From: Malassezia japonica
Taxonomy: Eukaryota; Basidiomycota; Malasseziomycetes; Malasseziales; Malasseziaceae
Direction: 5' to 3'
Length of the DNA: 64,000 nucleotides
Assembly (NCBI RefSeq): GCF_029542785.1
Contig: NC_083378.1
Location: 471,367 to 535,366, forward strand
The notes under the pieces are model-generated. The model worked only from the letters and a program-made list of their open reading frames with translations. It searched no databases and was not told where the DNA came from. Position 1 is the stretch's first letter. Each line of letters begins with the position of its first letter. Shown in pieces: positions 1 to 64,000 of this stretch. The translations under genes and the position numbers were made by a program.

Positions 1-243
1 GCTAGCAGCAGCAGCTCATCGATGAGCAGCACATCCAATGCTGGAGCGTCCAACTCAAAAGTAAGCGTGGCGCCCAGCAGCAGCGGAGCCAAGAGCTCGG
101 GTGGCAACAGTGCCAAGCAGAATCAAGGCAAATCAAGCCAGGCTGCACAGACCACCAAGGCTCGGCCACAGGCGCAATCAAGCGCAGCGCCGAAATCCTC
201 CTCGTCCAGTAAGGGTGGCCTTTTCGGAGGCATCTTTGGCTAA
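1..243 (+). CDS. 3' end of a Ser-rich low-complexity protein (partial)
   Basis: The reading frame is open from base 1 to a TAA at 241-243, so this is the C-terminal end of a gene that begins outside the window. The visible 80 residues are almost entirely Ser, Ala, Gly, Lys and Gln, with runs such as SSSSSS and SSSSSKGG, and they end in a short Gly/Phe tail (GGLFGGIFG). No folded domain is visible. Such tails occur on many fungal regulators and cell-wall or RNA-binding proteins, so no function is assigned. Codon bias and GC content match the genes that follow, which supports a real coding end. Confidence 0.6.
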   Translation, partial: ASSSSSSMSSTSNAGASNSKVSVAPSSSGAKSSGGNSAKQNQGKSSQAAQTTKARPQAQSSAAPKSSSSSKGGLFGGIFG

Positions 244-345
244 AACATCTGTTTCATTTTCCCTGTTGAGTCCCCGGTAGGCAAGCCATCCCCCGCCTAT
301 AGTAATACCAAGTTTTGTAATGTGTGGAGGTTCCCCAACGTTTCG

Positions 346-1276
346 ATGAGCGCGGCGTGTGCTTCGGCGAGCCGCGCGGCGGCGCACGGGGTGCGCGCGC
401 CTATTCAATTCAGCTATATTCCTTACCGAGTTCCCTATGGTCTAGGGCTTAAACTCCAGGAACATCTCGTCGAACGGCGCGCTAATGCACGCGCTGCGCT
501 GCGTGCCGCCCAGGTTCCTGCGCACGGCGGTGAAGCCTCGCTGCCTCTCCAGCTGAAAGAGGCCCAGCGCGTGGCTCGCACAGACATTCTGCTTTTGCTG
601 GAGCACACTCCTACGTATACTCTTGGTAAGCGCGACGATGTTGCAGTAAGCGGAGCCATGGCGTCGGCGCTCAAGGCGGACATCTTTCAAACCCAGCGCG
701 GCGGACTGCTGACATACCACGGTCCTGGACAGCTCGTGGGTTACCCGATTCTGGACATTGGGGCGATGCAGGTACGTTCTTCGACTAATGCAGCTCTCCA
801 CGCGGTGCTATATTGCGCGCCTCCAAGAAAGCCTGCGCGCCGCGCTCGCTGCGTCGCCTCTTTCTATGAGCACACAAGAGTCGCCGCAAGACGACGCAAA
901 GTATACGGGTGTGTGGGTCGACGCGACACACAAAATTGCGTCGCTCGGTGTGCACGTCCGCCACCGCGTCACGTCGCATGGGTTTGCGTTGAACGTGCAC
1001 AACACTGCCTTGCAAGGTTTCCAAAATATTGTCGCTTGTGGCCTGCCGAATGTGCAGCTCACGTCGATCGACCAGCAACTCGAGCGTGCAGGCCGCACGC
1101 TCGACGTGCGCGTGCCCGACGTCGCCCGCCTCTGTGCCGACCACCTGGCCACGGCGCTGCAACGCACGACCGAGTCTGCGGCTGAAACGTGTCTATCATA
1201 CATCCCTACGACCAACGATGCCGGCGAACAGGTCCTGTCCAAGGTCCTTGTCGAAGGCACCGAGGTCACCGCATAG
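346..1276 (+). CDS. LIP2: mitochondrial lipoyl(octanoyl) transferase (LipB family)
   Basis: Transfers octanoyl from acyl-carrier protein to lipoate-dependent enzymes in mitochondria, the first step of protein lipoylation. Two exons, 346-771 and 794-1276, joined by a 22-nt intron, give 302 residues. The LipB hallmark RGGLLTYHGPGQLVGYPI lies at the end of exon 1. Exon 2 carries KIASLGVHVRHRVTSHGFALNV, holding the catalytic-lysine region, and the ACGLP segment with the conserved cysteine. Without splicing the frame breaks between these two halves, which fixes the intron. The ATG at 346 is the first in frame; its N-terminus is rich in Ala, Ser and Arg, as expected for mitochondrial import. Confidence 0.93.
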
Positions 1277-1326
1277 CTCCGCCCTCCCGCTTGGCCCCTG
1301 CCCCATCTTACATAATCTTTGCGACC

Positions 1327-1838
1327 ATGCTCGGACGGTGGCCTGGAGCGCTGCGCACTGTGCGCCAGCTGCACACTGGTGCGCTGCGTGCGACGATGCC
1401 GCGCGCAGAAGAGACCGTGAAGGAGATCAACAAGCTGCAGCGGACGTACCACCCCCTTGGCTACGAGAACTCGGCAGGGTACCTCCGCGCCCGGAAGCCG
1501 TATGTGGTGAGCAACATGCTCATTTTCCTGGGCCTCATGGGCTTTGTCGGCGGTGTGTATACCTATTCGATTGTGATGGTACGTCTAAATACTCACCCCA
1601 GGTGGAACAGGACGACTTTTCCGACCTTGATAACATCCGCGTCCTCCCCGAGGGCGAGGCGGCGAGCCCCGACCGGCTGTCCGAGGTGAGCGGGACACCG
1701 AGCGTCACTGCCAAGGCGAATGCGCTGGCCGAGTCCTCGGTGAGCGCCCCGCCGGCGCCGGCACCGCCTGCTCCGGCACCGGTGGCGCAGCCCCGCCCGG
1801 TGGCCGCCGCGCCTGTGATGAACAAAAAGGCGATTTAG
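1327..1838 (+). CDS. COA3: cytochrome c oxidase assembly factor COA3
   Basis: Small inner-membrane protein that helps assemble complex IV and couples COX1 translation to assembly. Exons 1327-1578 and 1602-1838 flank a 23-nt intron and give 162 residues. The sequence shows a likely mitochondrial presequence, then RARKPYVVSNMLIFLGLMGF leading into one transmembrane helix, then the family signature YSIVMVEQDDFSDLDNI. That signature is complete only after splicing: VEQDDFSDL begins exon 2. The remainder is a low-complexity Pro/Ala tail longer than in most homologues. It starts 50 bp after the LIP2 stop on the same strand. Confidence 0.85.
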
Positions 1839-1870
1839 GTGGTATAGAGCAGTGGTACTATGGCGGGACG

Positions 1871-3427
1871 CTAACGGCGCTTGCCAAGGCCGGGGAGTGC
1901 GAAGAATTCAAATACCTTCTCTGCAGGCACCGCATCGCCGCGGCTGCCGTGCATCTGGCTCATGCGGTGCCCACGGACGATGCCGACAACGCTGCCCGAC
2001 TCTGCGTCGACGACCGGCCCTCCCGACGAGCCGGGCAGCGGAAAGTAGGTCATGGAGCGCAACAAGTTCGACGGGCGGAGTCCTTCCGGCGTCTCGGGCG
2101 CATCACCCTTGAGCTTAAAGCTGAGCTGGGCCAGTTCGTCATAGGTGCCGGTCTCGGCCACGCGGCCAATGGGGTCTTTGTAGCCGACGAGCGTCGCCGG
2201 CGCCCAGCGGTTACGGATCATGTCATGATCGGTCAGTTGGGGGAATGTGCTAAGCTCGCCTTGCCCTTGCTGCGGCGAAGGCAACCAGCCGCCAAACGAG
2301 CTCACCGACAGCTCGGTCTGGACCACGGCGGGATAGGGCGACACGGGGAGTGTGCGCAGCGAGCCAGAGCCCACCGTGTGCAGCGTCGAGGTCACTGCAT
2401 CGACCTGGACCGGCGTCTCGTCCAGCTGGAACAGCGCAAGGTCCGCATCCGGCAGGCGGCTCAGCAGAGAGCGCACAGGGTAGATGTGACCGAGGCGCGT
2501 CACGGCAAGCGCGAGGCCCTGGCGGTCGCCCGCATCGCGCATACCCTCCGTCGCGCTCTCGAGGGTATGGTCGCAGGACACGACGAGTGCGCCGCGCCCT
2601 TTTCCTTCGGTCTTGGCCAGCGTCTCGCCGCCTTGCACGGCAAAGCCAGAGCACATGCTGACGCGTTCCTTTCCGGAACCAACATGATCGATGTAGCACA
2701 GGAGAAGCACGCCATCGTCCGCAGCCTTGGAAACGTCGGCTTCTGCACTCGTTGCCGTCGTCAGCTGGACCTTGCGCTCGACCTTGGGCATCGGTTCGTA
2801 CGGCAGCTCAATCGAAAGCTGAGTGTTTGCACATTCTTCCATTGCCTTAGAAAGGTCCTGCAGCGAGGCCATCTGTACATCACCGCTACGCTGCTTTACC
2901 AGCGCGCGCGCAGCCGCCACAACGTAGCGCTCCATCGCATTGCCTTCAGGGCGGCCTGTCTCGACGCGGTGTGGCAACTCGGGATCGGCTGCGGTCTGCT
3001 TCTTCGGCGTGGATGGGAGGAAAGCAGACTCGTCGCGCCACAGAATCTCGGCATCGTCAAGAGATTGCGCCAACAGCTTATTGGTGCCCGGCACGGCCGT
3101 GCTGCGGCGCGACGAGCCGGTGGCTGCGCCACGCAGACGCTCGATATTCGCGCGCTGTCCTGCCATGTCGGCGCTCGAGGCACCTTTTTGCAGCATCGAC
3201 TTGAACACGCTCGAGTCGTCCGAGGACTCGTTCTTGCTCTGCTCGGGTGCGGCCGCAGGGGGCGCAGGCACCGCGGTGCCGAGCATATGGTCCACCGACG
3301 AGGCGGGGTTCACCGGCACGGCGAGCCCGCGCCGCGCAACAACAGAGCCGCAACTACGGGCCACACGGATCGTTTCATACAAGGAGCGGTCGACGCTCCG
3401 AGCCATAAACAGGCGCGAGGCGGGCAT
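1871..3427 (-). CDS. putative mitochondrial trypsin-like serine protease
   Basis: 518 residues with no intron. The ATG at 3427 starts an Arg-rich, acid-free segment (MPASRLFMARSVDRSLYETI) that looks like a mitochondrial presequence; an in-frame ATG at 3514 is the alternative start. The C-terminal half fits a trypsin/HtrA-type fold: VVSCDHTLESA holds a candidate catalytic His, PDADLALFQL a candidate Asp, and LPGSSGGPVVDAESGSVVGIV the nucleophile Ser in GSSGGPV. The N-terminal third is disordered. No PDZ domain is visible, which argues against a standard HtrA. Fold class is well supported; substrate and exact location are inferred. The stop is 33 bp from COA3 on the opposite strand. Confidence 0.72.
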   Translation of the reverse strand: MPASRLFMARSVDRSLYETIRVARSCGSVVARRGLAVPVNPASSVDHMLGTAVPAPPAAAPEQSKNESSDDSSVFKSMLQKGASSADMAGQRANIERLRGAATGSSRRSTAVPGTNKLLAQSLDDAEILWRDESAFLPSTPKKQTAADPELPHRVETGRPEGNAMERYVVAAARALVKQRSGDVQMASLQDLSKAMEECANTQLSIELPYEPMPKVERKVQLTTATSAEADVSKAADDGVLLLCYIDHVGSGKERVSMCSGFAVQGGETLAKTEGKGRGALVVSCDHTLESATEGMRDAGDRQGLALAVTRLGHIYPVRSLLSRLPDADLALFQLDETPVQVDAVTSTLHTVGSGSLRTLPVSPYPAVVQTELSVSSFGGWLPSPQQGQGELSTFPQLTDHDMIRNRWAPATLVGYKDPIGRVAETGTYDELAQLSFKLKGDAPETPEGLRPSNLLRSMTYFPLPGSSGGPVVDAESGSVVGIVRGHRMSQMHGSRGDAVPAEKVFEFFALPGLGKRR

Positions 3428-3602
3428 TGTGGTAAGAGGCAGTGTTCGTTGCCACTCAACCGCACGGATTGTGGAGGTTCTATCGATCGATAAGCTGGGG
3501 TGCGGGGAAGGCATTTTATAGCGCGACTCATCGCGTGATTGTACAAGGAATGTCACGCGCTGGCGTATGTAGAGTACAGTACGGCAATTGCCGCAGAGGT
3601 CA

Positions 3603-4466
3603 CTATGTGGACTCGGACGTGCCTGGCACCTCAACCGTGGGCTTGCGGTACTCGAGCTTTTCCACTTTTACGTCGCCGTCAATCAGCTGGTACACGTAGA
3701 TGACCACGACGGCACCCTGGATATCGAGCACTGGATTAGTATTGTGACGTACAGGCAAAGGACGGGGTGGTTCCCATCTGGACACTTTTCGCAGCGAGCT
3801 CCTCGTCGGTGAGCTGCGGCTCGCTGGGCTTGGGTGCCGCCTCATTTTTTGCGTCGCTCTTTTCAGTGACTTCTTCCGTGTGCTTGTCAGCAAGTGGCGC
3901 ATCTTCCTTCTTGACTGTCTCCTTATTCGCTGCGGTTTCGGGTGGGGTCACAGGCAGCGGCATGTCGGTCGTCCAAGCGCCCGTCGCAGAGCCCGGGTTG
4001 ATGAAGAAGCGCCCCTCGTATGCATACGCCTCGAATTGGTGCGTGTATCCACTGAGAAGCACATCCACATCCATGGAGCGTGCGAGCGATGAAAGCGCTG
4101 CGCGGTCGCCCGCGGGAATGACTTGGTGGCCGTGGATGACGCCGATGCGCAGCGGCGGGTAGTGCAGTATAAGGAGGGCGGGCAAGCGGCGATTCTGCGT
4201 CAGTGTTAATACATACTTCGTCATAGTCACCCTTGACCAAGTGAATCTCACTCGCTAGAGAGCGGAGGTAGTCATACATCGGTTTGTCGCACACATTTCC
4301 TGTGCACACCACTTGCTGGATTTTGCCAGGGACCTGGAGTGAGCGTACTGTACGTACCAAAAGTTTCCTAAATTTAGCAGGAAGATCTGCGGCACGATAT
4401 GGTAGGTGCAAATCGCCTGGTATGAGCGTCCTCGCTATGCTACGCACCAATGACCAACACCAACAT
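3603..4466 (-). CDS. VPS29: retromer subunit VPS29
   Basis: Metallophosphoesterase-fold subunit of the retromer cargo-selective complex (endosome-to-Golgi recycling). Five exons (4448-4466, 4358-4416, 4217-4333, 3753-4194, 3603-3730) are separated by introns of 31, 24, 22 and 22 nt and give 254 residues. Splicing restores a colinear VPS29: [20 protein letters not shown], then [68 protein letters not shown], and finally [20 protein letters not shown]. The first exon codes only six residues plus one base. About 65 acidic and Lys-rich residues are inserted between SATGAW and TPSFALLDIQG, which explains the length relative to about 182 in animals. Confidence 0.95.
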
Positions 4467-4922
4467 GATGCACGACCTGGCTAGCTCGCTTGGTCCAGCG
4501 TTTCGGGCACCCCAAGACCACGTGCCAAAGGCACGTGATGCTGAGCCCAGTACTCTTAACGCCGCGAGGAACCCCGTAAGGCCCGAAAGGGGCCATGCGA
4601 TGAGTCTCTCCCAATGCCAAATCTGGTTGGATTAGGTCATAATGGAATAAAATATGTCACGAATATACCCACTGTTGGGCCAATGCGGGTGCCCAAACCA
4701 GTCCAGCGTATGCATTATGTATATCATGGTGATGTACTGCCCCGTTACTAACTCTGGTTGGCTGCGATCAAATGACCAAACTTTGAATTGTGAAACGATT
4801 GGACGTATGCATTATTATCTGGCCACCCCGGGGTCTTGCAAGCGAATGAAGCTGAGAAAATAGCGGCATGACCGTCTGATAGCTAGACGGCGTTCTCTGT
4901 CATCCGCACCCCCACCAGCAGG
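4467..4922. promoter_or_regulatory. divergent promoter region between VPS29 and the Zn2Cys6 gene
   Basis: 456 bp between two divergent start codons, unusually long for this part of the window. It contains AT-rich stretches around 4640-4670 but no clear TATA box and no open frame with coding character. No tRNA or repeat was recognised. The extra length fits a regulated transcription-factor gene, but that is inference. Confidence 0.4.
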
Positions 4923-6164
4923 ATGGACTGGGTCCAGCCAGTATCGTCAACTGTGCCCAGTGCTCCTGATGTGGCCCAGACGAACATGGCGCCTCCAGAT
5001 GTATTTGCCGCCATGGCACCAGAGACGGGCGAGACGCTCACGTCTCGGCTCCCTTTCGGCCCTACGTTTCCCATCGAGGCTACGATCCAGCCCAACTCGA
5101 TTCCCCTTCCTTGGGACCAAAAACACCAAGCATGGGCGACGCCCAACTCGTTCGCCGATGCGAGCAGCTACATGCTTCCCCCTACATTCACTTCTAGTGA
5201 CATTCACCGCTCGTCTTCACAACCGGCTAATAAACGCAGAACGAATCATATGGACTGGAGCACAACGCACAACAGCCGTGACACCTTGTACGCTCACGAA
5301 TTCCTCAAGGCATTCCGCGCTCGTCTGCCAGATTCGGCAGAGGGCCAGGCCGCTTGCGATTATTGCCGGAAACGAAAAATCAAGGTACGTCGGTCGAAAG
5401 TCCGAAGAGAATTAACCGTGCAGTGTGATCGCAAAAAACCAACTTGTGGCCACTGCGCCCAATCGGGCCGTGTCTGCACAAGTGATGATGTCCTGCGCAA
5501 GCGTGGGCCGCCAAGCAAGTACGTATTTCTTGCCGATTATGCTAACCTTAGACGCGAACGCGCCATCATGGACAATGCCGGTATCGTCTTCCGGAGCCGG
5601 AACTCGAGGGTTTCCAAATATGGCTCGCGTCGTACGTCGTCAGAGACTTCGCGCGACCCGGCAGGCCTCGGCAGTAATTCCCCCATGTCGACGCAGCCGA
5701 GTGCCGAAGGGTTTCCCATGCTGCCCCCCTCTACTCCCGGTGCGCTTCAGCACAATGTCATCAACACGAGCGACCTGAATGCTAGGAATTCGATGAACTG
5801 GGGTAAGGGCGACGGATGGTTCAGTCCCACCGGTGCTGCGCCAGGCACCGGCGCCGTCCCGGGCCTAACGATGGGCATGAGCCCCGAGAAGCCCGATGCG
5901 AGCGTCGCTGGCATGGGTCTGCCTTCAAGTGGCATCGACATGCAGCTTTTGCAAAACTTCCAGCCTAGTGCTCCGTGGCTCAACAGCCAGAACGAGAGTA
6001 GCTGGCAGGACCTTTCCGCGCAGCCCCACATGGCCGGCATGAACCTGATGGGCCTGCCCGAGTCGCAAGGAGTTCCGAGCAATTTTGCCAGTCAGCAAAA
6101 GGGGAGCAATGGCCCTAATGTGCCTAGCCCATACGAGCCGTCCATGTCTTCTTACCACCCACTG

Positions 6165-6211
<47 letters not shown>

Positions 6212-7877
6212 ACAGCAACAGCAACAGCACATGTACGGTGGTGCCCCCAACGTGAATCAGGGCAATGGCATGCCAGGGCGAATGGACTTTGACTCTATGA
6301 GTCAGACCTACAAGCTTATGAATACGAGTTCGAATGAGAGTGATCTTTCTCTGTTGACCAAACCAATGGTACCGACTGAGCAAGGTCCGCCGTCTGCAGA
6401 GACTGGCACTCCTAGCATCCCGTCGGAAACAGCGTCGGAAAAAGAAGTCATCCAGCACAATTGCAAGGCGGCTCTAGACAATTTCTTTGGATCCGTGTCG
6501 GCGCAAGGCATTTCAACGCAAAAGCTAGCCGACTTTTGTTTGCGTCAAGGTCACACTGAGGTTTCGCCGGACACGACTGGTGAGCAGACGCTTGGACTGC
6601 TGAGCCCGCAGAGACACAGTGGGAGCACAGCGGTGGAGGCGGTGTGCATCCGAGTTCTTGACAAGGATGGCCAAGTGAAGCTCTGCCCCGCGTCGTCGTA
6701 CTACCGCGATGTGCCGAGTATGTACAAGGGTGAGGAAACGGGAGTGGAGTACCCGGGTGGTGTGTTTGGAGGTGCAACGCGCGCCCATGCGCCTGTCCCC
6801 CAAAAATCGGAGAAGTCGCTCTTCCCCACGGGTCGATGGTCGGACACCGACTATGCGAAGTTGCTGAGTGATGCGCAACGCCTCTTGACGCGGTCGGCGA
6901 CACCGGTGTTGCTGAGCCTCGGCAGGGGTGATCTGCAGCACTCCCTTCCGTTCTTGCAGTGGGATTTGATTGAGCACTACGTCACGGCTGTGCGTCAACC
7001 GACGACGAACGAGTGGACGCCGGTCCAGGCGTGCCAGCGCCAAGCACTGCTGTTGCTGATTGCCGCGGTTGCCTCTACACTCTTCCCCGCCATCCGCATC
7101 CCCGGTGACGAAGGGACGAAAGGCGTTAGTGCGTCTGCGTGGGAGTTTGGCTACCAGTGCTACTATACGGCGCGTGGCCTGTTGGCACCTCGCAATGTCC
7201 AGCTTGGAGGAAATGAAGTGACACTGGACTATGCCCAGAGCATGGTTTTGCTCAACATCTATTTCACGCGGTGCCAGCAGTACGCAGATGCGTTCTCCGC
7301 ACTCGCACACGGTGTCAACACCTGTCTCAAGCTTGCCCAGCAGCCAATCGTGCAGCAGCCTTCCAATGCGACGCTTGCTTCGACCATCTTGCAGCGCGAG
7401 ATGGTGAAGCGCTGCCTATGGGTTTTGTGCCTGTTGGAGCGCCTGCACCGCGCCGAAACGCGCGACGGGTCGCCTGCGCTGTTCTCCGACGCGATTCTCT
7501 CGCTTGAAAAGCCTGTTCTGTTGCGCGGCCTCAGCGTTTCCGAGTGCCGCCCCGATGAGGGTCTGACGCAGGACGCGTTCAACGTGTTCCTGAGCCAGCT
7601 GTCGTTGGCGCAGCTGCTCGCCGAGGCCAACACGCACGGTATCTTTTTCATGGACCCTAGCACGCTGCCAGAAGGGAGTCCGACCTATGCCGCTGCTCAT
7701 ACATTGATCGAAAAAGCAAAGCGCTGGGTCGCAGAGACTCCCTGTATCCTTCGCCCAGTCTCGACCGACCAATTCTCCGATCCTTCCGCGGGCACGTGGA
7801 CCACATCTGCATCCATCAATATGAAGGGCCTTTTCCAAGCGATGATGGCCCAAGTCTTTCAATTCACGCTTGTGTAA
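4923..7877 (+). CDS. Zn(II)2Cys6 transcription factor with polyglutamine tract
   Basis: Three exons (4923-5384, 5424-5518, 5552-7877) give about 960 residues. Both introns (39 and 33 nt) are multiples of three, so the unspliced frame stays open, but the zinc cluster is correct only after splicing: CDYCRKRKIK joins CDRKKPTCGHC and AQSGRVC, giving the C-x2-C-x6-C-x6-C-x2-C-x6-C pattern, followed by LRKRGPPSK-RERA. A run of 23 Gln lies near 6163-6228. The C-terminal half (about 6800-7877) is helical and resembles the fungal-specific transcription factor domain. Target genes cannot be deduced. The N-terminus before the zinc cluster is long and probably disordered. Confidence 0.88.
6163..6228 (+). 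repeat. CAG/CAA repeat encoding polyglutamine
   Basis: Mixed CAG and CAA codons encode an uninterrupted Gln run between PLQ and HMYGG in the Zn2Cys6 regulator. The CAA interruptions should lower slippage. The tract is likely to vary in length between strains. Confidence 0.9.
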
Positions 7878-7993
7878 ATCTCGCATTCATCGAGGCAGTC
7901 CTGCCTTCTATATATCCTGCGACCGATTCCACCGCGCAGTTCATCGCATAACGTTTTATAGTGCAATCAATATATTTTACGCTACAACACGCA

Positions 7994-9447
7994 CTAGTCG
8001 GCCCACTCGGGCTTGCTGCCGCCGCCCCGGCCACGGCCACGGCCACGGCGGCCACGCCCGCTGCGGCCGCGTCCACGGCCAGCGCCGCGGTAGCCCGCTG
8101 CATTATCACCAAACGTCTGCATGTTGCGGGCCTGCTCGTCCACAAAACGCTCGCGGGGCGCGCCAGCCTCCGTGTTGGGGCCACGGCGCTCGTGGCGGTC
8201 CTTGACTTCACTGCTGATGTTGTCAAAGAAGCCCGACTTTTTGTCGTAGAAGCTCGTAGGCGTCTCGGCCGCCGGCGGAATGGCGTCCAGCTTGGCCGGC
8301 GCCGCTTGTGTCTTTTGGAAACGGGCGTTGGCGCTCTCAAAGTCGTAGTCGCCGACCGGGACCTTGTGTGCAACAGCACGGCCAGGCGCAGCACCAGGAA
8401 CGGTCGGCTTTTGGCGCTGCTGCACCACCGCCTCTTGGACAGCGGGCTGCGCAAGAGCAGGCTGCGGCTCGGCCGTGGGCGCAGGCTTGGCGTCCGGCTT
8501 GGGCTCGGCCTTGGGCTGCACCGGCTCCTTGGCCTTTTCCGCCTTGGGCGCGGTGGGCTTTGCATCGACCTGGAGCGACGCAAGGTCCGCCTGCACTTTT
8601 GCGACGTCCGCCTGCGGCGCGGGCGTCGGCGCCGCAGCGGGCGCCGGAGCATCGGTCTGCTTCGCGATGCTCGGCGAAGCCTCCGGCTGCGGCATAGGCG
8701 GCGGCGGCATACCCTGCATGTGGGGCGGCGGCATACCGAACGGTGCGCCTTGGGGACCGGGAGGGGGCATGCCCATCATGCCGGGCTGCATGTAGGGGTT
8801 GTACGCAAAGCCCTCGGGCGGCATGCCGTACATGTTCGGCGGGTACATGGGTCCGTACGGGCTCATGTGCGGGGGCATATGCGGGGGCATGCCAGGCGGG
8901 GGCATGCCCTGCATAGGCAGTCCCGGCGCCGGGGAGTGCGCAGGAAGTGGCTGGTGTTAGTCTGCTCACAAGACCAGGTGAGATCAGTAGGAAGGCAGCG
9001 GAACTATCCACATGAAAAAAGCGCTCTCGGATAGTCGGGATCAGAGATCCACTTTACATCCGAATGCTTTCGTCCTCTCACCAACTGGCTGGATACGTAC
9101 CGATTGCTCCGACGCGGTCACCACCGGGTCCGGCTCCGTCTTGCCCGGCGAAGGGTCGTCGATGCGCAGGTCGACGACGTCGGCCGCGCGAAAGACAATA
9201 TAATCATACACCTTATCATTTCCAGGGACTTCGTCCTGCGGCTGGCCTGCAGCCGCACAGCGGCCCTCGGTGCCCCACGATCGCACTGGATAAGTAAAGA
9301 CCACCTACCCTTTTCCAAAGCCAGCGTGGCCTGCGCAGCGTCGATATTCGACAGCACACCCTGGTAACGCATGTTCGACCTCGACGTCAGCGAGATCAGA
9401 GCGCCGATAAACGACGCGGCAGAGTCATCCTGACCGGCCCCCGACAT
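7994..9447 (-). CDS. SCD6: Scd6/LSM14 family mRNA decapping and translation regulator
   Basis: P-body protein that represses translation and promotes decapping. Exons 9309-9447, 9101-9285 and 7994-8950 are separated by introns of 23 and 150 nt; the 150-nt intron is the longest in the window. Product is 426 residues. The N-terminal LSm14 domain reads FIGALISLTSRSNMRYQGVL, then VRSWGTEGR and VYDYIVFRAADVVDL across the first junction. A Met/Pro/Gly-rich linker follows, then the FDF box (VPVGDYDFESANARFQK), the FFD box (SFYDKKSGFFDNISSEV), the TFG box (RNMQTFGDNAAGYRG) and an RGG-type tail (GRGRGRSGRGRRGRGRGRGG). Domain order matches the family fully. Confidence 0.93.
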
Positions 9448-9528
9448 GATGTCCTTCGCGGCGAGGGCGTCGAGGAAGAGCGAAACCCCGCGCAGGCCCG
9501 AAGAAAAGTCACGTGAAGTGGAGGCTAT

Positions 9529-11026
9529 CTAGCTGCGGCCGGTCTCGTCACGGACCTCGGTAGAGCTAAAGTTGAGGATGCCCGCCTGATCGAGCTCCTG
9601 GACCGCGACCTCGGCCTTCTCGACGGGCATCTTGCCGAGAGCAGCATTCACGCGATCGAGGCTCTTGGTTTTGAGCGCCTCGCGGAAGTCCTCGTCAAAG
9701 CCGTTGAAAATTTCCCAGCGGCGCTGCAGCCACGCACGGACCTGGCCGACGTCCATCGTCTCGGCGCCCTCGCCCTCGATCGTAATGTCCTCGGGGGGCG
9801 GTCCGTCGGGAATATCGAAAGAAATGACCGTGTTGGGGTCCTCGGCCATGAGCTGGATCTGCTCGGCACCTTCGCCGTCGTCCTTGTACTGCTTCGCCAG
9901 GGTATCGGCACGCGACGCAATGCGGTCATAGGTAGCCAGAACGTCGTTCAAAAAGACAGAGGCTGCGCGGCCGTCGGGCGAGAGCATCCGCTTGAAAAAG
10001 AGGCTCACACCGTCGCGGCCGAGCTTGTTGCAGTACTGCACCAGCAGCGCCTTCTCGGTGCACAGACGTGCGAGCGCTTTTTGGCCGGCCATTTGCGATT
10101 CAAAGGCCTGCATCAGTAGGGCGTCCGATGCGCCGTACGACTCATCCAGCAGCTCTTTGTGCGAGCCGAGGTACTGGAACGTCTCCTGGAACGCTTCCAG
10201 CTTGAGCTGCTTGGCGGGGTTGAAGCCTTCGGGGAAGGCCTTGGTAGCGAAGGGAACACCGGCCAGCGCCGAGGGAAGGCTCGCAAACGTCTTCATCACC
10301 GGCGTGACGGTCGGCACCTCTTCGTCCTCTGCGTCCGAGTCGTTGCCGCTCTTGGGGGGGGCACTGCTGTGGGACGCGCCGGGGTTCAGCGTCTCGATCT
10401 GTTGCGTCGTCTTTTTCGCGGGCGGCTTTTGCACAGGCGCCTCGGGCTTGGCCACATGCTGGGTCAGTTAGGGTACGTACGCCGCTGTCCCATCCGTCGT
10501 GAAGACTGTCGCTCGTAATCTTGCGCTTGTCCTCCTCGTCCATCTCCTTGAGCTTGGCGTGCACCGTTTGTTGGCGCTCGGCAAGGCGCTTCATGTGGCT
10601 TTCGAGCGTCGCGACAAGCACATCGCCAAGCTCGGGCGAGTTTGCCTTCTCCTTCACCTTGTCCTCCTGATTGATCTGGAGGAGGAGCGAGAGGAGCATG
10701 TCGTCGAGCGTCGGGCCGTCAGGGCCGTCCTTGTTGCCGCGTTCGGCACGGCCCGCAACCAGGCGTGCAAGCTCTCGCTGATAAAAGCTCGCGCCCTCGC
10801 TGCGCGTGCTGCTCACGAGCCGCGTGAGCTCGGGAGTCAAGTCGGTGTTCGTGCGCTCCTCCGCCTCGAGCTGCGACCGCTCAATCTTGCGCATTTCGCG
10901 CTTTTCGTGGATATCACGCTGCTTCCATTTGATAAACGAGTTCTTGTCCACGTTCGGGTGCACCTCAATGTCCGAGTCGTCGGACAGCTCGAGGTTATCC
11001 CACTTGGAGTAGTCCAACTTGCCCAT
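9529..11026 (-). CDS. CDC37: Hsp90 co-chaperone CDC37
   Basis: Kinase-loading co-chaperone of Hsp90. Exons 10481-11026 and 9529-10458 with a 22-nt intron give 491 residues. The near-invariant N-terminus (LDYSKWDNLELSDDSDIEVH, then PNVDKNSFIKWKQRDIHEKR) identifies the gene. Exon 2 encodes the Hsp90-binding middle domain (FNPAKQLKLEAFQETFQYL, LLVQYCNKLGRDGVSLFFKR) and the C-terminal helical region. The conserved Ser in DLELSDDSD-type context, a CK2 site in homologues, is present. It lies head-to-tail behind SCD6 with about 80 bp between. Confidence 0.96.
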
Positions 11027-11233
11027 GGTGGCGCGTTGGCAAGCCTCCACACTTTCCACGTGGAGCACGGGCCTGACGTAATGCAAAGCAGCATGGGCCA
11101 TGCCCCACAAGTGGTGGGGCCAACATTCGTGTGGGATGCGGCCCAGCGTGGTGGTGATTCTTTTGGCAAGCTACGAATGTGATATAAACAGGTTTATCTG
11201 GCATTCTTGGTAACTAGTTCCGTTGGCGCCAGC

Positions 11234-11530
11234 TTAGTTCAGCTGTTTGATTTCGCGCTCCACGGCCTCAATGAGCGCCTGCTGGTGGTGGTCGGTGCCG
11301 ACGCTCTCACGGACCTTGCCGTCCTCGTTCACCTTGGAGAGGATGCGGTGGATAGCGTCATCGTCGAACGAGCCAGCCGAGTCGCCCTTGTCGTGGTACT
11401 TGTCGTGGCCGGCGGCGAGGCGCTCAATGTGGCGCTGGTAACCGGTAACGCCCTGCTCTTTGATGTCGCGGACGACCTGCTCGAGCTGGGGGAGGATAGC
11501 CTTGCGGGTGCTCTCGTCAATCTGAACCAT
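11234..11530 (-). CDS. hypothetical 98-residue helical protein
   Basis: Not recognised. The protein starts MVQIDESTRKAILPQLEQVV and is predicted to be nearly all helix and charged, with GYQRHIERLAAGHDKYHDKG in the middle and a C-terminal QALIEAVEREIKQLN helix. It has no signal peptide, membrane span or cysteine cluster. Support for coding: a complete intron-free frame with the GC-rich third positions of its neighbours, and an ATG facing TFB1 across a 74-bp divergent promoter. It could be a small cytosolic or mitochondrial helical-bundle protein. Confidence 0.6.
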   Translation of the reverse strand: MVQIDESTRKAILPQLEQVVRDIKEQGVTGYQRHIERLAAGHDKYHDKGDSAGSFDDDAIHRILSKVNEDGKVRESVGTDHHQQALIEAVEREIKQLN

Positions 11531-11604
11531 GATGTACTGAGCGAAACGGGGTGCGGGCCCGGGGAGGTGAGTTTGTGCTACTGTACCACGTGGCTTTCGG
11601 CACG
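11531..11604. promoter_or_regulatory. 74-bp divergent promoter (98-aa gene / TFB1)
   Basis: Only 74 bp separate the two start codons, so both genes must share this stretch plus transcribed sequence. No TATA element is visible. Confidence 0.5.
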
Positions 11605-13344
11605 ATGTCCGACGCGCCGCAGGCACTGTATGCGGCCGTGTCGTACAAGAAGGTGCCTGGCACGCTCGTGCTCGGCGCTGATGGGCTCCTGAAATGGCAG
11701 CCGTCGAGCAGTTCGTCGAGCGTTCCGGGCTTCAGCGTGCAGGACACGCACCTGAAAGGCCTCAAAGTCTCGAAACCGGGCGCAGCGCAAACCGCGCTGC
11801 GCCTCGAGGCAGAGTCGGGGCACACGATTAATGGCGAGAGCGCGGCGATGCTTACGTTTAACGCCGAGCAGGATGTGGCCGTGGCTGCGCGCGAGCAGTT
11901 TAAAGAGCGCCTCGCCGCGGCGATCGCGCGTGCGCGCACTTCGCAAGAGGAGCGCAGCAGCACGCCAGCCGACACGCCGCGCACGCCGCACGGCACGGGC
12001 ACGCCCGAGATTCCCGAGGTGAAGCTTCGTGGACAGGTGCTGCTCGCGTATCCTAGCCTGCTTGCGCTGCACAAAGAAGTGGTCGGCTCGGAAATTTTGT
12101 CAGATGCCGACTTTTGGGCGCATCCCACACGCGCCGCGCTCCTGCGTTCCGAGCGTGCAAAGATGCAGCAGCGCCAGGGCCGCAGTGCTCAGCTCGCGGA
12201 CCCCAAGCCGACGCAGGGCGAGTCGGGCGAGATGAAAATCAACATTACCCCGCAGCTCATCCGCGAGCTGTTTGAACAATACCCCGTGCTGACACGCGCC
12301 TACAACGAGAATGTGCCGGAAAAGCTCAACGAAAGCACGTTCTGGGCGCGCTACTTTCAGTCGAAACTATACCATCGCCTGCGCACCTCGCAGCGCTCGG
12401 CCGCGTCGGAGCAGACGCTGCGTGACGACCCTATTTTCGACCAGTACCTCGAAGAGGAAGACGACGGGATCGAGCCACGCACGCCCCACAACCCCCACGA
12501 CGCACTGCTCGATCTGCAGTCTACCGCTGAGGACCACGGCGAGACAGGCAATGTCCAGGACTGGACGATGCGTGCGGGCTTTGACCGGCGCACGCTTCCT
12601 CTTGTGCGCCGCTTTAACAACCATGCCAGCTCGCTCCTGCGCTCGTCCTTGGGCGAGCTGACCGACGAGGATGCGCGCCGTGTGCGCCGCAAGACGGGCG
12701 GTGTGGACGAAGAGTACGCCAAGGATACCGGAAAGTACTATGAGCAAATTGTCATGGACGACCTGAACGAGCACCGAGAGCGCGGCGGACGCCGCCTCGA
12801 GATCCACGACCAAAAAGCGTACTTCGAGGCGGGCGCGGAGGATGCGGCGATGCAAGATATAAGTGCGCCCGATGCCAAGGCCACTGCAGCGCGCTTCGAC
12901 GGGCAGCTGCAGCAGTGGAAGCTCGACATTCGTACGTTTGAGCCGCCCGGCGAGACGATGCGCGTCTCTCTCGACGATATGCTCGACAACATGGAGCAGC
13001 AAAAAGAGCAGCACCCCGGCAACACGCTTGCAGAGCTTCCCGGTGATGTACACAAGCAGCTCATCTCGTGCCATGCGGCTACCGACGAGTTTCTGCAGCA
13101 GTTTTGGCAGTCGATCTCGCCGTCGCTCGAGGGCCGCGGCGGTACCGCGCCGACGCTCCCCGAGCGTGCCAGGAAAGCAAAGCAGATGCTCCAGGTCCTT
13201 GCACGGACGGATGCGCGTATGGAGAGCATTGCCGACGCTGCCGATGCGGTGCTCCCTGGCACAGGGCGTGCGTGTGTCGAAGCGGCGTTTAGCGCTACGC
13301 GCCAAGCCGTAGCCCGGGCGATGGCCTATGGAAATAGTCGCTAA
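11605..13344 (+). CDS. TFB1: TFIIH core subunit p62/TFB1
   Basis: Subunit of general transcription and repair factor TFIIH. 579 residues, no intron. The first ~110 residues fit the PH-like domain (ALYAAVSYKKVPGTLVLGAD with a TLTF-like strand). Two BSD motifs follow: EVVGSEILSDADFWAHPTRA near residue 160 and LFEQYPVLTRAYNENVPEKL followed by NESTFWARYFQSKLYHRLR near 230-260. The C-terminal half is helical (DDMLDNMEQQKEQHPGNTLAE, VKHNG-like core absent). The ATG at 11605 gives a natural MSDAPQALYAAV start. The stop codon overlaps the stop of the convergent GCN20 gene. Confidence 0.92.
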   Translation: MSDAPQALYAAVSYKKVPGTLVLGADGLLKWQPSSSSSSVPGFSVQDTHLKGLKVSKPGAAQTALRLEAESGHTINGESAAMLTFNAEQDVAVAAREQFKERLAAAIARARTSQEERSSTPADTPRTPHGTGTPEIPEVKLRGQVLLAYPSLLALHKEVVGSEILSDADFWAHPTRAALLRSERAKMQQRQGRSAQLADPKPTQGESGEMKINITPQLIRELFEQYPVLTRAYNENVPEKLNESTFWARYFQSKLYHRLRTSQRSAASEQTLRDDPIFDQYLEEEDDGIEPRTPHNPHDALLDLQSTAEDHGETGNVQDWTMRAGFDRRTLPLVRRFNNHASSLLRSSLGELTDEDARRVRRKTGGVDEEYAKDTGKYYEQIVMDDLNEHRERGGRRLEIHDQKAYFEAGAEDAAMQDISAPDAKATAARFDGQLQQWKLDIRTFEPPGETMRVSLDDMLDNMEQQKEQHPGNTLAELPGDVHKQLISCHAATDEFLQQFWQSISPSLEGRGGTAPTLPERARKAKQMLQVLARTDARMESIADAADAVLPGTGRACVEAAFSATRQAVARAMAYGNSR

Positions 13345-15635
13345 GCATTGCGCATCGCCTCCTCGAGCTTGCGCTTGTTCGTCTCGACAATCACGCGCTT
13401 GTACTCGGACACGCTGCCGTTGAACTTGTACACGGTGCCGTTCTCGCACACCCACATTTCCTTCAGGCAGCTGTTGATGAAGCGCTCGTCGTGACTGATT
13501 ACAATCACGCCGCCGTTCCAGCGGTTGATGGCGTCGATGAGCGCGTCGAGCGCCTCGATATCCAAGTGGTTGGTCGGCTCGTCGAGCAGCAAAACGTGCG
13601 GCTTCATGAGACTCAGCTGCGCAAACGCGACGCGGCTCTTTTGACCACCACTGAGCGTCGCAATCTTTTGCAGGCCCGTCGTGCCGGTGATGCCAAACGA
13701 GCCGAGGTGCTGGCGGTACTCCTGCTCCGTGCGGCCCGGGAAGCGCGCCGCGAGGAATGCCACAGGGTTCACCGACAGGTCTAGCTGGTCGATGTGGTGC
13801 TGAGAGAAGAAGCCGATGCGCAGGCGCGAGTTGCGCTTCGCATCACCTTCGATCGGGTTGATCTGGTTGATGAGCAGCTTCATCAGCGTCGACTTGCCTG
13901 CACCGTTGCTGCCAACGAGCGCGATGCGGCTATCCATCGTGACGTCAAAGTTGATGTTGCGCAGGAGGATGCGGTCGCGCGAGTAGCCAAAGGTGACATT
14001 GTCGAGCTGCAGCAGCGGAGGACTGATCTTGTCGGTCTCGGGGAGCGTAAAGTGCTCGCCGACCTCCTTCTCTGGCGGCTCGAGCTCGGGCAGGCGCTCG
14101 AGCTCCTTGATACGGCTCTGCGCCTGCGCGGCGCGGTTCGCATTGTAGCGCCAGCGGTCGATAAAGGCCTGGAGGTGCGCGCGCTTCTGCTGGTTCGCTT
14201 CGTACTCGCGCATCTGGTTCTTGCGGCGCTCGTCGCGCGTCTCGTAGAATTGGTCAAAGTCACCCTTGTAGTAGTCGAGGCGCTCCGAGTGCATGTGCAC
14301 AATATCCGTCGCCACCTGGTTGAGAAAGGCGCGGTCGTGCGACACGACAAGCAGCGTGCCCTTCCACTCGTTCACGAGGTAGTCCTCGAGCCACGCAATC
14401 GCGTTCAAGTCAAGCATATTCGACGGCTCGTCGAGCATCAAAAGGTCGGGCTGGCAGAAGAGCGCACGCGCCAGCGCAAGACGCATGCGCCAACCACCAC
14501 TGAAGTGCTTGGTCGGCTTTTGCTGATCCGCGCCGACAATACCGAGACCGTTGAGGAGCGCGGCAGCACGGCTGGGGCCGGTCTCGGCCTCCATCTCGAT
14601 GAGCTTCGCCTGGACGTCGCCGAGGCGCGCCGACAGCTCGTCGCGCTGGTGCTCACGCTGCCGCGTCGGCAGGTCGACGGCCGAGCCGCGCGAGAGCGCA
14701 TTGTTGTCCTGGCTCGCCTCGTGCGCCGCCTCCTTGGCGGCCTGCGCGGCATCTTCGAGGGCCTGCAGCTCGGTATTCAGGCGCCCCTCCTCCTCCAAGA
14801 GGCGCTCACGCCAGACATCGGCCTTGAGCACCGCGTCGACGGCCGACGTCTCGTCACCCGTAATCTCCTGTTCGACGTACAGGAGCGAGATGTTGGTCGG
14901 GATCGGCACGTCGCGCATCGCCATGTGGCGCAGGAGCGTACTCTTACCCACACCGTTGCGTCCGACCAAGCCGTAGCGGCGGCCATAGGCCATGGTAAGC
15001 TCGGCGTTGCTCAGAATACGGTTGCTGCCGAACGACACGTCGATATTCGGCAGGTGGATATCTTTGTTCTTGCCCTTTGCCGCGCCGGTGCTGATCGACT
15101 CGAGGGGGTTCACTTTGAGGTACATTTCCTCGTACGACGCCATCTTTTTCGCCGTCTCGACCAGCTTGCTCGACTGGTAGAGGTCGCGCTGCTCGCGCTT
15201 CGCGAGCTTTGCGCGCGTCTTAGCCTCTTGGCGCTCGAGGCGCTTCACGTCGACCGTAGTGCGGTTGCGGTCGCTGCGGCCGAGCGCAAGGTCCATGCCG
15301 CCCGCCCCGGCGTCGTACCGCGACGTGCTGCTCATCGCACTGTCGCGCATATCAATGACCTTGTCCAGACGCGTAAGGCCACGGCGCTCTGCATCGTGCA
15401 CGGGCTCGCGCTCGGCGACCAAGGCGCTCAGCTTCTCCAGGAGCGCCGGAAGCGCACTGCGGGCTTTCGACGAGGCCGGCTCGCTCAGCACCGCCGACTC
15501 GAGCATCGGCTGCACGACGTCGTCCATGATCGAAACAGTATCATCCTCGCCGGCATCCTGCACATACTGGTCGAGGTACGTGACAATGGGCTCGTCCAGC
15601 GACGGAAGCGCCTCTCGCAGTAGCGCGGCCGCCAT
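13341..15635 (-). CDS. GCN20: ABCF-family ATPase GCN20
   Basis: Soluble twin-cassette ABC protein that works with GCN1 at ribosomes to activate GCN2. 764 residues, no intron. The helical N-terminal region precedes cassette 1 (Walker A GLVGRNGVGKSTLL, signature FSGGWRMRLALARAL, Walker B LLMLDEPSNMLD) and cassette 2 (VGSNGAGKSTLMK, signature LSGGQKSRVAFAQ, LLLDEPTNHLD). The SNMLD at the first Walker B replaces the usual TNHLD, as in GCN20-type proteins. There are no membrane segments. The gene ends by interlocking its TAG with the TAA of TFB1. Confidence 0.95.
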   Translation of the reverse strand: MAAALLREALPSLDEPIVTYLDQYVQDAGEDDTVSIMDDVVQPMLESAVLSEPASSKARSALPALLEKLSALVAEREPVHDAERRGLTRLDKVIDMRDSAMSSTSRYDAGAGGMDLALGRSDRNRTTVDVKRLERQEAKTRAKLAKREQRDLYQSSKLVETAKKMASYEEMYLKVNPLESISTGAAKGKNKDIHLPNIDVSFGSNRILSNAELTMAYGRRYGLVGRNGVGKSTLLRHMAMRDVPIPTNISLLYVEQEITGDETSAVDAVLKADVWRERLLEEEGRLNTELQALEDAAQAAKEAAHEASQDNNALSRGSAVDLPTRQREHQRDELSARLGDVQAKLIEMEAETGPSRAAALLNGLGIVGADQQKPTKHFSGGWRMRLALARALFCQPDLLMLDEPSNMLDLNAIAWLEDYLVNEWKGTLLVVSHDRAFLNQVATDIVHMHSERLDYYKGDFDQFYETRDERRKNQMREYEANQQKRAHLQAFIDRWRYNANRAAQAQSRIKELERLPELEPPEKEVGEHFTLPETDKISPPLLQLDNVTFGYSRDRILLRNINFDVTMDSRIALVGSNGAGKSTLMKLLINQINPIEGDAKRNSRLRIGFFSQHHIDQLDLSVNPVAFLAARFPGRTEQEYRQHLGSFGITGTTGLQKIATLSGGQKSRVAFAQLSLMKPHVLLLDEPTNHLDIEALDALIDAINRWNGGVIVISHDERFINSCLKEMWVCENGTVYKFNGSVSEYKRVIVETNKRKLEEAMRNA

Positions 15636-15664
15636 CGTGTCAGAAGGATTTTCGAATTAGTCAG

Positions 15665-17468
15665 CTAGGTGCCGAGCGAGGCTACGAGCGGCTCGAGGCC
15701 GTCGACTGCGCGGCGCTCGACGCGGAGGCCGGCGCGCGTGCGCTGCAGGTCGCGCAGCACGGAAGCTACAGCAGGGTCCATATCGTCGAGCACAGGGCCC
15801 GCGTCCGTACCCGCGACGCCAGGATGGTCCGCGCCGCAGAGCAGCGGGCCGACGCTGAGCTCGGACCACTCGGACCAGATCGCACACACGTCGCTCGGCG
15901 CGTACACGCGCTCGTCCGGTGCGCTGAGCGAGTCGGGGTGCAGGAAAAGAAGAAAGAGGGCGTCGTAGCCGCCGGCTGCATAAGTAGAAGCACGTACCTC
16001 CCGGCACGCCGCCGCCGAGAATGCCGTTTGCGTCGCGGATCGTCGTGTCGAGCAGGCGCGACATTTCCATCGGCTCGACGGGCGCGCCGGCGCGTACGCC
16101 GAGCTCGCGCATGCCTCCGCGCACAGAGCGCATCGAGTTGCGCACATCGATAAACATGTCGGCCGTCAGCGAGGGGTGCTCTTTCCGGTACGCGTCCCAT
16201 TCCGACGAGGAGCGCTGGGCGAGCGCAGTGAGCACGCGTGCGTATTCGTGCTTGTCGCGCGCACACGCAACGTGCAGGCCGAGGAGGCCATCGGCGAGCG
16301 ACTGGTTCGCCGCTGCAATCACGCGGTAGAGCTGTGCGGCTGGGTCAGTAGGGATACGTACCCCACTCGGGCTTGTTCTTACGGAACGCGCTCACTTGGC
16401 CGACCAGCGTGGGTGTGTTGGAGCCTGCGTCGACGTCTGCGAGGCACATGCGGATGCCGGGGGGGAGCTGGAGCGGCGCCGGGCGCGCGACATTCTCGCG
16501 CGTCGACGACCGGGCGATTTCCATCATGCCCTCGACGGCAGTCGGCACGCCGTTGGCGTCCTGCGGCGCAGGCTGCCACAAAGGGTTGCGGGGATCGAGC
16601 ACCGGGAGCAGGTGGATCGGCGGCCGCTGCGTCAGCCGAGCGACGTACCTTTTCAGTCTCGGTCGGCGTGCGGACGATTCGGAAGCCGGACTCTTCGCGC
16701 ATCACATCCTTGATCAGACTCGGGTCAAAGCGGCGGTAGAGCTGGTTGCCCCACACGGACGACGACACGTCAAAGCCCGAGCCGACCTTGCCCTGGGCCG
16801 CGCAGTGCGCGAGCTGCGCCGTGTTGTGGATCAGGCCGAGAGACGCAAGTGGCATCGCCTCATCCTCGCTCTCGCCCTTGGTAATTCCGAGGTGCAAGAG
16901 CACGCCGGCGGTGAGCGACGTGGTCATCGCCGCGCTCGAGCCGAGGCCGGTCTTGTGCACGTTGCTCAGCGTGCAGTGCTGCGGCGCAAAGGGCGGCAGG
17001 GCCTGGAGCTGCGCGAGCTGCGGCGCTTGTCCCTGCATTAGCACAGCTACGTACCTCGACGCGGTGCGAGTAGTAGTCATTGTCGCCCGCAATCACGATA
17101 TCCAGGCCGCCGCCGAGCTGCGAGCGCAGCGCGTCGCCCAGCGTCTCGATGCCGAGGTGCAGCGCGTAGAGCAGCGTGAGCGCCACAAACGGGTTCTTCC
17201 CGTTCTCGTCGACCTGCACGAGCTGGAGTCCCTCGGTCAGCTCATCCTCCGAGCCCATCGCAGGCAGCACCACGTCGTACACCCACTCGGCCTCGAGGAA
17301 CTGCGGCGAGCGCACGCGAATGCGCGGCGTGTCGCGCTGGGGAAAGCTAGCGACACTCGTGTAGAAGCGTGCATCCGTCGCAAAGACCACGCCAAAGTAC
17401 GTAGGGTCCAGCACAAGGTAGCCCCCCGCGACGAGCGCCTTGCCGGGCGCCGACACGGTCGTGACCAT
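15665..17468 (-). CDS. ERG8: phosphomevalonate kinase
   Basis: GHMP kinase that phosphorylates mevalonate-5-phosphate in the ergosterol/isoprenoid pathway. Five exons (17055-17468, 16649-17032, 16362-16626, 15998-16339, 15665-15975) are separated by four introns, each exactly 22 nt. Product is 571 residues. Motifs: N-terminal VSAPGKALVAGGYLVLD; the ATP-binding KTGLGSSAAMTTSLTAGVL; GKVGSGFDVSSSVWGNQLYR; and C-terminal AGGYDALFLL, the GHMP motif 3 (usually GAGGFD-like). Each splice is needed to keep these motifs in one frame. It shares a 35-bp divergent promoter with RRP43. Confidence 0.94.
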
Positions 17469-17503
17469 GGCACTGGAGGATTAGTAAAGTAACTTTTTCC
17501 ACC
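17469..17503. promoter_or_regulatory. 35-bp divergent intergenic promoter (ERG8 / RRP43)
   Basis: The two ATG codons are separated by only 35 bp of T- and A-rich sequence (TTAGTAAAGTAACTTTTTCC). Both 5' leaders must be extremely short, or must extend over the opposite gene. Confidence 0.6.
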
Positions 17504-18413
17504 ATGACGGCGCCAGCGGCGAGCGCCGATGTGCAGACGGCCATCTTCAAGAAGCTATATCCCGTCGACTTTCTGCGCCGGCACCTGGACGAGCAGGTGC
17601 GTGAGGATGGGCGTGCGCCTGCCGAGTTCCGCGCGGCGTCGGTCGCCACTGGCATTCTGTCGCAGAGCAACGGCAGTGCCTTGGTGCGCTTCGGCAGCGG
17701 CACCATGGTCACCGCGGCGGTGCAGGCGCAGGTCACCGAGCCTCATCACGACCGCCCGAACGAAGGATTTATCGTCCCGAGCCTTGACTTGTCCCCGCTC
17801 TGCTCGCCGCAGTACAAGCCGGGGCCGCCGTCGGACGACGCCCAGTGCATGGCGCACTACTTGCAGCTCTTTCTCGATCAGTCGCTCGCCGTCTCGCGCG
17901 AGTCGCTCTGCATCGAGCCCGGCGTGGCGGCGTGGGCGCTGCACGTCGATGTCGTCGTCGTGAGTGCCGACGGCAACGTGCTCGACGCCGCGGCGCTCGC
18001 AGTCGTTGCGGCGCTCGCCGACTGCCGCCTGCCGACGCTGCTGCAGTGCAGCGGCCCCTCGTCGTGTGTCTTTTCGCGCGAGCGCAACCAGAAGCTGGAC
18101 CTGCGCGTGTGGCCGGTCCTGTCGACGTTTGGCCTCTACGACTCGTACGTATCGCTGCTAATCCAGCACCTATATCCTTGCGGACCCTGCAGCATTCGAA
18201 GAGTCGCTCCTCTCGGCGCACATGCACATCGGCATGACCGAGGCGGACGACGACGCGGACGTCTTTTTCGTGCGCCTCGCAGGGAATGCCATGGCGGCCA
18301 AGGCGGGTCCCCAGGTGCTCCGGAACGAGGCGCTGCTCGAGCAGTGCATCCACGCGGCACGGGCGCGTGCGGCCGTGCTGCGCAATCTGCTGCGCGAGTC
18401 GCTGAAGCAGTGA
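17504..18413 (+). CDS. RRP43: exosome ring subunit RRP43 (RNase PH-like)
   Basis: Non-catalytic RNase PH-fold subunit of the RNA exosome (EXOSC8 type). Exons 17504-18144 and 18167-18413 with a 22-nt intron give 295 residues. The N-terminus has KLYPVDFLRRHLDEQVREDG followed by RAPAEFRAASVATGIL, then NGSALVRFGSGTMVTAAVQAQ. The second domain has VSADGNVLDAAALAVVAALA followed by DCRLPT. Splicing joins FGLYDS to TYILADPAAFEES, the usual transition into the final helices. RRP43 fits better than RRP42/45/46 because of the YP-x-FL N-terminus and the poor catalytic-site conservation; the paralogue choice is moderately certain. Confidence 0.85.
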
Positions 18414-18418
18414 TATAC

Positions 18419-20109
18419 CTACGCCCGCTCATACCCAGTAAACGCGCGCGCACGATCTGTGTAAGTAGCGCCACGTACCACAGAGCAGCACGACACGCAT
18501 CCCGCTCTTGTTGCCTTGGAGGATGGGCGCATTCTTGCGCACCACGTTCAAGATCTCGGTACGCCGGGGAAGGCCGGCCGTCGTGAGAAGCTGTGCAATG
18601 ATCGGCAAGCCTTGCTGCGTGAGCGCGAGGTCGATCAGCAGCGGACGCAGCGAGCCAAGGTGGCTGCGCACCGTCGGCAGCTGGCACAGGCGCTCGGCAT
18701 ACTCGGCGGCAACCACCTGGGGCGTCGCACGCAGCATCGCTTGGATCGCGCGCGAGCCATACACCGAGAGGCTCACCGCGCCGAGGTGGCTAAAGACGCT
18801 GCACGCAACACGCCGTTGCATCGCCTCGCTTCCGTGCTCGACCAGGTACTGGATCACCCACACGCCCCACTGGTCGCACACGCACGACACAAAGCGGTTC
18901 ATGAGCTCCGTGACGCACGCGCCGTGCTCAGGGACGTGCCCGTACTCCATAAGCTTCTGGCAGAGGGTGCTCCCGATCTCGTCCGTCGCCAGATCCGCCC
19001 ACCGGCCGCGGAACATGGTGTGGATCGCAGTCCGCAGCGTGTCCAGGACATGGTCGGGCCACGCAAGGCGCAGGACCTTGTGCCAGACTGGGATCGCATT
19101 GCGCGCCGTGAGCGTCTGGCACAGGCGGTCGCTCAGCAGGTCCTGGACGACCGCGAGGCGCAGCGGCTCGTCGCCATCCAGCACGCGGCGGACGACCAGC
19201 GCGCCGTACGGCGACAGAGACAGCAGCGCAAACGAGCCACGCAGCGCCCACGCAAGCTCCATGTCGAGCGTTAGCGCACGCTGCACGAGGTAGCCCCCAT
19301 TCTTGTCCGAGGCAAGTTTCCTCAGCTGGGGCTTGATGGTGTCCACAATTTCGGCGCGCTGGCCCTCGCTGCCGTTCTTCAGCAGGAGCTGCAGCGTGAC
19401 GCTTGCATCCTGAGCATCGCGCGACATCACGTCCGCTACAAGCTCCTTGGTAGGCGGCAGTGGGGGGGAAGGCAGCCTGCGCACGCTGCTCGGCACCAGA
19501 TCGTCCGAGGGCACGGTCCAGAGAGGCGCCGGCCACGTCGACAGCGGAGACGCGTCGTTCCAGCCGGGCGTCATCGTGACAGACGACATGCCAGGCGCGT
19601 GCACCAGCGACCACTGCTCCTCAAACGAGGGGCCGACGGCGTCGGTTGGAGGGGTCTGCTTCTTGTTGTGCAGCACGGCCTCGGGGAACGCATGGGCACC
19701 TGTATGAGTCGCGCAACGTACCTGGCACGCTCGGACCCTCGACGATCTCGTCCCAAAACGGATTGAACACGTCCGGCGTAAAGGCTGCCTCGCGCTTGAG
19801 CGGCGTAGGTGGCGCCGGCGAGGAACGCACGCCGGCACGCACCTGCTCCTCGAGCTGCTGGACGCGGCGCTCGAGCATCGCGAGCTTGGTCTCGACGTCG
19901 CTCATAGGTTCATTCTCATCCTTTTCAGCGCCGGCCGCGGGCACGGGAGGAGACTCGGTAGATGCGGGCGCCATAGGAACATCGTTCGTGACGTCCATCG
20001 CGCAGTCCGCTTCGGCACTCGTAGGGGGGCAGCTCTGGTCGGGCATGGGGGGCATATACTCAGGATGCGCTTTTGTAGTGCGCCTCCGAGCACCTTTGGC
20101 AGTGCTCAT
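18419..20109 (-). CDS. Pumilio-repeat (PUF) RNA-binding protein
   Basis: Exons 19722-20109, 18479-19699 and 18419-18456, with two 22-nt introns, give 548 residues. The first exon encodes an acidic, disordered N-terminus with a coiled-coil segment (ETKLAMLERRVQQLEEQVRA). Exon 2 has about six PUF-type helical repeats: LLKNGSEGQRAEIVDTIKP, KLASDKNGGYLVQRAL, LLSLSPYGALVVRRVLDGDE, DEIGSTLCQKLMEYG, CDQWGVWVIQYLVEHGS, LSVYGSRAIQAMLR. It most resembles the JSN1/PUF1-PUF2 class, which binds mRNAs of mitochondrial or membrane proteins; that is inference. If the last intron is retained the protein ends at 18429 instead; the splice consensus favours removal. Confidence 0.8.
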
Positions 20110-20223
20110 GCCGCCATCGGAAGCTTCCGAGGCACGCATCGCGCCGACCTCGGCTCGGTCCGAGCCGCATCGCGCACGAGCCAAGGCTCGTCTTCCTCCA
20201 CACGTCGGCGTCGTGGTGGTCTG
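20110..20223. promoter_or_regulatory. 114-bp divergent promoter (PUF gene / VTT gene)
   Basis: Short spacer between divergent start codons. No obvious TATA box or known motif. An in-frame upstream ATG for the PUF gene exists at 20139, which would shorten the spacer to 84 bp. Confidence 0.4.
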
Positions 20224-21743
20224 ATGGGAGCACCGCCGACCCCCGTGCCGCACGGCACGGATCCTGAGCCCGACACGCGCCGTGAAGACCCCGACATTGA
20301 GCTTGCATCGGATGTAGGCGAGACGGAAGGACTTGGCGTGAGCCGGAACGCGTGGGCGGACGACGACGTCGAGAACGAGATTCCCCTCACGACGCCCTTT
20401 TTGGCGTCGACCATGGCGTGGCAGTCTGTCCCGTCTCATAATGCGAGCGATGCACCTCTGCCGATGAGTGCATCGGACCGTGTGCGGCTGGTCCTTCGCA
20501 CGGCCGGCATGCTTGCGGCGCTCCTGGTCGGCAGTATTCTGTCCGTGGTGCTTATTGTCTGGCTCGCGCTGCCCGTCTTTGCCGACGAGGACCGCTCCGC
20601 GCTGCGCATCCCACGCACCTTTGAGCAGCTCCAAGCCCTGAACGGAGTCTTGCAAAACTACAGTCATACCCATTTTGTCCGTGTGATGATCGCCTGGACT
20701 ACGATCTATTTGTTGTACGTTGCCATGCTAACCCAGTTTGCAGACCTTTTCCGTGCCAGGCTCCATGTACATGAGCATTCTCGCAGGCGCCATGTGGGGC
20801 ATGCCGGTTGCACTGCCGCTGGTCTGCGTGTGCATTGCAACGGGCTCGACACTGTGCTTCCTGCTGAGCCGCTACGCCGGCCAGGTGCTCTACGTGATTC
20901 CGCGCTGGGAGCAGCGCATTGCGGCCTGGACGGTCGTCGTGCAGCAGTACGATAACAATATGCTGTCCTACCTTACCGTGCTCCGGTACGTCTCGCGTCT
21001 GACCCAGCATGATGCCGGTGCCTCCAGACTTTGTGATCAACATTGTCGCGCCGCACCTCGGCGTCGAAATCAAAACGTTTTGGCTCTCGTCGTTCCTCGG
21101 CGTGATTTCCATGACGCTCATCCACACGGCGATCGGCGAGGAGCTGAGCGACATGTCGAGCTCGAGCGACTTTCACCTCTTTAGCCTCAAGAACATGCTC
21201 ATTATTCTCGTCGTGGGTATCGCCATGGTCGTGCCCGTGCTGGTCAAGCGGTACGTCCAGCCGCCCGAGGACCCCGAGAGCACCCACGGCCCGATCCACC
21301 TTGACGATGCGCCCGAGCCTGCTGCGCGGACGTGGCGCGAGCGCGCTCGGAGCGGCGTACAGCGCTTGCTCACCATGATCCATCCTTCGTGGCGCTCGTC
21401 CAATCGAGCAGTCGACGCGGTGCGCATCGACGATGCATACGGCAGCGACGGCGAGTTTGGCGACGAGTCTATCTCTGCGTGGCGCACCGTCACCCGCGAC
21501 ACTCACGCGACGGGCCGCGCCCTCGAGACGATGCCGAGTCTCGCGACGGACGACGCATTCAACAGCGACGAAAGCGACGTGGAGGACGAGCGTGGGGTCC
21601 ACTCCATGTTTGACGCGCCCACCGCCTCGCCCTCCAACTGGCCGGCGCGCGCGGCACACTATGCCCAGCATTCGGCGCAGTTTGCAGATCATGCGCCAAA
21701 TGCCGCACGGCGGTTGCTACAGCGTTTGGGTGTATCTTTGTAG
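20224..21743 (+). CDS. VTT/DedA-domain membrane protein (TMEM41/TVP38-like)
   Basis: Exons 20224-20714, 20737-20985 and 21008-21743 with two 22-nt introns give 491 residues. A disordered N-terminus precedes a transmembrane helix (MLAALLVGSILSVVLIVWLA). The VTT core reads MIAWTTIYLFLQTFSVPGS, MYMSILAGAMWGMPVALPLV, a re-entrant glycine-rich region, LRMMPVPPDFVINIVAPHLG and FLGVISMTLIHTAIGEEL. This family includes ER lipid scramblases such as TMEM41B; a scramblase role here is by homology. Both splice sites fall inside the conserved core and restore its pattern. The C-terminal ~150 residues are acidic and disordered, longer than usual. Confidence 0.85.
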
Positions 21744-21749
21744 AGGAAA

Positions 21750-22677
21750 CTACGCATTTCCGCCCGACATGGACGCCGCGGCGCTCGCCGTCGCAGCGAG
21801 ACGCGTGCGGCGGCGCTCCGCCTCGGCCTCTTGCTCGACCTCGATGGCCTTGACCACCTCTTCGATTTCGGACAACTCGAGGGTCTGGGTGAGTATAGCC
21901 AACCTACCCGCACTTCGCCGTGGCCAGTCATCAGCGCGATCTCGATGTCTGTGTGAGTGGAGCGACGTACTCTTTGCACCGGTCTGCACGACCTCAAGCA
22001 GGCTCTTGATGGTGAGCTTGATCGACTCCTCCTGCGACATGTCGTCTTTGTAGTTCTTCTCCAAGAACTCACGCACGGTCTTGGACGAGCGGCCGATGGC
22101 GTTCGCCTTCCAGGCAGAGTACATGCCCGACGGCTCGGTCTGGTACAGACGCGGAACCGTGTCGTTGGGGTCGAAGCCGATGATCAGCGTCGAAATACCA
22201 AACGGACGCATACCGCCCGACTGGGTGTATTTCTGCTGGACACCAGCAATGTAGCGCGTGATGAAGTCGACCGACACCGGGTCTTCCACAGTCAAGCGGT
22301 GCGACTGGCACTCGATGCGCGCCTTGTCGATGAGGACGCGCGCATCGGCGTTCAGGCCGGCAAACGCAAGGCAGATGTGGTCGTCGAGCATCGCCGTCTT
22401 GCGCACCGTCCTAGGGTCTTGCAGCTGCTGCAGACTCTTTTTCTCAACACCAAGCACGACGACATCCTTACCGCGGATGCCGACAGCGCACGTACCCTTG
22501 CGCACCGCCTCGAGCGCATAGTCTACTTGGAACCTGGGTTAGAAGAGGGCGACATACAAATGACCTGGGGTGAGCCTCGCTGCAACATACCATCAGGGGA
22601 GAATACCGTAAGCGCTGCACAGGTGTTAGCCTCTGTCTACACTCTCTCTACACACCTCTGTCGTAGGAACGCGACAT
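21750..22677 (-). CDS. PRE6: 20S proteasome subunit alpha4
   Basis: Alpha4 (PSMA7/Pre6) subunit of the 20S core. Six exons (22656-22677, 22591-22614, 22558-22564, 21971-22533, 21908-21948, 21750-21884) are separated by introns of 41, 26, 24, 22 and 23 nt; total 263 residues. The N-terminus assembles from four exons into [20 protein letters not shown] followed by [19 protein letters not shown], the alpha-subunit signature. The third exon is only 7 nt. Later motifs: [76 protein letters not shown]. The stop lies 6 bp from the VTT gene stop. Confidence 0.96.
22558..22564 (-). other. 7-nt microexon of the alpha4 gene
   Basis: Read on the minus strand, GTCATTT is flanked by a 26-nt intron ending in CCCCAG and a 24-nt intron starting GTATGT and ending CTAACCCAG. 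Including it gives SPD-GHL-FQVDYA, the near-invariant alpha-subunit sequence; leaving it out breaks the frame. Confidence 0.88.
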
Positions 22678-22872
22678 GGTCCAGCACCAACGTTGACGTT
22701 GCAGTCGAACGCCCGCCGTCCTCCACGCGTACGCACCGATCACATTTGGGAAATATGCACATACATCCCCGTTTGTGCGGGGCGAGGAGCGCTCGGCGGC
22801 CTTTTGAGAACGGCGCAGCCGACGGTGCACGCTATGCACTATAAACTTTTTAAAGCAGGTGCAGCCTAGCAT

Positions 22873-23552
22873 TTAGCTGAGGCTCATGATGGCGTTGATC
22901 AGGTCGCCGTTGTTCTCCTTGAGAGCCTTGACGGCCTTCCGGCGCGAGCACGACACCTGCTCGATGACGAGGTCGACGTCCTTGGCGTCCACACCAGTCT
23001 CGTCGATGGGAGTGTCATCGTCCTCCTCCTCCTCCTCGACCTTCTTCGAAGAGGCAAGGTCCGCAGCGTTGAACTGGGGCTCGGTGCTGGCAGCACCGTC
23101 GGCACCCTTCTCCTGCGCCTCGGCGGCGAGCATCTGCTGGGCGGCCTGGGCCTGGGCAAAGGCGCTCATGTCCTCGTTCTTCACCTCACCGAACACAATG
23201 TACACGTCGGAGACAGCCGACTTGTACACGTCGGGGTTGGCGACAACGTACAGGTGCTGGGTAAGTCAAAGTACAACGTACACCACGGGGGCGGCGGAGA
23301 GTCACGCGCTTGATGTCAGGAATGCGCTTGAGACCAATGTTCTGCAGGGCCTTGCGGCTCTTGCGCTCGGCGCGCGACTGCACGCGGTCAGGCACACCGA
23401 CCTCGGTGTCCTCGGCGTCAGCACCGGCATCCTGGACCTTGAGCTGTAACAAAATCGAACGTGCACACGCACATCAAGGTTAGCATATGTCCTCAAATAG
23501 AATGCAGAATACGTACGTCCTTCACGTCGTCCGAAATTTCCTCAATAGACAT
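22873..23552 (-). CDS. EGD2: nascent polypeptide-associated complex subunit alpha
   Basis: Ribosome-bound chaperone subunit. Exons 23517-23552, 23282-23443 and 22873-23256, with introns of 73 and 25 nt, give 193 residues. The NAC domain reads VQSRAERKSRKALQNIGLKR, IPDIKRVTLRRPRGHLYVVAN, then PDVYKSAVSDVYIVFGEVK. A linker and an acidic stretch lead to a C-terminal UBA domain (VDLVIEQVSCSRRKAVKALK, ENNGDLINAIMSLS). Exon 1 encodes only MSIEEISDDVKD. Domain order and length match fungal Egd2. Confidence 0.95.
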
Positions 23553-23724
23553 GGTTGTGCGATTGGGGTGAAAGCAACGGCCGGCCGCCAGCGCCGGGCG
23601 CCGATTCGCGCACATGCCCTTCGTTCTTCGCCCGTCCACTAAAACTGCACGCCGCAGCCAGGGTCAGATCACGTGTACCACGTGTACCTCCACCGGTGGC
23701 ACTTGCACCCTAGCCACTTGCGCC
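23553..23724. promoter_or_regulatory. 172-bp divergent promoter (EGD2 / ISA2)
   Basis: Spacer between two divergent start codons. It contains ATCACGTGTACCACGTGTAC near 23668-23687, that is two CACGTG E-box cores 12 bp apart (Cbf1/bHLH-type sites in fungi). Functional assignment is inference. Confidence 0.5.
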
Positions 23725-24354
23725 ATGTCGATGTTGCAGCGGGGATTGCGTGGCGCGCTGCGCAGCGTGCCATCAGCGAGCACAGCGCGGGTCGGAGGCC
23801 TGAGTATGCAGAGTTCGATTTCCTACGTTCCTCGGAACCTGGGCCGGCCGGCACTGCACCTTCGTGCGTGTGGCGCAGCTGTGCCACCGAGGGCGTCTGT
23901 GCGCCTCGCCTCGACGCTCGTCGCCAAGCCGGAGCACCCGGAGGACGAGACTGTGATGGAGGGAGACACGCCTCTTGTTCACCTTACTGAGCGCGCTGTC
24001 CAGGTACGTACACTGTCTTAACGCAGAAAATTCGCTCGGTTGCGGAAGCAGACAGCGACCCGAACGTGGGACTGCGCATCATTGTCGAGCCGGGAGGATG
24101 CCACGGATATATGTACAAGCTCGAGATCACAAGCGGAACCGAAGAGGACGACTTGTATGTGCCACTACTAACTCAGTGTCTTTGACGATGGTGGCGCTCG
24201 GATCATCGTGGACAGCTTCTCGCTCGGCCTGGTCAAAGGCAGCACGATCGACTATGTTACCGAGTTGATTGGGAGCCAGTTCGCCATCAAGGACAATCCG
24301 CAGGCGAAGGGCAGCGGCTGTGGCTGCGGCGTGAGCTGGGAGCCGGTCTTGTGA
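23725..24354 (+). CDS. ISA2: mitochondrial iron-sulfur assembly protein ISA2
   Basis: A-type scaffold for 4Fe-4S cluster maturation in mitochondria. Exons 23725-24003, 24027-24154 and 24177-24354, with introns of 23 and 22 nt, give 194 residues. The N-terminus is Arg/Ser-rich (mitochondrial targeting). The three conserved cysteines are visible: GGCHGYMYKLE and, at the C-terminus, KGSGCGCGVSW. Connecting strands EEDDFVFDDGGARIIVDSFS and TIDYVTELIGSQFAIKDNP fit the family. The GGCHGY form and 194-residue length favour ISA2 over ISA1. Confidence 0.9.
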
Positions 24355-24616
24355 GCTGTCCTTGCAACGTCTTGCGGCTATGATATGCTGTCCATACTAT
24401 TGTATAACAAAATCATATGCATCTACACGCCAGAAAAGGAGCTCGGGACACTCGTTTGTCCGCGTCAAAACGTGCCGCATATGGCACAGCGCACAGAGCA
24501 CCTAGCCGGCGCAGCGGTGCATGTGACTGGGATTAGGGTTGATTAGTAATCTTTCAGGGCCATCTTGGGGAGCGACCTGGGCGGAGCTAGCCGGTTCGAT
24601 CCTTGTGCTTGTCACC
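24355..24616. promoter_or_regulatory. intergenic region upstream of the kinase-lipase gene
   Basis: 262 bp between ISA2 and the next start codon. It includes GATTAGGGTTGATTAG at 24531-24546, holding a TTAGGG core like the site of Tbf1/TRF-type proteins. No RNA gene is supported. Confidence 0.35.
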
Positions 24617-27600
24617 ATGTCGGCAGAGAGAGCTGCCAAGGTGCGTGCGACACAGACCTTGCAATGGGGCAGGGATCTGACCGGTTTATTGATGCAGAGG
24701 TTTCAACATTGGTTTACAAACGTACGTTTGTCCGGCAAAGGGGGATAGTTGCTAACGATTCACAGTTCACCGAGGATGGATTTCCCCCGTTGCCCGATGC
24801 GATGGCTGAGCAGTATACCATGACGAGGGAGACGCTCGGTTACGGGACGTTTGCTGTCGTCATGGTCTGTGTCACCAAAACGACAGGCACAAAGCGCGCG
24901 GTAAAGATTATTGCTCGCAAGCCGTTGTGCTCGGCAAAAGACCACGATAATGTCGAGGTTCTGCCTGCGCGCCTGGCTCGCGACGAGATCCAAATCTTGC
25001 TCAATATCCATCACCCGAACATGTATGTATGCCGCACGGCACTGACATTCAGTATCCGGCTCTGGGACTTTTACGAGACGGACGACGCCTTGTTTCTGGT
25101 CACGGACCTGTGCGAGGGTGGCGAACTTTTTGACACCATCGTGCGGCGCGTGAGCTACGATGAGTATGATGCGCGCATCGTAATGCGCGAGGTTCTGCAG
25201 GGCGTGGCTTACCTGCACAAGAAGAACATCATCCATCGCGATCTAAAGCCGGAAAACATTCTCTTGATGAAGAAGGACGACATTAACCACGTCGTGATTT
25301 CCGACTTTGGCCTGGCGAAAATTATGCCAGAAGAGGGGATGCTGCTCACAGCCTGTGGCTCGCCCCAATACGTCGCCCCGGTACGTCTCGTGCTTATCAT
25401 CGGCTAACACACAGGAAGTGCTTTTGGGTAAGGGGTACAACCAGCAAGTCGATATTTGGTCCTGCGGTGTGATTGTGTTCGCACTCCTTTCGGGCTATAC
25501 GCCGTTTTACTCGACCGATGTACAGACGCTCTTCCAAAAGATTGTTAACATCGACTACGAGTTCAATCCAGACTATTGGTCGCAGCAGAGTGAGATGGCC
25601 AAGGACTTTATCCGCAAGTGTCTCTGCGAAAAGTCGAAGCGCATGACTGCGGCCGAGGCGCTCCAGCACCCTTGGATCGAAGGGTTGATGGTGTCGGATG
25701 GCAAGCAGAACCGTGGGTCGAAGCTCAAGCGCATGCTCGACCCGACGGAGCCGATCAACAGCAATAACCAGGAAGACACGTTGGTCAACCAGGTGGACCG
25801 CATGGAACACTTGCAGAATCTGCGCCGCAAGTACGGCACGACATCAGAAGCGCACATGGAGCGTCTCGACCACTTCCTCAAGGATTTTAAGGAGGAACTC
25901 GGCGATCACAGTTATGATGCATCGCAGCCCAAGGACAAGGGCAAGAACAAGGTGAACTCGAACAAGGTCGACCTCGAGCTCCACTCGTCCGAGGGCCCAC
26001 CAGGCACGCTGGACGAGCACCGGCCCTCGGGTGAGACAAACGGAACCAAGCTCTCCTACACGCGCCACTATATTCGCGAAGCGTCTTCTGGATCGCGTGC
26101 GCAGAAGGAGACCAAGACTGCCGAGGTGCTTAACGAGCTTTTGGAGCACTACCGCACCGCGGAGCGCCCCTCGTTCTCGCGTGTGGATCCTACGGTGCAG
26201 ACGCGTCCGAATAGCAGCTCGACGTTCGAGCGTGCGATCAAGATGGTGCCGACCTTGTTGAACCAGGGTCTCTCAATCGGCAGCATCATTGCCTCGCATG
26301 CCATTTACGGGCCGCCGAAGAAGTCGTGGGGTGTCGAGATGTCGATTTTGACCAAGACCATCCGTGAAGTATCTAAGCACTCGGACTTGACTACGATCCC
26401 CGTGCTGCAAAAGGTCTTTGATCTTGCGCGTTTCCTTCCTGTGCCGGAAGATGGTCTGGTTACCCCTGTCACATTCCGTGTCAAGCGCCGTGGTCTTCGT
26501 GGCATTCTTGCCGAGAGCGACGCGAAAGAGACGGGCAAGCGCGAGCTTACCGGAGAATGGATTGTCGGGAAGCAGACCTGGCGGCGTCTTCAGAGCGAGT
26601 GGCAGAATGGTAAGCGGTCCGGCAAAGAGCGTGTTATCTTGTACATTCATGGTGGCGCCTATTTCGTCATGTCTGCCATTACGCACCGCCCTCTGACCAT
26701 TGCTTTGAGCAAGTACTGTGAGTGCCGAGTGTTTTGTGTCAACTACCGCTTGGCCCCCGACACCATCTTCCCCGGCGCACTGCTCGACTGTGTCGCGGCG
26801 TGGTTCCGATTGATTGACGATCTGCACATTCCTGCAAACAATATTGTGTTTGCGGCTGACAGCGCTGGTGGTGGTTTGGCAATTGCACTGCTTATGTACT
26901 TGCGGGATAACAAATACCCCCTCCCCGGCGGTGCGATCCTGTTTAGTCCGTGGGTGGATCTTACTCTTTCTTGTGACTCGTGGGAGACAAACAAAGAGTT
27001 TGACTACCTCCCGCGCCCGAACGATGGCGATCATATGCACCCGGTCGCTGCGTATCTGGGCCCCAACTTTGACAAGTATTTGACGCACCCCTACGTCAGT
27101 CCGCTCTTTGGTGACATGCATGGACTTCCACCGCTCCTCATCCAGACGGGCGACGCTGAGGTGCTGCGTGACGAAAACATCTTGTTCGCGCACAAGTGCT
27201 CGCTCGCTGGCGTGCCTGTGCGTCACGAGATCTACGAAGATTGCGTACACGTTTTCCAGTTCTTCTTATTTCTGGATGCAAGTCGCAAGGCCTTGCAGAG
27301 TACGCGTCACTTTATGCGGACCGCATTGGACAAACGTCCGAAACGCCAGGCATCCAAGGTCACGGCTGATGCGCGCGAGCAGCTCGACAACGAGATGAGC
27401 GGTGGTATGAACAACGCTCAGGGACAAAGGGTCGAGCCTGCAACAGGGGCGCCAAAGGGCGAAGCGCAGGTGCCTGCCGAGGAGAATGGAGAGCAGCTGG
27501 TCACCATCAAGAATGTCGAGCCCAGCGACGATGAATCACAGGACTGGGCCCTGGACAGCAACAGCGACAACGACAAGGAAGACCAGGAACCGATGGAGCA

Positions 27601-27787
27601 AGATCCACCTTCACTCTCGACGTCGCAGAGCACCGAGGGGCAACAGTCGGAAGAAAGGAACATTAAGTACAAAGACAACATGCAAGCCGAAAACACACAG
27701 AAGACCAAGATGCTCCAGGTGCAGTCTTCCCAGAATGAAAAGGCCAACAACATTCCCATCAAAAACGGAAAAGCGAATAGCGGATAG
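24617..27787 (+). CDS. CaM-kinase-like domain fused to hormone-sensitive-lipase-type hydrolase
   Basis: Five exons (24617-24640, 24698-24721, 24766-25022, 25053-25380, 25415-27787), about 1001 residues. The first intron (57 nt, in frame) is uncertain. The kinase domain (about residues 30-330) has LGYGTFAVVMVC, AVKII, IIHRDLKPENILL, DFGLAK, GSPQYVAPEVLLGKGYNQQ and VDIWSCGVIVFALLSGYTPF, so it looks active and CAMK-group. After a ~200-residue Lys/Glu-rich linker the same exon encodes an alpha/beta-hydrolase_3 (HSL) domain: YIHGGAYFVMSA (~621), FAADSAGGGLAIALL (nucleophile ~691), TGDAEVLRDEN (Asp ~789), CVHVFQ (His ~822). An acidic tail follows. One uninterrupted 2.37-kb exon joins the two. Confidence 0.85.
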
Positions 27788-27932
27788 CGATTTTTTTAGC
27801 CGCACGATAAATAGTGCTAGTAATGAAGTTTCGATGTATACGTCATAATCCACGAACGCTATATGCGGCAGTACAGATTACGAACGGATGTATACTACGT
27901 AGGTCGCAGCGGGCGGATCGAGGCAGCACTAC

Positions 27933-28558
27933 TTACTTCGGCACATCCTCCTTAGGGATGGGCTTGTCGCCAGTGGCGGGCAGAATGGGCTTCTGCTCTT
28001 CCACCCAGTCCTTGCCGTAGTAGGAAAGCACACCGACCGCACCACCGAGACCAGCACCACCCAGCAGGCCGTTGACAAGACCCACGCGGCGCACTGTGTT
28101 AGTGGAGCAAAGAGGGAGCACATACGGAAAATTGCAGGGAGCGCAAGGGCACCAACAACACCACCAATGAGGTGGAAGTCATCGCGGCGGGTCTGATGTT
28201 AGCGAAGAAACGTACACGGACCACGTCCAGACGAGTGTCGCTCACACGGCGAGCAAGGGAAGAGGGCGAGAGCTGCGAGCTCTCCACCCAGCCGGCGGCG
28301 GCACCAATACCAGCACCAGCAACGGGGAGGATCCAGCTGATCGGTAAGTCATGAAAGTCCAACATACTTGTAGCGAGCAAGGCCACCGAGCGAGAAACGA
28401 CCCTTGCGAATCGCCTGGAGAAGGTAGGTCGGGGTCGCAGCGACGCTAGCCACCTGCGCACCTGTGACGTGTTAGGCATTTGAAGAGAGGCAGAACTTAC
28501 CGAGAAGCGAGCGGTACGCAAGGAGGTACGACTGGTCTTCTTGCCTGTGAGTAGCCAT
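27933..28558 (-). CDS. small Gly-rich multi-span membrane protein, function unknown
   Basis: Five exons (28501-28558, 28368-28461, 28216-28336, 28126-28192, 27933-28093) with introns of 39, 31, 23 and 32 nt give 166 residues. Hydrophobic, Gly/Ala-rich segments (WILPVAGAGIGAAAGWVESS, HLIGGVVGALALPAIF, VGLVNGLLGGAGLGGAVGVL) suggest three or four helices packed through glycine zippers, as in small mitochondrial inner-membrane proteins. The N-terminus MATHRQEDQSYLLAYRSLLG has no cleavable signal. I do not recognise the family; a complex I accessory-type or Tim17-like fold is possible but unproven. All junctions keep the frame, and the resulting C-terminus KPIPKEDVPK is soluble. Confidence 0.75.
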
Positions 28559-28860
28559 GACGGACATGCTACGGTCAATAGTCGGGTCGGCAAGCCGGGG
28601 ACAAATCGCCGCATCGCACGGCCCTCGCCTAGTCACGTGCTCTGTGCAGCCCACGGCGTAGGGCAAGCGGATGATCATCTGGGTGCGGGGTGCAAGGCTA
28701 TGTGTACGTAGGTAGAAGCGCAAAAGGCAAGGCGGGCGTGGCCATGGTACTTGCCCATTCATAGTGTATCTACGCGCTGTGCACTCTCGATTGCAAAAAA
28801 AATAAAAAATATGAGTTGGCTTGTACAAATCCTTTTCTTCCCATGTAGCTATGTGTGCGT
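28559..28860. promoter_or_regulatory. 302-bp intergenic region between two small membrane-protein genes
   Basis: Promoter side of the 166-aa gene and 3' side of the 109-aa gene. One TCACGTG E-box-like site lies at 28633-28639, and an A/T-rich run near 28795-28812 may be a polyadenylation region for the downstream-reading gene. No RNA gene seen. Confidence 0.35.
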
Positions 28861-29273
28861 TTAGACTTGGATGAGCTGCGATTAGCACCGGTTAAACCAC
28901 CCACCTTGCGCAGCGCAATAAAGATGGCAATCGCGATCGCAAATCTGAGCATTAGAGTGAATTTTGGACGTACAAGAAGCTCGCGTACGCGTTCGACGAA
29001 ATGTCGTTTGCCGCCTTCACCGGAGCATGGGGCTTAATGTTGATAATCTGCGCAATCGAAAGCAGAATCGAGAGCGATGTCAGGTCAGGGAACGGCGAGA
29101 TAATGGAGCTCGAGGCCATCAGGCTAATGTCAGTGCGTTCTTACGTACGTCAGGCCGCTGAGCGACGTCTCGTACACAGAGTTATCTTCCGTAACCCAAG
29201 ACACAGGCATAGTCAGAGGGCGCACATTGGAAGCTAGCCGAGGATCCGTCTTGTCCACGCGCCTCGTCGTCAT
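28861..29273 (-). CDS. 109-residue membrane protein, possibly Asterix/PAT-complex-like
   Basis: Four exons (29149-29273, 28974-29123, 28905-28944, 28861-28875), introns 25, 29 and 29 nt. A soluble N-terminus (MTTRRVDKTDPRLASNVRPL) is followed by about three hydrophobic helices (LTLMASSSIISPF, LTSLSILLSIAQIINI, YASFLFAIAIAIFIALRKL). Length, N-terminal DPR and three-helix layout resemble the Asterix/UPF0139 subunit of the ER PAT chaperone complex, but residue identity is weak, so this is only a suggestion. The last coding exon is 15 nt (LIQV plus stop). If that intron is retained, the frame runs on to about 28770 with a poor-quality tail. Confidence 0.6.
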
Positions 29274-29352
29274 GGTGTGTCGGAGTAGTGGATGATTATC
29301 TAAGCAGACCGCAGCCGAATGCAGCGCCGCACGGCCTCGAAGCCCCACCACG

Positions 29353-32300
29353 ATGCTGGGCTATCCGGCGCGGCTCCTGTTCGGCGACGACAGAGCCAAG
29401 ACCGACTTCAAGGAGTCAAAAGATACTGGCATTCCGCGCCTCTATACGGAACGGCACATTTCTGCTGCTGACCACCGATACTGGGTCCAATTTACGACGC
29501 TTTTTGAGTCTACAGAAGATGTGTGCGGCACCCTAAGTATCGCAGAGCTACGTCGGACTGCTGAAAAGGCACCAGAGAACCTGGTAACGCTGGTAGAAGT
29601 ACTTGCCATGCACCTAGAAAGCTTGGTCGACGATACGCATTTTGCGCCAATGCCGGAGCACAATCCAGGCGGCTTCAGTGCCCTGTTCGCTAGTACGGCC
29701 CCGCCACCGCGCGCGGACAATCGGGACAGGACGCGCGAAGCGCTGAACTGCTGCCGAGTTCTCACGCGCGCCATCCCGATCGTGTACGAAAGTGATACGG
29801 GGCCCCGGGACGATTCGGACATTGACAACCTGGAGAAGCGCACTTTGTGGACGCCTCAGACTCGCGTGCGCCCGAGCCGCTCAAACAGCGAGCAGCAGCC
29901 AGCGGAAAAGAAGGAGAATGTTTCTGCTCAGGACGACAGCAAGTCGGCCAGCGATCAATTTATTATTGCTGACGGCGACGAATCCGTTTCGGACGTCAAG
30001 AGCGACCTTGTGCAGGATCCTTTGACGCGCCAGGATACAATGGCGAGTACCGAGTCGAGTTTTCAGGTGACAACGGGCCACGCTCTGCTCAACACGATCG
30101 TCGAGCTTTTATTCCATGCGGGCTTTACGATGCCGTGGACGGACGAGCAGCTGTCGTCGACCATTGGGCCCGAGATCAGCCGCGTGCACTTTACCATTTG
30201 GGAAGCAGGTATCGGATGCTCTGTTGATCTGAAAGACACGACGCCGACCCACATTGAGCATCGCATTGAAGTGCTGCGCCTGCTGGTCACCTTGCTCTCC
30301 AAGCCGATCTATACGGCGCCGCAGGACCAGAGCACTACAGGGCAGCCTGCTATCGACTACATTGCGTGCTCTCTGGAGCGCCCTGTTGTGCTCTCATTCT
30401 TGTGCAGTCTACTTAACACTGTCGCAAACTACCGTCAGGGTGACCGATGGACCTTTTTGTCCGCGAGCGGCGATCCGGTGCGCGATTCGCTCACGTCGCT
30501 GTGTCTGCAGACGCTGTGTGCAGTGCTCACCTATGAGCCGAGGGATCTGAATGCAGAGACGCCGAATTTGTTCCTGTATTACCTGACGAAGCTGTATCGC
30601 CAGACCGACTTCGCCTTCTTGGCGACGGGCACAGCCAAAATGTTCCAGACAGCGATCGCTAACACGCGCGGGCCTTTTGAACTGGGAAGTACTACTGGCA
30701 GTATGTTTGTAAAGTCAAGCGAAGAGCACGTCTCTGAGCTGTTGGTCGTCATCTGGATCCTACTGCGGCACAACCCGCATTTCCGCCAGTACATGGTTGG
30801 AAACAGGCAGCTGAGCCTTGACATGTTTTCCTGGCTCTTGTATGTCGCTCTTACAAACAAGGATTCTCCGCCGACGCTGGTCCAGGCCCAGCTTGCGATC
30901 TTTATTTTGCAAGACCTTACGTCGGATCGTACTTTCTGTATCCAGCTGACGACTTCGCAGAGTGCAGCGGATATGACCGTCCCTTCACGGCTGCTGCGCT
31001 CGCATGGCGCCGTGGCGATGGATATGGTGATTGAGGCTGTATTCATGCTTTTGACCAGGAGTGCAGGGCTCATGGCGCCATTGTACCCCGCGCTGCTGCT
31101 GATCCTCGACAACACGGCGCCCTTCTGGCGCAACCTGTCGCTAATTTCTGCAGCGCGTCTCGAGCAGATGCTGGAGCAATTTGCCTCGCCGCGCTTCTTG
31201 CTTGCCAATGAAGGCAACCCCAGGATGCTTGGTATTCTCCTCGACACCTTTTCACGCATGCTGAAAGAGCAGTACTCTACGAATGCAAACGTCGTGTATA
31301 TCTTGGTGCGGGCCGCACCGATAATTGAGCGGCTGGAATCGTTCTCGCTCAACGGTGCGCTAGAGAGTTTGTACCGGCTCCGCGAGCGCGCAAGCACTGA
31401 TGGGCGCATCTCGCTGGAGAGTCCGCGTGAGATGCCTGCTGCAAGCCCGGTGCAGGATTCTGTAAATGTGGCCGACAAGGAGACAAAGGAGGAGGCGGTG
31501 AAGGAGCCCACCGAGTCGGCCAAGGAGACCCAGGAGGCTAATACACTCCAGGATGGCAAGGACGGCCAGGAGGGTGACAAGGAGGCTGTCAAAGAGGATG
31601 TCAATGAGGATGTTAAGGAGGATTCCAAGGAGGACTCTGAGGAGGATTCCGGGCATGTCAAAGACACGAAAGGCATCAAGGATGCCAAGGATGCCAAGGA
31701 TGCCAAGACAGATGGTACCGACGCGAACAAGGATGTCCTGACCGATCCTCTTTCCAAGCTGACCACCGAGGACGAGCCGCCATCGGCGTCCATTGAGGAG
31801 CCCAAGACAGAGCCTGCGGCCGCTTCGTCGTCCTCTGCCGAGCCTCCCGCCCCCGTCGCCAAGGACAAAGCGGCTGATGCCCCCGTCGGCGTAGACGCGA
31901 TGCCGCCGACGCCCCCGCCCAAGCTCAGCCAAGAGCAGCTGGATGCTGTGGCGCGCTCTGTCGGCAAGAACGGCTTCGTCCCTACTGCTGCCTGGGTCGA
32001 TGCCTGGCGCAGTTCGCTGGATCTGAGTGTGCTCAAAGCGGCGTTGACCGAGTTGGTCCCCCGTGTGAATGCATACTGTGCTGACCCGGCTGTTGCCAAC
32101 AGTGCCAATGCCGACGAAAAGCTCTTGGCCTTTTTGCGCGAGCAGACGTTGACCGGCGTGCTTCCCGCCTCGGGCGAATTGCGTACGTCTCCCTGCTAAC
32201 CACAGAAGCGCACCCCTTCTTCTGGACCGTGCAGAGCAGTGTTTGGCTGCAGAGCTATGTGTGGGGTATCGTCTACCTCTCTGGCCTTTCCTTGTATGTC

Positions 32301-32533
32301 ACCGTGCTAACCACAGGAATATCTGGGCCGACACGCGTGCCAAGCTCTTTGAAGTGCGGTACACCCAGCCGACAGAGACGGCGACCGGCAAAGCGCTCGA
32401 CGCGATTGTCTCGCTCACCTCGGGTCTCTTGGGCCAAATCCCTGTTCCTTTCCGTGCCGAAGCTAACCAAGAATCTCTTTCTACCACTGGACCCACTGCT
32501 GAGACGCCACAACCAGAACAACCGAGGCAATAG
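29353..32533 (+). CDS. HID1: HID1/Dymeclin-family trafficking protein
   Basis: Golgi-associated peripheral membrane protein family involved in secretory trafficking. Exons 29353-32182, 32206-32293 and 32317-32533, with two 23-nt introns, give 1044 residues. The N-terminus LLFGDDRAKTDFKESKDTGI and DHRYWVQFTTLFESTEDVCG match the HID1 start; NCCRVLTRAIPIVYES and a long helical repeat region follow. A 150-residue acidic, Lys/Glu/Asp-rich insert (KEDVNEDVKEDSKEDSEEDS) splits the C-terminal part. After splicing the end reads LQAHPFFWTVQSSVWLQSYV, then LNIWADTRAKLFEVRYTQP, the typical family C-terminus. The last 53 coding bases overlap the convergent KMO gene. Confidence 0.88.
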
Positions 32534-33949
32534 CAAATTGACCGACGCGTTTCAGGATGCAGCGCTGGCTCATTTCCCTGTTGCGAGCCGTAGCGTAGCC
32601 GAGATTGGAAAAAGTGACCATCACGTACAGGCTCTGCCACCAGCCCGTCGGGAGCCAGCGGGTGAGGAGGCCGTCAAGCCACTTGCGCAGCAGGTAGCCA
32701 CGGTTCACCACTTTGCTCCGCATTTCGGTGTAGTTTTCCTGCGCGAGCAGCTGGATCGCCCGCACGTCGTTGCAGCGCGTGGCCGTGTAAGATGACAGCG
32801 CAAAGCCCTTGGCCTTGTCCAGGGACCCGTGCTGCTTCAGCGCCGCATCGAGCTCCTGCATAAAGATGCGCACGTCCTCCAGACCGCAGTTGAGGCCCTG
32901 GCCATAGAACGGCACCATGGCATGCGCTGCGTCGCCAAGGAGCACCACGGCCGCGCCCGCGTGCATCGGGTCACACTGCACGGTGCCGAGGGGGCTTGGG
33001 CGTTGGGACGTGACTTGGTGCAGCAGCTCCTTCTCGTCCATGGCCTGCAGTGCATCAGGGAAGTTGGCCTGGAAAAAGGCGAGTGCCGAGCGCTCGTCGC
33101 GCAGGTGTTCGTCAAAGAGCGCAAAGGGTGCAAAGAGCGTCGAGGTAAACGAGCCGTCGCCGTTCGGCAGGGCGATCAGCATGTAGTCGTGCTTCGGCCA
33201 GATGTGCAAGCATGAGGGATCCATTTTCCAGTTAACCCAGTGGGACGACGGCGAAGGCGCTTGGGGAATGCGCAGCTCGACGTAGCCCGAGTCGATGTAT
33301 TCGTGCGTCGAGTTGATCCGTGCGTAGGGGCCGACCTTGGCGCGCACCGCCGAGTTCATTCCGTCGCAGCCCAAGACCAGGGAATGCTCGTACTTCTTGG
33401 GGTCTGCTGCGCCTGCGATATAGAATGAGAGGGTGGTCGTCGCGTCGTCGCGGGCACGTTGCGCATTCACGAACGTATGCTCAAAGTGCGCCTGGACGTT
33501 GGTGTGCGACGTGGCCTGCTTCAGGAGCAGCAGATTGAGCTTTGCGCGGTCAAACGAGTTTATGCACTGGGTTAGCGTGGCTACGCACCTCTCCGTCAGG
33601 GCTGTACTCCTGGCGTACGAGCTTGGTCTCGCCGTTTTCGAGCGAGTGGATCATGCGCGCAGACATCGGCACGACGCCTTCGAGTACGAGTTCAACGAGT
33701 GACTTGGACTTTTTGTCCGTGCTTTGATCTAGGTCAGCGCGTCAACGTACGAGGAACAGCAGCGAGTGCAGTTATACCGCGCACCGATACAGCCAAATTA
33801 ATGCTGCGCTGCGCCTTCGAGGCGCCCGTAAACGAGGCCTCGCTGCGGCTTTCGTACAGAGCCACTTTGAATCCACGCTGCGCGAGGTGCACAGCAGCCA
33901 GACAGCCCACAGGGCCGGCTCCTACTACGGCGATGCTCGTTGCGTCCAT
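32481..33949 (-). CDS. BNA4: kynurenine 3-monooxygenase
   Basis: FAD-dependent hydroxylase of the outer mitochondrial membrane, de novo NAD synthesis from tryptophan. Exons 33751-33949, 33589-33728 and 32481-33566 with two 22-nt introns give 474 residues. The Rossmann motif SIAVVGAGPVGCLAAVHLAQ opens the protein; later GRMIHS-like MSARMIHSLENGE, the second FAD motif VVLLGDAAHAMVPFYGQGLN and CGLEDVRIF are present. The C-terminus has a hydrophobic anchor (FAIASVVLVVASQQWVQW). Exon 2 is required to link the FAD motif to NSFDRAKLNLLLL. Confidence 0.93.
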
Positions 33950-34042
33950 GGTCGAGGAAGTTATCTCTGGGTCCAACGGCGTATTTTTTGGGGCATGCCA
34001 CCTGATTACCTCCACAAGAAAAAGGGCCCATTTTAGGTTAGA

Positions 34043-35957
34043 CTACAAATCAATCAGCAGGGCCTCGGTCGCAGGTTCAGGGTCGCGACGAGGCATCCGA
34101 GGTTCCTCGGTAGGGACCGAGGGGTACGTACGGCCGTCGGGATGCATACCAGAGTCCGTAAGGGTATACCGGGTATTGGCCGAGTCTGCCACCGGCGCAG
34201 AAGGCTGCGGCGCCGGCTGCTGCGCCGACGGTTCGTAGGGACGAGCGGGGCCCGACGGCGCAGGCGAGGTAGGTATGTACGGTGCAGAAGGGGCGGAAGG
34301 GGCAAAGGATGGAGCGGATGGGGCGGGCGTAGAAGGTGCCGATGGGGCCGAGGGCGCCGACGGTGCATGGGGAGCATGTACCGGTGCCGATGGCGCGTAC
34401 GAGGCATGGGGCGCAGGTGCCGACGGCGCGTACGAGGCACGGGGCGCAGGTGCCGACGGCGCATAACTGGCCGACGGAGCCGACGGCGCATACATGTTCG
34501 CCGACGGAGCCGATGGAGCGTATGCGTTCGCCGATGGGGCCGACGGCGCGTACGCACTTGCCGACGGCGCACGCGCTCCCTCTGCGCTATCCTTGGCGAC
34601 CTTTCCGTCCAACAGGCGGTCATACATACGCACAACCTCCGAGAGCTGGTCGTGCATCGCGCCCAGCTCGCTCAGCCTGCGATTGCCTTCGTCGAGATTG
34701 CGCACGACACGCAACCTCGACGTGGCTGCCTTTTCGTACATGTTCTGTACCGGCCGCGGCACGCCTTCCGACTTGAGCTTGTACTTCCACGGCGCATAAG
34801 GCTGGAGCAACGTCTGCGAGAACGTCAGCACATTGTCCACGTCCCGTGGCTCGAGTTCGAGCGACGGGCGCAGCGGCGCGGGCCGTGTACTCGCCGGCGG
34901 AGCTGCCGTCGAGTCGCCCGCGACGCCGACCGATGCGCGCGGCGCCGAGCCGCTCCAGTGAGTCGGCGTTGCGGCGACGGGCTCCTTGATTGGTTCCTGG
35001 GGCCCCATTTCCCGGAGACTCGCGGCGATGGCGGCCGCGAGATCAGGGTCGTCTGCATCAGTTCCCTCAGCGATGCGCCCATTCTCCTTGGGCGCTGCCT
35101 CCTTGGGCGGCGGCGCGTCCTGGAGCGAGAGGGCAATCGCCTTGGCCAGGTCCGCATCCTCCGTCCCCGCGCGCTGTTTGGGATCGAGCGCCGGCTTCGG
35201 GGGCGCCTGCGTCGGTGGTACCGTGTACGGTTTCTTCTTATCAAAGCACCCGTCGCACACACGCACGTCCTGCCCCATGCCGTACCACGGCAGGGACATG
35301 GTCTTGCCGGAGCACTGATAGCAGAATACACGGCCGCAGTTCCTGCAGTGGTGCTTGCGCAGGAACGTAGTAAACTCTTGGCGGCACTTGGTGCACACGA
35401 ACCCGTCTTTCCAGGTCGGCGCGGTGAGTGTTTCTGCAAAGACGCGCGCGGCGGCGACCGCGTTCGGGTCCGGAGGCGGAAACTCGAACCCCTCACGCTC
35501 CAGGCGGTCTGCGACCTGGGAAATGTACGACAGCTCATCCGGCTTGGACTGCGCAAAGTAGCGCCAGTCCTGCAGGCACCGCAGCATCTTTGCCTTGACC
35601 TGTGGCGAGGACACACGGTGGTGTTGCAGGCGGGTGGCAAATGCGTCCATGAATTCGGTGGATGCAACCTCTGCAAAAAAGTGGTCCCCCCCGTTCTTGA
35701 TGCATAGGTCGACAAGCTGTGTGAGTCGCACAACGTACCCCCAGAGCCAAGATCTGGACGTTGGGATTGGCGTGCTCCAGGCGTGCCTTGAGGACGCGCA
35801 TCGCCTCCTGGGCCGAAATGCTCTTTGCGCGTACCTGGTCACACACCTCCAAGTTCTGAGCGATATCCTCGTGCCCCGCCGGGATCATCGGCGAGGTGGC
35901 CTTCTCGACCGCGGCCTCGAACGCCTTCGACTCCCGCGACGACCAGAATCCCACCAT
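34043..35957 (-). CDS. VPS27: ESCRT-0 subunit VPS27
   Basis: Endosomal sorting receptor for ubiquitinated cargo. Exons 35739-35957 and 34043-35716, one 22-nt intron, 630 residues. Domain order: VHS (FEAAVEKATSPMIPAGHEDI, LVDLCIKNGGDHFFAEVAST), FYVE zinc finger (CTKCRQEFTTFLRKHHCRNC, GRVFCYQCSGK, VRVCDGCFDKKK, with the RKHHCR PI3P-binding motif), two ubiquitin-interacting motifs (EDADLAKAIALSLQDA, DDPDLAAAIAASLREMG), a helical core (VDNVLTFSQTLLQPYAPWKY), then a long Ala/Pro/Ser repeat tail (YAPSAPSA units). The tail replaces the clathrin-binding type C-terminus in others. Confidence 0.95.
34250..34580 (-). repeat. YAPSAPSA-type repeat region in VPS27
   Basis: The C-terminal tail is built from imperfect repeats of Tyr-Ala-Pro-Ser-Ala-Pro with spacers ASA, NAY, NMY and APRAS/APHAS. 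At DNA level the units recur about every 30-40 bp, giving repeat-driven spurious frames on the other strand. Confidence 0.75.
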
Positions 35958-36309
35958 GGCGCACGAGCCGTCGAGCGTTCGCGCGAGCGCATCACGTGCT
36001 TATATGCACGTCGTTGGGCCTACCAGGCCTTTTTTCGACATTCGCGTGCCCGCACGGCACATGATCGAAGGAAGGGTGTGTTATGACTGGCGGCGCGCCT
36101 GGTGGCCGCCAGCGGGAAAGCGTGCCAGTGGCGAATTGGTTTGCTCTTGACGACGACGACGGCGCGAAGCGGACTCACACCCTCCTTGTGATCCACTTCG
36201 AAGGCACGTTAGTTGCTGCCTGTCAGGTACAGTCGTCGGCCACTCTTCGTACTTGACTGTACGAGAGACTGCGCGCGGAGGAGAGGACCGATCACGCTTT
36301 TGATTCAGC
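35958..36309. promoter_or_regulatory. 352-bp divergent promoter (VPS27 / RPB1)
   Basis: One of the longer spacers of the core block. It contains ATCACGTG at 35991-35998 next to the VPS27 start. A 57-codon frame (36083-36256) upstream of RPB1 has no recognisable product and may be an upstream ORF. No RNA gene seen. Confidence 0.4.
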
Positions 36310-39300
36310 ATGATTGGCCACCAGTTTGCGCCGTCCGTGGCACCGGTGCGTCCGGTGAAGGAGGTTCAGTTCGGAATCCTGAGTCCGGAGGAGATTGTGG
36401 GTGTTTCACTTGCGTGTAGAACAGAATGCTAAAACTGAATTAGCGTGCTTTTTCCGTCTGCAAAGTCGAGCACCCGGAGGTGAAGGACGATGCGACGGGA
36501 AAGTACAAAGTCGGCGGACTTTCTGACCCCCGCCTCGGAACGATTGACAGGAACTACAAGTGCCAGACTTGTGGTGAAGGCCAGGCCGAATGCCCGGGAC
36601 ACTTTGGACACATTGACCTTGCGCGGCCCGTGTTTCACGTCGGCTTCCTAGGCAAGGTGAAAAAGCTGCTGGAGTGCGTGTGTGTGCACTGCGGCAAGCT
36701 CAAGGCGGACCCGGTAGGTTGTCTTGCTCATCCCAGGTGTCGGACCCCGTCTTTAAGGGGATCTTGCAGGCGACGCGCTCCAACCGCAAGCGCCGTTTCC
36801 AGCGCGTGTGGGAGTACTGCTCCAAGATCAACATTTGTGAGGCGGACGAAGGCAAGGAGGAGGATGAGCTGGGCGACGTCGCCGAGACCAAGGTCGGCCA
36901 CGGCGGCTGTGGCCGGCTCCAGCCGGCGATCCGCAAAGAGGCGCTGAAGCTCTTTAGCGTGTGGCGCCAAAGCAAGGACGAGGACGACGAGGGTGGTGCC
37001 TCGCGTATGACACAGTCCGAGCGGCGCCCGCTTCCGGCCTCGGAAGTGCATACGATCCTGAAAAAGATCTCGCCCGAGGACGTCGTGACGCTCGGCCTGT
37101 CGGAGGAATTTGCCGAGCCCGACTGGATGGTCCTCACCGTGCTCCCGGTGCCCCCGCCCCAGGTGCGCCCGGGCGTGACCGAGTTCGGGAGCGGCATGGG
37201 CCAGGACGATCTCACGTACAAGCTGGCCGATATCATCAAGGCCAGCTCGAACCTGAACCGCATGGAGCAGGAAGGCGCCCCGTCGCACATTCTGAACGAC
37301 TTTGCTGACCTCTTGCAGTACCATGTGGCGACGTACATGGACAACGACATTGCGGGTCTGCCGCAGTCCTTGCAGTCGTCCGGTCGCCCGGTCAAGGCGA
37401 TCCGCGCACGTCTCAAGGGCAAAGAGGGCCGTCTGCGTGGTAATCTGATGGGCAAGCGTGTCGACTTCTCTGCACGTACCGTCATTACCGGTGACCCCAA
37501 CTTGGAGCTGGACCAGGTCGGCGTGCCGCGCAGCATCGCCCGGAACCTGACCTACCCCGAGCGTGTCACGCCGTACAACCGTGCCTACCTCTCTGAGCTG
37601 GTGCGCAACGGCCCCAACGAATACCCCGGTGCCCGCTATGTCATCCGTGACACTGGCGAGCGTATCGACCTAAAGTACAACCGCCGCGGCGACATTGCGC
37701 TTCAGGCGGGCTGGATCGTCGAGCGCCACCTGCGGGATGGTGACTACGTTCTCTTCAACCGTCAGCCCAGTCTGCACAAGATGAGTATGATGGCGCACCG
37801 CGTCAAGCTGATGGACTACTCGACCTTCCGCTTGAACCTGAGTGTCACGCCGCCGTACAACGCCGACTTTGACGGTGACGAGATGAACTTGCACGTTCCC
37901 CAGAGCGAAGAAGCGCGTGCAGAGCTTGCGCAGATCGCATGGGTGCCCCGCCAGATTGTGTCGCCGCAGGCGAACAAGCCGGTGATGGGCATTGTACAGG
38001 ACACCCTGTGTGGTATCCGCAAGTTTACGCTGCGCGACTGCCTGCTCGACTTTGACCAGGTACAAAACATCCTGCTCTGGGTGCCGGACTGGGACGGTGT
38101 GATTCCCCAGCCGTGCATCTTGAAGCCGAAGCCCTACTGGTCCGGCAAGCAGCTCCTGTCGATGTGCATTCCAAAAGGAATCAATGTTTTCCTTGGCGAT
38201 GCCAAGGCGGCCGCCAACAACTTCTTAAAAGACGACGGTGTGCACATCGAAAACGGCGAGATCATGTACGGTGTGATCAACAAAAAGGTGGTCGGCTCCA
38301 CCGCCGGTGGTTTGATTCACATCATCTTCCGCGAGCGGGGCCCGGTGGTGTGCCGCGACTTCTTTGGCGGTGTGCAGCGCATCGTGAACTACTGGCTGCT
38401 GCACAATGGCTTCTCGATTGGTATTGGTGACACGGTGGCCGACAAGGCGACCACCGCCAACATCAACCTGACCATTGCCAAGGCCAAGGAGGACGTCATG
38501 GAACTGATTCAAGCCGCGCGCCACGACTGGCTCAAGGCCGACCCGGGTATGACGCTCCGTGAGTCGTTCGAGGCGAACGTCAACCGTGTCCTGAACAAGG
38601 CGCGTGACGACGTCGGTTCGCACGCCGAGCAAAACTTGCCGGACTACAACAACGTCAAGCAGATGGTGATTGCGGGCTCCAAGGGTTCGTTCATCAACAT
38701 TTCGCAGATGTCGGCGTGTGTCGGCCAGCAGTCGGTCGAGGGTAAGCGTATTCCGTTTGGTTTCCGCCACCGCAGTCTGCCGCACTTTACCAAGGACGAC
38801 TTCACGCCCGAGAGCCGTGGTTTCGTGGAAAACTCGTACCTGCGTGGCCTCACCGCGCACGAGTTCTTCTTCCACGCCATGGCCGGTCGCGAAGGTCTGA
38901 TTGATACCGCGGTCAAGACGGCCGAGACGGGTTACATCCAGCGCCGTCTCGTCAAGGCACTTGAGGACGTGACGATCTGCTACGACGGCACCGTGCGCAA
39001 CTCGACCAACAGTGTGATCGAGTTTGCCTACGGCGAGGACGGTATCGACGGTGCGCAGGTCGAGCGCCAAAAGCTCATTACGCACGGCCTGTCGGATGAC
39101 GAGTTCCGCCGCCGCTTCCGTGTGGACCTCGCCAAGGGCGGCTTCAAAAAGGGCACGCTCCGTGCCGGCCTCGGCGACTGGTCGCCCGAGCTCGAGCAGC
39201 TCTTGGACGACGAGTTTGCGCAGCTCGAGCAGGACCGCCTTACGCTGCGCACCGAGGTCTTTAGCACGGACCGTGTGGACACCTATCTGCCGCTGAACAT

Positions 39301-41839
39301 TGCGCGTCTTGTGTTGAACGCGCAGCAGATCTTCCACATCGACCCGCGCAAGCCGAGCGATTTGTCGCCGTTTGAGGTTGTCGACGGTCTGCGCCATGTG
39401 CTGGACCGCCTGACGGTCGTCCGCGGCTCCGACACCATTTCGCGTTCGATGCAGGAGAATGCGACGCTTCTGTTCAAGATCCACGTCCGCTCCTTCCTCT
39501 GCTCGAAGCAGGCGATCGAAGTGCACCACCTCTCGCGCGAGGCGTGGGAGTGGGTCATGGGCGAGATCGAGGGCCAGTTTGCGCGCAGTATTGCGCAGCC
39601 GGGCGAGATGTGCGGTACGCTTGCTGCGCAGAGTATCGGTGAGCCGGCGACGCAGATGACGCTCAACACCTTCCACTATGCTGGTGTCTCGAGTAAGAAC
39701 GTCACGCTCGGTGTGCCCCGTCTCAAGGAGATTATCAACTGTGCGGAGAACATCAAGACGCCGTCGGTCACCGTGTACCTCGACCCGAAGTACAGCGTCT
39801 CGTCCGAGTCGGCCAAGGTGATCCAGACGGCGCTTGCGTACACTACGCTGCAGACCGTTACGTCGGCGGTCGAGGTCTTTTACGACCCCGACCCCAGCTC
39901 GACGGTGATCCCCGAGGACCGCGAGTTTGTTGATGCCTTCTTTGCGATTCCCGACGAGGAGGTCGAGGCGAGCCTCGAGCGCCAGTCGCCGTGGCTTTTG
40001 CGTCTTGTGCTGGACCGCGCGCAGATGCTCGACAAGAACCTGACGATGGCCGAGGTTGCGTCCAAGATCGGCGCCATGTTTGGCCGCGATATCTTTGTGA
40101 TGCACTCGGAAGACAACGCCGAGGAGCTGGTTCTCCGTATCCGTATCGTCGACAACGATCCGGACAAGGAGGTGCAGGGCGAGGAGGACATCTTCCTCAA
40201 GAGCCTTGCGCAGCAGATGCTCACCGACATTGCGCTGAAGGGTGTGCCCGGCATCTCCAAGGTGTTCATCGTGAAGCAGGACAAGTCGACGCGCCGCTTC
40301 GACACGGTCACCGGCGAGTGGAACACGGTGAAGGAGTATGTGCTCGAGACCGACGGCACGAACCTCAAGGACGTGCTGGCGGTTGACGGTGTGGATGTCT
40401 CGCGCACGCTCTCGAACAACTGCGTGGAAGTCTTCCGCGTGTTTGGTATCGAGGCCGCGCGTGGCTCGCTCCTCAAGGAGATCCGTAATGTGATTGAGTT
40501 CGACGGTTCCTACGTCAACTACCGTCACTTGGCGCTCCTGGTGGACATTATGACGTCGCAAGGCGCGCTGATGGCCATCACCCGTCACGGTATCAACCGC
40601 ACGAACCAGGGCGCGCTCATGCGCTGTACCTTTGAGGAGACTGTCGAGATCCTGATGGAGGCCGCGTCGATGGGCGACCTGGACGACTGCAAGGGTGTCG
40701 GCCAAAATGTGCTGCTCGGCCAGATGGCGCCGATGGGCACGGGTTCCTTTGACCTGAACTTGGACGTGGACATGCTCAAGGACGTCATTGTGAACCGCAA
40801 CCAGCCCTACGCGAACTTGTACGCCTCCAAGCTCGGCATGGATGACGACGGCGGCAAGACGCCGGGCGGCATGACGCCGTACGACGCGTCCTCGCCGAAC
40901 GTCGACGACTTCCGTGTCCAGCAGCAGGCCATGTTCTCGCCGCTCGTCCAGGTCGGCGGCGACGAAGGCGGCTACGGCGACTACCTCGCTGCAGGCCGCT
41001 CGCCGATGCGCACGCCGCTCGGCGCACAGAGCCCGGGATACGGATACGCCCCGACCTCGCCGGGGTACGTCCCAACGTCGCCCGCGTACAACGCCACGTC
41101 GCCCGCGTACGGCGGCATGGGCGGCATGAGCCCGTGGGTGGGTGGCGGCGGCGCAACGTCGCCGGCGTACTCGCCGACCTCGCCGCAGATCTTTGCGGGT
41201 GCTACGTCGCCGGCGTACTCGCCGACGTCCCCGAGTTACTCGCCGTCGTCGCCTGCGATGGGCGTTACAGGCAACACGCGCAGTTCCTACACTTCGCGCA
41301 TGTCGCCTGCGAGCCCCGCGTACTCGCCGACGTCGCCCGTGTACTCGCCGACGTCGCCTGCCTACTCGCCGACGTCCCCGGCCGGACCGCGGGGTGCGCG
41401 TCGCCCGGGTGCGGGGCCGAAGTACTCGCCGACTTCGCCGCAGTACTCGCCGACCTCGCCACAGTACTCGCCGACGTCTCCGCAATACTCGCCGACGTCT
41501 CCACAGTACTCGCCGACGTCTCCGCAGTACTCGCCGACGTCTCCGCAGTACTCGCCGACGTCCCCGCAGTACTCGCCGACGTCCCCACAGTACTCGCCGA
41601 CCTCGCCGCAGTACTCGCCGACCTCTCCGCAATACTCGCCGACCTCTCCGCAGTACTCGCCGACGTCCCCGCAATACTCGCCGACCTCGCCTCAGTATTC
41701 GCCTACGTCCCCGCAGTACTCGCCGACGTCTCCGCAGTATTCGCCGACGTCCCCGCAGTACTCGCCGGGCGGTGCACCGGGCGGTGCGGCCTCCCCACGC
41801 CGCAGTCGCATGGGCAGCAAACCTACGTGGCAGCGTTAA
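36310..41839 (+). CDS. RPB1: RNA polymerase II largest subunit
   Basis: Catalytic subunit of Pol II. Exons 36310-36396, 36444-36713 and 36737-41839, introns 47 and 23 nt, 1819 residues. The spliced N-terminus reads [19 protein letters not shown] followed by [11 protein letters not shown], then [20 protein letters not shown]. The active-site loop [20 protein letters not shown], bridge-helix region and trigger-loop region ([16 protein letters not shown]) are intact. The C-terminal domain has about ten degenerate heptads, then 16 consecutive YSPTSPQ units (41423-41758), then a basic tip ([13 protein letters not shown]). Position 7 of the array is Gln instead of Ser. Confidence 0.98.
41423..41758 (+). 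repeat. 21-bp tandem repeat encoding 16 YSPTSPQ heptads
   Basis: Sixteen in-register 21-bp units code for Tyr-Ser-Pro-Thr-Ser-Pro-Gln and are followed by YSPGGAP. Synonymous changes (TCG/TCT/TCC, CCG/CCC) differ between units, so the amino-acid pattern is conserved beyond simple recent DNA duplication. Confidence 0.95.
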
Positions 41840-41913
41840 GCTTTCGACTCGTCTCTATCTTGCCTAAAATAGCGAAAAATAGTAGCGCTGGTGGTTCTCT
41901 TGTGGAGGCGCTG

Positions 41914-43261
41914 ATGGCCGCAACGCTCCTGGCCGAGATTCAGGCGCTGGGCGCGCGCGACAAGGCGTTCTGCCGGCGAGGTACGTCGCGCGACTTATGC
42001 AGGGGGCTATCTTAGTGTGGAACAGCTCCTCTCTGAGCCGCCTCTCGAGCTCGCCAAGCGTCTCGGCGTGTCGGACGAGCATGCGCGGCACATACGAGGC
42101 ACGGTACAGCGTGCCGCCGCGCCGGCGCCAGTGTGCGTGTACGACCTGGTCGAAGGAGGAAGCGGCGCACTGGTGCCTGGCACGCCCCGTGAGGACGAAA
42201 TTGAGGCGTTTGGAGAGGAGGAGGCTGCGCCGTACGTGTCGTTCCTGCCGTCTGGCAGCAGCGTCCTCGACGCGTGTCTCGGCGGGGGCTACGCGCGCGG
42301 CATGATCTCGGAACTGATCGGCGAGAGCTCCTCTGGAAAGACGCAGCTGTTGCTGCACACGGCCGTGTACAACGCCCTGGCCCTCGGCACGCCAGCGTCG
42401 GTCGTCCGTGGGGGCGAAGGCGAAGGTGTCGCGCTGATTAGCACGCAAGGCCGCAGCGCCGCGCGGCATATGGTGCACCGCATGGTGCAGATGGCGCATG
42501 AAATGCTGCACGAGGGATACGTGCAGCTGGATATACCCCCTGATACCCTCCCTGCGCTCGTCGAGCAAGGCGTGAGCATTATGCTCCGCAACGTCTCGAT
42601 TGCGTGTGCGTTTACGTTTGAGTCTGCGCAGCACGTCCTGTGCTATACCCTCCCCGGCCTCGTGGCGCGCCGGCGCGCGCAAGGCGTCGCATGCATCCAG
42701 CTCGTGGTGGTCGACAGCATCCCCCCCTTGCTGCAAGAAGACTCGCTCGAGGCTGACCCGATGCCCGGCGGCTCGGCGGCGCATTCCATACGCGCTGCGC
42801 GCTTGCACGCGTTATCGGAATGGCTCAAGCGCCTTGCGGCTGCTCCTCGCGCGTGCGAGGCGATCGCGGTGCTGGTCGCGAACCATGTCAGCGACGCGTT
42901 TGACCACGACAAGGCCATGGTCCGCCATGCCTACGCGCAAGGCGAGCTGCCGCGCTGGAACGCGCCCTCCCGGCGCATCGTCGACCCAGCACACCTGCTT
43001 CCCCTGCCGTACGCGGCACAGGCCGCGCACTTTTCCGGCCTCTTGGCCAGTGTCCCTCACGACGGCGCGCTCCCCCAAGACGCCGATCTTAAGACTGCGC
43101 AGCTGGGCCTCGTATGGGCGAACTGCGTCAATGCACGCTACCTTGTGGCGCACGCGGCGGACGACGCGCGTCGTTTTGCCGTCGTCTTTTCGCCGACGGC
43201 CCCCTCCGGCGAGGTGCGCTTTACCATCACCCCGCGCGGGCTCTATACCTACGCGTCATAG
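41914..43261 (+). CDS. RAD51 paralogue, RAD57/XRCC3-like
   Basis: RecA-fold ATPase of homologous recombination. Exons 41914-41980 and 42003-43261 with a 22-nt intron give 441 residues. After splicing, GGYLSVEQLLSEPPLELAKR matches the N-terminal helix-hairpin-type region. The core has LDACLGGGYARGMISELIGE with Walker A GESSSGKTQLLLH and Walker B-like CIQLVVVDSIPPLL, then a late VLVANHVSDAF motif. RAD57 fits best because of the LDxCLGGG-type lead-in and the GxSSSGKTQ motif, but RAD55 or XRCC3 cannot be excluded. It starts 74 bp after RPB1. Confidence 0.82.
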
Positions 43262-43316
43262 ATGCACACTACACATATGTCACACTATAAACACCGAGTG
43301 CATGCTACGCCGTCAG

Positions 43317-44153
43317 TTAGCGGGTCTTGACCTTCGTCGGGTCGGCCGGCGTGCTCGACTGCGGCGTCGGGCGCGTCGCGGGCTGGTCCTTGTTGATGCT
43401 GAGGACCGTGCTCGCGTAGCGCGTCACAAGGTCCGTAAGCATCAGATAGCCCTTGCGCACCACGGGCGGGCACGAGGGGTTCTGTGTCAAAGAGTCCAGC
43501 TCGGAGCGGACGTGCTGGAAAGCGGCGCGCGTGAAGCTGCTCATGTAGAAGCGCAGGCGCAAAAAGTGCGCGTAGAGCAAGGGTGCAAGCAGCGAGTTGC
43601 GGAAGAGGATGGCGCCAACGAGCACGCGCACAAAGATGACCACCTCGGCGTAGGACACGAAGCGCATCGCGCGGTCGTAGTTGTCCTTCACCCAGGTCTG
43701 GATGGTCTTGGACAGGCCGCTGCTGCTTGACGTCTCCGAGCCCTGCGTCGCAGGAAGGATCGTCGTGCGCGTAAAGGTCAGGAGATGGAAAAGCGAGAAG
43801 GTGATGTAGGGAATCAGGGTGACTGGGTTAGTCCTGCGACGTACTCGAAATCGGCTTGATGTAGCACCAGTAAATAGCAATCACCAGGTACTGGACATTC
43901 TCGTCCATGAGCGCACGCTGCACATATGCCTTATCCGTGCGCGGCACGCCAAAGCTCTTGTAGATCACCACGCCGTAGCTGATGATCGCGCCAAAGTACG
44001 CAACGCGGTACCACAGGTCGTACCCGTTCCACGAGAAGGTGGCCACCGTCAAAAGGTAGCGGACGCCCGCAAAGAACGTAAGAAAGTGGCCTGCGGCCCA
44101 AACAAGATGGGGTGCACTCGCTTTCAGCTGGGTCAGATCGGGCAACGCACCAT
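43317..44153 (-). CDS. TMEM33/Pom33-family ER membrane protein
   Basis: ER and nuclear-pore-associated membrane protein family (Pom33/Per33, Tts1). Exons 44151-44153, 43845-44127 and 43317-43822, introns 23 and 22 nt, 263 residues. The first coding exon is just the ATG, directly followed by GTGCGT; the unspliced frame stops after six codons and no other in-frame ATG exists upstream of HLVWAAGHFLTFFAGVRYLL. Hydrophobic helices: AAGHFLTFFAGVRYLLTVA, YRVAYFGAIISYGVVIYKSF, NVQYLVIAIYWCYI, then ITLIPYITFSLFHLLTFTRT across the second junction. The C-terminus is soluble and Pro/Thr-rich. Confidence 0.82.
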
Positions 44154-44307
44154 GTCCACGATGTTTCTGGCGACGCCCCACGCCCGAGCACGGGCTCGTG
44201 CCTATAGTATTAGTCAGCAGTCGGCCGACGAGATCCCCCCGTCGCCGCGCGTTTGACTCTCGCGTTCTCCACGCTAGGCTCGGAAGGTGGACGGACGCGG
44301 GGTGATC

Positions 44308-45619
44308 ATGTCCCTGCCCCATTTGTACTCGGATCTACAAGGCAAACTGATGGATCGTGGGCTATGGACTCAGGTGCGGACGCGCCTCGCGGCCCGGTCA
44401 CGGGTGACGAACCTGGGCGTGACGCTGCTGACCCTGGCCCTCGTTATCTCCCTCCTGTTCAACATGCGCCCTGCGCCTCGTGCCCCGGCGCCCCCGGCGC
44501 CACAGATGCTTGGAATCAACTGCCCGGAGCGGTATAGGAATGTGCGCAGTGTTATGCCGGTCCTTCCGGGCCACGGCAAACTCAAGCTGACGCACCTGGT
44601 CATCGTCGCGGGCCACGCGATTTGGAAGGGCAAGGAAAGCGCATCCGTCGACGAAGACAGCAACTGGTTCCTCGAGGATTACCAGAGGGGTGGCAGCGTC
44701 AACACGTTCGTGGAACACATCATGCGAGGGTATGTATTGATTTTGCTCACCCAGCGTCTCGATTGCAGCAAACGATAGCAGCAGCCTGCTAGTGTTCAGC
44801 GGTGGCCAGACGCGCGACCAGGCATGGATGACCGAGGGCGAGTCGTACATGCGCCTCGCTCTCTCCCTTCCCCAGGTCCTCCCGACGTGGCCTGCGAGCG
44901 CACTCGCAGCGACCGCGTCCAAGTCGGCCTTCCAGCCCCTGATGACTGCTGCGGGCGAAAGCGCAGGCGCGGCAGAGAGCGCCGCGCAGCCGGCGCAGGA
45001 TGTCGATACCGCACCGAAACTCTCGCAAATGCGCATGACGACGGAAAACTATGCGCTGGACAGCTTCGAGAACCTCTTGTTCAGTATCGCCCGCTTCCGC
45101 GAGTACACCGGGCAGTACCCTGCCAAGGTGACCGTGGTGGGCTACAAGTTCAAGGAGAAGCGGTTCCGCGAGCTGCACGCGCGTGCGCTGCGCTGGCAAC
45201 TGCACAAGCCGGCGAGCGACGGCAGCAGCCGCTTTACATACGTCGGCATCGACGATGCGAGCCGCGCCAACACGACGGATGTACGTACCTCGACGCGACT
45301 TACCCAGCACGACAACGCCTACGACTTGTTCAACCGTGACCTGTATGGATGCCACCATCGCCTGCTGGAGAAGCGCAAGAAGCGGAATAGTGCCCGCCGC
45401 CTCCCTCCTTATACAAGCACAGCGAGCGAGATTGCGGGACTGCTAGACTGGTGCCCGGCAGACAACTCCGCGCTCCAAGGCCTCTATCCCTACTGGCTTC
45501 CTTGGGACCCGCGTGTAAATAACGGCATGGGGCGCGGCGCACAGTACGTGATGGAGCAAAACGGGGGGCACATCCAGCAAGAAGAAATCCTCCCCGATGG
45601 GAAAAAGATCGTTACGTGA
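44308..45619 (+). CDS. DUF218 (YdcF-like) membrane-anchored protein
   Basis: Exons 44308-44729, 44755-45280 and 45308-45619, introns 25 and 27 nt, 419 residues. One N-terminal transmembrane helix (LGVTLLTLALVISLLFNM) implies a type II membrane protein with a lumenal domain. The DUF218 pattern is clear: HLVIVAGHAIWKGK, DSNWFLEDYQRGGSVNTFVE, SSSLLVFSGGQTRDQAWMTE, TENYALDSFENLLFSIARF, KVTVVGYKFKEKRFRELHA. The biochemical role in fungi is unknown. The ATG at 44308 is chosen because the upstream in-frame start is GTG only. The stop lies 6 bp from the ALG3 stop. Confidence 0.85.
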
Positions 45620-45625
45620 CCTGAT

Positions 45626-46934
45626 CTACCCTACAACTGCATCCCACCTTGTACGTCGCGATATCCATAGTCCCATAATTAACACGGCGTGCGCCCCGAC
45701 CAACGCCATGGACGACGCCGAGGTCGAGGGGAACACGTTCCATGCATATTCCACTACCACGAGGACTGCTAGTCTAGGTCAGTTGGGTGACGTACTTTAG
45801 CGGGAGCCACAGCGACGAGGCCCATACAAGGAGGGGGAGGGTGTGTGCATACCAGCTGTAGAACTGGTAGTGTAGGCTGCGCGCCAGCGCGACACCGATC
45901 AAATTGCTCGTGCACAGCGTCAAGATGATGTCTGTGTGAGAAGGGAGGAGGGGACGTACACTGCGGCGTCAGGTCAAGACGGCGGTCGCCGCGCCACCGC
46001 CGCCAGATCCACGAAAAGCCTTGGGTCCCAAGGCCGGTCCAGGTGTACAGGCCAAAGAGCAGGAGAAGGAGCAGGTGCACACCCAAGAGCGCCTTGGCCG
46101 TCCGGGGATCCAAAAAGAGCGCCTCGCCCAGAAAACGCCAGTTAACCGTCCACTTGAAGAGGAACACGCGCGAAAAGTCAAAGGCCGCCATCGCATAGGC
46201 GTGTGCATCGTGCAGCAGAAACGGAAGCCCAATCACGCCTTGCACCGCACCGATGAGTGCGAGCGAAAACAGTGCACCGACCGCGCCTTGGCCACGAAAG
46301 AGCACGACACAGAGGCCGGGGAGAAAAAGGAGCACATTCATCTTAATGCTCAGTGCGAGACTGGGTTAGTCAAGGCGACGCACCTGTACAGGATACACGC
46401 AGGGCGCCACTGGCGCTTGCACAGCAGGTACACGCTCGCGTACAGCACAAACATCGCGACCGGGTCGTTAAAGAGGCGCAGGACATAGATCGAGTGCAGC
46501 CGCTTCGAGAGGACCAAAAATGCAAGCAGGATCGGAGGCGCATTGGCAAGACGGTACAGCTGCGCGACGACCACAAACGTCGCGAGGTACAACGCCCCAA
46601 AGAACACTTGGGCCGGCAGCAGATTCCGCGCGCCATCGCTCAGGTAATCCAGCAGCGCGTACACATAGATATGCCCGGCCGGGTACACACACGGCCCCGA
46701 GCCTCCGACAGGATCCAGGCGCGTATACGTCCGCTCGCCGTTCAAAAAGAGACGCGCTTGGCCCACATAGGTCGTAAAGTCGATCTCGGTGTACGGCACA
46801 CGCTGCACAATGAGCGCAGTGAGCAGCCCGTCGGCAGCCAGTAGCAGCATGGTCATTGGCAGATACCCCGCCTTGGAAAAGAGCAGTTTGCGCGCCATCC
46901 GCGTCGCGCGCGCCGGCAGCGCGTCCGCCGTCAT
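45626..46934 (-). CDS. ALG3: Dol-P-Man:Man5GlcNAc2-PP-Dol alpha-1,3-mannosyltransferase
   Basis: ER enzyme that adds the first lumenal mannose to the N-glycan precursor. Exons 46384-46934, 45960-46360, 45796-45931 and 45626-45773, introns 23, 28 and 22 nt, 411 residues. Diagnostic segments: [146 protein letters not shown]. About ten membrane helices are visible. Every junction restores a known motif. The only ATG giving this start is at 46934. Confidence 0.95.
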
Positions 46935-47024
46935 CGTGCGAGGTAGCCCGATATCCCGATAGACCCACGTGTGGCTCCGCACAGACACTGACGAACGATT
47001 GTGACTCGTGTGTGTCTCTTGTTC

Positions 47025-47960
47025 ATGTTCGGCGAGGAGTTAGTAACGCCACAAAGGTAGGCTGCACCGTGCTCACTCAGATCATTATCACCCTGGGCTG
47101 CGCGCCCCGACGCGGCGCGCGACGCGCTTCAAACGTCTGCCCACGAGAACAACACCAAGGTGATCCTGTCGCCCCTCGATCCCGAGGAGGACGAGAGTGG
47201 AAACGTCGAGTACAAGCTGCAGATCCTTCCCCCGTCCGTCGAGCGCTTTGACCGGCTCGTCACGCAGCTCAGCTGGCGGTTGATGGAGGGCGGCGGCACG
47301 TGTGTCTACGAGCTCGGGATACGCGACGACGGCGCGTTGGTCGGCATTACACAAGACGATATGCGCCAGACACTATCGTACCTATGTGCAATGGCCGACA
47401 ATGTCGGTGCGACCATCTCGTTGCAGCGCCTCGTCACCAAGCGCTCGACCGAGACCGGCGACGGCGAGGGGTACGACACGCTGCATGTCGTGACGGACCG
47501 TGCCGAGGCCGACGACCTTCTCTCTTTATCGCATGGACTGCCTGAGGCCGAGGTGATTGGCGTGACGCCCTCGGCAAACGACCTGACGATCGACCTCGCG
47601 ACGCCGCCGAGCACGGCGGCGGTCGACGTGACCCTTCCTTACACGCAAGGCGACAAGAGCGACACTCCCACTGTACAAAAGCCTACCGATGCTGTGGATA
47701 TCCCCCTGCCTACCAAGGGCAAGGTCCCCTCTACGACACGTCGACAGCTGCTCGACTCGCGCCGCGATCGCCGTCTGGCACGGTTCGAGGCGACGATCCG
47801 CGCCGGCGCGGGGCACGGCGACACAGTGCCCCACACGGATGCAGTACGGCGAACCTCGAATCTACACGCGCCCGAGCACGCGAACGACACGCTCCGCTTC
47901 CTGGCCGAGGCCGTGATTACGCAAGACCATGGCCTCTTTGTAGATTATACGTCGCTGTAG
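47025..47960 (+). CDS. GTPBP1-like N-terminal domain protein lacking the GTPase domain
   Basis: Exons 47025-47056 and 47081-47960, intron 24 nt, 303 residues. The N-terminal half resembles the region before the GTPase in GTPBP1/GTPBP2 proteins: GNVEYKLQILPPSVERFDRL, VTQLSWRLMEGGGTCVYELG, IRDDGALVGITQDDMRQTLS, MADNVGATISLQRLVT. In that family a translational GTPase domain follows; here the frame instead runs through a Pro/Thr linker to a basic helix (RRQLLDSRRDRRLARFEATI) and stops. No GTP-binding motif is present in any frame downstream before the next gene. Family link is by memory of the pattern, so moderate. Confidence 0.6.
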
Positions 47961-48023
47961 TGCCACGAGGCCCGATCCCGATTTCCCGCACCGGGTTTCC
48001 TTTGCACAGTGCGCGACGAGGCA

Positions 48024-49438
48024 ATGGCAAGCAATAGTACCTACACCGGCAAGGCTGGCCCGCAACGGTATGTATGTCGTGTCTTACCCTAGGTCAACAA
48101 AAGGTGCAGTCAAGCACAAGATCCTGCCAGAGGCGCCGACGCCGACCGAGTCGGCTGTGCCGGCCGACACCGACGGCGACGTCCATCCCGACCTACACTG
48201 GGACGACGACGCAGACGTGGATGACGCCAACCTTGCGCGCCTCGAGCACATTCCGGAGGGAAGCATGCGCCGCGATGCGCTGCGCCTCACCCGCAAGGCT
48301 CGCGCGCGGCTGCCGCGTGTCACGGCGTACAGCACCGCGACGTCGTACAAGATGAGCGAGCTGATCCAGTGGCTCCAGGCGCGCAAGCAGTCGCACAGCA
48401 CGAATGTGCTGCGCTTTGACGAGTGTGTGTACACCACCTACACCTACCAGCACGTCGACGAGGCGCGCGGTGTGCCGAGCACATCGCCCTGGCAGCTGCG
48501 TCGGAATCCCTCGTACGGCCACAGCGAGGCGCCGACGGGCGACTTGCTGGGCATTCCCGAGCTCAACGAGGACGGCGCAGAGAACGGCCTGCAGACGATC
48601 AGCGAAGAGGGCGAGGAAGGCGCTCGGCCCCCTGCCGGCGACCGCACCGCGACACGCACACCATCGTCGGCCTTGCACTTTCTGCCGGAAGTCTTTATTA
48701 TGGAATACGGTACGATCGTTATTTGGGGCATGTCATACATTGAGGAGAAGCGCCTCCTGCGCGAGATCCGCAAGTTTGAGGTGGAGCGTCTTGCGGTCGA
48801 GGACGTCGAGAGCGAGGACCTGAATTGGTACCTCGCCGACTACAGCCGGTACGTTGTGCGACTAACAGCAGCATCTACAACGACGTCATCACGTTGCGCC
48901 GTGGCTCGAGCTATATGACCAAGCTGTCGCTGTCGCACGCGCTCGCCCAGTCGACCAAGATCAGCTTCTTCGAGAGCGTGATCGAGGCGACGATCGACAC
49001 GACCAAGGACATTCCCCGGAGTATTGCGGAGAGTGGCAAGGTCGGCATGCCGCCGGTGGACATCATGAAGCACATCGGTCACCTGTTCATCCTGCGCATG
49101 AACATTCATTTGGTCGGCTCGATCGTCGACTCGCCCGAGATCTTCTGGGCGCAGCCCGACTTGGAGCCGCTGTACTCGGCTGCACGCAGCTATCTCGAGA
49201 TCCCGCAGCGCATCGATCTGCTCAACATCCGCGTCGAGGTGCTCCAGGACATGCTCCAGCTCCTCAAAGACCAGGTCACGTCCAGCCATTCGGAATGGCT
49301 CGAAATCATTGTTATTATCCTCATTGTTCTAGAGTGCGTATGATCTATCTACTAACCTCAGGATCATTTTGGGCGTCACGACGAGTAGGTTTTCTGCGCG
49401 ACTCACCCACAGTGCTGGTCGACTTGTACTTTGCGTAG
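48024..49438 (+). CDS. DUF155/RMD1-family membrane protein
   Basis: Five exons (48024-48067, 48093-48848, 48872-49333, 49362-49384, 49413-49438), introns 25, 23, 28 and 28 nt, 436 residues. The DUF155 core is clear: VTAYSTATSYKMSELIQWLQ, VFIMEYGTIVIWGMSYIEE, LLREIRKFEVERLAVEDVES, IYNDVITLRRGSSYMTKLSL, SHALAQSTKISFFESVIEAT, and the end HSEWLEIIVIILIVLEIILG with a membrane helix. The last two junctions give VTTMLVDLYFA before the stop. Homologues are RMD1/RMD8 and Sad1-interacting factors in yeasts, and RMND1 in animals. A role at nuclear or mitochondrial membranes is inferred. Confidence 0.88.
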
Positions 49439-49566
49439 CGTCGTATAGTCATGTGATCTCCCACGCGGAGAAATTTGACGTAACCGCATGTGGATGGGGC
49501 CGGGTGGATTGGGCCGAACGCGAGCGTTGGCGGACTGGGCGCAGGGCGCGTTTGTGACCCGCAACG

Positions 49567-50644
49567 ATGTCGAGCCTGGACCACTCTCCTTTCCGCGGCG
49601 GGACATGCTACGACCAGACGTTTACAGCGTACCATGATCCCAATGTGCACATCCTGCTCACCATCGTATTTGGTATTTTCGCGCTCGTGTTTATCTACTA
49701 TTTCGCGACGCGCCGGCCCAAGGCGGAGTACTTCTTCCTCTTCCTCTTTACGGGTCTCGAGATCGGCTCGTTCGTCCTACGCTTATATGGAGAGTTGATT
49801 TGGGCGACGATCGCCATGATGGTGTACTCCGCCGCAATCGGCATGTCGGTGTGTGTGCTGTACATGCTGTACGCCCGCTGGTACGTACTGTGTTTATTTG
49901 AATCGCGCTAACGTCAGGTGCCAGATTGCGGACCGCTACTATGATACCAAGATGTTCGACCTCGGCATGCGCCATCCTGCGTTCCCGGTCTGCTTCCTGG
50001 TGCTGATCATCGCTCTCGTCATCGCGGGCGTGTGGGTCCCGACGATCATGTGGGTCGTGTACCTCGCGCTGTTCTTTGCTATCTGGGTCACGACGATCGT
50101 TGCGCTGATCCGCCATCGCCGCCACCGCCCGCCGACGCGCGAGCGCACGATTGCGATGAGCCAGATGGAGGGCAAGTTCAACATGACCCCGCTGGTCACG
50201 AGCCACAAGACCCTCGACAACATGATGGTCATGCTCGTGGTTCTCTCGACGATCATGCTCGTCAAGACGATCTTCCTCACTATCTCGTTCGTGCTCGTAC
50301 TCCTGTTCTTTATCACGCCGTTCTACTACGTGTTCTGTATCCTGGAGGACCTGGCGTTCTGTGTCATTCTCTCCAGCCCAGAGGCCGTGATGCTCTTTGA
50401 GCCGTCGCGCCACATGCCGGAGGCGCGCAGCGAGATGATGAACAAGGACACTGTGAACCCTCTTCCGCTCTCGCAGCACCAGCACGACCAGCGGGCGGCG
50501 TACCACAACCAATACTCAGGCCAGCCCAACGAGAACCACGAGGCAATCACGATGCCCGCCCAGGACCAAGAAGCCAATGCTCCTTACCTCGCTGCGCAGA
50601 ACATGCAGCAGGAGAACAACGAGATCCGCCCCGTTGCCTACTAA
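49567..50644 (+). CDS. seven-helix membrane protein, possibly RTA1-like
   Basis: Exons 49567-49880 and 49918-50644, intron 37 nt, 346 residues. About seven hydrophobic helices are visible (VHILLTIVFGIFALVFIYYF, EYFFLFLFTGLEIGSFVLRL, IAMMVYSAAIGMSVCVLYML, FPVCFLVLIIALVIAGVWV, TIMWVVYLALFFAIWVTTIV, NMMVMLVVLSTIMLVKTIFL, VLVLLFFITPFYYVFCILED). The C-terminal tail is hydrophilic and Gln/Asn/His-rich. Helix 2 (EIGSFVLR) and the Y-A-R-W-C turn recall RTA1-type lipid-translocating proteins, but the match is loose. Another fungal 7TM family is equally possible. Confidence 0.75.
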
Positions 50645-50928
50645 GCTAAAAAAAAAACCCTCTTTTGACGTCGCATGGTGCACGTTCCATTCCTTCTGCC
50701 CTTCTATTCGCGCATCAGTAATGGCAGCGTATCGCGCACGTGGAACCCTTGATGCACGGTAATGGTGTAAACGCGTCGCATAATAGATGTAGCTCGGTCA
50801 CCGCCTAGCATAGCATAATATTGTTAATGTAATTAGACCCTTCTTGTGGCCGAATTCGACCATGCGAATTCCGCTAGGGAGGAAAAGAGCGTGGGGAGGG
50901 GTGGGGGCGCTGGCAAACAAGAAATTCA
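50645..50928. other. convergent intergenic region, boundary of the core block
   Basis: 284 bp between two convergent stop codons. It has an A run at 50647-50656 and AT-rich sequence near 50810-50840, consistent with termination and polyadenylation for both genes. To its right GC content falls and introns become rare. Confidence 0.4.
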
Positions 50929-52170
50929 CTAGATGCACCAGTTGATCACCGCAGGCTGTACACGAAACAGCTCTCGCCCTTCGAGAACAAAGAACAGAAC
51001 GGAAGCCTGCCTTTGGACGGCCTCCTTCTCCGTCTGGCAGTCGAGAACAATAAAATTGGCCGGCTTACCTTTTTCCAGACCATAATCGGGGTAGAGCTGG
51101 AGGTTGTGTGCAGGGTTGGTCGTGACAAAGTCCAGGCAGCTCGCCAAGTAGTCTCCAGAGAGCATGTGGCACACATGCAGTCCCGCATCCAAGTTCCTCA
51201 GGGGGTTTCCTACGCCCATCGGGTACCACGGGTCTTCAATCGAGTCCTGACCAAAGGCAACGCGCAGACCAGCATCAGCAAGTGTGCGCACGGGAGCCAC
51301 CCCACGGGGCACCGGAGCGCTAAGGCCACGACCTTGCAGCTGCAGATTCTCGTTGGGACACACGGCAAAGCCGATTCCTGCCGCAACAAGCTTGGGAAGC
51401 AGGCGCGCCATATAAGCCGGGCTATAATATGCCATAGCGACAACATGGCTAGCAGTTACGCGCCCTTGCATTCTGCGCTTTATCGTTTCAGCAGCCATCA
51501 CTTCAAGGAATCGGGAGTGCGAATCGTCGATCTCGTCACAGTGAATGTCCACCAGTGCGTTGTACTCTTGGGCAAGATCAAAAATAAACTTGACCGATTC
51601 CACGCCATCTTCTCTGGTAGGTTCCAGGTGAGGAATACCGCCAACTACATCGGCACCCATATCCATCGCCTTCTTCATAAGGTCACGTCCTTGTGGGAAG
51701 GCGATAATACCGTTCTGGGGGAATGCAACAATCTGCAAGTTGCACCAGTCTGCAATCTCTTTTTTGAGCTCCAATAGCGCTTTTAGTGCAACCAGATCAG
51801 GGTCTGTCACATCCACATGCGATCGAATAAAGCCTACGCCAAAGGAGATGGCCGACCTTGCGGCCGCATAGGCATTGCGCTTAATTTCATCGTGGTTGTT
51901 CAGCCCGGCCTTTTTTCTTTCCCCCCAAATCTCGATAGCCTCAAAAAGTGTGCCAGACCGGTTAATACGTGGCACACCTGCGGTATTGGCATAATCAAGA
52001 TGAATATGATTCTCGACAAAGGGCGAGCATACCAACTTGCCAGCGGCATCATAATCGCCTTCACTAGTTCCTGCTTTCGGGGAAGGCGTAATCGCGGAAA
52101 TCAACCCATTCTCCACATGAATGTTCCACAGACCTTCACGTCCGCGAAGTACTGCGCTAGTAACGATCAT
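50929..52170 (-). CDS. bacterial-type cytosine / 5-methylcytosine deaminase homologue
   Basis: 413 residues, no intron, ATG at 52170. It is strikingly similar along its whole length to bacterial CodA (amidohydrolase superfamily), not to the small fungal FCY1 deaminase. Visible ligands: H55 and H57 in ENHIHLD, H210 and E213 in HCDEIDD, H242 in TASHVV, D309 in FGQDSIEDPWYP; these match E. coli H61, H63, H214, E217, H246 and D313. The next residue is Ser310 where E. coli CodA has Asp314. Bacterial homologues lacking that Asp were shown to deaminate 5-methylcytosine and 5-fluorocytosine. Lack of introns and lower GC suggest horizontal acquisition. It diverges from the MFS gene. Confidence 0.88.
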   Translation of the reverse strand: MIVTSAVLRGREGLWNIHVENGLISAITPSPKAGTSEGDYDAAGKLVCSPFVENHIHLDYANTAGVPRINRSGTLFEAIEIWGERKKAGLNNHDEIKRNAYAAARSAISFGVGFIRSHVDVTDPDLVALKALLELKKEIADWCNLQIVAFPQNGIIAFPQGRDLMKKAMDMGADVVGGIPHLEPTREDGVESVKFIFDLAQEYNALVDIHCDEIDDSHSRFLEVMAAETIKRRMQGRVTASHVVAMAYYSPAYMARLLPKLVAAGIGFAVCPNENLQLQGRGLSAPVPRGVAPVRTLADAGLRVAFGQDSIEDPWYPMGVGNPLRNLDAGLHVCHMLSGDYLASCLDFVTTNPAHNLQLYPDYGLEKGKPANFIVLDCQTEKEAVQRQASVLFFVLEGRELFRVQPAVINWCI

Positions 52171-52555
52171 TGTGGTAGTTCTCAATACGGCCAAGGCTGA
52201 GTCGAATGGAATGCACGGACATTCATTTGCGTATGAATCTTACAGCCGACGTAAGAATTATCCATCTTGGCACTGTGTGGAGGCGCGCCTTGTGCCGCCA
52301 CGGCTTTGGGCGGAATTATTTCTGCCAATGAGAACCGCGTATGGGGGGAAGAGTAACGGCGGTTTAGGCCGGATCTAGTTCGGCATTCCTAGGCACTAAA
52401 ACGTTGTGGTCTGTGCGTAGTCCTTGACAAAGCTGAAAACGTAGAATGGTGGCAGAGGGCACCGTTATAAATAGGCAAGAGAAATGCCTCGTACAAGTGC
52501 GCTCTTTAGCAAACATCTCTTGCCACAGCTCTTCAGTCTAAGTATTCCCTGAGCA
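52171..52555. promoter_or_regulatory. divergent promoter, deaminase / MFS transporter
   Basis: 385 bp shared by two divergent genes. It contains TATAAATA at 52465-52472, about 85 bp before the MFS start, an inverted GATA core (TTATC) at 52257-52261, and a palindromic CGG-N6-CCG at 52360-52371. The last is the spacing used by Ppr1 and UaY, Zn2Cys6 regulators of pyrimidine and purine use. Confidence 0.55.
52360..52371. promoter_or_regulatory. candidate Zn2Cys6 operator CGG-N6-CCG
   Basis: CGGTTTAGGCCG is an inverted CGG pair with a 6-bp spacer. Homodimeric Zn2Cys6 factors bind such sites, and the spacing matches Ppr1/UaY. A Zn2Cys6 gene lies 2 kb away in the same cluster. Confidence 0.4.
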
Positions 52556-54166
52556 ATGGCATCTTCCACAACATTAGCATCCCCTGGAATGATGGAGAAG
52601 GGCGAGGTGCACCACGCAGGTGCAGCCCACCACCACCACCACCACCATGTTGATGAGGACGTTGGCCCTTTCCCTGAACACGTTGGCCGCGACGAGATGA
52701 TCGATGAAGACCTCGAACCTGTCGCAGAGGATGACAATATCAACGAAAAGGGAGACCCGTTTTTGGTTCAATTCTCGGAGAATGACCCGGGTAACCCCAA
52801 GAACTACTCGTTTACCCGGAAGTGGTTCATCACTGCCTTCACTGCCGTTCTTTGCTTCAGCGTTGCTGTTGGTTCTTCGATGCCTACTGGTGACCTTCCT
52901 GGCGCGGGTGAAGCATTGGGTGTGGGCCAGGTCCCTATTAACCTGAGCATTACGCTCTTCGTTGCCGGCTTCGGCTTTGGTCCCATGTTTTTTGCTCCCC
53001 TGAGTGAGATTTACGGTCGCTGGGTAATTTATGTGATTTCGGGCTTTCTCTACTTCATCTTCACTCTGCCTTGCGCCCTCGCGCCTAATCTGGCTACACT
53101 GCTTGCCGCTCGTATGATTGCCGGCCTCGCTGCCAGTGTGCCCATGACCAACGTCGGTGGCACGCTGAGTGACATTTGGCGTCCGGAGGACAAGGGTCTT
53201 CCCATGGCCATCTTCTCATCTGTTCTGTTCATCGGTCCTTCGGCTGGTCCGTTGATTGGCGGCGCCATTACTTCCGGTACTAACATGATTGATGGCTGGC
53301 GCTACATTTACTGGACCCTGTTTGCATTTGTCGGCATCATCTGGATTCTGACTCTGCCTACGACCGAAACCCTGGCCCCCGTTCTACTGAAGCGCCGCGC
53401 CAAGAAGCTGCGTAAGGAGACGGGCGACGAGAGGTACATGACCATGCAAGAGAGGAACCCGATGGATCTCAAGAAGATCCTTGTCATCTCTCTTCTGCGT
53501 CCCTTTGAGCTGCTTGTGATGGAGCCTATCCTGATTGCTTTCTCGCTCTATCTCTGCCTTGTTTATGCTCTGCTGTACTTGATGTTCTTCGCATACCCCA
53601 TTATTTTCGAAGAAGGACATGGATTCAACCCTCTGCAAGTCGGCTTGTGCTTCATCTCCCTGATTATCGGTATTTTGCTTTCCATCCTCTTCATTTGGTT
53701 TGTGATGGAGCCGATGACCAAGCGCCGTATTGAGGCGCGCGGACACCCTGTCCCTGAGGACAGGCTGCCCCTCATGTTCATTGGTGCAATTGCGCTTCCC
53801 ATGTCTCTCTTCATTTTGGCATGGACGTCAATGCCTAGTGTGCACTGGGCAGGACCTCTTGTCGCTGGTATTCCCACGGGCGCGAGCTTTGTCATGATCT
53901 ACATCTCCGCCAACTCGTACCTTGTCGACTGTTACCCCAAGGTGGCAGCTTCGGCTCTTGCGGCAAAGACGCTGCTTCGGTCTCTCTGCGGTGCTGCAGT
54001 GCCGACCTTCGTCTTCCAAATGTTCCACGCTATGCACAACCAGTGGGCGCTGACCATGCTCGCTCTGGTCTCCGTGCTCATGGCCCCTATTCCATTCTTC
54101 TTCTATAAGTATGGACCCATGATGCGCGAAAAGTCCAAGTTTGCATCCGGTGATGATGATAATTAA
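52556..54166 (+). CDS. MFS transporter, DHA1 (polyamine/drug:proton antiporter) type
   Basis: 536 residues, no intron, 12 predicted membrane helices. The N-terminal cytosolic region holds a run of seven His followed by acidic residues. Family features: DPGNPKNYSFTRKWFITAF before helix 1, GPMFFAPLSEIYGRWVIYVI (motif A-like, loop 2-3), RMIAGLAASVPMTNVGGTLS, DIWRPEDKGLPMAIFSSVLF, IGPSAGPLIGGAITSGTNMI with DGWRYIYW (motif C region). This is the TPO/FLR-type DHA1 layout. Substrate is unknown; placement opposite the deaminase suggests a base or drug, but that is inference. Confidence 0.92.
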   Translation: MASSTTLASPGMMEKGEVHHAGAAHHHHHHHVDEDVGPFPEHVGRDEMIDEDLEPVAEDDNINEKGDPFLVQFSENDPGNPKNYSFTRKWFITAFTAVLCFSVAVGSSMPTGDLPGAGEALGVGQVPINLSITLFVAGFGFGPMFFAPLSEIYGRWVIYVISGFLYFIFTLPCALAPNLATLLAARMIAGLAASVPMTNVGGTLSDIWRPEDKGLPMAIFSSVLFIGPSAGPLIGGAITSGTNMIDGWRYIYWTLFAFVGIIWILTLPTTETLAPVLLKRRAKKLRKETGDERYMTMQERNPMDLKKILVISLLRPFELLVMEPILIAFSLYLCLVYALLYLMFFAYPIIFEEGHGFNPLQVGLCFISLIIGILLSILFIWFVMEPMTKRRIEARGHPVPEDRLPLMFIGAIALPMSLFILAWTSMPSVHWAGPLVAGIPTGASFVMIYISANSYLVDCYPKVAASALAAKTLLRSLCGAAVPTFVFQMFHAMHNQWALTMLALVSVLMAPIPFFFYKYGPMMREKSKFASGDDDN

Positions 54167-54360
54167 TAGGATACGCGTATTTTAGTATCATAAGTTGTAT
54201 GTATCAAACACGAGTAAATCGAAGCTATATGAGCGATTCTCTAACGTAAACGCTGACGAATGCGTTAAATCTGCCGATTTAGAGAAACAGGACAATGGCA
54301 CGTCCCGGCCGACCCGGGAAATAATCTTGCGGCTTGTCTCCACAACGTCCTGGTTGGAGC

Positions 54361-56532
54361 ATGCTCGAGCCACCGAACGACGGGGGGCTATCGGGTAGGC
54401 CCACGAAGAGGATTCGTCGCCCAAGACAGCATATCAGCTGCATTCCCTGCCGCGAGCGTAAAATCAAATGCGATCGCAATGTACCCAACTGCGCGACCTG
54501 TGTGCGACGTGGGGTGGTCGACCAGTGTCGTTGGGGGGACGATCGCGATGGGGATATCAGTGACAGCTTGAGGAGCTATAATTCAGAGCCTTTGGTTGAA
54601 AACGTGACCATTCACGCGCCCAACCGTACGATGAATGGCCGCACGGATGTTGTTGAGTCTGGACATAGAGAGCGTCCGCCTTCTCGGCCTAGTCCTTTGC
54701 AACATCCCGGCCAAGAGTTCCGCAGCTCTCCTCCTAATGTGGATGATAAGAAGAGTAATACACGTCTCGCTGAGCTATACTCTCTCAGGTTTTCTCGATG
54801 GAAGCAATTGTTGTTGTGTCGCGCGCACTTGATACCCCACCGCCCAGCCATGTCAAGTATTGTCTCTTATTATATGCAGGAGCTCGAGCCGCTGCTAAAC
54901 TGCGTCAATGGAGACATCCTAGTAGACCAGTTTGAATCAATGTGGAACAATCTGGGAGTTGTCTACCGAAACGAGAGCACCGTCGACTTGGACGGTGATG
55001 CTTTAACGCAATCAGGTCCTCTGGCGTTCCAAGACTTTTGGACCAATATGAAAAACTACGGCCTTCTGGCGCTCGCCTTATCCATTGTTTACGTCGCTTA
55101 TGATTCTCTGTCTCTGGACCAAATACATGCAATGGACCTCTTGGGTGATTGCAATAACCGAGATGATGTGACGCAGGTTCTTGAGCGCATATACACCGCG
55201 TCCGAGTATTTTTTACATGAATCCCAGTATGAAGACCATGCAACACTATGGAGCTTGCAGGCAATCTTATTACAGCAGCGCAGACATTACCGAATGGGAT
55301 ATTTTTCCACCGCCACTGTCTGGCACGCAAGAGCTGTACGCATTGGTTACATGCTCGGTCTCTCTCGGCTGGGTAGCACCAAAAATGATCTGGTGCGGTT
55401 TCGGCAGAAGGATTCGAAACTGGGGCCGGACACCGGTGTATTTATCCAAAATCTTCCTATGTTCCATTGCTTTGAGCTCGGAAACATGCCAATGCGCGAG
55501 CTCGCGAGAAAAGTGTGGACTGCGCTTGTCGCACAAGACTGGTTTGTCTCACTGCAGCTCGACCTTTGCTACCTGATCCCAGAAGAAATCAATAACACGT
55601 CACCACCTGCATCGTTAGAGGACAGTGAAGTGGAAGCCTTGGCTACGCTGCCAATGGATGTGATTTGTGACCAGGATCGAATCTCTCCTAGTGTCTATTT
55701 GCGCTTTCGACTGGAAGTGAGCCGCTGCTCTCGCTTGATTTCTCAAATTTGCTCCAAATCCTTTGTCCAGGAAGCGACACCCATACCCCCCATGGAAGAA
55801 GTGTTTAAAGTCGAGAACATCTTGAACAACATCTCGTCCAAGCTACCAGATTATTTCCGCATGGATGGCGAAACCGAACGGTCACTTCCTATGCAACTTA
55901 TCCATGCGAAATGTCCATATCTTACTGCGCAGCGACTGTTTCTCCATGAGAATATCCAGCATGTCACACTTCGACTTCATTCACTGTATTTCAAAAAGGG
56001 CCTTGTTGACAAAACACACCGCAAATCTGTGGATGCATGTATCCAAGCTGCGAAAGAAATGGTACAAGTTTGGGAAGTACTGCAGTCTACCATGAACTCT
56101 AATCGTGATGTCCCCTACCTGAAATGGCACCTGCTTATTGCTGCATCGGTTTTCACATCCGTGGTGGCCAGCAAGATTGCACACCCTGATATGGAATCCC
56201 TACACGGTATTGATCTTGGACAGCAACAAGAAGCTTTGGAAAAAGCAGTCTACTTTTTGGAAGAAATCCGTCCCGAAAATTCCCTGGGAGCCACTGGTCT
56301 CTCTAATATTATATCGCGTCTCAGCCAGTATTGCCGGCGTCGCAAAGGAAAAACACACTCAGGACAAGACAAAATGATGTACCCTAACCGCGACACATCT
56401 CAGAATCCATTGATACCTGATCTCAACCTGTTGCTGCCAATGAACTCGCTGACGGAAAGTGGCAATGATGTCAATAATTTTTGGGACATCAACACACTTG
56501 CATCAGACTTTAGCCCATGGAGTAGCTTTTGA
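54361..56532 (+). CDS. Zn(II)2Cys6 transcription factor, cluster-associated
   Basis: 723 residues, no intron. The binuclear cluster is near the N-terminus: ISCIPCRERKIKCDRNVPNC followed by ATCVRRGVVDQCRWGDD, with C-x2-C-x6-C-x6-C-x2-C-x8-C spacing. A fungal-specific transcription factor domain follows (DQIHAMDLLGDCNNRDDVTQ, LWSLQAILLQQRRHYRMGYF, ARAVRIGYMLGLSRLG, MRELARKVWTALVAQDWFVS). The ATG at 54361 is the first in frame. Lower GC than the core genes. It sits 194 bp behind the MFS gene on the same strand and could be the local regulator of the deaminase/MFS pair. Confidence 0.92.
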   Translation: MLEPPNDGGLSGRPTKRIRRPRQHISCIPCRERKIKCDRNVPNCATCVRRGVVDQCRWGDDRDGDISDSLRSYNSEPLVENVTIHAPNRTMNGRTDVVESGHRERPPSRPSPLQHPGQEFRSSPPNVDDKKSNTRLAELYSLRFSRWKQLLLCRAHLIPHRPAMSSIVSYYMQELEPLLNCVNGDILVDQFESMWNNLGVVYRNESTVDLDGDALTQSGPLAFQDFWTNMKNYGLLALALSIVYVAYDSLSLDQIHAMDLLGDCNNRDDVTQVLERIYTASEYFLHESQYEDHATLWSLQAILLQQRRHYRMGYFSTATVWHARAVRIGYMLGLSRLGSTKNDLVRFRQKDSKLGPDTGVFIQNLPMFHCFELGNMPMRELARKVWTALVAQDWFVSLQLDLCYLIPEEINNTSPPASLEDSEVEALATLPMDVICDQDRISPSVYLRFRLEVSRCSRLISQICSKSFVQEATPIPPMEEVFKVENILNNISSKLPDYFRMDGETERSLPMQLIHAKCPYLTAQRLFLHENIQHVTLRLHSLYFKKGLVDKTHRKSVDACIQAAKEMVQVWEVLQSTMNSNRDVPYLKWHLLIAASVFTSVVASKIAHPDMESLHGIDLGQQQEALEKAVYFLEEIRPENSLGATGLSNIISRLSQYCRRRKGKTHSGQDKMMYPNRDTSQNPLIPDLNLLLPMNSLTESGNDVNNFWDINTLASDFSPWSSF

Positions 56533-56656
56533 GTAATTACTCTTGTATAGTGTCACCCGCTTCCATGATGCAAGCAGTTCATATATCACGTACCAAGCTC
56601 TTGTGCTTCAAAATTCCACATCAATCATAATCTCTACAAGCCAATACATCCAAAAT

Positions 56657-57654
56657 TTAGTTGCTCACAGACTTCTCGCTCGAAGGAGTGCGCTCGTAGT
56701 ACTTAATCGCACCGTCGGCCTTCGCACAAGTCGAGTTGGTGGTCGAGTCGATGTGGACGGCGTTGCCCTCCTGCGGGCGACCCTTGACCTGTGTTGTGTT
56801 AGTAATGTTTCGCGTGCAGAAAAAATACGTACGTGGCTGAAGTACCAGACCTCGCTCAGCACAGTGCTGCCGTGGTCGGTGCTGTTCTTGGAAGTCTCGT
56901 TGTAACGCGGGCCGCTGCAACCGATGTAAGGAGTGGCACCGTAATGCTTCTTGAGGGCAGACTGAATGTCGCTAAGCGAGTACGTGGTCTTGTTGCTCGG
57001 CTCAATACCAGCATCCTTGAGCCACTTGTAGGTAGGCAGGCGGTTGTAGTACATGGCGGCAGTCTCGAAAAACTCAACGACGTCCTCGTGCTTCTGGTAG
57101 TGCTTACCGTAGCAAGGAGTGTCAAAGGTGCTGTAGCAAGTACCGTGCTTGCTAAACTCGTGGGCCCAGAAAGCCTCGTTGCTCTGGCCCTGCGACACCC
57201 AGAAGGTCTTCATCCACTTGAGGAGGTCGTAACGGCCGAAGTTCTCCACGAACTTGTCCACACCAGGGCCGTTGTACTTCGGCACCGTCTTGCCGTTCAC
57301 AACGGGAGGGGAAGGCTCAGGGTCATACTGGCGGTCAAAGTCGCAGTACTGCGTGTAGTTGCCGTTGCAAAGGTCGGGCCAGAGACCGTGCAGTGTCCAG
57401 TGGTTCTTGGGAAGGATCTGGCCCTCCTTTTCGCGGCCAGTGTAGGTATCCCAGAACTGGGTGGAGAGGACAAGGCCACCGTACGTCTCCTGGCAGCAAG
57501 TGTCGATGTTGGCCAGGTCAAGAGCAGCAGCCGAGCACGACACAATAGGCTTCTGGAGCGCACAAGTGTGGTTCGACTCGCTCGTGTTCGAGTAAAGCTT
57601 AGCCTGGGCCACGGCGGCCAGGGTGAGAGTAACGAGAGCACCGAACTTGAACAT
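56657..57654 (-). CDS. secreted ribonuclease T2
   Basis: Exons 56833-57654 and 56657-56788, intron 44 nt, 317 residues. Signal peptide MFKFGALVTLTLAAVAQA. Both catalytic blocks are intact: CAS I NHWTLHGLWPDLC and CAS II EAFWAHEFSKHGTC, each with its histidine. Cysteines pair as in fungal T2 enzymes (SNHTCALQ, VSCSAAALD, DTCCQETYGG). Splicing joins EVWYFSH to VKGRPQEGNAVHIDSTTNST, giving the usual last strand. Several N-glycosylation sequons are visible. Expected to degrade RNA outside the cell or in the vacuole. Confidence 0.95.
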
Positions 57655-58097
57655 TGTGGTGGGTGCGGAAGCAATCAACATACTCGTTCTTTTAGACTCG
57701 TTTCATACCGAAATAGGAATCTTGCCAATGCACGCGCCCTACTCCAAATTAACGTGCACGCCCCTTTTGGGACCCACGTGCCCGAGCGATTGGACTAGAG
57801 GGGCTGGGTAGGTCGTTTCAGCACATGACTAATTGCCATAAGCTCGTATGGCTGAGAGCTCGTGTGCCCCACATCGAGGCCTATCGGATCTGCTGGTAGA
57901 TCAACGGCGCTAAAGAAAACTAAATTCATTCCATACATGACAATGTAACCTAAAACCCATAACAATGCGGTAGAAACCATCACTGCGGCATAGAGAGGAG
58001 CACTTGGCTCCAGAGCATAAACATGAAAACGTTAGAGAAGGTAGGACTGCTTGATGGAGAGAATAGTATAATTGATGACCGAGAAGAAATGGAAGTA
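57655..58097. promoter_or_regulatory. intergenic region, RNase T2 promoter side
   Basis: 443 bp upstream of RNase T2 and downstream of the lipase. CCCACGTG at 57772-57779 is an E-box-like site. A 62-codon minus-strand frame (57795-57983) has one hydrophobic stretch but no other support. No repeat or RNA gene is seen. Confidence 0.35.
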
Positions 58098-58997
58098 TTA
58101 ATGCATTTGCGAGCCCACAATAGCGGGGCACAAACCGGGGTTCGGTCCCAGGTTCGTGTGGAAGTACGATCCCTTGTGGTCGAACATGGTGCAGTTCTTG
58201 CCCACGGAATCGGCTCCATGAACATTCTCTTGTCCCGGATAGAAGGTCCAAAGCGAAGAGTTGGCACCATTGATCCAAATTTGTCCGGAGGGGTGCTGGA
58301 AATCGTTATCGCGCGAAGACATGTGCGGAACACAGTCCTTTCCGTTGACAGCGTAATAGAATTTGCCTTTCAGCTTGTAGTCAATCGCGTTTGCAAACGT
58401 AGGGTTGCCCGTACGGGGAAGACCAAACGAGTATGCCCTGTAGATTCCCTGCTTCAGCTCATGCTCAAAGTGAGCGGCAGCAAGCAAAGCCATGGCACCG
58501 CCAAGCGAATGACCTGTGAGTGTAACACGTTGCTCCTTGTGCTCTTTCGTGAGCTCCTTGACCTTTTGAAGGACATGGCTCGCAACACCAACGTATGCGC
58601 TTTGGAAACCTTTGAAAAGTTTCGTGCCAGGCGGGAATGCAGAGCCAAACAACCGGTGAGGTTCGACTTGCTTGGCATCAAGGTCGTGCACAAGAGAGAA
58701 GAATTTGGATGCATCTGTTCCCTCAAATGCCACAACGATACCCAAGCTCTTGGACTTGAAGATGACCGTACGCTGAACGAAATCGCCGTCGCCATACTCG
58801 TACAAAAGGTGTGCATCACCGACCGTCTGGTTCTTGTGCTGGTTGGAGCAGTACGGTTGCTGAGCCAGACCTGCTGCCTGACTCAGGCGCTTCCAGTCCT
58901 CAGGAATGCGGTGACCGTGGTGCAGCGACTGTGGGGCTTTGTTCAAGGCAGCAGCAAAAGCCACAAATGATGCGAGAAAAAGGAGTATGATTTGCAT
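58098..58997 (-). CDS. secreted class-3 lipase
   Basis: 299 residues, no intron. Signal peptide MQIILLFLASFVAFAAALNK. Class-3 lipase core: VVAFEGTDASKFFSLVHDLD (oxyanion region), VTLTGHSLGGAMALLAAAHF with the GHSLGG nucleophile elbow, AYSFGLPRTGNPTFANAIDY, NGKDCVPHMS with a candidate catalytic Asp, and KGSYFHTNLGPNPGLC with the candidate His. Malassezia-type yeasts secrete a family of such lipases to use host or environmental lipids. The Cys residues near residue 49 and at the C-terminus could form the disulfide common in this group. Confidence 0.95.
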   Translation of the reverse strand: MQIILLFLASFVAFAAALNKAPQSLHHGHRIPEDWKRLSQAAGLAQQPYCSNQHKNQTVGDAHLLYEYGDGDFVQRTVIFKSKSLGIVVAFEGTDASKFFSLVHDLDAKQVEPHRLFGSAFPPGTKLFKGFQSAYVGVASHVLQKVKELTKEHKEQRVTLTGHSLGGAMALLAAAHFEHELKQGIYRAYSFGLPRTGNPTFANAIDYKLKGKFYYAVNGKDCVPHMSSRDNDFQHPSGQIWINGANSSLWTFYPGQENVHGADSVGKNCTMFDHKGSYFHTNLGPNPGLCPAIVGSQMH

Positions 58998-59562
58998 AAT
59001 TGTAGCAAGTAGGGCTTCAAGCTTCTAATTGCTCACTTCCTGCAACAACAAAGGAGTGGAGACCTGCTCCGTATAATAGAGGGGGATGTAGGTCGGGTAA
59101 AGGGACAAAATTGAAGCTGAATCCCTTATCACGCGAATGTCTCGTCCTTGGTGAATGCATCGCGTCTTGCCGCGTGGGCGGACAGCAGGATCGACGGCAC
59201 ACTGCTTTACGCCTAAGCTTATTCAGATCGGGTGAGAATCTGTACCAACAATTGGCTCAAATTAAATGTTTTGACTAATTAGATCTGCAGGAGGTTGTAC
59301 TTTACACCGTCCGATGCACGAGCCGAACGCTTCTAGAGACCATGATACGCCCCGCCACGGAGTTATCCCCGGCATTCCATGGTACATGTCAACATTACAC
59401 GTGACAAAAAGCCTGGGTCTAGCAATAAGCACTTGCGGAACAATGTGCCTTGAGCATCCGTGCATATTGTGAAGAGGTGCCGCTATAGAACTATAGGATG
59501 GGAATACGCCACCTTATTAAACATCAGATTATGTACCGTTCGGTCAAACGATACTCATTTAT
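58998..59562. promoter_or_regulatory. intergenic region between lipase and FrsA-like hydrolase
   Basis: 565 bp without coding support, moderately AT-rich, upstream of the lipase (minus strand) and downstream of the next hydrolase. No RNA gene, repeat or mobile element was recognised. Confidence 0.35.
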
Positions 59563-60903
59563 TTATAGCACCGTAACGAGATGCTTCTTCATCCAGTCTA
59601 TTGACAGGTTAAGCCATTCTGCCGCATGAGCCATGGCACAATGATCGTCATGTTGGTACAACTTTAAGCATGAATTCGGCGCCAGCTCCGCCAGCTCAAC
59701 CGTGTCCTTTGCGTCAACCAGCGTGTCAGAGTCGCCGTTGATGGCCAGCACGTGGCAGGAGATGGCTCGCAACTCGTCGCGCGAAGGGGCTAATGCCTTC
59801 AGCTTGGTCGACACAGTCATAGCGTTGGCCCCAGCCGCGTGCGATAGGGCTTCTATCATGATCTGGGGCATGCCAAAGGCGGCGGACGGGCTCAAGCTTC
59901 GCTGCAGCGGCGCACCGTTGGCAACCATTGCTTTCAGGCGCTTGTCGCGTATGGCCATTCTCGTAGCCCAGTGAGCGCCGAAGCTCAGTCCCATCATACC
60001 AACTCTGTTGCTGTCCACAAATTCAAGCGACTGCACAAAGGAAATGGCGTCGGCGTAAATGCAGTCGGTCACGCCAAGGCTCATCGGCGCCTTGTATGCG
60101 TACGTGCCCGGCATCTCCATGAAAAACCACGCTACCTCGCCAAGTCTGCCGCAGCGCAGAAAAGGCATGATGGACTCTGCGTTTGTTCCTTCGAGGCCGT
60201 TTGTCATCAACACGCCAGCGAGGCTATCTTTCGCCGGCTGTTGGTTAGTCTTGGTAGAGGTTGGCACGAGTCCGTATATCGTCACCTCTTCACCGTGCGA
60301 TGCAAGGGTGTGACGGATGACACGCATTCCGAGCGGCGAGGTACAAGCGTCGAGGATGATGTCGAACATTCGGCTGGACATGGAATACGCGATGTTGCGC
60401 TTCGGCGTGCCGCCGGGCCATGCCGCCTGAAAAAGATAGGCTGTGGCTTTCAAAGCCGCGTCCAGAGCCATGATAGGTCCACGCTGCTCTGCGGGAGCAG
60501 CCTTGACCATCTCTGCCGCTTTGCTGCTCGATCCGAGAGGAGTGTTTTGCAGCAATGTAGTGCCGCGGCCAAGGTATGCGTAGATTTCCGGGAGCGGCAA
60601 TGACGCATCTTGGTCGCCTTGTATGTACTTTCGTACGCTTGGTAGCCCTAATTTTCCCAGCTCCCTGTCCAAGTCATCGATGTAAGAAAAGGCAAGGTCT
60701 GACCAGTATTGTGCCCAGGCGTGGTCGCAAAATGAAGTGCATTGGTCCATCTGTCGCGCAACGAGCTCCTCGTCCATGGCGCCTATCAATGCGATTCGTT
60801 TTGGAGCTAGCGCTGGAAGAAATCTTTTGACGCTTGTGATCTGGGCTGCCAAATCGGTTGTTCCAGTTACAGCCAGTAAAGTGACTATACATTGGAACAA
60901 CAT
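59563..60903 (-). CDS. FrsA/Ayg1-like alpha/beta hydrolase with signal-like N-terminus
   Basis: 446 residues, no intron; ATG at 60903. MLFQCIVTLLAVTGTTDLAA is a plausible signal peptide. The C-terminal half is an alpha/beta hydrolase: IYGLVPTSTKTN strand region, SLAGVLMTNGLEGTNAESIM, DSNRVGMMGLSFGAHWATRM (nucleophile in GLSFG), CHVLAINGDSDTLVDAKDT (candidate Asp) and LYQHDDHCAMAHAAEWLN (candidate His). The N-terminal helical cap region (WAQYWSDLAFSYIDDLDREL) is typical of the FrsA/Ayg1 group, which includes fungal pigment-chain hydrolases. Substrate unknown; a secreted esterase is possible. Confidence 0.8.
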   Translation of the reverse strand: MLFQCIVTLLAVTGTTDLAAQITSVKRFLPALAPKRIALIGAMDEELVARQMDQCTSFCDHAWAQYWSDLAFSYIDDLDRELGKLGLPSVRKYIQGDQDASLPLPEIYAYLGRGTTLLQNTPLGSSSKAAEMVKAAPAEQRGPIMALDAALKATAYLFQAAWPGGTPKRNIAYSMSSRMFDIILDACTSPLGMRVIRHTLASHGEEVTIYGLVPTSTKTNQQPAKDSLAGVLMTNGLEGTNAESIMPFLRCGRLGEVAWFFMEMPGTYAYKAPMSLGVTDCIYADAISFVQSLEFVDSNRVGMMGLSFGAHWATRMAIRDKRLKAMVANGAPLQRSLSPSAAFGMPQIMIEALSHAAGANAMTVSTKLKALAPSRDELRAISCHVLAINGDSDTLVDAKDTVELAELAPNSCLKLYQHDDHCAMAHAAEWLNLSIDWMKKHLVTVL

Positions 60904-60983
60904 TTTGGGCAACGTGAAGTACTGTGGAGTTCAGATAGGATCCGCTCAGGCAAGAAAAAGTGATCAATTGAAGTCAAAATGTC

Positions 60984-61469
60984 AGCAAGCAAACCATTGT
61001 CGGAATGGAAAGGGTATTTCCCGAGCTAAATTCCGTATGCTTACATACTGCAAGTAGGGAAGTCCGACGCTACGGAAATCAAAGGCACATACAATTACAA
61101 ATATACCCAAGATGCCAAGAAATGTGACGAGGAACTCTGGAGGGACCTCGGTTAGAAAGTTAGGATTAGGATTAGGATTAGGGAAAAGTCGCTGCCGAAG
61201 TACTACGCCAGTGGGAATTGGATAAACACGCCGACTATCGCCACCGCCACCTAAGCATGTTCCTTAAAGGTAATATCTACGGCTGCGAAGCTGCATACAG
61301 CGCATACGTACAATCACCCGTTAAAAAACTTGCGATCGCGGCAGACTTTGATCCTATTTACTACAAACACCAACTAAAAGACTTGGGTTTGGCCAATGCC
61401 ACAACGTCTCGCCCTAACCATGCCTCTATTCTTAGCGTGTCGGAAAGGTACGCTCAGAAGATGTCGTGA
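60984..61469 (+). pseudogene. subtelomeric gene remnant split by an internal telomere tract
   Basis: Two coding-quality segments lie on either side of the TTAGGA tract. Left: an ATG at 60980 region opens MSASKPLSEWK; a probable intron ending TAG at about 61054 leads to KSDATEIKGTYNYKYTQDA and KKCDEELWRDLG, then a stop inside the tract. Right: directly after TTAGGG, the frame reads KVAAEVLRQWELDKHADYRH, then MFLKGNIYGCEAAYSAYVQS and IAADFDPIYYKHQLKDLGLA to a stop at 61467-61469. The two halves would form one helical protein if the tract were absent, and no legal splice joins them in frame. I do not recognise the family. Confidence 0.5.
61160..61183 (+). repeat. interstitial telomere repeat (3x TTAGGA + TTAGGG)
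   Basis: Three TTAGGA units and one TTAGGG in the same orientation as the terminal array 2.4 kb away. A degenerate TTAGAAAG precedes it. It interrupts an apparent coding segment. Confidence 0.9.
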
Positions 61470-61663
61470 ATAGCTGGCTCGCGTCATGTAGGGTTGCTCT
61501 CTCCTGCTAAAGAACTATCCCAAATTGGCCTATATAACATAATTGGGTTAATTTCACATCTTCGTTCGCTCCACATATCCGTTCAATTCAAGCCAATCAC
61601 AACATTGCGAGAACTTTGCCACATTACTCCATCTTCATCTTGTCGACGCACGGATTGTACTAT

Positions 61664-62338
61664 ATGAACAGCAAAGACTTTTACAAGATACGAGACTTTG
61701 CCAAGTCTGGAGGTTACTATAATCGTCCAGGAACAATTTTTGTGCTGCCTTCGATGGACTATTCCAAATTGAAAATGGTTGCAAAGGATGGAATTGATTG
61801 GGACCGGTTGATGGATGATTATGTGAATGCTCTCTTTGGGAAACTAGGGAGCTTTGCAGATGACTGGTACTTCACGTTTGCTCCTGAAGAAGGTCAAATC
61901 GACGTGAGTCAACCAGGGCTTCTAGAAAAGGATTGTCTCGATAATGACTTTATGGCTACTCAGAAGGTTGTTTTGAGGAAGTTGAAGCTACGTGCATCTA
62001 AGACATACATTTTCCCGACATCATCTTGGCGCGAATTCGAGAAATATGTAAGAACTGGAGGGTCCATGAAAACGCCTTTTGAATACATTACAGATGATTT
62101 TGCAGAGAAGGCGCGTCTACACGGTGACTACGGATTTTGTGGCTACGATTGCTACGGAAAGCTGCCATATTTAAAGTACGAAAAGGAGTTGCGTTGGGAG
62201 AGAGAATACTTTCGGTTGGATGACATGATCGCACTGCACCGGAATGGGAAATACACCCTGCCTGGGAAGCGGATCAACTTTCAAGATCTTAAGTATGCTG
62301 ATGGTGCGGAAGAAGATACAAAAGAGCCAGAGGAGTAA
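61664..62338 (+). CDS. subtelomeric hypothetical protein, 224 aa
   Basis: Not recognised. The ATG at 61664 is the first in a frame open from about 61538; a TATATAA box lies at 61531-61537. The protein is soluble and aromatic-rich (DFYKIRDFAKSGGYYNRPGT, ADDWYFTFAPEEGQIDVSQ, TYIFPTSSWREFEKYVRTGG, GDYGFCGYDCYGKLPYLKYE) with an acidic tail (EEDTKEPEE). No signal peptide is visible from this start. Codon use is more AT-rich than in the core block. It is probably a lineage-specific subtelomeric gene; its 5' end could include an unseen exon. Confidence 0.6.
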   Translation: MNSKDFYKIRDFAKSGGYYNRPGTIFVLPSMDYSKLKMVAKDGIDWDRLMDDYVNALFGKLGSFADDWYFTFAPEEGQIDVSQPGLLEKDCLDNDFMATQKVVLRKLKLRASKTYIFPTSSWREFEKYVRTGGSMKTPFEYITDDFAEKARLHGDYGFCGYDCYGKLPYLKYEKELRWEREYFRLDDMIALHRNGKYTLPGKRINFQDLKYADGAEEDTKEPEE

Positions 62339-62947
62339 TCATATGCTCGGATGTAGGATATCGGGCTAGGATTGCTATCGAGTTTGAAATATTGGATCTA
62401 ATGTTCACTTGTACTCCATTGCTCATAATGAATACTCTTTGTCAACGTAATAAATATCATCACTATTGCAAATTTCGAGATGGAGTTGCGCATAATGATT
62501 GTTGTTGCGCGCTCATTCTATGAAGATGTTGTGTTTGGAAGTTGCACCTGTTTGGACATTTATGGTTCTCTGGTCACGGCGAGTCTTGCATTCACTATTT
62601 GCGCCGCACCCGCTTGTGAGTGCGATTGTTACTTGGGGAAACTCCTGTCACCCAAACACAGGGCCATTTCTTGTGCTCGGGGCAAACCAAACATTCACAG
62701 CCCAACATGAAGTGTGGAGATCGACAAATTCAATGGCCGAGTTCGGACGTTGGAAGTCCGTAGCACATGAAGCGAAGAGGAATTGCAATTATGCCCCCAC
62801 TCGCAAGATGCCATGGACACGGGACTCCGAGTGGTCTAGGGAAGAAGGCATATAAGAACTGAAAGATGGGATAGAGTAAGAACATACAACTTTCACAAGC
62901 AACAGGGAAGCTCTTGTTGTGGGACTTTATTAAGACAAAAGAGAAGA
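62339..62947. other. subtelomeric intergenic region with telomere-like motif
   Basis: 609 bp. GGATGTAGGATATCGGGCTA at 62350-62369 resembles the GGATGTAGGATGTCGG units that seed the terminal array. Two overlapping frames (62480-62710 and 62499-62855) lack coding character. Upstream of the next gene, an AT-rich segment lies near 62870-62945. No RNA gene or transposon recognised. Confidence 0.4.
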
Positions 62948-63538
62948 ATGCAGATGAAAATTGGATTGATTGCTACTGCGGTCCTTGGGCTAGCAATGGC
63001 AGGACAGACCGAAGAGAAAAAGGGAATGGAATGCAAGCCTCTGTATGAAGGAACGATGAACTTGCTATACCCGTACGGTGGTGATACGCGTGGGATGAAG
63101 TTTAGCAAACATGTGGTAAAGCCGTACGGTGGGAAGCTGTTGGAGGTGAAGAGCAGCGAGAAGAGTAACGTGGAAGTTGTGGTGTCTGAATGCATGCGCA
63201 CGGGAATTAAGAAGGGCGATCAAGATTTCAAGCAAGGAACGATTTCTGTGAAAGGAGAGAAGGGTAAATGCTTGCTGCACGCTGCGCAGAAGAGCGAGGA
63301 AGGAGCGAATGTTTTGTATGCTGGAGACTGCAAGAGGAGTACAGAAGGACTGTTTGGATTCACGACTGAAGACGATGAAGGACATTCAACCGTTATCATA
63401 TTTGGGGATGGAGGAAAGGTGTGTGGTAATGGGAATGTAGGAGACGTGGAAGGGGAGAAGGGCGTTGTTACAGTGCATGACATGCCGATGAGCCGGTACC
63501 CACCTGGCTTGTATGTGGATGTTGTGAAAAAACTTTAG
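62948..63538 (+). CDS. telomere-adjacent secreted protein of unknown function, 196 aa
   Basis: Not recognised. MQMKIGLIATAVLGLAMAGQ is a good signal peptide; the mature part begins near TEEKKGMECKPLYEGTMNLL. It has about five cysteines (MECKPL, SECMRTG, GKCLLHA, GDCKRST, KVCGNGN) and a beta-rich pattern with repeated Gly turns (VKPYGGKLLEVKSSEKSNVE, GLFGFTTEDDEGHSTVIIFG). No membrane anchor or GPI-type tail. The stop is about 80 bp from the first telomere unit. Small secreted Cys-containing proteins at chromosome ends are often fast-evolving; a host or surface role is speculation. Confidence 0.75.
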   Translation: MQMKIGLIATAVLGLAMAGQTEEKKGMECKPLYEGTMNLLYPYGGDTRGMKFSKHVVKPYGGKLLEVKSSEKSNVEVVVSECMRTGIKKGDQDFKQGTISVKGEKGKCLLHAAQKSEEGANVLYAGDCKRSTEGLFGFTTEDDEGHSTVIIFGDGGKVCGNGNVGDVEGEKGVVTVHDMPMSRYPPGLYVDVVKKL

Positions 63539-63582
63539 AAGCGATAGAAGGCAGAAAGTATTTTGAACAATAATTATTTGGA

Positions 63583-63621
63583 TGGATGTAGGATGTCGGA
63601 TGTAGGATGTCGGATGTAGGA
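63583..63621 (+). repeat. GGATGT/AGGATGTC transition repeats before the telomere
   Basis: Alternating GGATGTAGGATGTC units (two and a half copies) grade into TTAGGA repeats. They look like degenerate telomere units or a subtelomeric seed element. Confidence 0.8.
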
Positions 63622-64000
63622 TTAGGATTAGGATTAGGATTAGGATTAGGATTAGGATTAGGATTAGGATTAGGATTAGGATTAGGATTAGGGTTAGGAT
63701 TAGGATTAGGATTAGGATTAGGATTAGGATTAGGATTAGGATTAGGATTAGGATTAGGATTAGGATTAGGATTAGGATTAGGATTAGGATTAGGATTAGG
63801 ATTAGGATTAGGATTAGGATTAGGATTAGGATTAGGATTAGGATTAGGATTAGGATTAGGATTAGGATTAGGATTAGGATTAGGATTAGGATTAGGATTA
63901 GGATTAGGATTAGGATTAGGATTAGGATTAGGATTAGGATTAGGATTAGGATTAGGATTGTGATTAGGATTAGGATTAGGATTAGGATTAGGATTAGGAT
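63622..64000 (+). repeat. terminal telomere array of TTAGGA repeats
   Basis: About 63 units of TTAGGA run to the window edge with the G-rich strand 5' to 3' toward the end, the orientation expected at a right chromosome end. Only two variants are seen: TTAGGG at 63688-63693 and TTGTGA at 63958-63963. Most fungi use TTAGGG. Confidence 0.93.

What the first reader, a model, noticed from the sequence alone, without database searches (positions are those of the whole stretch)
50929..52170. CodA-like deaminase with Ser at the 5-methylcytosine discriminating site
The protein aligns with bacterial CodA along its length and keeps all metal and catalytic residues, but has Ser310 where E. coli CodA has Asp314. 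Bacterial CodA homologues that lack this Asp have been shown to deaminate 5-methylcytosine and 5-fluorocytosine. Most fungi use the unrelated FCY1 enzyme. A fungal gene of this type, intron-free and in an AT-richer arm, suggests transfer from bacteria and predicts 5-methylcytosine salvage to thymine and altered flucytosine sensitivity.
Basis: partly seen in the sequence, partly recalled or inferred. Interest (0 to 1): 0.75.

Follow-up and report, generated by a model that had tools for sequence, protein, structure and literature searches.

The report
Bacterial-type cytosine deaminase in Malassezia
A skin yeast (Malassezia) carries, close to a chromosome end, an intact gene for a bacterial kind of cytosine deaminase, and the usual fungal gene was not found in its genome, so it may have taken over a bacterial nitrogen-scavenging enzyme; whether its real target is cytosine, 5-methylcytosine or creatinine has to be measured.

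Summary
Window 50929-52170 (minus strand) encodes an intact 413-aa CodA-type amidohydrolase with the metal and catalytic residues and Ser310 where E. coli CodA has Asp314. The nearest solved structure, by sequence and by predicted fold, is the Klebsiella 5-methylcytosine deaminase. Ser310 is not peculiar to this fungus: all 135 aligned database relatives have Ser with Glu274; of 80 more loci, 64 have Asp with Val. The genome is Malassezia-like and looks telomere to telomere (18 of 18 contig ends); searches found no FCY1 and no DNA cytosine methyltransferase. Trees put the gene inside a clade of Actinobacteria that also holds Dothideomycete fungi; direct transfer versus arrival through another fungus is unsettled. 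Relatives of the C. glutamicum creatinine deaminase CodA seem to lie in that clade (its own sequence was not compared), so Ser310 alone does not predict 5-methylcytosine as natural substrate. No thymine-recycling enzyme was recognised, so '5mC salvage to thymine' is unsupported; ammonia release, plus uracil for UPRTase, is the better reading. Verdict: a real, probably horizontally acquired CodA, possibly replacing FCY1; substrate open; intron-lessness and AT-richness are weak evidence. Interest moderate.

The parts
50929..52170 (-). CodA-type amidohydrolase gene, 413 aa, intact, no intron
   Evidence: model pLDDT 92.3
51241..51243 (-). Ser310 codon (Asp314 in E. coli CodA, Ser in Klebsiella 5mC deaminase 4r7w)
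51349..51351 (-). Glu274 codon (Val278 in E. coli CodA, Glu in 4r7w); varies together with residues 308 and 310 across relatives
52171..52555 (.). 385-bp intergenic region between the divergent CodA and MFS genes, presumed to hold both promoters; one GATA[AG] core found
52556..54166 (+). Neighbour, not part of the acquired unit: Malassezia polyamine/spermine-type MFS transporter

Best explanation
A bacterial-type CodA enzyme of the Ser/Glu subgroup, whose closest named bacterial kin are Actinobacteria, was acquired horizontally by a Malassezia lineage and sits in a subtelomeric arm. It is the only enzyme of cytosine-deaminase type that I recognised in a genome where FCY1 was not found. It most likely works in the cytosol as CodA does (mechanism recalled): a metal held by the His/Asp ligands, with Glu213, His242 and Asp309, activates water and strips the exocyclic amine from cytosine-like rings, releasing ammonia. 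With cytosine it gives uracil, which a UPRTase found in the genome could salvage. Ser310 with Glu274 removes the Asp that keeps CodA from 5-methylcytosine, so 5-methylcytosine and creatinine are plausible further substrates. Shown: intact gene, conserved site, fold match, phylogenetic place, failure to find FCY1, UPRTase and cytosine/purine permease matches. Inferred: activity, substrates, location, role in nitrogen scavenging.
For: Full-length match to 4r7w and CodA. Foldseek top hits 4r7w and 4r88, TM 0.96-0.97, then CodA and its mutants, TM 0.94-0.95. Catalytic residues conserved. A 96% identical copy exists (P0002) with 16 differences, none at residues 55, 57, 152, 210, 213, 242, 274, 308, 309 or 310. 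Tree: 59-row clade (100/100) with named Actinobacteria and Dothideomycetes, on a branch of 0.91 from the rest. The neighbouring MFS has named Malassezia relatives of 74-82% identity, so the locus is fungal. No FCY1 found; UPRTase at two loci; 3 cytosine/purine permease matches, one weak. All 18 contig ends carry TTAGGA arrays.
Against: NCBIfam cytosine deaminase PRK09230 is matched below its cut-off (451.1 against 483), as are three named relatives tested. The AU test does not reject query plus Dothideomycetes (p 0.098), so direct bacterial transfer is not established. Several of the nearest rows are unnamed metagenome proteins of unknown organism. The FCY1 search is exon by exon with no fungal control, so an intron-split or diverged FCY1 could be missed. 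No expression or activity data.
Confidence: 0.6

Rival explanations
1. The main natural substrate is creatinine: the gene is a corynebacterial-type creatinine deaminase used to take nitrogen from sweat or urine creatinine, giving N-methylhydantoin and ammonia.
For: Corynebacterium proteins fall in the same supported clade with the same Ser/Glu pair. C. glutamicum codA is annotated creatinine deaminase and lies in the AmtR nitrogen regulon (PMC1578569; PMC2723105); all C. glutamicum strains use creatinine as nitrogen source, and C. callunae and C. deserti are said to have various creatine/creatinine degradation proteins, which ones being in a figure not seen (PMC8864220). In 5 of 6 Corynebacterium loci (L107-L112, about 1.5 kb of flank each) an MFS gene lies beside the deaminase; the sixth (L108) has an integrase and three frames that were not scanned. 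P0017 (fungus) and P0083 (C. callunae) carry the source name creatinine deaminase.
Against: The query keeps Trp315 and Cys211 as in CodA and 4r7w, whereas C. callunae and C. deserti have Phe and Thr. No co-transferred transporter: the MFS next door is a native spermine-type gene. The Nigerium locus shows no transporter among five neighbours scanned, and L065 with the same Ser/Glu pair has a cytosine-type permease. The one Hydantoinase_B match cannot be told from fungal 5-oxoprolinase (recalled). The C. glutamicum sequence itself was not compared.
Confidence: 0.25
2. A specialised 5-methylcytosine deaminase that feeds 5mC into thymine salvage.
For: Ser310, Glu274 and Gln308 as in Klebsiella 4r7w; best sequence and fold match in the PDB. 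CodA with this Asp replaced by Ala gains 5mC activity (PMC6186785 passages).
Against: The same residues are near universal among the 135 aligned relatives. The Klebsiella enzyme lies outside the query's clade across a long branch. No DNA cytosine methyltransferase. No recognised thymine dioxygenase: the best oxygenase candidate matches 3oox at 323 bits against 121.6 for thymine dioxygenase, a second scores 45, a third was not compared. The only Amidohydro_2 match is dihydroorotase.
Confidence: 0.1
3. An ancient fungal gene inherited vertically and lost in most fungi, not transferred.
For: A Dothideomycete clade of homologues exists; grouping it with the query is not rejected (p 0.098).
Against: The only named fungi among the listed best 120 are Cladosporium, Polychaeton, Rachicladosporium and Oleoguttula. 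No named Malassezia homologue is listed although M. pachydermatis, M. yamatoensis and M. brasiliensis proteins are in the same database. The fungal rows sit among Actinobacteria.
Confidence: 0.04
4. Bacterial contamination or a decaying pseudogene.
For: The best named hits outside fungi are bacterial.
Against: The gene lies in a 535-kb contig beside fungal genes, has the GC3 of its arm (0.55 against 0.48-0.71), a 96% identical relative elsewhere, an open frame and a confident model.
Confidence: 0.01

Closest known systems
Klebsiella pneumoniae 5-methylcytosine deaminase (PDB 4r7w, 4r85, 4r88)
   Same: Best PDB match by sequence and fold; Ser310, Glu274 and Gln308 shared; 53% identity
   Different: Lies outside the query's clade, across a long branch; loop CPTES against CPNEN, FPQEG against FPQNG
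Corynebacterial CodA group (C. callunae P0083, C. deserti P0089); C. glutamicum creatinine deaminase CodA known from papers only
   Same: Same supported clade, same Ser/Glu pair, about 56% identity
   Different: Phe and Thr in place of query Trp315 and Cys211; MFS gene beside the deaminase in 5 of 6 Corynebacterium loci
E. coli CodA (1k6w; D314S mutant 1r9z)
   Same: Fold and catalytic set; 46.5% identity
   Different: Asp314, Val278 and His312 against Ser310, Glu274 and Gln308
Dothideomycete homologues (Cladosporium fusiforme P0015, Polychaeton citri P0017, Rachicladosporium P0018, Oleoguttula P0019)
   Same: Fungal, CodA-type, Ser/Glu; P0015 and P0017 about 64% identity
   Different: Separate supported clade; loop APREN in the three shown; not recovered as sister to the query
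Fungal FCY1 cytosine deaminase
   Same: Reaction expected on cytosine (recalled)
   Different: Unrelated family (recalled: PF00383 type); not found in this genome

Membership tests
CodA-type cytosine deaminase (amidohydrolase superfamily) | Full-length homology and amidohydrolase fold | tested here: met
CodA-type cytosine deaminase (amidohydrolase superfamily) | Metal and catalytic residues (CodA H61, H63, Q156, H214, E217, H246, D313) | tested here: met
CodA-type cytosine deaminase (amidohydrolase superfamily) | NCBIfam subfamily cut-off (PRK09230) | tested here: not met
   451.1 bits against 483; P0017, P0028 and P0083 fail it too
CodA-type cytosine deaminase (amidohydrolase superfamily) | Deaminates cytosine | not testable with these tools
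   enzyme assay needed
Bacterial 5-methylcytosine deaminase (Klebsiella type) | Asp314 replaced by Ser | tested here: met
   PMC6186785
Bacterial 5-methylcytosine deaminase (Klebsiella type) | Groups with the characterised enzyme in a tree | tested here: not met
Bacterial 5-methylcytosine deaminase (Klebsiella type) | Activity on 5-methylcytosine | not testable with these tools
   enzyme assay needed
Corynebacterial creatinine deaminase | Same clade as Corynebacterium proteins (C. callunae, C. deserti and others) | tested here: met
   59-row clade 100/100, 49-row clade 97/97; the C. glutamicum protein itself was not in the tree
Corynebacterial creatinine deaminase | Phe319 and Thr215 (CodA numbering) of C. 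callunae and C. deserti | tested here: not met
   query has Trp315 and Cys211; so has Corynebacterium sp. sy039 (P0045)
Corynebacterial creatinine deaminase | Linked creatinine transporter | tested here: not met
   neighbour is a Malassezia spermine-type MFS
Corynebacterial creatinine deaminase | Activity on creatinine | not testable with these tools
   enzyme assay needed
Fungal FCY1 | Cytidine-deaminase-like family (PF00383) | tested here: not met
   Pfam gives Amidohydro_3 and Amidohydro_1 only
Horizontally acquired gene | Nested among bacterial taxa with support | tested here: met
   direct donor unresolved

The most novel reading that the evidence does not exclude
A skin yeast lost the fungal cytosine deaminase FCY1 and replaced it with an actinobacterial Ser/Glu CodA whose relaxed pocket accepts cytosine, 5-methylcytosine and creatinine, letting it draw nitrogen from host-derived creatinine and modified bases. 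It would be a eukaryotic creatinine/5-methylcytosine deaminase acquired from skin or environmental Actinobacteria.
Probability: 0.25. Interest if true: 0.65.

Novelty: new member of a known kind. Interest (0 to 1): 0.45.

Why it matters
FCY1 is the usual fungal route from cytosine to uracil and the step that activates flucytosine (recalled). A Malassezia without a recognisable FCY1 but with a bacterial-type CodA would be a case of non-orthologous replacement in a human-associated fungus, and could give it access to nitrogen sources of skin such as creatinine, or to modified bases. It also shows that the Asp-to-Ser change marks a large subgroup and should not by itself be read as a 5-methylcytosine signature; the linked changes at residues 274 and 308 are a better handle.

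Tried and rejected
Thymine salvage: three 2OG-FeII_Oxy matches were found. The one on C3 lies near a cytosine/purine permease, but its best solved relative is 3oox (323 bits) and thymine dioxygenase scores 121.6; the one on C6 matches thymine dioxygenase at 45 bits; the third, on C5, was not compared with the PDB. The Amidohydro_2 match is dihydroorotase. Uracil catabolism: PF07958 rang in no control genome, so its absence here says nothing. Creatinine downstream: one Hydantoinase_B match, not diagnostic. GATA-type nitrogen control: one GATA[AG] core in the 385-bp intergenic region, none in the HGATAR form, inconclusive. Intron and GC arguments: neighbours share these traits. Flucytosine and Malassezia: one search listing (12 of 171 papers) and passages of PMC7399178, which show the drug in treatment tables and one reference title on a resistant M. 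pachydermatis; no bearing on this gene. Malassezia with creatinine: 10 of 131 papers listed, none to the point by title or displayed abstract.

Known already? Wu et al. 2015 (PMC4634964): only passages were seen; 'deaminase' and 'cytosine' do not occur in its main text; supplements were not read. Not held: Hitchcock 2014, the PNAS 2020 HGT paper, the flucytosine case report and a M. sympodialis genome paper. Searches for Malassezia with HGT and deaminase (11 of 11 listed), Malassezia with cytosine deaminase (10 of 31 listed) and HGT with cytosine deaminase in fungi and bacteria (15 of 31 listed) showed no paper whose title or displayed abstract reports such a gene; those papers were not opened for it. 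Whether it is on a published HGT list is unknown.

Rows dropped before counts: of proteins P0001-P0137 one (P0098, 356 aa) was left out, leaving 136 with the query, 135 without. The trees used 112 rows and 68 rows of the 218 aligned; partial and near-duplicate rows and most Firmicute loci were left out, among them the partial 'Myxococcaceae' MAG protein P0012 (72% identity). The search for related loci kept 80 of 520 confirmed loci; two of the 80 (Nigerium, C. pilosum) are organisms also present among the proteins. Homologue listings show the best 120 of 7902, 7999 and 1006. The 7 of 151 Corynebacterium genomes include the genome used as centre, chosen because it has the gene.

Full report
What is there. 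Window 50929-52170, minus strand, is an open frame of 413 aa with Pfam Amidohydro_3 (131.4 bits) and Amidohydro_1 (54.8 bits) and best NCBIfam model 'cytosine deaminase' PRK09230, at 451.1 bits against a cut-off of 483. The mechanical ORF list starts 8 codons earlier at a TTG; the ATG at 52170 fits the homologues. The best solved relatives are 4r7w (431.5 bits), titled 5-methylcytosine deaminase from Klebsiella pneumoniae, and E. coli CodA (about 383 bits). An AlphaFold model from 42 aligned sequences has pLDDT 92.3 and pTM 0.92. Foldseek ranks 4r7w and 4r88 first (TM 0.96-0.97), then CodA and its mutants, D314S among them (TM 0.94-0.95).

Active site. H55, H57, Q152, H210, E213, H242 and D309 match CodA H61, H63, Q156, H214, E217, H246 and D313 (roles in CodA recalled). 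Ser310 sits at CodA Asp314. It does not come alone: Glu274 replaces CodA Val278 and Gln308 replaces His312, all three shared with 4r7w. The three positions move together: in 136 of 136 database proteins (query included) residues 274/310 are Glu/Ser, with Gln308 in 135 and a gap in one; in the 80 GTDB loci kept, 64 are Val/His/Asp, 11 Ala/Leu/Ser and 5 Glu/Gln/Ser. The proteins are the best hits of Ser-type queries, so these frequencies describe the neighbourhood of the query, not the whole family. A paper whose passages I read states that CodA hardly acts on 5-methylcytosine, that replacing this Asp by Ala gives activity on it, and that the 5mC deaminase has Ser there (PMC6186785; its numbering is one higher).

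Which organism. The window is the last 64 kb of contig C9 (535,366 bases) of an 8.43-Mb genome in 9 contigs. All 18 contig ends carry long TTAGGA arrays (for 16 ends including the window's, for two), so the assembly looks telomere to telomere. The adjacent MFS transporter has named relatives in M. pachydermatis (82% and 80%), M. yamatoensis (74%) and M. brasiliensis (76% over about half its length), and the lipase at 58098-58997 matches PDB secretory family 3 lipases, LIP1 among them (that these come from M. globosa is recalled). I take the genus to be Malassezia. Nine chromosomes and about 8.4 Mb would fit M. slooffiae (nine telomere-bounded contigs, PMC7025860 passages; 8.3 Mb, PMC4634964 passages), but the species was not tested.

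Genome context. PF00383 gives six matches (12 of 14 control genomes ring, all prokaryotes). I read them by eye as dCMP deaminase, TAD3, TAD2 (two segments), a RIB2-like protein and cytidine deaminase (labels by recall), none FCY1. A direct search with yeast FCY1 finds only the TAD2 locus, E 0.004. There was no fungal positive control and the search goes exon by exon, so a split or diverged FCY1 could escape it. UPRTase matches lie at two loci, and three Transp_cyt_pur matches, one weak. No DNA cytosine methyltransferase (PF00145) is found, while 10 of 14 control genomes ring. So uracil made from cytosine could be salvaged, while 5mC would have to come from outside the cell or from RNA (inference). 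A thymine route was not recognised.

Ancestry. In a 68-row maximum-likelihood tree the query and its 96% relative P0002 fall in a 49-row clade (97/97) inside a 59-row clade (100/100) that holds named Corynebacterium, Nigerium, Mycolicibacterium, Brachybacterium and Neomicrococcus, and a 12-row clade (100/99) with four named fungi. Polychaeton, Cladosporium and Oleoguttula are Dothideomycetes and Nigerium an actinomycete; the other genera I place by recall. Klebsiella, Pseudomonas, CodA and Firmicute rows lie outside across a branch of 0.91. A 112-row quick tree agrees on this clade. Neither 'query plus Dothideomycetes' (p 0.098), nor that plus eight unnamed rows (p 0.18), nor 'query plus the unnamed rows' (p 0.24) is rejected. 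So bacterial-type origin is well supported; number and route of transfers are not settled. In Corynebacterium 7 of 151 genomes, the chosen centre included, hold a homologue at E <= 1e-60, so the gene is patchy there too. No named Malassezia homologue is among the 120 listed, although three Malassezia species are in that database; most entries carry no name, so this is only suggestive. More than 30 HGTs are reported in Malassezia (PMC7426719, passages).

The frame has no intron, but several neighbouring genes also read as single long frames. GC3 is 0.55, inside the 0.48-0.71 of seven other genes of this arm; seven genes chosen further inside the window have 0.66-0.85. These traits therefore do not mark this gene as foreign.

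Substrate. Two characterised groups bear on it. The Klebsiella enzyme shares the three pocket changes but lies outside the clade. The Corynebacterium group lies inside it: C. glutamicum codA is called creatinine deaminase and is in the nitrogen regulon (PMC1578569; PMC2723105), and all C. glutamicum strains use creatinine (PMC8864220, passages). That paper says C. callunae and C. deserti have various creatine/creatinine degradation proteins; that their P0083 and P0089 are the counterparts of C. glutamicum CodA is my inference (sources name them creatinine deaminase and cytosine deaminase), and the C. glutamicum sequence was not in hand. In 5 of 6 Corynebacterium loci (L107-L112) an MFS gene lies next to the deaminase; for L108 only one of four neighbouring frames was scanned, an integrase. 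C. pilosum has a POT-family gene there (L009); Nigerium shows no transporter among five neighbours scanned. Against the creatinine reading, L065, with the same Ser/Glu pair, has a cytosine-type permease and a PucR regulator beside it, and L014 PucR with ABC transport genes. At Trp315 and Cys211 the query is like CodA and 4r7w and unlike C. callunae and C. deserti; of the 136 proteins 99 have Trp and 122 Cys. I therefore commit to a broad cytosine-type deaminase used for nitrogen scavenging, with uracil as a useful by-product and creatinine as the strongest single rival. Activity itself is inference throughout.

Verdict. The strongest new point is its combination with a complete-looking genome in which FCY1 was not found. 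The 5mC prediction is possible but not specific, and thymine salvage is unsupported.

Noticed in passing
window 63584-64000; G000 contig ends L113-L129: The contig ends in about 69 copies of TTAGGA (not TTAGGG; one TTAGGG unit in the window); all 18 ends of the 9 contigs carry the same array. A figure legend in PMC7025860 says telomere motifs of four Malassezia species are shown there, so it may already be known.
   Followed up: yes
window 54334-60912: Subtelomeric arm with a Zn2Cys6 regulator, an RNase T2, a family 3 lipase and an FrsA-like esterase beside the CodA gene; the RNase could supply nucleotides, but no functional link was tested.
   Followed up: partly
L100-L101 (G000:C3:1010001-1024655): Near the end of C3, a cytosine/purine permease lies close to a FAD/NAD-type oxidoreductase gene and two dioxygenase genes (a 3oox-like 2OG-Fe enzyme and a TauD-type enzyme that may be a xanthine dioxygenase, by recall): a possible purine-scavenging cluster.
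   Followed up: partly
L012, L022, L030, L031 and 7 further Firmicute loci: A third subgroup with Ser at the Asp314 site but Ala and Leu in place of Glu274 and Gln308 (loop LPKAN), 11 of 80 loci: a natural test of which residue sets specificity.
   Followed up: partly
window 6164-6229 and 41417-41767: Poly-Gln-type repeat in a large regulator-like frame (4923-7877) and a 21-bp array of about 17 copies coding heptad repeats at the end of the RPB1-like frame.
   Followed up: no
P0012: A partial 'Myxococcaceae' MAG protein is 72% identical to the query on a 1.8-kb contig; it may be misbinned DNA of another organism.
   Followed up: no
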